Positions 1 to 30,675 of a stretch of DNA of 30,675 nucleotides are shown piece after piece. A program made the translations under genes and the position numbers. Within the stretch, counting starts at the first letter, position 1. Every line of letters starts with the position of its first letter. The stretch lies in IMG/VR virus record IMGVR_UViG_3300037487_000523, positions 1 to 30,675 of that record; one strand, 5' to 3'. The notes under the pieces are model-generated. The model was not told the DNA's origin. It saw only the letters and a list, made by a program, of their open reading frames with translations, and searched no databases. This stretch comes from a virus.

Positions 1-2089
1 TACCTGTGCCCAATAGCCTGACGTAGCCACTTGCTGCGGCGTATACTGACCTCGTTCTAACCGTATATACTGTGGAAGCTGAAATGGAGGCTACTACTGA
101 TCTTGTTACGACTGCGGTTAAAGACGCACCAGCAGCGGCGGTCGGTGACTCAAAGTATGCTAGTGACCCCGTAACATTCGCTGAGCCGTTATATAAGGCG
201 GTGTTGCCGCCTACTTGCGTTGCCGTGATGTTGACCGCCTGTACGGTTACGGAATAAGAAATCAGCCATACACCGGCGCCCAGTGTTAGCTTAAATTGGC
301 TGCTATTACTTGCATCGGTCCATGTATCCGCTACCGATGTTTGACCCGTAGTCTGTGCTGATAGGACGGAGGAAATATACTCCCCAATATTATTAGCCGG
401 AACCGCTGTACCGCTAACATCTCCAATGACATTCCTTGCCGAGATACTTAACGGAAAAGTCGCACCCACCGCCGGAACATTTAGACCGTAAGTAATCGAA
501 GCCGCAGTAAATCCTGCAAGCGTCCCAATCGTAATCTGAATTAACCCTGCCGCAGTAACGGACATTACAAAGCTTGCCGGTGGCGTTTCTCCCGATGTCT
601 GATAACTGAGGTTGAAGTCTGTGCCAGCCGCATTCTTACTGAATTGTGCCTTTACAAAGAATTTTTGCGAAACCGTTGCAGAAATTGAAACGTAGCCACT
701 CAATTCGCCGCCTTGATAGCTGCTGACCGATTGAATAGTCGAGGTTGCATTGTTTGAAAAAGCGATGGTTGTGAGCGCATTAGTGCCGCCGACTGTTATG
801 CCCCTCATGTTCACAAATTCTAAAACGGTGGTCGAGATAGCCACGCCTACGGGTTTACTTACGTTGCCAATAACTGAGGGTTCTGTCGCAGTGAGTAACC
901 CTGCCGTAGCTGCGGAAACGTAGTAAGTGCTACCTACTACCATTGCGCCGCCCGTGACTGCCGTGTCCACGGTGACTCGCCCATCGACCGCTAATACCAG
1001 GGTATTCACGTCGGGTATAGAATATAGCATGTAAAGAGATTCAGCCGTGTTCGCTGCGTCCGCTTTCGCTAACGTATAGACACCGCCAGCCGTTAAATAT
1101 AAAGGAGCGCCCAAATTTGAGGAAGTAAATCCGTGAGCCGCTTGAGTAATTTCAGGACGAACGAAAGTACGAAGCGATCCGTCAACCGTTTGGCCGGCTA
1201 AGAAAGCCAGCGTAGCAAACGCTGATCCTGCGCCGCTCCACGCCGTCCCTGTCGTGGCTGACTTGATCACGGCACGAGGAACATACCGAGCCAAATCAAT
1301 CACGTCAGGAGCGACCGTAGAGAGCACAAAGTTTGCAAGAACCACCGAGTAAACTTTGCGCCCTGTATCCGTCTGAGTGACCGGAGCCGCTAATGAATTA
1401 AGATCAATGTACAAATAATAGGCCGTGGCGTCCGCAGGAGCCGAGCCAAGAATTGTAGTAAGCGAAACGGTTATGTCTTTTCCGAAGTCCGTGGAAGCCG
1501 ATCCAGCGCCGTCATAAGTCGCAAGCTCTTTGCCGTTATCAAGCAGAATATATCCACCCTTGATCACGGCGTTCGGCGTAGAAATAGATTGTATTTTAAA
1601 TGATGCGTCACCCGACGCTCCAGCTTTCCAACTCGTGCTAGACGACTCGTAAACCAAGGCTTGACCGTCTTCCGCAGCGACCGATAAATTTACGTTGGTT
1701 AAATCATCAATTCCAATGGAACCGTGGACAACGTATAGAACGAAAGTATGCGGCCCGCCTGAAGAGGGAGCCGTGATATCTATTTTAGTTTTTTCAAATC
1801 CACTTGTCGCCGCAATCACCCAGCCCGCAGCGACCGGATCGGACACCCGCGTCAAAGTAGGGTGCGTACCCGTATATAAATAAATATTAAGGTCTGCAAA
1901 ATCGACACCAAAATTATGGTCAACCGTCGTGACAACGCTATTACCAATTGCAGCATAAGGCTTGAAACGAGCAGACATGTCATTGCCCACATTAGTATAA
2001 ATCGTTTCGATAGCAACATGTAACGCACTCCCACCTGCGGCTCCAAGGGATGGATGATCAATCTTTTCACGTCCGACAATAGTGCTCAT
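1..2089 (-). CDS. Tail fibre-like protein (3' end beyond window)
   Basis: The reading frame is open from the ATG at 2089 to the left edge, giving at least 696 codons without a stop. The product is rich in Gly, Ala, Ser, Thr and Val with few charged residues and no cysteine, as in long beta-rich phage fibres. The middle third has the pattern of fibre domains built from short beta-strands around 'GxTYYVS' and 'KPVGVAIS'. The N-terminus (MSTIVGREKIDHPSLG) has no signal peptide. It is the last gene of the tail-tip block visible here, 9 bases after the preceding stop, with AGGA upstream of the start. A role as receptor-binding or side tail fibre is inferred from composition and position only; the C-terminus, where the tip would be, is not in the window. 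Confidence 0.72.
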   Translation of the reverse strand, partial: MSTIVGREKIDHPSLGAAGGSALHVAIETIYTNVGNDMSARFKPYAAIGNSVVTTVDHNFGVDFADLNIYLYTGTHPTLTRVSDPVAAGWVIAATSGFEKTKIDITAPSSGGPHTFVLYVVHGSIGIDDLTNVNLSVAAEDGQALVYESSSTSWKAGASGDASFKIQSISTPNAVIKGGYILLDNGKELATYDGAGSASTDFGKDITVSLTTILGSAPADATAYYLYIDLNSLAAPVTQTDTGRKVYSVVLANFVLSTVAPDVIDLARYVPRAVIKSATTGTAWSGAGSAFATLAFLAGQTVDGSLRTFVRPEITQAAHGFTSSNLGAPLYLTAGGVYTLAKADAANTAESLYMLYSIPDVNTLVLAVDGRVTVDTAVTGGAMVVGSTYYVSAATAGLLTATEPSVIGNVSKPVGVAISTTVLEFVNMRGITVGGTNALTTIAFSNNATSTIQSVSSYQGGELSGYVSISATVSQKFFVKAQFSKNAAGTDFNLSYQTSGETPPASFVMSVTAAGLIQITIGTLAGFTAASITYGLNVPAVGATFPLSISARNVIGDVSGTAVPANNIGEYISSVLSAQTTGQTSVADTWTDASNSSQFKLTLGAGVWLISYSVTVQAVNITATQVGGNTALYNGSANVTGSLAYFESPTAAAGASLTAVVTRSVVASISASTVYTVRTRSVYAAASGYVRLLGTG

Positions 2090-2098
2090 GCGTTATTC

Positions 2099-2500
2099 CT
2101 ATCTGCCGAAAGCGGCGTAATGAATCGTTTTCTCGTCCTCGGCTCTCGCCAATATCTTTACGTCGCCGCTAGGGAAAACGTCTAACTCGAAATCTCTTGT
2201 AACTAATTTTAAACCAGTCAGGACGTGTTGTCCAGCCGCGAAGGATCCAGTTGAAATAAAAGCGGCATTCCATTTAAAAACAACGTAGTCGTGGCCGTCG
2301 CATTCCGCCAACGCCTTCACTTCTCGCGTCACAACGTCCTTGCCCTCGATCGAAGCACGGACAAGGCCAGTCGTATTTACAAAACTAGCCTTGTCCTCGT
2401 CCCGCGTTCCAGACTGTGACCACATGCCTATTCGTGACGGACGATCTGCGAAATCAAATCGCCATCGTAATAAGTAAAGTGAATCTTTAGGCTGGAACAT
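2099..2500 (-). CDS. Small tail-tip protein of unknown function
   Basis: This is an unrecognised 133-residue protein starting MFQPKDSLYL. I chose the ATG at 2500 because it follows the previous stop by 22 bases and has a purine-rich AGAAAAGAGA ahead of it. The same frame can be extended to a GTG at 2584, but that would overlap the previous gene by about 60 bases and has no ribosome site. The protein is soluble, of mixed alpha/beta character, with no membrane segment or cysteine cluster; it has one His and several Trp/Phe residues in beta-like stretches. It sits between two virion-protein genes and a fibre gene, so a minor tail or fibre-attachment role is plausible, but no family was recognised. 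Confidence 0.65.
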   Translation of the reverse strand: MFQPKDSLYLLRWRFDFADRPSRIGMWSQSGTRDEDKASFVNTTGLVRASIEGKDVVTREVKALAECDGHDYVVFKWNAAFISTGSFAAGQHVLTGLKLVTRDFELDVFPSGDVKILARAEDEKTIHYAAFGR

Positions 2501-2522
2501 TATTTCTCTTTTCTCAATAATC

Positions 2523-3197
2523 TCAAGAGGTAAAACTGTATGCAAAAATTTGTGAAAATTGGAGGTATCCGCCATCAACCGCACCGCTGTTTAAATAGAA
2601 TCGCGCTTTGAAATGACCACGGTTTCCTAAAACGGTATCGGTGGACTTTCCAATCGAACCAGTGACCGGAGTCGTGGCGTCAACCTCAGAGGCGCCGTTC
2701 CAGTAGGAAGCCGCGTCAGCGTGCATGGTGAACCCAAGCGCTAGGCTAGAACCGTCGATACCGCCGCCGGCGTCCTTGCCGAAGATTCTTTTTTGGCCAG
2801 TCGCCTCACGAGTAGGATCAAACTGGTTAGTGGTCGATACCTGCCAGTCCATATCAATGTGAAGCCCGCGAGACAATCCGTCGGAGTTATTTTTATCAGC
2901 GCCTGTGTTGGCCAAACCAAGAGCTAAAAGCGTCGTGATATCCGCAGCCGCACTATTTGCTCCGCCGTACGTGCCCGTATATTGAGCCACGTAGAATTTA
3001 ACGTTGGTAATTGGATCTGTCACCGCGTCATGACGCACAAATATTTCCTGTGCGCCCGTATTTGCAGATTGTAAAGTGATCGGGCTGTAAGCTCCGTTCG
3101 TTACTTGACCAAAATCAAGTCCTGTGGATCCACCTGCCAATACGTCTGAAACTTCTGCGCCTGTTACTGATTCCGAAACGGTTAATAATACAGTCAA
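2523..3197 (-). CDS. Probable virion protein, TTG start
   Basis: This is a 224-residue protein beginning with TTG (MTVLLTVSES) preceded by AAGGAGG with 9 bases between, the best ribosome site in this part of the window; no better ATG is nearby. The composition is Gly/Ala/Ser/Thr/Asp-rich with regularly spaced aromatic residues, typical of beta-sandwich tail-tip or decoration proteins. Residues near 140 carry a Gly-rich turn (DAGGGIDG). No enzyme motif, membrane segment or signal peptide is visible. It lies between the tail hub gene and a small unknown gene. A baseplate or tail-tip structural role is inferred from context. The rare TTG start with a very strong Shine-Dalgarno may set its level separately from the hub gene. 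Confidence 0.68.
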   Translation of the reverse strand: MTVLLTVSESVTGAEVSDVLAGGSTGLDFGQVTNGAYSPITLQSANTGAQEIFVRHDAVTDPITNVKFYVAQYTGTYGGANSAAADITTLLALGLANTGADKNNSDGLSRGLHIDMDWQVSTTNQFDPTREATGQKRIFGKDAGGGIDGSSLALGFTMHADAASYWNGASEVDATTPVTGSIGKSTDTVLGNRGHFKARFYLNSGAVDGGYLQFSQIFAYSFTS

Positions 3198-3222
3198 AGT
3201 ACACCTCCTTGTAATTAAATAT

Positions 3223-3243
3223 ATAAAAGCGTCCTGCTTTTAT
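3223..3243 (-). other. Stem-loop at hub stop codon
   Basis: A perfect 8-bp inverted repeat (ATAAAAGC / GCTTTTAT, loop of 5) overlaps the stop codon of the hub gene and lies 25 bases before the TTG start of the next gene. On the minus strand it is followed by an AT-rich stretch but not by a U run, so it is a weak terminator candidate or an mRNA end/processing hairpin. Confidence 0.4.
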
Positions 3244-5192
3244 TCTTGAATTATTGTAGCAGCATAACCGCCAACAGTGCCAGAATAAGCTGGCACGTAC
3301 CCAGGGAAAGGGCACAAAGAAAACGACCACGCTTTAATAGGAATAGTCAACCCCTTCGAGTCCGCGCCAATTGTGCGAATCATTACAGGCACATTTTCAA
3401 ATACGGCGCTCCCTATGACAACATTAACTAGAACGAAATCTCCAACATCAAGGAGCATTGCCCTCCAAGTCAATGTCATAGCAATCGTCTCGAACATAGC
3501 CGATGAAAGCCGGATAATTTCCTTCAAATTGTTTGTAACATCCGCCTCTACATATAGGTTTGGGAAGACCACCTTTTTAGAAATAGCTTTACCGACCTGA
3601 GTAATTGACGCCGCATTCTTAAAGATCGGTGTATTCGTTGAATTTTCATTCGTGTCTGGATGCAAGTCATAGGCGCCCTGTGCACGGTTAAAGTTATTTA
3701 TCTCGTCGATCTGTGGCGTAAAAGAATCCTTCACCACGTCCCAGTTTTTAACGTCAAAGGTCGGCGATGGTTGAAAGTCCTCGAAATGAAGCGAGTTTAT
3801 TTTGAGCAACTGGTCACGGCTAATGAAAGCCTCCAGCCGCACCTGCTCCATCATAGACAAGGCATAGGTAATCGCCTGTTGCGGTTCGGCAATCCAGACG
3901 CGAGACTTTATGCCCGCGATATTAGACTGAGCCGGTGAAGACTTGTCTCGGTACGTCGCCCAATTACCGTCGAAGTCGCCATCAACCAAGCCACCATAAG
4001 TTTTTAAAATATCTTTTGCCTGTGATACCAAATTATCGTCATATCCCGCAAGATTTTTCCCCTTGACTCTCACGAAGAAAATATCACCTGACTCGTATAA
4101 ATAAGCCGCTCCATTAAACCACAAATTAAGTGTGTTTTGTTCCACGTGGAACGTGCGGTTTCCAGCTCCAATAGTCGTAACGTCGGCCAGTGACACTCTG
4201 TAATAGAAATCCGAGCGACGCATCCAAACGTTGCTTGCGTCGAATGACACAAGATCATTAGCGGAGGTTAACAATTGCACGGCCTCACGCGCGGAAGTAG
4301 GATCTGCCACTATCGTATGAGAACCCGATTGCGTGCCAGATAGCACTATTGCCGCACCAAAGGGCGCCGCCGATAGCTGGAACGTATTTGTTGTGGCGTT
4401 CTTAATATAATATGTAGTCGCCACCACGACGCCGGTGGGAAGCGTTCCGCCAGTCTTTAATTGAACCGGATCGCCCTCGTCAAAAGCATGATTTGCGGAC
4501 TCAAAAAGTGACGGAGCAATAGTAATGTCTAAATCAACTTCTTTAAACGTGACGAAAGGGTCTCGTCCATTTGTAATAAAAGAAGTAACAATTGCGGGAT
4601 TCGGCGCAAGTGCCGTTGTGAAGTCGCCGTAAATAACCGGCTTCAATTTTCCTGCCACGTCGTCCTGGACTTTAGGAAACGCCGCTCGCGTAATGGCGTC
4701 GGTAGGAAAAGCAGCTGACAGCTTGTCGTATCGATCCCTTGATATGAGAGTAATAGATTTAACCGATCTTTTAACGCCGCCAACTTCGGTGATTGTGCCG
4801 GAATAAATCGTTTTGTAACTGGATTCGACTTCGGCTAGTCCAAGTTTGATGATAATGCTTTTTCCAACCCAGCTTCCGTAGTTGATTCCGGCGGGCATAA
4901 TATCATTAAATCTTCCGTCCGCATTCGATAGCTCAATGGTAAGTGTTGAGAAAGAAAGCTCAGGAGTGAGCCAATCTCCGACCGTGCGGTTAATAACAGG
5001 AAACACCAACAAAGCTTCATAAAATCTATTGCCGACATATTTATTCCTATCCGATGCGTAAATGGTGCCCGTTGGTGTTTCTATTTCAGCAACAACTTCA
5101 AGCTTACACTCAAGGTTATCGTGACACCAATCGAGTACCGTTTGAGTAAGTACATTCGAGGTTAAATATAATCGCCGATCTTTACCGCTCAT
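3240..5192 (-). CDS. Tail hub / baseplate-like tail-tip protein
   Basis: This 650-residue protein lies directly after the distal-tail-like gene in the position of siphophage tail hub proteins. The first 200 residues are beta-rich, with repeated short strands and 'SGTITEV', as in the barrel domains of baseplate hub proteins. Residues about 228-297 form an insert of a type common in phage tail proteins: an aromatic/His start (NHAF), 'GDPVQL', 'TTYYIKNA', 'NTFQLS' and 'GSHTI'. The C-terminal part (about 440-650) resumes hub-like alternation. There is no cell-wall hydrolase motif. The start ATG overlaps the stop of the 48-residue gene (ATGA), with GAGGA 9 bases upstream. Hub identity is inferred from order and fold-like pattern, not a catalytic motif. 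A parS-like palindrome lies inside the gene at about codons 348-351. Confidence 0.66.
   Translation of the reverse strand: MSGKDRRLYLTSNVLTQTVLDWCHDNLECKLEVVAEIETPTGTIYASDRNKYVGNRFYEALLVFPVINRTVGDWLTPELSFSTLTIELSNADGRFNDIMPAGINYGSWVGKSIIIKLGLAEVESSYKTIYSGTITEVGGVKRSVKSITLISRDRYDKLSAAFPTDAITRAAFPKVQDDVAGKLKPVIYGDFTTALAPNPAIVTSFITNGRDPFVTFKEVDLDITIAPSLFESANHAFDEGDPVQLKTGGTLPTGVVVATTYYIKNATTNTFQLSAAPFGAAIVLSGTQSGSHTIVADPTSAREAVQLLTSANDLVSFDASNVWMRRSDFYYRVSLADVTTIGAGNRTFHVEQNTLNLWFNGAAYLYESGDIFFVRVKGKNLAGYDDNLVSQAKDILKTYGGLVDGDFDGNWATYRDKSSPAQSNIAGIKSRVWIAEPQQAITYALSMMEQVRLEAFISRDQLLKINSLHFEDFQPSPTFDVKNWDVVKDSFTPQIDEINNFNRAQGAYDLHPDTNENSTNTPIFKNAASITQVGKAISKKVVFPNLYVEADVTNNLKEIIRLSSAMFETIAMTLTWRAMLLDVGDFVLVNVVIGSAVFENVPVMIRTIGADSKGLTIPIKAWSFSLCPFPGYVPAYSGTVGGYAATIIQE
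4139..4152. promoter_or_regulatory. parS-like: parS-like 14-bp palindrome
   Basis: The sequence GTTCCACGTGGAAC is a perfect 14-bp palindrome. It matches the chromosomal parS consensus (TGTTnCACGTGnAACA) over the whole core; the extended 16-mer differs at one end base. It lies inside the hub gene, where it encodes TFHVEQ-like residues, so it could also be a coding coincidence. A specific 14-mer is expected by chance well under once in 30 kb. No second copy was seen. The partner would be a host ParB; the ParB-like protein of this window has no recognisable DNA-binding helix-turn-helix. Confidence 0.5.
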
Positions 5193-5335
5193 CCGATTGC
5201 ATCCTCGTTCTTTTCTATTTTTGGCCTTGGCGGGAATCTTGTGGCCATAACGTCTATTAAAGCCGTCGAGTCGCCCGCCCTGACTCTGCGTATCAAGTCC
5301 TCGTTCCTCTTTTTCCTTTTTTCTTCTTCCGTCAT
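5189..5335 (-). CDS. 48-residue microprotein between tail genes
   Basis: This short gene, starting MTEEEKRKKRNED, is joined by perfect ATGA overlaps to the gene on each side: its start overlaps the stop of the distal-tail-like gene and its stop overlaps the hub start. That exact fit at both ends is the main evidence that it is real, since the sequence otherwise would be a 140-base gap in a genome with almost none. The product is highly charged (Lys/Arg/Glu-rich N-terminal helix, residues 1-20), with a Pro-rich 'FPPRPK' near residue 35. It has no signal peptide or membrane segment. A small tail assembly or scaffold role is possible; no family was recognised. Confidence 0.72.
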   Translation of the reverse strand: MTEEEKRKKRNEDLIRRVRAGDSTALIDVMATRFPPRPKIEKNEDAIG

Positions 5336-6780
5336 AAGCTTTCGTCCACTTCTAGGTTAAATGAAACGTAATCGGCGTCCTCGGATATAACCTTATGCGT
5401 CTCGACTGGTATCTGTGTTAATTTGCCAAACACCGCAAAGCGTTCTGGGAATTGTGGCGTAGGAATCCATAGGCATTTGAGTGAAGTTCTAGCCGTTCTG
5501 AAAATGTTTCGGATATTTCGATAGTTTCCTTTTTGAAAATTAAGGAATTTAAACTCAAGTTGCGTTGAATACTTGAGCGCCCTATCGTTTGAAACGTTTG
5601 TGAATCCTTCGGTTTCGATCTTGTCGGAAAAGTGCTTAGTCCCTCGCTGTACTTGGTCGACGAAGCATTCTCCTTGAAATATAACAGACGGGCCAAAGAC
5701 GATCGTACCAATTTGCAGAGAGTCATTTGTGTTCGTAGAATCATTGATGATAAATCTCCAGTACCTAAATGACACTTGCGGCAATGTCGGAGCGATATAA
5801 TAAAGGTTAACGTCGTCAAGTACCTCAAGGTTTTCATCGAAGCCGATAGTCGCGAATCCAGCGTCATTTGACCCTTGGAATTGAACCGTCGCCGATCGTG
5901 TTAAGTTGTGATTTAACATGGCAAGCGTATCAAGAAAAACACCTTGAGCAATTTCAGTGTCGCATGTTAGCACGACCCCAGTTTTCACTCCAGAAACCGA
6001 GCGCCAGACTTGCTCGACAATATCCGTGTTCAAATTGTAAACCGAGAAATCTCCTGTTGCCGTAGAGCTTGCAGTCCAGTTCAAGCCGGTCGTCCCGCGA
6101 CTAGGGAAGTCGCATAGGATTCTAAGATTGTACGTGTTGTACAGCGTGAATAGGATCTGAGCGCCTTTGACCGTTATTTTTACGCGGTCAACTTGCATAA
6201 GAGCGGCATGTTGCGCGTCGATCTGTCTTTGTACTTGCGCCTTGAAATCTCGTGTGGTGGATATTTGGCGCTGTACTTGACCGTCAATAGGATGTTCCAC
6301 CGTATTAATACGATTAACCTGAGCGCCAAGAGTCACGCAAAAGGTTCTAACCAAGTAACCGAAAGTTAAATAGGCGTCCGTCAAGTAACCGGCGTCGTCG
6401 CATGTTGCATGCAGCAACTTCCCACGGTTAATTTCAGCGAGCTTTGTATACGTTGTACTAAGCAGTCTATTAATTTGTATTAAAGCATCATGCTCTGTTG
6501 ATGTATTTCTATTAATTTGCGCATTAATTTCTTTATAGCTATTAATTACTTCAGATATTTGTGTGCCCACATTATGAATAGAACTAACGTTTCTATTAAT
6601 TTGAACGTCTACGTTATGAATAGCCGCCGCAATTCTTTGAATTTGAGCGTTTACGTCGCGAGTCGAGTCAATCTGCCTTTTCACTTGAAACGGAAACGCA
6701 TACGTCGAGACACCCGCCCCGTAAGGATCATTTAAATACGGAAGATCTAGGTAGCCGTATGTCGTTACTGTTGCACTCAT
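5332..6780 (-). CDS. Distal tail-like protein with 14-residue repeats
   Basis: This 482-residue protein is encoded right after the tape measure (ATGA overlap), where siphophages place the distal tail protein. Residues 31-121 hold six and a half 14-residue repeats of the form xQ[IV][NQ]Rx[IVL][ST]Sx[HR]xxx, and residues 153-201 hold three and a half more in the same register. They are interrupted at 122-152 by a segment (GYLTDAYLTFGYL) that echoes the N-terminus (YGYLDLPYL). Residues about 225-380 look like a galactose-binding/discoidin-type beta-sandwich: 'DTLAMLNHNL', then 'VQFQGSNDAGF', then 'YYIAPTLPQVSFRYWRF'. The last 100 residues resemble the C-terminal domain of distal tail proteins (KFSDKIETEG, later 'CLWIPTPQFPERFAVFG'). 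It probably forms the ring at the tail end, with a possible carbohydrate-binding module. The fold assignments are inferred. Confidence 0.68.
   Translation of the reverse strand: MSATVTTYGYLDLPYLNDPYGAGVSTYAFPFQVKRQIDSTRDVNAQIQRIAAAIHNVDVQINRNVSSIHNVGTQISEVINSYKEINAQINRNTSTEHDALIQINRLLSTTYTKLAEINRGKLLHATCDDAGYLTDAYLTFGYLVRTFCVTLGAQVNRINTVEHPIDGQVQRQISTTRDFKAQVQRQIDAQHAALMQVDRVKITVKGAQILFTLYNTYNLRILCDFPSRGTTGLNWTASSTATGDFSVYNLNTDIVEQVWRSVSGVKTGVVLTCDTEIAQGVFLDTLAMLNHNLTRSATVQFQGSNDAGFATIGFDENLEVLDDVNLYYIAPTLPQVSFRYWRFIINDSTNTNDSLQIGTIVFGPSVIFQGECFVDQVQRGTKHFSDKIETEGFTNVSNDRALKYSTQLEFKFLNFQKGNYRNIRNIFRTARTSLKCLWIPTPQFPERFAVFGKLTQIPVETHKVISEDADYVSFNLEVDESL
6178..6690 (-). repeat. Tandem 42-bp coding repeats in distal tail-like gene
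   Basis: Nine full and two partial 14-residue (42-base) units lie in two blocks, 6418-6690 and 6178-6324, separated by 93 bases of different sequence. Units include VQINRNVSSIHNVG, AQINRNTSTEHDAL, AQVNRINTVEHPID and AQVQRQIDAQHAAL. The motif CAAATTAATAG recurs at the DNA level near 6476, 6511 and 6597 (read on the minus strand). The first block is more AT-rich than its flanks. Fourteen residues equal two heptads, so a trimeric coiled-coil or fibrous stalk is possible. Confidence 0.85.
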
Positions 6781-9700
6781 GCTCTAATTCCTTGCTGAAA
6801 TAACACGCGCTGGCCGTCAAGCGAGGCGCGACGTAGTTCCTCTTTAATTATTGGAACCATCGTACCACGGATAAACTTCTCATCAGGTGCGGTTTTCGCG
6901 TCAACTTTAATATCTATATTGTACACATTCGATGTATTGCCTTGTACCGAGGACGATCCAGTCTTATTCATTTGAGCCAACGTCCCCGAACCGATACCGT
7001 TCACCGCGCTACGTTGCATGACAAATTCACCGGCTTGACCGAGAATCGGCACGTCACCGGATCCGCCAATGATGCCGCCATCGTGGAATTTATTTTGTGC
7101 AAGCATTGCTGGTATCATCTCTTTTAGTACACGATCTTTCACCATTGCCCATAGTTGAGTCGGATCAAGCTTAGAAAGAAATTCCATCGCCTGTTGACCG
7201 GCACTCGCAATCGCGCCGCCCGCACTTTGAGCCGCTCCCTGTACTTGACCAACTATACCACCAAGAGCAAATTTTGGAGGCGTTATCGTGCCGTCAAGCA
7301 CACCGCGCACAAGGCCCGATAGAAATGGATCATTCATTTTAGAGCGCGGCACCACGGCCTCGCCTGGACTTATCATAGCCAGCACTCGGTCGTTCATTAA
7401 ACTGTCGCCGCCGACCACGGCGTTACCTGGAACCATTCCACCTTTTGCAAAATTCATAAACGGTACGTTGATACCAAGAGCAGATTCTACCGTGCCTTGA
7501 GGCGAAGGCGGAACTTTAAAAATCTTCTCGAAAAGATTACTAGGATTAATGGAATCAAACATATTCTTGAAAAAAGAACCTAAGCCCTCAATTCCGCTCC
7601 ATAAGCCCTGCCAAATCTGGTCGCCAAGTGTGTAGAAAAAGTCGCCCAGGTCTTGAAGCCCATCTGTTAGGCCATTCGAGATCGCGCTACCTATTTCGGA
7701 TAGCGTAGAAAACACACCTTCAAAGGCGGTAATGATCCCGTTAAAGATATCTTTAACCGCGCCGAACACGTCGCGGAACATCTGGACAACGCCGCTAAAA
7801 ACCTCTTTAACCGACGACATAATTTGATGCCAGACTTCGCCAAACCAAGTCATTAAGTCGCCGAAGCCTGATAGGATCTTGTGCCAAGCCTCGGATAGCC
7901 AGTCCTGTGCACGCTTGCCAGCTTCCTCGATAGCGGTGATTTGTTCTTTAGTCTTGTCCGCCGCGGCGGTATCAGCGCCAAGATCGACGACTTTAAATAG
8001 TTTTGACGCCTCGCCCGTCAGCGTTTGAGACGCCTTTTTCATGGACTCCGTAAATGACTTTGGATCGATGTCGATTTTTTGTTTCTTTTTCCCAAAGATA
8101 TTTGGCCCAAACATTCCTCCAACCGCCGCAGCAACTTGCTGAATGCCCTTAATAATACCGATCCAAATACCACGGACAGCCATGACAAGTGATTTTATAA
8201 TCGATACAATTATTCGCGGTATATTCCCAATTATTCCAGTGACGATGGCCACGGAAATTTCGACCGAACTTCCGATTAAACCTTGGATTAAAGTTTCAAA
8301 AATTTCAGGCAATCGTGCCCAAAGTTTCATAACCATATCAGGTACGCCCTTAAAAAACGCTATACTTGCTTGTGGAAGCTTTAATAACGCCGCGTCAATT
8401 ATGGTCATAAAAAGGTCTGGAATCATCTGAAAAAGACCAGGAATAAAATCCGTCGTAAACTGAACCATGCTTGTAACAATACCCTTTGCTGAACTGACTA
8501 TTTTCATCGGCAACTCTGCCGCAGTTTTAAAAATACCTGCAATGGCGTCCAATATTTTAGGGATGAAATCTATTATTCCTTGAACCACGCCAAGCAAAGT
8601 TTCTACCGCAGCCATGTAAACATTAGCAGTCCCAGCAAGTCCACTAGCGACACCGCTCATAGCGCCGACCGCGCCCTCCATAACGCCGCCCATTCCTCCT
8701 ACCGTTTTAGATAATACGCCGCCAAGATTTGAAACCGCAGCCTCGCCCGCTTGCTGGCCCTGTTCAAACTTAGCGGAAGGAGCTTTGGAAACCTCGATAT
8801 CATTCTTTTTATTCAGCAACTCGATTTGTTTTTCTAGCTCCTTGGTGCCGAGTGCGCCAAGTTCTCCGTCCTTAAATTTTAGCCTTAAGGCTTGTATTTC
8901 AAGTTGATTCTTTTGGTTCAAGTAGTCGATCGTTGTCATTTCAGAGCGACGGTTTTCTAAATCAAGGCTGGCGTTCTGTGCTCTAAGATCCTCGAAATTC
9001 TTAACGCGCAACTCCATTGCCTTTTTATCATCAGCCGACATAAGTGGAGCTGACTTTGGTCCGCTTTTTGGAAGTGCCGCGCCCAATTTCTCGGCGTCAG
9101 CGGCGCCACCCTTTAACTTGTCCAGCATCGTGCCAACTTCGGATATAGCCGTACCAGTTAATCCGGTATTAAGTCGGACTACACTGTCAGCGGTTTTCTG
9201 TGCGAGGCCGTCAAATAGTCCAAGGAAGTTTATTGCTTTGGTCGTTATGCCAAGTAGCTCCAAAATCCCTTGCCCTAAACTAATTACGCCTTGCGTGAAG
9301 TTTGCAAATATTAAAACCACGCCGCCGAACCCTGCAACAAGTAAATCAGCAAGACCTTGCATACTCGTTAAGTTTCTGACAAGGATTTCGATTGCCGCCG
9401 CAAGCGTCAAAACGCCAGCCGCAGCAAAAGCGTATCCAGCCAAGGATATTGTGAATGCCGTCGCCGCAGCCGTGGCAGCTTGTAAATATGTGATAACCGG
9501 TATTAGAGCGTTAACCAACATGCCAAATCCAGCCGTGCCTGCAAGTGCTGCAATCGTGGCTCCCAATCCTCCGAATACTATAATAGTTCCCGCTATGGAG
9601 AATCCCGCAAATAAACCAATTACGATTTTAAACTGAGATATAAAATCTCGCATATCTGCTGACATTTTTGCAAAATTAACTTCCGATAATGCTTTTGCAA

Positions 9701-10562
9701 ATCTTGAAACACTTTCACCCGTTCGAGGAACCGTATCAGCCATTTCTTTTATGACTGAAACAATAGACTTTAAACTATTGTTCAGTACTTTAGACGTTCC
9801 ATCAAGTCCTAAGAAATTAGAAATTAGCCTTCCGGTTTCCTCGCCAATGTCGCCCAATATATTTTTAAATTGCGCCATGGTTCCGGCGGAAGTAAATAAC
9901 TCGTTTTTAGCAAGGCCGCCTAAATTTTCTTGTAACCGTCTAACAGCCTCGCCAGTTTTCGCGAGCACGGGGTCCATTCCCGCTAATTCTGGAGCAAGAA
10001 TAGCAAGGCCCGCTACGTTACCCTTATAGCTTTTTAACAAAGCTTGAAAGGCAGAGTCCAAATCTCCTCGGCCCGTCGCCGCGAGATCCGCAGACACTTC
10101 AATCAATTGCTTAGATTTTTCTGCACTTAAACCGGAAGCCGTCGCAATATTTATCAACGCAATTGCATGGTCGTCCTCAACCGTAGTCGTATCTTGTAGT
10201 TGCTTTGCGAATTTCTTAAAATCCTCAACCGCACCGCGTACATCCTTTGACCCCATCTTTGCAAGCGTACCTGCGAGGCGAATAGCGCCGTCCTCTGACC
10301 TTCGAAACTCGCCGACTGTCGACTTAACCACGCCCTCAAAAGTATTGAATGCCTCACGCGCAATTGTGATCCCTGCCGAAACAGCGAGCATAGCAGCGCC
10401 GAAACTAGAAACCGTTTGGCTTGTCTGCTTAGACGACTTCGCCACGTCAACCATAGACATTTCAAGTCGACCTAATTGTTTCGCAAGTAGCGAAATCGAC
10501 TCGGATGCGTTGGCCGTATCGGCTTGAATCTTAATTAATAGGTCTTCTTTGGTTGTAGCCAC
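6777..10562 (-). CDS. Tape measure protein
   Basis: This 1261-residue protein sets tail length; at about 0.15 nm per residue it would give a tail near 190 nm. In order, it shows an N-terminal helical region with a Ser/Thr-rich 'AKSSKQTSQT', hydrophobic segments at about 310-395, and a charged coiled coil at about 505-600. A second run of hydrophobic segments lies at about 687-817. Trp/Phe residues recur about every 11 residues at about 885-1000, as in other tape measures. The C-terminal 'GQAGEFVMQR' near 1177 is typical of phage tape measures. It starts with GTG four bases after the chaperone T stop, with AAGGGA upstream, and its own stop overlaps the next start (ATGA). No peptidase or lysozyme motif is visible. 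Length, position after the frameshifted chaperones and these patterns make the call secure. Confidence 0.95.
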   Translation of the reverse strand: MATTKEDLLIKIQADTANASESISLLAKQLGRLEMSMVDVAKSSKQTSQTVSSFGAAMLAVSAGITIAREAFNTFEGVVKSTVGEFRRSEDGAIRLAGTLAKMGSKDVRGAVEDFKKFAKQLQDTTTVEDDHAIALINIATASGLSAEKSKQLIEVSADLAATGRGDLDSAFQALLKSYKGNVAGLAILAPELAGMDPVLAKTGEAVRRLQENLGGLAKNELFTSAGTMAQFKNILGDIGEETGRLISNFLGLDGTSKVLNNSLKSIVSVIKEMADTVPRTGESVSRFAKALSEVNFAKMSADMRDFISQFKIVIGLFAGFSIAGTIIVFGGLGATIAALAGTAGFGMLVNALIPVITYLQAATAAATAFTISLAGYAFAAAGVLTLAAAIEILVRNLTSMQGLADLLVAGFGGVVLIFANFTQGVISLGQGILELLGITTKAINFLGLFDGLAQKTADSVVRLNTGLTGTAISEVGTMLDKLKGGAADAEKLGAALPKSGPKSAPLMSADDKKAMELRVKNFEDLRAQNASLDLENRRSEMTTIDYLNQKNQLEIQALRLKFKDGELGALGTKELEKQIELLNKKNDIEVSKAPSAKFEQGQQAGEAAVSNLGGVLSKTVGGMGGVMEGAVGAMSGVASGLAGTANVYMAAVETLLGVVQGIIDFIPKILDAIAGIFKTAAELPMKIVSSAKGIVTSMVQFTTDFIPGLFQMIPDLFMTIIDAALLKLPQASIAFFKGVPDMVMKLWARLPEIFETLIQGLIGSSVEISVAIVTGIIGNIPRIIVSIIKSLVMAVRGIWIGIIKGIQQVAAAVGGMFGPNIFGKKKQKIDIDPKSFTESMKKASQTLTGEASKLFKVVDLGADTAAADKTKEQITAIEEAGKRAQDWLSEAWHKILSGFGDLMTWFGEVWHQIMSSVKEVFSGVVQMFRDVFGAVKDIFNGIITAFEGVFSTLSEIGSAISNGLTDGLQDLGDFFYTLGDQIWQGLWSGIEGLGSFFKNMFDSINPSNLFEKIFKVPPSPQGTVESALGINVPFMNFAKGGMVPGNAVVGGDSLMNDRVLAMISPGEAVVPRSKMNDPFLSGLVRGVLDGTITPPKFALGGIVGQVQGAAQSAGGAIASAGQQAMEFLSKLDPTQLWAMVKDRVLKEMIPAMLAQNKFHDGGIIGGSGDVPILGQAGEFVMQRSAVNGIGSGTLAQMNKTGSSSVQGNTSNVYNIDIKVDAKTAPDEKFIRGTMVPIIKEELRRASLDGQRVLFQQGIRA

Positions 10563-10565
10563 GTT

Positions 10566-10967
10566 TTATTTTCCCTTGCCTATGAATGCTTTCGCAATGG
10601 AAACCAGTTTGTTTTGATTATAACGAGGGATAAATTCAGATACTAATTCCACCCACCAATCGGGTTGATCATATATTCCGCCGACTTCTAACATTGTACC
10701 AGTTTCAGCCGAGATAATCAGCATACGAAAAACTGAAGTCGCCTCCGTGTCCCAAGTAGCTTTGGCCGGACAGAAGCCGTACATGGCGCCACCCTTTTCC
10801 ACGTACATCGGCCACTGTGAACCGTCAGCCTCGCCAAAATCCATGCGCTCTTCCTTGCATCGGCGTAATTTCTGAACACGTCCTGGACAAGTCGCACATG
10901 AAAAACCACGGCCACTCTTTCGGAGTTCACCGTGGTCTGCCCACATAAGATCGTTTAATGCGTTTAT
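10566..10967 (-). CDS. Tail assembly chaperone T extension (by -1 frameshift)
   Basis: This frame has no ribosome site at its first ATG (10946) but continues upstream without a stop exactly into the A9 tract at the end of the G gene. A -1 slip there joins 149 residues of G to 133 residues of T, giving a 282-residue G-T protein (junction KKK-INALNDLMW). In siphophages of the lambda type, G-T binds the tape measure and recruits tail tube subunits. The T part has four cysteines in a zinc-finger-like arrangement: C-A-T-C, then a Cys in RRC, then FCPAK. The tape measure gene begins 4 bases after the stop. A separate protein from the internal ATG is possible but not supported. Confidence 0.85.
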   Translation of the reverse strand: MNALNDLMWADHGELRKSGRGFSCATCPGRVQKLRRCKEERMDFGEADGSQWPMYVEKGGAMYGFCPAKATWDTEATSVFRMLIISAETGTMLEVGGIYDQPDWWVELVSEFIPRYNQNKLVSIAKAFIGKGK

Positions 10968-11413
10968 TTTTTTTTAAGCATGTCCGCTTTATTTGACATA
11001 GCAACTTGTCGTGCTCTGAATAAATTCAAGGTTTCTCCCAGTTCTTCGATGATTTCTACAAATTCAATATGAGCGCCGCCGTCTCCGTCACGCTTAAATT
11101 CCAAGCCGTTAACCGCGTCAGAAGGGTTCTCGACGCCGGAGATCGCCGCCCTAATTTCTTCCATGTAGTATCCAGCGTTAAATTGAATCTCGCCGTCCTT
11201 CATGTACATCTGCGACTTCTTAACCTTCTCGCTCAAGCGGTACGGTAGTTTTGTGCGCAACACAATACGAGTAGGATCTTTAGATAAACTTAAATGGCCT
11301 TCGTCTAACGTGTCCAAATACTTGCCGTAGTCAGCGTCGGCACCGATTGCCGAGTCACACGAAAGAACTACTTTGATATCACTATTCGAACCCTTGATAT
11401 ACTCAACAGACAT
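10964..11413 (-). CDS. Tail assembly chaperone G-like
   Basis: This 149-residue acidic protein has the position and size of gpG-type tail assembly chaperones: after the tail tube gene, before the tape measure, and ending in a slippery AAA AAA AAA TAA. It starts at ATG 11413 with GGAGG 7 bases upstream. A moderately charged helical region ends in KADMLKKK. It is expected to be made in excess over the G-T fusion and to hold the tape measure during tail assembly. An intrinsic terminator lies directly upstream of its ribosome site, so its mRNA would come from read-through of the tail tube transcript or from an unseen promoter. No enzymatic motif is present. Confidence 0.86.
   Translation of the reverse strand: MSVEYIKGSNSDIKVVLSCDSAIGADADYGKYLDTLDEGHLSLSKDPTRIVLRTKLPYRLSEKVKKSQMYMKDGEIQFNAGYYMEEIRAAISGVENPSDAVNGLEFKRDGDGGAHIEFVEIIEELGETLNLFRARQVAMSNKADMLKKK
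10967..10975 (-). other. A9 slippery site for -1 frameshift
   Basis: On the minus strand the G gene ends CTT AAA AAA AAA TAA. The nine A residues allow the ribosome to slip one base back, after which the frame reads ATA AAC GCA and continues into the T frame. RNA polymerase slippage on the same tract is an alternative route to the same fusion. Confidence 0.85.
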
Positions 11414-11429
11414 TCTGCAACCTCCAGTT

Positions 11430-11467
11430 AAAAAAAAATGAACCTAGTCAATCTTAGACTAAGTTCA
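11430..11467 (-). terminator. Intrinsic terminator after tail tube gene
   Basis: On the minus strand, 11 bp of stem (TGAACTTAGTC with GACTAGGTTCA, one G-U wobble) and a 7-base loop are followed directly by nine T residues. It lies 18 bases after the tail tube stop codon and just before the ribosome site of the chaperone gene. The wobble pair exists only in the minus-strand RNA, which supports that direction. Confidence 0.88.
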
Positions 11468-11485
11468 CTTTCTATTCAATAAAAA

Positions 11486-12715
11486 CTAAATGAAGGAAAC
11501 GGTAATTTCATCCGCCGCGTCAAGTGCGGTTTGGTAAGCCACACCCTCAAAGGAAACTGGAATTGATCCGCTTTCAGGAACTGAAAATTCTGGCACTGGG
11601 AATTGTACTTTAGGGCAGTCAATTACCATGCGCCGGCCTGTGGCAGAACCAAGAACCGCTTGGAAGTCTTTCGATTCGAAGTCTTGGACGCGGTTAAAGA
11701 ATTGTACCAAGTTTGCATTGAGATTCAATTCCGCTGTAACCGTTACCGTTAGGCGGTTTGCCGGTACAAAGAAAGGAGCATCAAGGCTGTCGTGGCCGTA
11801 GCAGTAATCGACTAGCTCGTGATCGTTTGCTATCTTGATTGTGGCGCTACGGAAACATTGTGAAGGCAAGTCTGCGAAAGACATAGATCCGACAAGTCCG
11901 GTCAACGGGTTGTTGATCGCGGTCTTTGTGGTCGGCTCGTAGTAGGAAAGGTAGACTTCGTTAACCGTTCCGTCGGAGTCGGTTAATACCGCGCCGCTAA
12001 GGGTAACCAAGTCGCCAGAAATTGCGGTGATCACTCGTGCGGTGTTCGCAGGCGTGTCACTTGAGCGCGTAGTTCCATCGGATTTAATAACCATCACAAG
12101 TCCGCCAACTCGGTACGAGTCGCCTTCCCCAGCGGCAACAGTAATTGTGTTTACAGCGTTCGCCGTAACAGATTTACCAATGCCGATCATAAATGATTCG
12201 ACGGCTCCACCGTTCCATTCGCAAGTAGCTTCACCGTTTCCAGGAAGTCCCACGGTGTTATCCATAACGAAAGCGCCGCGTGCTTGACGTGACCACTTGT
12301 CGCCGACTTCCATGATGGTAAATGTTTCGTCAGGAGTAGTCAAAGAACTGTAGACAGCTCCAGCAGAAACGACTTCGTTGCCAAGTACCGATTTCCACAA
12401 TTGACGAACTGGTGCATCAATCTCCGCAGAGCTGGCAGCACCAAGGGTTTCGTCGATGTTGAAATAAGTCGTGAGGTTCCACGAGCAAACTTTTTTCTTT
12501 TTGATAGTGGAAAGATTATGACGGCCGGACCTGTGAGGACTTGTTTCGAAAGGCTGGTTAAACTTGATGCTACCGCCCGATAGCGTGAACAAAAAGTCTG
12601 TTGCGACAGGAGCAATCAGAGTTCCCTTTGTTGTTTCTTTTTTCAGGTAGAAAGCCTGCTCAAGAGCAGAGCTGTCATTCGTGGACGTGTAAAATGATTT
12701 GTAATTCCTAGCCAT
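11486..12715 (-). CDS. Major tail tube protein
   Basis: This 409-residue protein is placed between the tail terminator and the chaperones, as the tail tube gene is in siphophages. It is beta-rich and begins MARNYKSFYTSTNDSS, with early segments (GGSIKFNQPFE, FETSPHRSGRH) typical of tube proteins. Its second half has the Gly/Val-rich pattern of an inserted Ig-like domain at about 182-250 (ITVAAGEG, DGTTRSS). The product ends in EITVSFI. GGAAGG lies upstream of the ATG. It has no sheath partner, consistent with a non-contractile tail. A strong intrinsic terminator follows the gene, as expected for a very abundant protein whose transcript is kept separate. The assignment rests on position, length and composition. 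Confidence 0.82.
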   Translation of the reverse strand: MARNYKSFYTSTNDSSALEQAFYLKKETTKGTLIAPVATDFLFTLSGGSIKFNQPFETSPHRSGRHNLSTIKKKKVCSWNLTTYFNIDETLGAASSAEIDAPVRQLWKSVLGNEVVSAGAVYSSLTTPDETFTIMEVGDKWSRQARGAFVMDNTVGLPGNGEATCEWNGGAVESFMIGIGKSVTANAVNTITVAAGEGDSYRVGGLVMVIKSDGTTRSSDTPANTARVITAISGDLVTLSGAVLTDSDGTVNEVYLSYYEPTTKTAINNPLTGLVGSMSFADLPSQCFRSATIKIANDHELVDYCYGHDSLDAPFFVPANRLTVTVTAELNLNANLVQFFNRVQDFESKDFQAVLGSATGRRMVIDCPKVQFPVPEFSVPESGSIPVSFEGVAYQTALDAADEITVSFI

Positions 12716-12748
12716 TTTTCTTATTCCTTCCGTGGATTAAGTTAAATT

Positions 12749-13219
12749 TTAACAGTCTCTAACAATGTTCTCGTAATACAATGCCTCAAAATCCATGCGA
12801 CAGAAATAGAAAGGCTCAAGTAAATGCAAGTCCGTTTGCGTTCCCAATAGCCTCAAGTGTATCATGCCTTTATTTTTTATTCCAAGTGTTGGATCTGCCC
12901 AAAGCTTCCTTTTTATTTCATATTCCATATTCCAAAGATCTTGCTGGCCTATTGGCTCGTTTTCCGACCCCCGCATGACAACTTCAAGTGTAATCAGCCA
13001 AGTATTTTTAGTTCGGTTTTGCTCATGTATAACCGATTCTGATACGTCAATTAACTGGATTGCAGGTAGTTCATTATCTTTGAAGTCGGATTGTAGGATT
13101 TTAATCTTATCAAACGACAAATATTTGACGCGAGTTATGCCAGCCAACTTCTCTAAAATAGCCTCTGAAATAATCGACTTCATGCACTTAATAACCATTC
13201 GCGCCTGTGACTGAATCAT
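12749..13219 (-). CDS. Tail terminator-like protein
   Basis: This 156-residue protein lies between the gp10-like gene and the tail tube gene, the usual place for the ring protein that caps the tail tube at the head end. It is mixed alpha/beta with the strand-rich centre 'NTWLITLEVVMRG' and a C-terminal 'PFYFCRMDFEALYYE', a pattern frequent in phage tail terminators. Its ATG overlaps the stop of the preceding gene (ATGA), so translation is coupled. It ends 33 bases before the tail tube start. There are three cysteines but no metal-site spacing. The call is supported by gene order and pattern, not by a catalytic motif. Confidence 0.72.
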   Translation of the reverse strand: MIQSQARMVIKCMKSIISEAILEKLAGITRVKYLSFDKIKILQSDFKDNELPAIQLIDVSESVIHEQNRTKNTWLITLEVVMRGSENEPIGQQDLWNMEYEIKRKLWADPTLGIKNKGMIHLRLLGTQTDLHLLEPFYFCRMDFEALYYENIVRDC

Positions 13220-13644
13220 AATTTCACCGCCGCTCGTAGGATATTAATAATTAAATCCTTGTGCTTATTCACGGCTGGACGCAAGTATGGACGAGCCGGA
13301 ACATTTACATTCCGACTGTGCGCCCTAACATTAGCGCCACGTCGCAAGTGATTTCTCACCGCAACCAAGCCCTTGAAACCAAACTCGTGGATAGCTGCGT
13401 ACGGAATGCCAAAAGATCCGACCATAACGCCGTCAACGCCTTGTTGGTTAAAGAGTTTAAACGATATCGAATTGATCAAATGGCCACGGTCTATTAATCC
13501 TCTTGACCTAATATTCTGAACCGTCTGGCCCATGACAATAGACCCGATTGCGGTCATTGCTTTGGTCATTTCAGGCGATGATAGTTTCATAGCGTTCTCT
13601 TGCGCCTTTAACCGCTTAATTAATAGTGGCAGGTCGACGGCCAT
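13216..13644 (-). CDS. HK97 gp10-like neck / tail completion protein
   Basis: This 142-residue protein contains 'IPYAAIHEFG' (about residues 81-90) and 'PARPYLRPAVNKHKD' near the C-terminus. This combination is characteristic of the HK97 gp10-like family of minor tail or neck proteins. The N-terminal third is helical, and basic residues are plentiful (for example 'RNHLRRGANVR'). The gene starts immediately after the gp6-like connector stop and overlaps the next gene by ATGA, placing it in the head-to-tail joining block. Family members are thought to act at the connector during joining of head and tail. No signal or enzyme motif is seen. Confidence 0.82.
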   Translation of the reverse strand: MAVDLPLLIKRLKAQENAMKLSSPEMTKAMTAIGSIVMGQTVQNIRSRGLIDRGHLINSISFKLFNQQGVDGVMVGSFGIPYAAIHEFGFKGLVAVRNHLRRGANVRAHSRNVNVPARPYLRPAVNKHKDLIINILRAAVKL

Positions 13645-14256
13645 TTAGTGATTCCTGATCGGTGAATTAATTGCCGCAAATTCTGTGCGCTTATAATACT
13701 CAAGCATTTCGGAAATCATTGGCGGCATGTGATCTAAAACGCCAACGGATTCACCGCCTTTAGAAGCGGTCGTGCGTCCCATATCGCCGCGAGTCCGCAT
13801 CAGGTAATACCACTCAACCAGCCATAAGCAAGCAAGCTCCAAATCGCTTGGAACCGTTACGTAGCCGGCAGTGTAGGTTATTTTGATGTTATTAAAACCC
13901 ACCGGAAACGTCTGATTAATTAATAGTACCGAGTTGAGATCGTCTGAAATCGCATAATCACTAGCCGCCAAGACGTTCGCAGGTGCGGTGTGAACCGCCG
14001 TGTAGTCAACGCTTACGGCAGAAATAGCGATGATTGGCCATTGCTTTAATAATAGAATATTCTCACGGCGACCGTGCTGTAACTCGGTAATTGTGCCCTG
14101 GCTAACTAAAGTTCTATTCGTATAGCGCTCTATTTTTTCAGAAGCCGCGTTAATTAAAAGCTCCAATCGAACGTCCTGCAAAGCATCGCTAGGACTAATC
14201 GACAAGTGTGATTTTGCCGTGGCGAGAGTTGTTAGTGCGTTCGGTTTTAAACTCAT
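13645..14256 (-). CDS. Head-tail connector (gp6-like adaptor)
   Basis: This 203-residue protein begins with a helical region 'ATAKSHLSISPSDAL', followed by 'LELLINAASEKIERYTNRTL' (about residues 29-50). It then has a beta region ('LLLKQWPIIAISAVSVD') and 'IKITYTAGYVTVPSDLELAC', with a final helix. This is the standard order of phage gp6-like head-tail adaptors that bind below the portal ring. It follows a 74-residue gene with an ATGA overlap and abuts the gp10-like gene, giving the usual adaptor, neck, terminator and tube order. The match in pattern and context is strong. Confidence 0.9.
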   Translation of the reverse strand: MSLKPNALTTLATAKSHLSISPSDALQDVRLELLINAASEKIERYTNRTLVSQGTITELQHGRRENILLLKQWPIIAISAVSVDYTAVHTAPANVLAASDYAISDDLNSVLLINQTFPVGFNNIKITYTAGYVTVPSDLELACLWLVEWYYLMRTRGDMGRTTASKGGESVGVLDHMPPMISEMLEYYKRTEFAAINSPIRNH

Positions 14257-14477
14257 AGTTCAGGAGCCTTTTTAGTTCCGTAGTCGATAGACAAGATTCC
14301 AGCAAGGGTTTCGGTGGTCAATAAAGCCGCGCCGATGTTGTCGTCAACTTCAAACGACGATCCTACCATAGCCGATTGAATAAACTTTTTTTGTACGCCG
14401 TTGTCGTTGTAGTTGCACATTAAAATAATGGAAGTTGAAGACAATGCCGAGGAACCTTTTTTAACTTTAATTTTCAT
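14253..14477 (-). CDS. Small neck-region protein, unknown
   Basis: This 74-residue protein begins MKIKVKKGSSA and is beta-rich with a hydrophobic centre (SIILMCNYN), no signal peptide and no recognisable motif. Its start has GGAG 6 bases upstream, and its stop overlaps the connector start (ATGA). Upstream lies an AT-rich 58-base gap (14478-14535) with a small hairpin (ATAGAT, 6-base loop, ATCTAT at 14489-14506) just before the ribosome site. It may be a small structural protein of the head-tail joint. This is inferred from its place only. Confidence 0.68.
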   Translation of the reverse strand: MKIKVKKGSSALSSTSIILMCNYNDNGVQKKFIQSAMVGSSFEVDDNIGAALLTTETLAGILSIDYGTKKAPEL

Positions 14478-14535
14478 TGAATACTCCGATAGATTGTTTC
14501 ATCTATTATTTATTAATTTAAACTATAAAGCAATA

Positions 14536-14973
14536 CTATAGCGTCTTAGCTAATTCCCAAAGCTCATCAATTTGCTGAGGAGTCATGCCCATATCATTAC
14601 CAATCAATTCTACAAATTGGTTTACTCGATCGAAGGAAGCAGCATACTTCCAACCAATCATCGTAGTGCTACGTTGCGGCTCATCCATTGTCGAAATTGA
14701 GGCGTCAATCATGGACTCAATAATACCGTATTGAAATAATGCTAGCCTGATTTGACGTGCGGTAACGGGTGCAATTGGCGGCTGAATGCTGGCTAGATAA
14801 GCGGTAATATCAAATGAATTTTTGTAGGTTGTGAAATTGTCTACCGTCATTTCTAAAAAATCTTGCGGGCACTCAAAATAATCGGCTACTTCATAGACGA
14901 TAAACGGATAATTACCGTCTAACAAAGGACTTTTATTTTCATTTTGAGATTGTAAGTTGAAACATATTTTCAT
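14536..14973 (-). CDS. Small fibre-associated protein
   Basis: This 145-residue protein is coupled by an ATGA overlap to the end of a fibre gene. Its core, 'TARQIRLALFQYGIIESM' (about residues 74-91) followed by 'MDEPQRSTTMIGWKYA', a Phe/Val-rich stretch and 'MTPQQIDELWELAKTL', is a pattern I know from small proteins encoded next to fibre genes in many phages. These are often annotated as hypothetical or fibre-assembly proteins. A role in folding or attaching the preceding fibre fits the coupling but is inferred. It has no signal peptide or catalytic motif. Confidence 0.7.
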   Translation of the reverse strand: MKICFNLQSQNENKSPLLDGNYPFIVYEVADYFECPQDFLEMTVDNFTTYKNSFDITAYLASIQPPIAPVTARQIRLALFQYGIIESMIDASISTMDEPQRSTTMIGWKYAASFDRVNQFVELIGNDMGMTPQQIDELWELAKTL

Positions 14974-16460
14974 ACGAGATTCATCCCTTCGACGATAAAA
15001 CCGCTTCCGATTGAAAGGTTGTTGGCAGTCGAAATCAATTGAACACTGACAATTTGCTGCGTTGTGTTAGCCCACATGCCTTGCCCAACGTCGATGTTTG
15101 CAGCCGTTCCTACGGCTCCCGCCTCGGTCGCGGTGTTGATACTAACCATTTTTCGTTTTGTTGTAAAATTGGTCACGTTGGCAACGTATTGACGCCCTAA
15201 AACTACCGCTTGCGAAGCCATTCGCAAATAGCTAGTGCTTGTCGTCGGTACATCGGTGAAGTTGTTGCTTGCTCCAGAGTTTATACGCAAAAAACGAGTG
15301 TTATAATTGTTCCCAGAGTCTACCGCACCCGCCGTGCCACCAAATCTAAAACTAGCAATCCCTGTGCCAGAATATCCTGTCACAATCGCCGTCAATCTAA
15401 GCAAAGTCCGCGGCGGTATCGTCAATATAGAAGTCGCGTTGGCGGCAACAGTCAATTGTGTACGGCCTAATATCTGCCAAGACGATGATGGCGAACTAGA
15501 CGTGAAACCGTGACTGTGTGCAAGCGCCGTGGCGGACGTTGCCACAAAATTGTAGCAGGTTGTGTCCCATGTTATTGTAACCGAGTGGACGTGTGCCGTA
15601 CCTGATGACGTTGCGGAACTGTCTCGAACTACAGACGCAACTGTGCCAAGCATTAGTGAGCTTGCCTCAGCCCAAGTCAAATAAACAGTGTGGCCGTGAC
15701 TTCCAGGCAACAGATAAAACGTTACTGCAACATCAAATAAAGCGGCTACGGTTGTTTCTAACGTCGTGAGTGTCGGAGATGTACGCCAGGTTTGAGTTGA
15801 AGTCTCGTAACGTATAACGTCCTTATCGGTGGGAGTCAGGGCCACAACGTCATGCAATTCCGCAAGCTCATAACCGTTTTGAATCGAGACTTCAATTGTG
15901 CCAAATGTCGGGTGAGAGCGAGTGCACACGCCAACAAATACAATGTGCTGAGGAGGCACGGGCTTCGTCATTGTGATTTCGCCCGCGACCGTCGGGCTTA
16001 GATATAGAATGTTGCCTTCGGTTAATAAGTTCGTGTTTAAATTATCTAAAAGTCCCGCGTGAACTACAGTACCACTGCCTTGATCGTTTATATCGCTCAC
16101 CACTAGTCCGTAAGTCCGAGCACTTGCGGCATCACTATTACCCTGCGATAGCGCAATTGTCGGCAAAAAACCGTGGGAGCCGTCAATGTAAATGACCGAG
16201 CCTTTTATTATCGTAGCGCCTGACTGGTTATAAACTGTCGTCGTCAACCGGTCGGCTACGCTTGCAGTAAAAATCTCTTGCTGCCAGTTTTCACCTCCAG
16301 CCCCCGCCAATATTTTGACGAAACGTGCGGTATCCGTTTTCAAATATATACTGCCGACAGGAGCATCAAAAACAGGAGAGTCAGCGCCAGAAAATACTCC
16401 AGCGCCGCCTTCCATTACTACCCCGTCTTGAACTACTAATGATCTCGTAGAATCAGTCAC
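14970..16460 (-). CDS. Fibre / spike protein
   Basis: This 496-residue protein starts at GTG 16460 with GAGG 5 bases upstream. Residues about 30-62 carry 'APVGSIYLKTD' and 'GGENWQQEIF', also found in the next fibre gene upstream and probably an attachment module. Residues about 73-210 match a widespread phage fibre domain: 'NQSGATIIKGSVIYIDGS', then 'VVSDINDQGSGT', then 'EGNILYLSPTVAGEIT', then 'HIVFVGVC', ending 'YELAELHDV'. The remainder is Ser/Thr/Gly/Ala-rich with His-containing 'HVHSVTITW' and 'ALAHSHGF', typical of beta-structured fibre tips. The next gene, a likely partner, overlaps by ATGA. Its location after the capsid gene rather than at the tail tip suggests a head or neck fibre. 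Confidence 0.78.
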   Translation of the reverse strand: MTDSTRSLVVQDGVVMEGGAGVFSGADSPVFDAPVGSIYLKTDTARFVKILAGAGGENWQQEIFTASVADRLTTTVYNQSGATIIKGSVIYIDGSHGFLPTIALSQGNSDAASARTYGLVVSDINDQGSGTVVHAGLLDNLNTNLLTEGNILYLSPTVAGEITMTKPVPPQHIVFVGVCTRSHPTFGTIEVSIQNGYELAELHDVVALTPTDKDVIRYETSTQTWRTSPTLTTLETTVAALFDVAVTFYLLPGSHGHTVYLTWAEASSLMLGTVASVVRDSSATSSGTAHVHSVTITWDTTCYNFVATSATALAHSHGFTSSSPSSSWQILGRTQLTVAANATSILTIPPRTLLRLTAIVTGYSGTGIASFRFGGTAGAVDSGNNYNTRFLRINSGASNNFTDVPTTSTSYLRMASQAVVLGRQYVANVTNFTTKRKMVSINTATEAGAVGTAANIDVGQGMWANTTQQIVSVQLISTANNLSIGSGFIVEGMNLV

Positions 16461-16472
16461 GTTAACCTCAAA

Positions 16473-17618
16473 TTACAATACAGTTTTGACGACTTCAATT
16501 CGGCGAATGATTGCCGTTACAGCCGAGCCAGATGTAGACAAGCGAAGGCGCATATCACCGCCGCTTATGTCAACAACACGCGACAGGTTGAACGTGGAAC
16601 CAACGTTTAGAATACTTGAAACTGTGTCGTCGACAAGTGTTCCGTTAGTCATCCCGTAAACTTCGAAGGCTTGCGCGTTGGCAGGCGTTCCAGTGACAAA
16701 AGCATACACTAGCCATTTTACGGCGAGCACACTCGCGGTTGGTACACTGTCGGCTGTTATTGCGGTAGTAAACGATGCAGTTTGTACGCCACGCAATTGC
16801 ATCAGTAGTACACCGATACGTTGAAACAACGCTTTGACAGTGCTAGTCGCCGAAAACAAAAGGTCGACAGGAGAAGTCCAACTTCCGAGGTCTGTGCTGC
16901 CTTGAGCAACGCCAGACAACGTGTCTTGGTTGTCGTTTACGCCGTCAAGTTTAGCAATTGCCGCTTCAACAGTGTCATTTGCCGCTACGTTACCAGATGC
17001 CGCAACGTAACCAGAGCTAAGATTGATGCCAGTCGCAATTGACCAATCGATATCGGCAATCTTTACGACAATAGAGCCGTTGTAATTTACAACAGCTCTG
17101 TTTTCGCCACCAGCAACGTCTGGCAGATAGTTAATACAAACAAATGTATCTTCCGCAACTAATGCAAACTGAGCCGCCGCGAGCGTAATCGAAGGCGATG
17201 AAACAGCCGTAACTTCAAGCAAAACAGGAGTGCCGTCGGCATCGGCGATAATAAAATCACCCGCGACAAAATCAGCGGCGGTTAACAGAGGCGCTTGGTC
17301 ATCTGCAAACGGCGTTGTCGACAAGTTGCGAGAGCCGACAGATACCGTATCGTTTGTGACGGCGGTTAATTTCTCACGGCGCCACTTGCCCATACCGGAC
17401 AGAAATATTGTCCAGTCACCCGCGGCTCCAACGTTTGCGGTCTTTTGAAACAACTGGCTAGTGCCAGAACGAAGATATAAACTTCCAATCGGCGAAGCTC
17501 CCTGTGTTCCCGAAACCCCGTCAGGGCTTGCCGTGCCGGAAATAATGTTAGATAAGTTTGCGCCATTTTCCTCGAAAATAGACACGCCAATTTCTACGCC
17601 GAATAAATCTCTAGCCAT
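16473..17618 (-). CDS. Fibre / spike protein with shared N-terminal module
   Basis: This 381-residue protein begins MARDLFGVEIGVSIFEENG with AGGGAGG upstream of the ATG. Residues about 42-72 contain 'ASPIGSLYLRSG', 'LFQKTAN' and 'GDWTIF', parallel to the N-terminal module of the neighbouring 496-residue fibre. Later 'AANDTVEAAIAKLDG' and 'STVKALFQRIGVLLMQL' are the kind of short helices found between beta-domains in phage fibres. The C-terminal 120 residues are beta-rich with 'GGDMRLRLSTSGS'. There is no enzyme motif. It is likely a structural partner of the 496-residue protein on the head or neck; whether both bind the same base is inferred from the shared module. Confidence 0.74.
   Translation of the reverse strand: MARDLFGVEIGVSIFEENGANLSNIISGTASPDGVSGTQGASPIGSLYLRSGTSQLFQKTANVGAAGDWTIFLSGMGKWRREKLTAVTNDTVSVGSRNLSTTPFADDQAPLLTAADFVAGDFIIADADGTPVLLEVTAVSSPSITLAAAQFALVAEDTFVCINYLPDVAGGENRAVVNYNGSIVVKIADIDWSIATGINLSSGYVAASGNVAANDTVEAAIAKLDGVNDNQDTLSGVAQGSTDLGSWTSPVDLLFSATSTVKALFQRIGVLLMQLRGVQTASFTTAITADSVPTASVLAVKWLVYAFVTGTPANAQAFEVYGMTNGTLVDDTVSSILNVGSTFNLSRVVDISGGDMRLRLSTSGSAVTAIIRRIEVVKTVL
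17073..17099 (-). other. 27-bp imperfect palindrome / RNA hairpin in fibre gene
   Basis: In the minus-strand RNA, AGAGCUGUUGU and ACAACGGCUCU form an 11-bp stem with one U-G wobble and an AAAUU loop. As DNA it is a 27-base palindrome with one mismatch pair. It lies within coding sequence, with no T run after it, so it is not a terminator of the usual kind. Confidence 0.5.
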
Positions 17619-17628
17619 GTAAACCTCC

Positions 17629-17967
17629 CTAAACTATTGTTTTAGAAAATCTGGCAAGCACTGAAAAACTCTCGTTATTGATAACACTCAATTTAAAATC
17701 TGCGCCGGATAATGTCGATTGTACACTGATAGCAAATGAATATCCACTTCTGCCATACATTTGATCATTCACCGTTACGCCATTATTTCTAATCATCAAA
17801 CGATTCGTTCTTAGATTTGTTCCGTTAGAAAAACTCATTAAATAATCTATTACTGAGAATGATGATTTTAATACACTATCGATTTCTACAGTAGTATTCG
17901 CAGGGACTAATACATTATATATCGGCGCAAGCAATACCGTCCCATTTTTTGCACCAATAACAGTCAT
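17629..17967 (-). CDS. Small virion-associated protein, unknown
   Basis: This 112-residue protein begins MTVIGAKNGTVLLAPIYN. I chose the ATG at 17967 because it forms a TAATG overlap with the preceding stop and has GGAAG 10 bases upstream; an in-frame ATG at 17997 would overlap further and lacks a site. The product is beta-rich with Asn/Ser/Val-rich strands and no signal peptide, cysteine cluster or enzyme motif. It lies between two probable virion protein genes in the block after the capsid gene, so a decoration or fibre-base role is plausible but unproven. Confidence 0.66.
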   Translation of the reverse strand: MTVIGAKNGTVLLAPIYNVLVPANTTVEIDSVLKSSFSVIDYLMSFSNGTNLRTNRLMIRNNGVTVNDQMYGRSGYSFAISVQSTLSGADFKLSVINNESFSVLARFSKTIV

Positions 17968-18764
17968 TATGCAATTTCTTCCACAACAATCGTGCAAGTG
18001 CCCGATGTTGATTTTCCGTAAATTAAAATGGTGTCTGATATGTCATAAAAACGCTCGTTTTGATCCATAACATACACGCCGACAAGTCCCACAGTCGCTG
18101 GATTATAGTTTAATTTTATTAACTGACCACTGAAATTCTGGATTGAAACAGCGTTTCGACTTGCACGCGGAGTAGCAGGTAGCGCTGTCCATGTTGTATC
18201 ATTTAAGACAACCTCGGTAACTAGTCCGCCAAGTGTTAGACCCTGCGTTTTCACGCCGCCGTGGATATTTACGTCTTGAATCCCTGCGTCACCACGCGCA
18301 AAAAAGTGCTTGCCTTGCGTCTCGTCAAATATAACGGTTTGTGATCCAATATCGGTTAACAAATTTGAATTGTCAGCATCTTTAAATAAAGATGAATCAA
18401 TATCCGAGGCGACGCTAGATATAACCGTTGTATAGACACCAAAGGTCGCCGTCCCGCCCGTCACTGTTACGACAACTCGCGGTTTGTTATGTATTTTTGG
18501 TACAATTATTTTATCAGAAGTTCCAGCGGCAGGTGTCGTATGGCTTTTTAAAATAGAATCTTCGCCGAATTGCTCCCCTATAGTTGTCTCTCTATATGAA
18601 ACCGATATCGTTGCGCCAATAGAAATGTCATGTACAAATAAAGTCGAAAGCAAAGCATTCCCTTGTGGGAATAACCTGCGTTCAAAAGTCCCGCTTGAAT
18701 AAGTAGCAAGCGGAACCGACGCCACGGTTTCAAATAATTCTAATCTTATATTTGGCTCTGTCAT
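17967..18764 (-). CDS. Probable head decoration / spike protein
   Basis: This 265-residue protein begins MTEPNIRLELFETV at the ATG at 18764, with GAGG 5 bases upstream; longer in-frame starts would lie in the terminator and were rejected. The C-terminal 110 residues follow a pattern common in phage virion proteins: 'VTEVVLNDTTWTALPATP', 'NAVSIQNFSGQLIKLNYN' and 'NERFYDISDTILIYGKS'. The N-terminal part is beta-rich. It is the first gene after the capsid terminator. A decoration or attachment-base role for the fibre block is inferred from position and the C-terminal pattern. Confidence 0.66.
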   Translation of the reverse strand: MTEPNIRLELFETVASVPLATYSSGTFERRLFPQGNALLSTLFVHDISIGATISVSYRETTIGEQFGEDSILKSHTTPAAGTSDKIIVPKIHNKPRVVVTVTGGTATFGVYTTVISSVASDIDSSLFKDADNSNLLTDIGSQTVIFDETQGKHFFARGDAGIQDVNIHGGVKTQGLTLGGLVTEVVLNDTTWTALPATPRASRNAVSIQNFSGQLIKLNYNPATVGLVGVYVMDQNERFYDISDTILIYGKSTSGTCTIVVEEIA

Positions 18765-18773
18765 TAAAACCTC

Positions 18774-18817
18774 AAAAAAAGAGAGGCAAGCAGGGTTCGC
18801 ACCCAACCTGCCCCTCT
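18774..18817 (-). terminator. Intrinsic terminator after major capsid gene
   Basis: On the minus strand AGAGG and GCAGG pair with CCTGC and CCTCT across a small internal loop, with a 12-base loop that may pair further, followed by seven T residues. It lies 15 bases after the capsid stop codon and before the ribosome site of the next gene. The spacing suggests it limits read-through from the abundant capsid transcript. Confidence 0.82.
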
Positions 18818-18831
18818 AATTCAACTAAAAA

Positions 18832-20208
18832 TTAAACCGCGATGTTGTAGCCGTACGAAACAGAAACTTCGGTAGCCGACTGAGTATGGCCTTTGAAGTC
18901 TTTGCGTTGGTAAGACGCCATTAACATACGATCTTGGTCAACCATGTCAGGTTGGATCTTAACTTTGATTGGGCGACGTGTTCCGACGTACCAACGATTC
19001 TTGTTAAGCAAAATCAAACCAGCGCGGTTGAAAGTAACGCCGTCGTAAACGCCAGTAGCGTTCAGGTCTTCTCTCATGTATTGGCTGGTAAGGATTGGAA
19101 TCCCTTGGTAAGCCGACAACACGCCCTTCAAAATTGTCGCCATTGGTCCGAACTTGTCGACAGTTGCAACTTGGTCAAGAGACTGAAGTTGAGCCGCAGC
19201 CGATGGACCAGCTAACAAAATGAGGTCGAGCGGGTTGACGCCGAACTTGCCCATGCGTGCTCGCAGGGTTCGCAACAATGCAGCAGAAACCACGCCATTC
19301 CCAAAATCGGTAGTTCCGCCGTTTGCGCTGTTCGCGAGCGCTTGACGACGAATGCCCTTCCAGAATTTCTCGGCAACGTCAGCGCCAAGAGCTTGCGTAT
19401 CTGAGTCTATATGCGTGCCGTCGTCGTCGCCGTTGATGATAGCCGCTTCGATCGCTCTGATCTGAGCGCGGACGACTTCGTCGCGTGCCACAGATAGGAT
19501 GTCTGGCGCCGAGTCTTCCGAAAGCTCTTCGGGCAAAATGTAGTATTCTACTGATTTTACAGCGGAAAACTGAATTTTGTTAGTTCCAAAGTTTGTTGCA
19601 GTTGCTTGTGTGTTTTCTGCAATCTTGCGAGCCTTGGTAACCGACGATTGGATCGGCATGTCGTAAGGGTTCGACAACATGCTGACTTGTTTCATTCTGG
19701 ACTCAAGCATAAATTCAAGTTCGAACTCAGGGACGAATGTCGACGCGGAAAGTGTAGGAACCCACTCGTCGCCGCCGCCAGATACGGTTGAGCCGAATGC
19801 CTTGAGGCGTCCGACTAGTTCTTCTTTTGCGAAACGTGAGTCGAGCATGTGCTTTACGCGGCCAATGCGGTCATTTTCGGCGCTAGAACCGATAACATCT
19901 TTTTCGCCGCCGTAGTAGATTTGACCAACCATACGAGCAACGTCAACGGTTTGTTTCAATTGAAGCACAAGTCCTTTTAGCTCAGGAGCAACGTGCTGAA
20001 ATTTTACATCGGCAACGTTGACATTCATAAGACTTTTAACATGTGAACATCCGAAAGCTGCCAAGGCGCGAGCCTCATCGCTGCCCATTCTGTTGCCAAC
20101 GGAGGATCCGCTATGGATGATTGTGTTAGCAAGATTTTTCTCACGTAATTCAACTTCTTGAACTCGTGCTTCTAATTCAGCCGCCTTAGTTTTTAGATCT
20201 TCGCTCAT
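18832..20208 (-). CDS. Major capsid protein (HK97 fold)
   Basis: This 458-residue protein follows the prohead protease. Residues 1-25 form a charged coiled coil and residues up to about 140 probably act as a removable delta/scaffold domain. The shell domain then begins near 'SGGGDEWVPTLSAST' (about 143-157), followed by 'ENTQATATNFGTNKIQF', 'VARDEVVRAQIRAIEAAII' and 'RRPIKVKI'. These are hallmarks of HK97-type capsid subunits. AAGGAGG lies 5 bases before the ATG. A perfect TATAAT hexamer lies at the protease stop, and an intrinsic terminator follows the gene, consistent with separate high expression. Exact cleavage by the protease after about residue 140 is inferred. Confidence 0.93.
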   Translation of the reverse strand: MSEDLKTKAAELEARVQEVELREKNLANTIIHSGSSVGNRMGSDEARALAAFGCSHVKSLMNVNVADVKFQHVAPELKGLVLQLKQTVDVARMVGQIYYGGEKDVIGSSAENDRIGRVKHMLDSRFAKEELVGRLKAFGSTVSGGGDEWVPTLSASTFVPEFELEFMLESRMKQVSMLSNPYDMPIQSSVTKARKIAENTQATATNFGTNKIQFSAVKSVEYYILPEELSEDSAPDILSVARDEVVRAQIRAIEAAIINGDDDGTHIDSDTQALGADVAEKFWKGIRRQALANSANGGTTDFGNGVVSAALLRTLRARMGKFGVNPLDLILLAGPSAAAQLQSLDQVATVDKFGPMATILKGVLSAYQGIPILTSQYMREDLNATGVYDGVTFNRAGLILLNKNRWYVGTRRPIKVKIQPDMVDQDRMLMASYQRKDFKGHTQSATEVSVSYGYNIAV

Positions 20209-20252
20209 AATTCCCTCCTTGGAATATTATTTAAATAGAAACACTTGTTTTT

Positions 20253-20281
20253 ATTATACGCCCATTAGCTTTAAACGCAAA
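20253..20281 (-). promoter_or_regulatory. Candidate capsid promoter
   Basis: On the minus strand a perfect -10 TATAAT (20258-20253) overlaps the protease stop codon. A weak -35 TTTGCG lies 17 bases upstream. It would start transcription about 40 bases before the capsid gene. The -35 is poor, so the call is tentative. Confidence 0.33.
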
Positions 20282-21558
20282 TCTAATGCGTTCAATCGTT
20301 CTGAAACAATGCCAGCCGTTTTATTTTCTGGCATTGTCACAGGAGGTTGAGCAGCGTCCGTTTCCGGTTGACCCTCTTGACTATCTAAAGCCGTATCCTG
20401 ATTTACACTTATTATTACTGATTCTAGTTTTTTTGACAAGCTTCTAAATTCTTCGATCAAAGTTCCTAACAAAATATTAGTTTGCCGACTTTGCATTAGA
20501 TACGGGTTTTCGTCTTGTCCGATTTCAGAGCTTGTATCCATCGCGATCCCTTTTTTCTCGGGAGCTGCTTCCGGCGGCGCTTCCGCGATAGGATCAAGTG
20601 GTAATGAAACCAATTCACCCATCATTGCCGAGCAACCGTCGCCCATATCAACAGCCTTTAGGGATTTGAATTGGTCGGCTGGTTTGACTTCACAAGTAAA
20701 GTTCTCGCCGTCTGCCTTCATATTTTCCGAAGGGTATCCGGCCTCCTCACACATTTTTTTGGCTTCGTCTAAATTACCACCGCACGCCTTGCCTGAAACC
20801 GTAAAGGATTGAACGGAGCCCTTCTCCTCAGGTTCCGCTGAATCGAGTGCTTGAAGATCTTCTAACTTTAGTTCAAGCGTTGCCGCGAATGCCGCAAGTA
20901 TCTTTTCAGGCACAGGTGTCAGGTCGCCCGCAAGCGCCGCCTTAACATCCTCTAAACTAGCGCCGGATGTTTCAGCTACGAGTTCACAAATGGCCGCAGC
21001 GTCGCCCTTCTTAGCGTCGATGGCCTCTAGTAATCCAGCGGCAACTTCCGCGCCTTTTGTTGCCATGACTAACTTGCGAGCGTCTTTATATGATTTCATT
21101 TTCTTTAAGTCCTTCGTCGTTAGGGTAAAAATAGAGTCTTGATTCATCGGTAACGAAACGACAGATACTTCATACAACTCGGCTTTCGTGATTTCGTTTA
21201 TACCAGCCGAGTCCTTGCCCTCTTCCTTTGCGTCGAAGCCGACAGAAAAAGCGTTTAAGATCCCTTCTTTAATCATGTCTCGCACATAGGATACCATAGG
21301 ATCTTTTGACTTTGAAATTTTCGCTTTGATGTATAAACCGTCGTCGGTCGCCTCGACACCAAGAGCGCGACCAATAGGTTTTTCCTTGTCGTGGTTGAAA
21401 AGGATGACGGGGTTCTTCTCGTAGTTAACGAGGTTCCAAGCCTTCTTGCCGATATAATCTTTGCCGCGATCGACGACGGCTTTATTTGCCCAGCCTTCAA
21501 TGATGGTATCGGTGCCGTCTAAGCTTACGTCTTTAATAATGAAATTAATATTTTTCAT
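20254..21558 (-). CDS. Prohead protease with scaffold-like extension
   Basis: This 434-residue protein has the catalytic set of HK97-type prohead proteases: His56 in 'LFNHDKEKPIGR', Ser105 in 'LNAFSVGF' and Glu130 in 'AELYEVSVVSLP'. The protease domain ends near residue 145. The remaining 290 residues are unlike a plain protease: acidic, Ala/Glu-rich and Pro-rich, with a small Cys-containing part at about 255-315 (KACGGNLDEAKKMCEEAGYP). A helical C-terminus has 'LLGTLIEEFRSLSKKLE'. This fits a protease fused to a scaffold that fills the prohead; the scaffold function is inferred. It overlaps the portal stop by ATGA and has GGAGG upstream. The product would cleave the capsid delta domain and itself. 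Confidence 0.9.
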   Translation of the reverse strand: MKNINFIIKDVSLDGTDTIIEGWANKAVVDRGKDYIGKKAWNLVNYEKNPVILFNHDKEKPIGRALGVEATDDGLYIKAKISKSKDPMVSYVRDMIKEGILNAFSVGFDAKEEGKDSAGINEITKAELYEVSVVSLPMNQDSIFTLTTKDLKKMKSYKDARKLVMATKGAEVAAGLLEAIDAKKGDAAAICELVAETSGASLEDVKAALAGDLTPVPEKILAAFAATLELKLEDLQALDSAEPEEKGSVQSFTVSGKACGGNLDEAKKMCEEAGYPSENMKADGENFTCEVKPADQFKSLKAVDMGDGCSAMMGELVSLPLDPIAEAPPEAAPEKKGIAMDTSSEIGQDENPYLMQSRQTNILLGTLIEEFRSLSKKLESVIISVNQDTALDSQEGQPETDAAQPPVTMPENKTAGIVSERLNALDLRLKLMGV

Positions 21559-24053
21559 GCAGGGTTTTCCTCCGTGTTAAGATTCTCAAAGCCAAGTGCC
21601 GCAGCGTTTTCAGGCGGCATGTAGATCAGACTGCATCTGCAATTTATTACGTCACCAGCTTGCCCGTTAGTATCGCGAGGGTACATTAGCTTTGTCCCGC
21701 TGCGTGGATCGGTAAACGGCTGGTCAAAATCTAATATTACGCCTTGCAAGCTTACATGATCCGCTCCGTCGCTTGCCTTCAAGCCGCGCACCCTGTCGTC
21801 ACCGGCGTTGACCCAAGACTTCTTTAGTCCAGGAATAATAGAACCGGCGTCGTTCATAGCCGCAGCCTGCCCTATAGACGCGGCGGTCAAGGTTTCGGTA
21901 CGGACTATTCTTTCAAGGCGCCCACCGATCTCGTCGGGGTTCGTGAACATTTCTTTAAGCCCGCGAACCATTTCGTCTACGGTTTGCTGCTTCTCAATAC
22001 CCTCAGTAATTGACGCCATTACTTGTTCTGTCGTCGTCTTGCTCATATACTGAAACGACTGCAAGCCGCGGTCGTCAAGTATTTGACGCCGACCGTCAGC
22101 GCGTTTCGCTTTGAGCGCCGAGATTTGATCCTCGTTAGGCAGGTTGAATGGAAGTATAAGCGACGAGTCATAGCCCATGTCCATCTGCGTCGCCAAGGCG
22201 TTAGCGTAATCCTCAACATATTGTGATTCGAAAGAGCCTAGAGCCTTACGCAGCCGGCGTTTAAATTCTGCCTTCGATAGCTCGTCAGCCTTGGTTACTA
22301 ATGATTTCTTTTTAATCATAGACTGCACTATTTCAATAGCCGAGACGGCCTGATCTGCAAATAAATTAGTCACAACCTCGGCAAGCTTTTCGGCGTGCTT
22401 GTCGGTCGACTCCTGCATGATCGCCTCGCGCTTAGACCACCAACCGTCGTTAGACTTTAGGACTACGTCAAGGCGCTCAATGTTTCGCTTCCTGATATCG
22501 TCTACGCTATCGACTGATTTGGTTGACGTGACGGCTTCTGGTACGCCACCCTGACCCAAAATGCTTCGAGCCGTTGATTCGTCAAGTGCGTATGCAACCA
22601 TTATAATGCTAACCGCAGAATCAAATTCTAATAGACCAGCTTTTACCTGCGTAACGATTTCAATGAGTGATGCAACTTGCGCACCATTTAAAGATTGTGT
22701 CGGTGTAGTAATAACATCTGCTGCAACATCAGTTGGAGGCGCATCCGTTGGAGCCGGTGAAGACGCTTGTGCTTGTTGCGGAAACATTGGCTGTTGGCCA
22801 TTAGGCACCTGTAGTTTCTCCCCGCCTAGTATCGGATCGATCTCGTATAACTCGGCACGGATTTCATTAACCGAGTGAGTCGATAGCATCTTGGTAGCAA
22901 GGTCGGCACGGCTAGTTTTATCCGCTTGTAACACTTCCACGTCCGACAGATCGAACTCCAAAAAGTAGTCATCAGCAAGTAATGGTTTGAGTGCCTTGGT
23001 TAAAGATTGTGCGATCATTTTCATGGAACCCTTGATCGGCCCGTTCCAGAAATTCCTTAGTGCTGTCTTGTATTCCTCAGAACCAAGAGAGCCTGAGTCA
23101 GCAAGCGATAGCTCGTGCTTCGGTATCTGCAATAGGTTGATGATCGTCTCGCGATTCAGCTCAAGGTATTCTTTTAATTGTTGATCCGCTAATTTGTGCG
23201 AGGCATCTTTAGCCGTCACGCCTTTAGGTAGTATCATATTGCGACGCTGATTAGAGCGGCCAGTATGCGAAGCCTCGAAGGAACGTAGTAGACGCAGAAC
23301 ATTGTTCTCATTTGCGCCGGCGTCCATCTCCAAGATCATTGAGGGCTGTGCGCCCTTGACGTAATAATTATTTAGGTATTCGGTTGAGTGTTTATTAAAC
23401 AGAACCGACTTGCGGCCAGCGATAAAGGGAGATAATCCCCATATCATGCTCGAAGGATTCGGTCGCCTGACGTGGCATATCTGCGAGGGAGGTATGCTAA
23501 CTGAAGATTTCAGCATAGGGAAATCTTCGGCGTTCCCCATAACAACTCTGTAGCATTTTATCCCACCGGTGACGCCTGTTTCTGAGTCGATCTGAATATT
23601 CTCGATCGGTATGTGAATAATTTGTCGAGAGGTAAATGCGACCCAGTTAACCGCATTACCTGTGCACATAAGATCCATCACGAGGGAATACATCCACTGG
23701 TAGTAGGTCTGATACTCGTTAGGCTGTTCAAGCATAGCTTGCACGGCGGTGTCTTCAACTACTTCCGTAACCTTTTGCCCGCGTGCGTTTAAAGTCTTTT
23801 TCATAACCATAATAGGCTGTGCGGCGATCTTCGAGGCGATGCGGTCGCAACAAATGAATGGCCAGTCCTCGCCAAACATCAAGCCCTTCAATGTATTGAT
23901 AGACATTTGTGTGTTTAGTTCGTTTTTCCAAACGCCGTTATTAGTGGCGTCTGAATTAAGGATATCGAAAGACTTTTCGGCGCCAGCGTTCAATACTCGC
24001 TCATAGGCAAGTATCGGAGGCTTGCGTTTTTTTCGCACTATTTGATCGGGCAT
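21555..24053 (-). CDS. Portal protein fused to Mu F / SPP1 gp7-like domain
   Basis: This 832-residue protein is about twice the length of a simple portal. Residues up to about 400 carry portal features: a lead segment 'GEDWPFICCDRIASKIAA', 'CTGNAVNWVAF', 'YLNNYYVKGAQPSMILEMD' and 'LLQIPKHELSLADSGS'. A linker (about 415-500) has Pro/Ala/Thr-rich sequence and 'NGAQVASLIEIV'. The C-terminal part, about 690-820, matches Mu F/SPP1 gp7-like minor head proteins: 'VRTETLTAASIGQAAA', 'WVNAGDDRVRG', 'PRSGTKLMYPRDTNG' and 'INCRCSLIYMPP'. Such domains enter the head with DNA. It follows the terminase by 14 bases and its stop overlaps the protease start. Confidence 0.93.
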   Translation of the reverse strand: MPDQIVRKKRKPPILAYERVLNAGAEKSFDILNSDATNNGVWKNELNTQMSINTLKGLMFGEDWPFICCDRIASKIAAQPIMVMKKTLNARGQKVTEVVEDTAVQAMLEQPNEYQTYYQWMYSLVMDLMCTGNAVNWVAFTSRQIIHIPIENIQIDSETGVTGGIKCYRVVMGNAEDFPMLKSSVSIPPSQICHVRRPNPSSMIWGLSPFIAGRKSVLFNKHSTEYLNNYYVKGAQPSMILEMDAGANENNVLRLLRSFEASHTGRSNQRRNMILPKGVTAKDASHKLADQQLKEYLELNRETIINLLQIPKHELSLADSGSLGSEEYKTALRNFWNGPIKGSMKMIAQSLTKALKPLLADDYFLEFDLSDVEVLQADKTSRADLATKMLSTHSVNEIRAELYEIDPILGGEKLQVPNGQQPMFPQQAQASSPAPTDAPPTDVAADVITTPTQSLNGAQVASLIEIVTQVKAGLLEFDSAVSIIMVAYALDESTARSILGQGGVPEAVTSTKSVDSVDDIRKRNIERLDVVLKSNDGWWSKREAIMQESTDKHAEKLAEVVTNLFADQAVSAIEIVQSMIKKKSLVTKADELSKAEFKRRLRKALGSFESQYVEDYANALATQMDMGYDSSLILPFNLPNEDQISALKAKRADGRRQILDDRGLQSFQYMSKTTTEQVMASITEGIEKQQTVDEMVRGLKEMFTNPDEIGGRLERIVRTETLTAASIGQAAAMNDAGSIIPGLKKSWVNAGDDRVRGLKASDGADHVSLQGVILDFDQPFTDPRSGTKLMYPRDTNGQAGDVINCRCSLIYMPPENAAALGFENLNTEENPA

Positions 24054-24067
24054 TCCTTGTCCCCTTA

Positions 24068-25444
24068 TTATTCATCATAGTCATCTATAATATTATTGTA
24101 GTAATTGCTTAATGTCGAGGTCGAGTTCGCTCGCGGGAGATCTTCTAAAAATTTAACTTCAAGATTCCTATCACCGTACTGTAAGGCCGCCTGGTTCGCA
24201 AGCATCAAAGCACAAATAGTGTCGTCATGACTGCCGCTGGCCGCGTTGTAGCTCATGCTACCAGTGGCATTGACCTTAACCTCGAAGGTGTCAAGCTCGC
24301 TGTGCAAGATGTTCCACTTAGGAATAACGATAGTCCTCTGTTCAAAGGCGGTCATGAGGCGGTTAACCATTTCTGATTTGCTTTGATTAGTGAAATTTAT
24401 CCCAACGTAATTTAGATCCGTAAAAGCTAATTGGTCATCGATAGCCACGCCTACCCCCGTCTTGTCATGATAAACCACTTCAACTTTCTTAAACTGCCTT
24501 GAAAAACGAACCAAGTTTCTGATCGCCTCGGTGTAGGTCTTCCTGTGAAACCTCTCGAAGCCGACCACTCTCGAAATTCCATGCGTCATCGATATAGCAA
24601 AGAACACCGTCCAGTCGGTCATCTTCGCCCAGTCGGCTCCTATAACCACGTCGCATTCGTCGGCGTCGTTACGGAACCAATGCTGGTGTTCCCCAAATAG
24701 GTCTATGTGTGTGCCGTCCATGCAATCCTGATATCCGGTAAACACGCTGCCGTCGTCCACGAACTCGGCAAGGAAATACTGCCTAAAGAGCCTCGCCGGT
24801 AATTCAGCGCGAGCCTCCTCGATCGACTGCCTCGGTACGAAGGGATTGTCTGATGTCGGCGCGGTGATAAATATCTTGGTCGGCATTCTTTTCTCGAAGG
24901 TCGCACGAGCCATCTCTTCCTTGGCTTCCATGCACTTTCTATAAAACCAATTCTTTCCGTACGGCGTCGAGATAAACAGCATCGGCCCGCGTGTCACAGT
25001 GCGCGTGGTTTTCGCAGAGGCGTAGACTTCCTCTTTCATCTTCGCGGCCTCGTCGAACACGTAACCGGAAACAGCCTGTCCCTCAAGGGATACGGGGTTT
25101 CCCGCGTGATGGAATTTTATCGACGAGCGAATATCTGGGATATATATTTCGAGGTTTCCTGCCGATGCCTTGGTTATCGGGTCAGGCGGCAACATGTCTT
25201 TACAATAGTTGAACCCGATTTTCGTTTGCTCGTATATCGGGGCGACCCATCGCCACAAGGCTCCTTGCTTCGACACGATACCGTTGGCGATACCGGCGGC
25301 GGCCGAAATACTTTTCCCAAACTTGCTCCCAGAGCAAACATAAATTTCCGTTATGCCAGGAATCATAAAAGCACTCATGATTAAATTTTGTTTAACCGAG
25401 TGAGGCTTGGGAGGACTTATTTGTATAATTCTGGATTCGGACAT
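24068..25444 (-). CDS. terL: Terminase large subunit
   Basis: This is a 458-residue packaging ATPase and nuclease. Numbering from the ATG at 25444, the Walker A-like loop is at 38-45 (SGSKFGKS), Walker B at about 129-132 (VFDEAA), and 'LFISTPYGKN' serves as the coupling motif. The nuclease residues are D271 in 'VVIGADWAKMTDW', D327 in 'YHDKTGVG' and D407/D408 in 'SGSHDDTICAL', the usual RNase H-like triad. Neither this ATG nor the one 15 bases upstream has a clear ribosome site; the start lies next to a divergent gene on the plus strand. It moves DNA into the prohead through the portal, encoded 14 bases on. Product identity is secure; the exact start is not. Confidence 0.96.
   Translation of the reverse strand: MSESRIIQISPPKPHSVKQNLIMSAFMIPGITEIYVCSGSKFGKSISAAAGIANGIVSKQGALWRWVAPIYEQTKIGFNYCKDMLPPDPITKASAGNLEIYIPDIRSSIKFHHAGNPVSLEGQAVSGYVFDEAAKMKEEVYASAKTTRTVTRGPMLFISTPYGKNWFYRKCMEAKEEMARATFEKRMPTKIFITAPTSDNPFVPRQSIEEARAELPARLFRQYFLAEFVDDGSVFTGYQDCMDGTHIDLFGEHQHWFRNDADECDVVIGADWAKMTDWTVFFAISMTHGISRVVGFERFHRKTYTEAIRNLVRFSRQFKKVEVVYHDKTGVGVAIDDQLAFTDLNYVGINFTNQSKSEMVNRLMTAFEQRTIVIPKWNILHSELDTFEVKVNATGSMSYNAASGSHDDTICALMLANQAALQYGDRNLEVKFLEDLPRANSTSTLSNYYNNIIDDYDE
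25424..25429 (+). promoter_or_regulatory. Candidate promoter of the plus-strand HTH gene
   Basis: A perfect TATAAT -10 lies 45 bases upstream of the ATG of the plus-strand gene, inside the first codons of terL. The -35 region 17 bases upstream (TGAGGC) is weak. It would drive transcription antisense to the late operon. Not certain. Confidence 0.4.
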
Positions 25445-25473
25445 AAGATAAACTAACATATCAGGAGGTGAGT

Positions 25474-25764
25474 ATGAAGAACTTTGATTTCGAAACCGCC
25501 GCGATGCTACGAGTTATCGACTTTGACGATATGATGATTCTTGCACTTTTGTACGACAACTATACTGGGACACAGTGCGGAAAGATTTTAAATATCTCGC
25601 AGCCGGCGGTGTCGCAACGGACGACAAGAATATCGTCCGTTCTTCCGTTCAAGTTATTGCAGCCCGAAGGTCGTTCGGTCCAACTAACAGTTGCAGGCCG
25701 AGTACTAGCCTCGGCCTGCAAGGTCGCGATTAAAATTATGACCGAATCAATTATTGTGCGCTGA
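25474..25764 (+). CDS. Small LysR-type HTH regulator (DNA-binding domain only)
   Basis: This 96-residue protein is the only plus-strand gene. A strong AGGAGG site lies 5 bases before the ATG. Residues about 22-52 form a LysR-type winged helix-turn-helix: 'LALLYDNYTG', then 'QCGKILNISQPAVSQRTTRI', with the wing 'LLQPEGRSVQLTVAGRVLA' at about 61-79. Full LysR regulators have about 300 residues; the effector domain is missing, so it may bind DNA without a ligand domain. Its last 18 bases overlap the end of the exported-protein gene tail to tail. It lies antisense to the operon between the exported protein gene and terL, and carries a 12-bp inverted repeat. A role in late-gene regulation or interference is inferred. 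The target site is unknown. Confidence 0.83.
   Translation: MKNFDFETAAMLRVIDFDDMMILALLYDNYTGTQCGKILNISQPAVSQRTTRISSVLPFKLLQPEGRSVQLTVAGRVLASACKVAIKIMTESIIVR
25691..25721. other. Perfect 12-bp inverted repeat in HTH gene
   Basis: TTGCAGGCCGAG is followed by a 7-base spacer and CTCGGCCTGCAA, a perfect GC-rich inverted repeat within the regulator's coding sequence. There is no T run on either side, so it is not a standard terminator. Either strand's RNA would form a very stable hairpin: in the minus-strand transcript it lies between the exported-protein stop and terL. Confidence 0.75.
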
Positions 25765-26508
25765 TTCCCAAATCTTTCCAGCGATCGGTGGAGCTATGTA
25801 GCGGTCCATTCCATTTTCTACGAATCCAGATATCGGCCCACAAACAAAGGTGAGCAAACCTAGTCCGGCGGTAGCCGCGCCACAAACCGCAGTAGACGCC
25901 CAATAACTAACCACTCCGGCGAGACCGTGATGATCGAATGACCATCGTGATAATGGATGCCCCGCAAAATGATCCAAGTAATCAATCTTATCAAAGGCCG
26001 AAGGATTAAATACGACCGGAGTCGCAAAGTTGACTATGAAAAGATCATGCGTGTGAAAATACTGACACCAAAAGTCGCCGAGCTTAATGTGAACCGCGAC
26101 GTGAACCAATTCCATCCAGATATTCATCGGGTCATGCTGCCCGATTTCTTTCATGCCGAAAAAACGGTTCTCATAAAAGAATTTGTAATTAGATTCATAC
26201 TCGCCAGCAATTTTTATGGCGTCATCCTTGTAACCGAAATGATTCAAGGCGGCAACCGACCGCTGAATGATGCGTGCGGTGGTCAAGTCAAGTAACCGAG
26301 CCGAAGGCAGGCCGTTAGGAGTGTCGATGGTATTGGCAACCATGGCATTGATTTCGTCGCCTTTAACCCAATCCTTTTGGCGCTTATGCTCTCGTTTCAT
26401 TTCATCGGCGGTATGATTAAACTCTTCGCCAGCGTTGAAGTCTACTGGTTGAAGATCCTGTGCATAACTTGTGGATGAAATAATAAAAAGTAATAGAAAT
26501 TTTAGCAT
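25747..26508 (-). CDS. Exported His-rich protein of unknown function
   Basis: This 253-residue protein has a clear N-terminal signal peptide: MLKFLLLFIISSTSYA followed by Q, with cleavage after residue 16. I chose ATG 26508 because of AAGGAG 7 bases upstream; a longer in-frame start would hide the signal peptide. The mature protein has 'HVAVH' (136-140), 'HTHD' (152-155), and His180, 184, 193 and 194, suggesting a metal site. A hydrophobic, Gly/Ala-rich stretch at about 198-230 contains two cysteines. No known hydrolase or lysis motif was recognised. It is encoded between small metallopeptidase/packaging genes and terL, overlapping the previous stop by 7 bases. A role at the host envelope is plausible, for example superinfection exclusion or lysis support, but unproven. 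Confidence 0.74.
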   Translation of the reverse strand: MLKFLLLFIISSTSYAQDLQPVDFNAGEEFNHTADEMKREHKRQKDWVKGDEINAMVANTIDTPNGLPSARLLDLTTARIIQRSVAALNHFGYKDDAIKIAGEYESNYKFFYENRFFGMKEIGQHDPMNIWMELVHVAVHIKLGDFWCQYFHTHDLFIVNFATPVVFNPSAFDKIDYLDHFAGHPLSRWSFDHHGLAGVVSYWASTAVCGAATAGLGLLTFVCGPISGFVENGMDRYIAPPIAGKIWESAHNN

Positions 26509-26687
26509 GACCCATCTCCTTTTATGTTGTCTAAAAGTTGTTGTAGCTTTGAAACGTCCCCGTTTTTCTTCGCCTCCTTGATCGCCAAAGAACAAACCTC
26601 GGCAGCCTTCGGATCCTTCTTACACATGTCATAGATCAATTTTCCTAACTGAATAAATACGCTTAACACATGAACCCAGATCGGCAT
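26502..26687 (-). CDS. Small 61-residue protein, unknown
   Basis: This protein starts MPIWVHVLSVFIQLGKLIYD, a moderately hydrophobic N-terminal helix of about 20 residues, followed by a Lys/Asp-rich helical part. Cysteines lie at 22, 32 and 61. GGGAGG lies 7 bases before the ATG, a strong site, and the stop overlaps the exported-protein gene start. The N-terminal helix could be a membrane segment or an uncleaved signal; the C-terminal part is soluble. Since the next gene makes an exported protein, the pair may act together at the envelope. It is too small to assign and lacks holin-like pairs of membrane segments. Confidence 0.66.
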   Translation of the reverse strand: MPIWVHVLSVFIQLGKLIYDMCKKDPKAAEVCSLAIKEAKKNGDVSKLQQLLDNIKGDGSC

Positions 26688-26690
26688 GAC

Positions 26691-26999
26691 TCACCTCCCT
26701 TTGATGAATGGAAATAGTGCGCTTTCTAAAACGGTACAGATTTGTTCTTCCTTGCTCATGCTCAACCCTTCGCCGACGCCGGATATCATGAGTGCCGCGT
26801 GCGTGATCTCGTGCCATAAAATTACGCGCCACCCATCTTGCCGCAGCAAAGATATTTGCATCTTGTCCGACTCAAACCGACCAAGTAAATCGTGACCGTC
26901 AAGCTGTAGTTTTTTAAACGTGCGCACTTGGATCTTCACTCCGAGAACCGTGACGACGCGAGGCGGTCTTGTGCGACTAGGATCAAAGGGATTTACCAC
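26691..26999 (-). CDS. Small HExxH zinc metallopeptidase-like protein
   Basis: This 102-residue protein carries the zincin motif HEITH at residues 63-67 in 'VILWHEITHAALMISG', with a downstream Glu (84/85 in 'SKEEQICTVLE') as likely third ligand. It begins with GTG (MVNPFDPSRT) inside the end of the phosphoesterase gene; an AAGGCGG site lies upstream. The size fits the small ImmA/M78-like or SprT-like domains found in phages, with no other domain. Its target is unknown; substrates of such proteins in phages include repressors and structural proteins. It stops three bases before the ATG of the next gene. The catalytic motif is clear; function is inferred. Confidence 0.78.
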   Translation of the reverse strand: MVNPFDPSRTRPPRVVTVLGVKIQVRTFKKLQLDGHDLLGRFESDKMQISLLRQDGWRVILWHEITHAALMISGVGEGLSMSKEEQICTVLESALFPFIKGR

Positions 27000-27711
27000 G
27001 GATGACCGCCTTTCCGTTGTTGACCGTAATCAGCTCGAAAGTGGTCTTTCCAAAGTTATCCACAGTCAGCAAACCAAGAGCTTGTTGCCAACCGGTCGGT
27101 GTTGGCTGATGTGCTGTTTTCTTTTCGTCGCTACCGTGACCGAGCGAGACGCTATAGTGAACACCGTCGCTCACAATTTGAACACGATGTGTGTGCCCGC
27201 AAATAATATTCGAACGATACTTGGCGAGGTTGGTCATGGCCACGTGTTGATTAAAATAGAAGCCGTGAAGGAGCACGCAGTCGCCTAGCATTAGGGAGTT
27301 CCACTTGGCGTAGTTGTGCCAAGTAAATTTGATGCGGCCCTCGTTACGTTCTTTGAGCCGCAATAGTTCTGGCATCGGTCGCACGATCTCATGCAAGTCG
27401 CGAGCATGACGAGCGACGTAACGATGGAGTCGAAATTCATGGTTACCTTCTAGCAAATGAATCTCACCGCCTCGCGGCAATGCAGCGGCCCACTGATCGA
27501 GCATCGTATTCCACTCGTGGATGTCGTCGCCGATAGTGTTTCGACGCGACGGATCTTTGTCGTAGGTCGAGAGCTGCCAAAAATCTAGGGCATCGCCGAG
27601 TTGAACGATGCCCTGAAAAGAAACAGACTTGAGTAATTTTATTATCAGCTTGGAGAATAGACGGCACTCGTATGGCACGTGTAAATCGGGAACAATTAGA
27701 TAGGTCTTCAC
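26983..27711 (-). CDS. Calcineurin-like metallophosphoesterase
   Basis: This 242-residue protein has the five metal-binding blocks of the family: D9 and H11 in 'VPDLHVPY', G39-D40 in 'QLGDALDFW', N90-H91 in 'LEGNHEFRLHR', H149 in 'LLHGFYF' and H173/H175 in 'CGHTHRVQ'. It starts at GTG 27711 with AGGAGG 8 bases upstream. Its stop overlaps the HExxH gene start. Substrates could be nucleic acids or nucleotides; phage homologues are known but often uncharacterised. Between the terminase subunit genes it may act in DNA metabolism or counter-defence; this is inferred. The enzyme class is secure. Confidence 0.92.
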   Translation of the reverse strand: MKTYLIVPDLHVPYECRLFSKLIIKLLKSVSFQGIVQLGDALDFWQLSTYDKDPSRRNTIGDDIHEWNTMLDQWAAALPRGGEIHLLEGNHEFRLHRYVARHARDLHEIVRPMPELLRLKERNEGRIKFTWHNYAKWNSLMLGDCVLLHGFYFNQHVAMTNLAKYRSNIICGHTHRVQIVSDGVHYSVSLGHGSDEKKTAHQPTPTGWQQALGLLTVDNFGKTTFELITVNNGKAVIRGKSL

Positions 27712-27730
27712 TGGTCGGGCCTCCTAATGG

Positions 27731-28150
27731 TTATTCCTTTAGTATACCCCATGCCTCTTTTTTATCCAAAGCCTCGCCGTCAAGTATAGTTTGGATCAAT
27801 GAGCCGTCGACCGAGAAGTCGGTTTTAAATATCGTGTGAGAACTCTTAACCTCCAATTGTTCCGTCACCTTACCTATTGCGCGGTCGAGCAACGCGTTCC
27901 ACCGCATGTAGTCGCCGGACTGCAACGCCTTAACATAAATCGAAGCAATCGTGCACTCGATCATCGGCGTATCGGCACTGGTTATCTTTGCCTGGACTTC
28001 GGCCCGCGTCATAGCCGAATATTTATTTATCAATTGTTGAATGTAACCATGCGACATTTTCGATACCGCACGCAGTTCGGGGTCCATTGGCGGGCGGCCT
28101 TTTAAATTTCCAGACTGGCCTTTAATAAATTTTCTACCATTACCGGCCAT
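27731..28150 (-). CDS. Probable terminase small subunit
   Basis: This 139-residue protein carries 'KGQSGNLKGRPP' (about residues 10-21), the signature of the DUF5681 domain, common near phage terminases and used as a DNA-recognition N-terminus. The rest is helical with 'AKITSADTPMIECTIASIY' and 'MRWNALLDRAIGKVTEQLE'. It is 2.3 kb upstream of terL with phosphoesterase, metallopeptidase and exported-protein genes between. GGAGG lies 11 bases before the ATG. Small terminases bind the packaging site and load TerL; the packaging role here rests on the domain and location, as no pac site was identified. Confidence 0.7.
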   Translation of the reverse strand: MAGNGRKFIKGQSGNLKGRPPMDPELRAVSKMSHGYIQQLINKYSAMTRAEVQAKITSADTPMIECTIASIYVKALQSGDYMRWNALLDRAIGKVTEQLEVKSSHTIFKTDFSVDGSLIQTILDGEALDKKEAWGILKE

Positions 28151-28152
28151 AA

Positions 28153-28251
28153 TTATTTACGCCTCCAGATCGACGGCCTGTTATTCCAGATCTTAGATTC
28201 CATCTTCTCATAGCCCATGATTTTTAGAGCCTTTAAAAATAGCGTGCTCAT
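28153..28251 (-). CDS. 32-residue microprotein
   Basis: This short gene starts MSTLFLKALKIMGYEKMESK and ends in WRRK. The ATG overlaps the glycosyltransferase stop (ATGA), and the stop codon lies two bases before the next start, so it exactly fills an otherwise 100-base gap. The product is basic, with Trp residues at the end and an amphipathic helix at the front. It shares its 3' end with the ribosome site for the next gene, so it could also be a leader that couples translation. No family was recognised. Confidence comes from fit to its neighbours alone. Confidence 0.55.
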   Translation of the reverse strand: MSTLFLKALKIMGYEKMESKIWNNRPSIWRRK

Positions 28252-29117
28252 ACTTTTCGTTCCGTGATTAGCATGTTGTAGTTATTAACTTTATTCTCAA
28301 CCTCAACTCCGTCACGGCGGATGAGTCCATTCTTTTTAAAACCAGTATAGTCTACGTGATGATGCCAGCGTCCGAACTTAAATACTATTTCCGACACGTC
28401 CGGGTGCATAGCTACCTGCATTTTAGATTTCGGCATCGTGCCGTCTTTAGCGTAAAAGTCTTTCGTGTTCCCGCCCTTAATCGTTTGAGTCGGCGACTTG
28501 AGTTGAAGGAAAGCGTTGAACTGAACCGTACACCAATTAGCTTTAAGCATATTTAGCGACAGGTCTGTATCCTCGTTATAGCGCCCACGCCACCGAAACG
28601 GCACGTCATTCCTAATTAAGTTACAGGAATATATCCGAGTGTTCGTAACGAACGGCGGCTGTTTTACTTTCCTTGGGACGAACATCTCGTAGTTCGGGCC
28701 AGCCATCGCTACGTTTTTATACCGTAGGCAGAAATCCTCCATGCACCGAAAGATCGTACCGTCACCGACACGTAAAATTATGTTGTCATTAAACCGAGAA
28801 AACTGTCGGATATTATCGTCCATTACCCAGTGCCACGGAGCGCCGATAGAAATAGAATGATCCCATGCGAAATTACGAGCAGCGCCCGGCCCTTTACTTT
28901 TAGTGTCGCCGAGATCGTCGAAGGTGTCGTATTCCCTCTGATACTTTTTATCTAAGATCAAAATTTTCTTCGGATCGATAACCGCCGAATAGTCTTTATA
29001 TTCTTGTTCCTCAATAACAATAAAATACGGAGTGTTCATCCGCTCTAGCGCCTTACTCGTTAGCCGAGTATCGGAGCGACCTTTCGACACGATATATAAC
29101 GGGAATCTAGGATTCAC
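28248..29117 (-). CDS. TET-associated glycosyltransferase-like protein
   Basis: This 289-residue protein has the full pattern of TET-associated glycosyltransferases found in phages: 'PLYIVSKGRSDTRLTSKALE' at the start, 'WHWVMDDNIRQF' at about 95-106 with the acidic pair D100/D101, 'RIYSCNLIRNDVPFRWRGRY' at about 161-180, 'NEDTDLSL' and 'WHHHVDY' at about 251-257. Such enzymes are expected to add a sugar to hydroxymethyl-cytosine made by a TET-type oxygenase, protecting phage DNA. It begins with GTG at 29117, overlapping the ParB-like gene by 11 bases, with GGAG upstream. No TET oxygenase or methyltransferase lies in the window. Family membership is from remembered motifs; activity is inferred. 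Confidence 0.85.
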   Translation of the reverse strand: MNPRFPLYIVSKGRSDTRLTSKALERMNTPYFIVIEEQEYKDYSAVIDPKKILILDKKYQREYDTFDDLGDTKSKGPGAARNFAWDHSISIGAPWHWVMDDNIRQFSRFNDNIILRVGDGTIFRCMEDFCLRYKNVAMAGPNYEMFVPRKVKQPPFVTNTRIYSCNLIRNDVPFRWRGRYNEDTDLSLNMLKANWCTVQFNAFLQLKSPTQTIKGGNTKDFYAKDGTMPKSKMQVAMHPDVSEIVFKFGRWHHHVDYTGFKKNGLIRRDGVEVENKVNNYNMLITERKV

Positions 29118-29727
29118 TAACTACGTCCACTCCGGTGGTCGATACTATCTCGGCCTTCGGATACCAAATAGATTTTGTTTTATCCGTAATATTTTGCTGT
29201 ACCAATTCCGCGAATGCTCGCACGTCGTCGTTATTAGCGAAGGTAACGATGAGTTGACGCACACCGCTAATGTCCTCGTTGGCGAACTCAGGCATATCCT
29301 CCCACTCTTTCTCAGGGTCGGTACCGTTCTCGTTCTTCGTGCCTATAATATCCAGAGCCGATAGGTCGAAGCCGATCTCTCCAAGGTCGAAGCCGTCTTC
29401 TCGCAGAGCTTGCAGCGTGGAGCCGAGAATCATTTCATTCCATGTTCCCATGGTTCCAATTTGGTTGTCGGCAATTGAATATGCCGTAGCATCAAATTTA
29501 TCTAAAGACGTGACGACGCAATCGATATGCGTCCAGCCTAATTGTCGAGCAGCTTCAAGCCGACAATTACCAGCGATAACGATATCTTTAACGTCTATAA
29601 TGATTGGCAACTGCTGATTAAACTTCTTTAAAGATCCCTTAATAGCCTTTAAATTCTTTTCATCATGCTTGCGAGCATTGTTAGGATCATTGTATAGTTC
29701 AGATATCTTCCTTGAAATCACTTCCAT
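29107..29727 (-). CDS. ParB/Srx-like domain protein
   Basis: This 206-residue protein starts MEVISRKISELYNDPNNARK. The N-terminal 90 residues are the ParB/sulfiredoxin-like domain: 'QQLPIIIDVKDIVIAGNCRL' (about 38-57), 'EAARQLGWTHIDC' and 'ADNQIG'. The motif GNCRLEAA takes the place of the GxxR motif of this fold. The second half is unassigned, ending in 'KSIWYPKAEIVSTTG'. No helix-turn-helix DNA-binding domain is visible, unlike chromosome-partitioning ParB. Proteins of this sort lie next to glycosyltransferase-like genes in phages with modified DNA. An upstream ATG (29760) gives a longer form; the chosen ATG at 29727 begins the conserved domain. Confidence 0.82.
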   Translation of the reverse strand: MEVISRKISELYNDPNNARKHDEKNLKAIKGSLKKFNQQLPIIIDVKDIVIAGNCRLEAARQLGWTHIDCVVTSLDKFDATAYSIADNQIGTMGTWNEMILGSTLQALREDGFDLGEIGFDLSALDIIGTKNENGTDPEKEWEDMPEFANEDISGVRQLIVTFANNDDVRAFAELVQQNITDKTKSIWYPKAEIVSTTGVDVVSES

Positions 29728-29890
29728 GACTGTTATCTTTCTGATAAATCCTTTTATCATTTATATTATCTTCAGGCGTTGTATTAGAATCTTCTACAAC
29801 ACCCTCCTCTTGAACATAGAATATTTTATCGAAGTTGTCACGATACTCTTTAGAAGCAATAAAGTTCCTGTTCGTGTCGGCTTTGGTCAT
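29699..29890 (-). CDS. Small acidic protein, unknown
   Basis: This 63-residue protein starts MTKADTNRNFIASKEYRDNF and is rich in Asp, Asn, Glu and Lys with a low-complexity polar C-terminus, so probably disordered. GAGGTGG lies upstream of the ATG, which overlaps the preceding stop (ATGA). Its end overlaps the ParB-like gene by 29 bases. No family, metal site or membrane segment was recognised. It may assist the neighbouring DNA-modification genes, but nothing in the sequence shows this. Confidence 0.6.
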   Translation of the reverse strand: MTKADTNRNFIASKEYRDNFDKIFYVQEEGVVEDSNTTPEDNINDKRIYQKDNSHGSDFKEDI

Positions 29891-30126
29891 GATTCCACCT
29901 CGGCAATAGATTCGAGCCAGCCCACCACGTTGTCGTCAGTATATTTTACCGACGTCCAGGAGCCGGCGGTGGAGTAGGCGTCCCCATATTTTTTGATTGG
30001 GCAATAGAGCCGTATCTTTTTCCTCTTAAGATTGATCGGCCCAAAAGTCAGGACACCGCAGCGCGGACACGAATCCCCGTTTTTAGTGGCGACGAGTTCG
30101 AAGGCACACAGTGCGCAGGTCGTCAT
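29887..30126 (-). CDS. Zinc-ribbon protein
   Basis: This 79-residue protein has Cys4-x2-Cys7 ('TTCALCAF') and Cys20-x2-Cys23 ('SCPRCGVL'), a standard zinc ribbon. A basic stretch 'NLKRKKIRLYCPIKKYG' follows, fit for nucleic-acid binding, then an acidic/aromatic tail ('WTSVKYTDDNVVGWLES'). Its ATG and stop both overlap neighbours (ATGA), so it is translationally coupled to a Pro/Ala-linker protein and the next small protein. Zinc ribbons of this size in phages often bind nucleic acids or serve as transcription adaptors; the specific role is unknown. Confidence 0.73.
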   Translation of the reverse strand: MTTCALCAFELVATKNGDSCPRCGVLTFGPINLKRKKIRLYCPIKKYGDAYSTAGSWTSVKYTDDNVVGWLESIAEVES

Positions 30127-30458
30127 TTGTTGCCCCAGTATATTTCTGGATCTTTGGTAACGGTGCCGTCTTGTATCGACTTCCGGCAGGCCGCTCGTTC
30201 TATTTCTCTAATAGTTTTTGGCGGCACCCTTTTGGCGGGAGCGGGAACCGGCACCAGCGCGGGATCTGGCAGTGGTGCGGGCCCAAGCTCCTTACCGATG
30301 ATTGCGCGATAAATAATTTCTTGGAGTATGGCAGCGCCCAGCCTTGAGTCGAACCGCACGAATAGCTTCTCAAAGAATGGTTTGAGAAATTCCGGCTTGT
30401 CTTTTTCGCCTTGACAAATGAGTGCAAGGTCGTTTAAAGATTTTTCAAAATCTGTCAT
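30123..30458 (-). CDS. Helical protein with Pro/Ala linker, unknown
   Basis: This 111-residue protein starts MTDFEKSLNDLALICQG. I chose ATG 30458 because it overlaps the preceding stop (ATGA); the frame could be extended to 30665, but that part reads antisensibly across the zinc-ribbon gene. Residues 1-65 look helical, followed by a Pro/Ala/Val linker ('PAPLPDPALVPVPAPAKRVP', about 66-87) and a basic C-terminal helix with 'IREIERAACRKS'. The linker suggests two small functional parts. No family was recognised. Confidence 0.66.
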   Translation of the reverse strand: MTDFEKSLNDLALICQGEKDKPEFLKPFFEKLFVRFDSRLGAAILQEIIYRAIIGKELGPAPLPDPALVPVPAPAKRVPPKTIREIERAACRKSIQDGTVTKDPEIYWGNK

Positions 30459-30625
30459 AAATTGCGTTTCTTTTTGGTCTTTTTCACGCACCCGCATAAA
30501 ACTATATCCACCCATCCCTGATTGTATTCTCCAAATCTTTTCATACAATCGGGGCAAATCATAGAGTAAAATGGTGGGTCCGCTCTTTTTGTGTACTTGG
30601 GTCGGTAGTCCGGTGCTGCGCTCAT
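30455..30625 (-). CDS. Small zinc-ribbon-like protein
   Basis: This 56-residue protein starts MSAAPDYRPK. Cys24-x2-Cys27 ('ICPDCMKR') and Cys44/Cys46 ('LCGCVKKT') form a likely zinc site, and the tail is Lys/Arg-rich. The ATG at 30625 has GAGG 5 bases upstream; an in-frame ATG at 30655 would also overlap an upstream TGA (ATGA), so the longer 66-residue form is possible. Its end overlaps the next start (ATGA). It is near the right edge of the window; the gene before it is not visible. A nucleic-acid-binding role is suggested only by its cysteines and charge. Confidence 0.6.
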   Translation of the reverse strand: MSAAPDYRPKYTKRADPPFYSMICPDCMKRFGEYNQGWVDIVLCGCVKKTKKKRNL

Positions 30626-30675
30626 TTTTGCCTCGCTTCTTCGCATGTTCATCATATTTCTTCATACGCCATAGC

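Follow-up and report, generated by a model that had tools for sequence, protein, structure and literature searches.

A parS-like palindrome in a phage tail-hub gene is probably a lineage-specific coincidence, and chromosomal-type parS words are in excess in viral contigs

Does a virus that carries a near-perfect copy of the bacterial chromosomal parS site use it to recruit the ParB of its host, or can such a copy arise in coding DNA by coincidence? The question is raised by an IMG/VR virus record, a fragment of 30,675 bases analysed here as one window, in which the perfect 14-bp palindrome GTTCCACGTGGAAC lies at positions 4139-4152, exactly where the initial annotation had recognised a parS core. 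The enclosing 16-mer agrees with the parS consensus at 15 of 16 bases (Table 1). Its one departure, which had also been placed at an end base, is the last base, and the CACGTG core is intact, so that the word falls within the tolerated deviation that defines a chromosomal-type parS. Tolerance of such an end mismatch, implied in the annotation, is borne out by parS1 and parS4 of Pseudomonas aeruginosa (TGTTCCACGTGGAACC), which contain the same 14-bp palindrome with CACGTG intact, deviate at that terminal position too and are bound by ParB slightly less well than perfect sites (PMC4368675). Unlike bacterial chromosomal parS, the viral word is located in a phage tail-hub gene instead of near oriC, is present as a single copy and is not conserved. 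Further copies, for which the annotation had suggested searching, are absent: the whole record contains no second word within two mismatches of the consensus.

Table 1. Features of the 30,675-base window discussed in the text
Feature	Position	Strand	Basis or remark
parS-like 16-mer TGTTCCACGTGGAACG	4138..4153	.	one end mismatch against the consensus TGTTNCACGTGNAACA
Tail-tip or baseplate hub gene, 650 aa	3240..5192	-	ORF; AlphaFold model; Foldseek; VIA-align
Tape measure gene	6777..10562		
18-bp perfect palindrome GTTAAAGATATCTTTAAC	7740..7757		inside the tape measure gene
TET-associated glycosyltransferase gene	28248..29117		
217-aa protein, ParB_N-like fold (phrog_620)	29107..29760	-	ParB_N below the Pfam cut-off

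The annotation further held that chance would not be expected to produce a match of this length in 30 kb. This is sound when a single motif and a single window are considered: under an order-3 Markov model of the record, the exact 14-mer is expected 0.00013 times, and 16-mers differing from the consensus at no more than one base 0.0047 times. The statement ignores the number of motifs and windows screened, and once these are allowed for the match is no longer unusual. The length of the palindrome is by itself ordinary; about 1.9 perfect palindromes of at least 14 bp are expected in random sequence of 30,675 bases, and two are present. The palindrome inside the tape measure gene, for which the chance expectation is about 0.12, is longer than the parS-like one.

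On the minus strand, the word is read as ACG TTC CAC GTG GAA CAA, encoding TFHVEQ (residues 347-352 of the 650-aa protein) on a predicted strand of the hub domain. The label of hub gene given in the annotation is correct, because the AlphaFold model of the protein matches the tail hubs of T5, lambda and T4. The model, made from 55 homologues, has a mean pLDDT of 91.7. Its top Foldseek match is the T5 tail-tip protein 7zqp_b (E 4e-17), and VIA-align yields Z scores of 18.1 with the lambda tail tip, 15-16 with T5 (over 482-487 residues) and 12 with T4 gp27. The predicted fold agrees with those of the T5 tail tip (7zqp), the lambda tail tip (8iyk) and T4 gp27 (1k28) over 300-487 residues, although sequence identity to these hubs is only about 7-14% and, unlike them, the protein contains an inserted domain of ~80 aa (residues about 217-299). 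The gene is also downstream of the tape measure gene, and thus both its fold and its place are those of a tail-tip or baseplate hub; no Pfam family matches the 650-aa protein. The ~80-aa insert is missing from many hub relatives and matches tail fibre domains (phrog_9370, phrog_30390) as well as Rhizobium phage tail proteins. In the whole 30,675-base record, no Rfam families or tRNAs were detected, and the similarity of its terminase reaches only distant cultured phages.

An alignment search of viral contigs recovered 67 hub loci, which gave 66 aligned rows, some of them near-duplicates, at 41-67% identity; no relative was detected when the hub alignment was searched against genome contigs. 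The palindrome is kept in none of the 66 homologous hub genes. Mismatches to the 14-mer most commonly number 7-8 of 14, the best row (L385) has three, and the nearest relative (L382, 67% identity) has five, with the codons ACG TTC GAG GTG CGC CAG. The pattern that the annotation had offered as the mark of a functional site, a palindrome preserved while synonymous neighbours vary, is therefore not what the homologues display. At the protein level, the F and Q of TFHVEQ are conserved, being the fixed ends of the pattern F-x-[V/I/L]-x-Q that the family keeps on one strand; H and E fill its two variable positions. The His and Glu that form the palindrome are unique to this protein, relatives having E/K/R/Q/T and K/R/A/Q there. 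The exact peptide is likewise retained in 0/66 homologues; therefore, palindrome and peptide changed together. Relatives that keep the peptide and lose the palindrome had been named as evidence against function: the loss is complete in all 66, but strictly that combination does not occur, as TFHVEQ is also gone in all of them.

No perfect parS occurs in 43 relative records (~1.6 Mb), which contain five one-mismatch words in four records at unrelated positions; those in L382, L394 and L395 are all inside genes, and the fifth is in the L399 record. Seven relative records contain no word within two mismatches. In L382, a core-intact one-mismatch word (TGTTTCACGTGACACA, 6655-6670) is found within the gene immediately upstream of the hub gene and may be a chance occurrence. 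The word TGTTTCACGGGAAACA is found in two different genes of L394 (1266-1281 and 4668-4683) and also at 4725-4740 in L395; the L394 word at 4668-4683 is the one common to L395, in the tape measure gene.

These results lead us to regard the palindrome as probably an unselected, lineage-specific coincidence in hub coding sequence, to which host ParB might still bind. As the alignment shows, the conserved F-x-[V/I/L]-x-Q pattern supplies TTC, often GTN, and CA(A/G); in this lineage the two variable positions came to be occupied by His and Glu, which completes TTC CAC GTG GAA C. A canonical chromosomal ParB, if the host has one, could bind and load at the word, judging from the published P. aeruginosa data, because the core is intact and the end mismatch is tolerated. 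Selection for ParB binding is not visible, given the loss in all relatives and the class test described below. A coincidence is supported by that loss, by the lack of perfect parS in the 43 relative records, by the single copy, by the absence of ParA and HTH_ParB genes, by a reading-frame class (FHVE) near chance and by other long palindromes in genes of the same record. Counting against it are the rarity of the word a priori in one window (0.005), a roughly 5-fold abundance over baseline of words with a C-end mismatch, and the small counts in the FHVE frame. The functional reading that the annotation gave to this copy is not supported, on four points, namely the homologues, the copy number, the missing ParABS genes and a FHVE class without clear excess. 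The word instead illustrates how coding DNA can come to contain a perfect match to a known site; homologue loss, flank class and reading frame are the tests that tell such a match from a selected one.

The alternative that survives best is that the word is a phage-borne, host-type parS which, in a phage without its own ParB, recruits the chromosomal ParB of the host; we consider this possible but unlikely. ParB would load there as a CTP clamp and spread over neighbouring phage DNA, with changed DNA positioning, SMC loading, titration of host ParB or altered local transcription as the outcome. Agreement at 15 of 16 bases around an intact CACGTG, with an end mismatch known to be bound in P. aeruginosa (PMC4368675), is consistent with such a role, and SGI1 provides a proven precedent for parS theft. 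Its 'stolen' parS, present in two copies, hijacks the IncC ParABS system, with proven binding and effects on stability (PMC10954446). SGI1 is therefore a model for this alternative, being a mobile element with the parS of another replicon and without its own ParB (PMC10954446), although it hijacks a plasmid system rather than a chromosomal one. Against a host-type parS at this locus stand its loss in 66/66 homologues, its single copy, its FHVE frame in a gene interior and the absence of perfect parS elsewhere in the phage group of the record.

Host-type parS in phages is also supported by a survey of IMG/VR. The perfect 16-mer TGTTCCACGTGGAACA is found in at least 120 stretches, compared with 11 for a control palindrome matched in base composition (TGTTCGACGTCGAACA) and one for a control matched in dinucleotide content (TTGTCCACGTGGACAA), an excess of at least 11- to 120-fold in viral contigs. 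One-end-mismatch words also occur in at least 120 stretches; a two-mismatch control count is meaningless, as the control motif is itself within two mismatches of parS. Among the matches listed, the sites are mostly non-redundant (294 sites in 232 clusters) and are depleted in ORFs, with 62% inside an ORF compared with 90% of random positions. Where parS words differ among themselves, the consensus has a degenerate N. None of the 45 long records that contain a perfect site among the matches listed encodes HTH_ParB, and a lack of an own HTH-bearing ParB is thus shared by the present record and 45/45 of these viral records. Cultured phages that carry such words likewise have no detectable ParB. 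The sites lie in IMG/VR loci L009-L299 (e.g. L111, L092, L105, L173 and L139); a further parS word is at 16412-16427 of MN698241.1.

Bacterial-chromosome contamination was considered as the whole cause of this excess and rejected. Firstly, 8 of the 20 ORFs adjoining perfect sites match PHROGs, seven of these with named phage functions (10 of the other 12 were searched in Pfam and gave no match). Secondly, a phrog_2-type terminase is encoded in 16 of the 45 long parS-bearing records among the matches listed. Finally, among seven cultured or complete phage records reached through similarity in capsid or terminase, the Alcaligenes phage vB_Af_QDWS535 (OK172329.1) has a perfect site at 47934-47949 and Pelagibacter phage HTVC027P has a one-end-mismatch site. 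Contamination may contribute to the excess but, for these reasons, is not the whole story. Five loci of pelagiphage-like contigs (HTVC023P group; L111, L139, L167, L176 and L177) carry pairs of TGTTTCACGTGAAACA and TGTTCCACGTGGAACA 23-24 bp apart; the L111 pair lies at 310-349, and the pairs of L111 and L139 are upstream of a terminase gene.

Maintenance of parS by descent within one phage group was also rejected. In the L092 group, only one of 80 capsid relatives has a perfect site, and that one is the seed itself, so the sites are sporadic. Real phage parS sites can accordingly be non-conserved as well, a point that counts against reading the hub word as a coincidence.

Flanking bases and reading frame distinguish selected words from others. 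In an unbiased sample of IMG/VR 14-mer matches (121 sites; interior words being those in ORFs of at least 300 aa and 60 nt or more beyond the start), perfect words in ORF interiors encode VPRGT in 18 of 19 cases, and words without T/A flanks in the same ORF class divide 3:4:3 among the three frames. VPRGT-frame words number 18 with TT flanks versus three with non-T flanks. Selection for VPRGT as a peptide is ruled out by its rarity outside parS words (once in 1.2 million aa), and therefore the DNA, not the peptide, is under selection. The FHVE frame, to which the hub word belongs, behaves differently: its interior words in the unbiased sample, small in number, comprise one TT, no CT, two GT, one AT and three non-T, with no clear excess over chance. 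A larger C-flank set, scaled by a ~5.7-fold larger collection share (from 21 to about 120 sites), contains five FHVE interior words, an estimated ~1.3 times the chance rate with a wide error. Across all contexts, words with one C-end mismatch number 10.5 versus 2.0 per flank combination, ~5-fold over the non-T baseline, so that a real site has a non-negligible prior. Words with G flanks are mostly GSTWN, a peptide motif, and their excess was rejected as a parS signal.

Taken across viral contigs, the survey makes it likely that many ParB-less phages carry chromosomal-type parS under DNA-level selection and use it to exploit host ParB. This pattern lends strength to the broader suggestion in the initial annotation that phages may turn host ParB to their own use by way of parS, with SGI1 as a proven analogue (PMC10954446). 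The excess resides in perfect, intergenic or VPRGT-frame words, and we rejected it as direct support for the hub-gene word, whose membership in this class is doubtful. No report of phage-borne chromosomal-type parS was found in the open-access papers searched, and the pattern offers a testable case for phage recruitment of host ParB. Such recruitment would link phage biology to chromosome segregation and SMC loading, and would mean that phages steal the chromosome-segregation machinery much as SGI1 steals that of a plasmid.

Considerably less probable is that a different DNA-binding protein uses the word or that TFHVEQ itself is selected. An operator role is possible in some phages because the palindrome adjoins promoters in several phage contigs, including five copies in L173, but the 30,675-base record has no second copy with which to form an operator set. 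Conservation of F and Q is consistent with selection on the peptide, but H and E are unique to this record and both positions vary in relatives. The five perfect words of L173 (at 4324, 6308, 8135, 9161 and 10442) are mostly intergenic and often precede a similar promoter-like stretch, TGCTACG(A/C)TGTA, so that the palindrome could serve there as an operator or as a promoter element regulated by ParB. The same contig encodes a WhiB-like protein.

The weakest proposal, that the word acts as centromere for a phage-plasmid that itself encodes a ParABS system, is highly improbable despite the ParB_N-like protein encoded in the record: that protein has no HTH_ParB, no ParA (PF13614) above the cut-off and no HTH_ParB (PF17762) were found in the fragment or in 29 long relatives, the word lies 25 kb from the ParB_N-like gene, and iterated sites near parAB are missing, as it is the only word within two mismatches in 30.7 kb. 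HTH_ParB is the domain that reads parS, and the 217-aa protein was accordingly rejected as a cognate ParB on account of the absence of PF17762 from the record. In phages, ParB folds frequently occur as fusions with other domains and seldom belong to segregation systems (PMC12704722), and together with the missing HTH_ParB and ParA genes here and in relatives this leaves the phage-plasmid segregation suggested in the annotation unsupported. The 217-aa protein resembles the phage ParB-CTPase-fold proteins without HTH (PMC12704722; phrog_620), which have no parS-reading domain, and there is no reason to tie it to the palindrome. Its gene adjoins that of the TET-associated glycosyltransferase, an arrangement that suggests a DNA-modification module.
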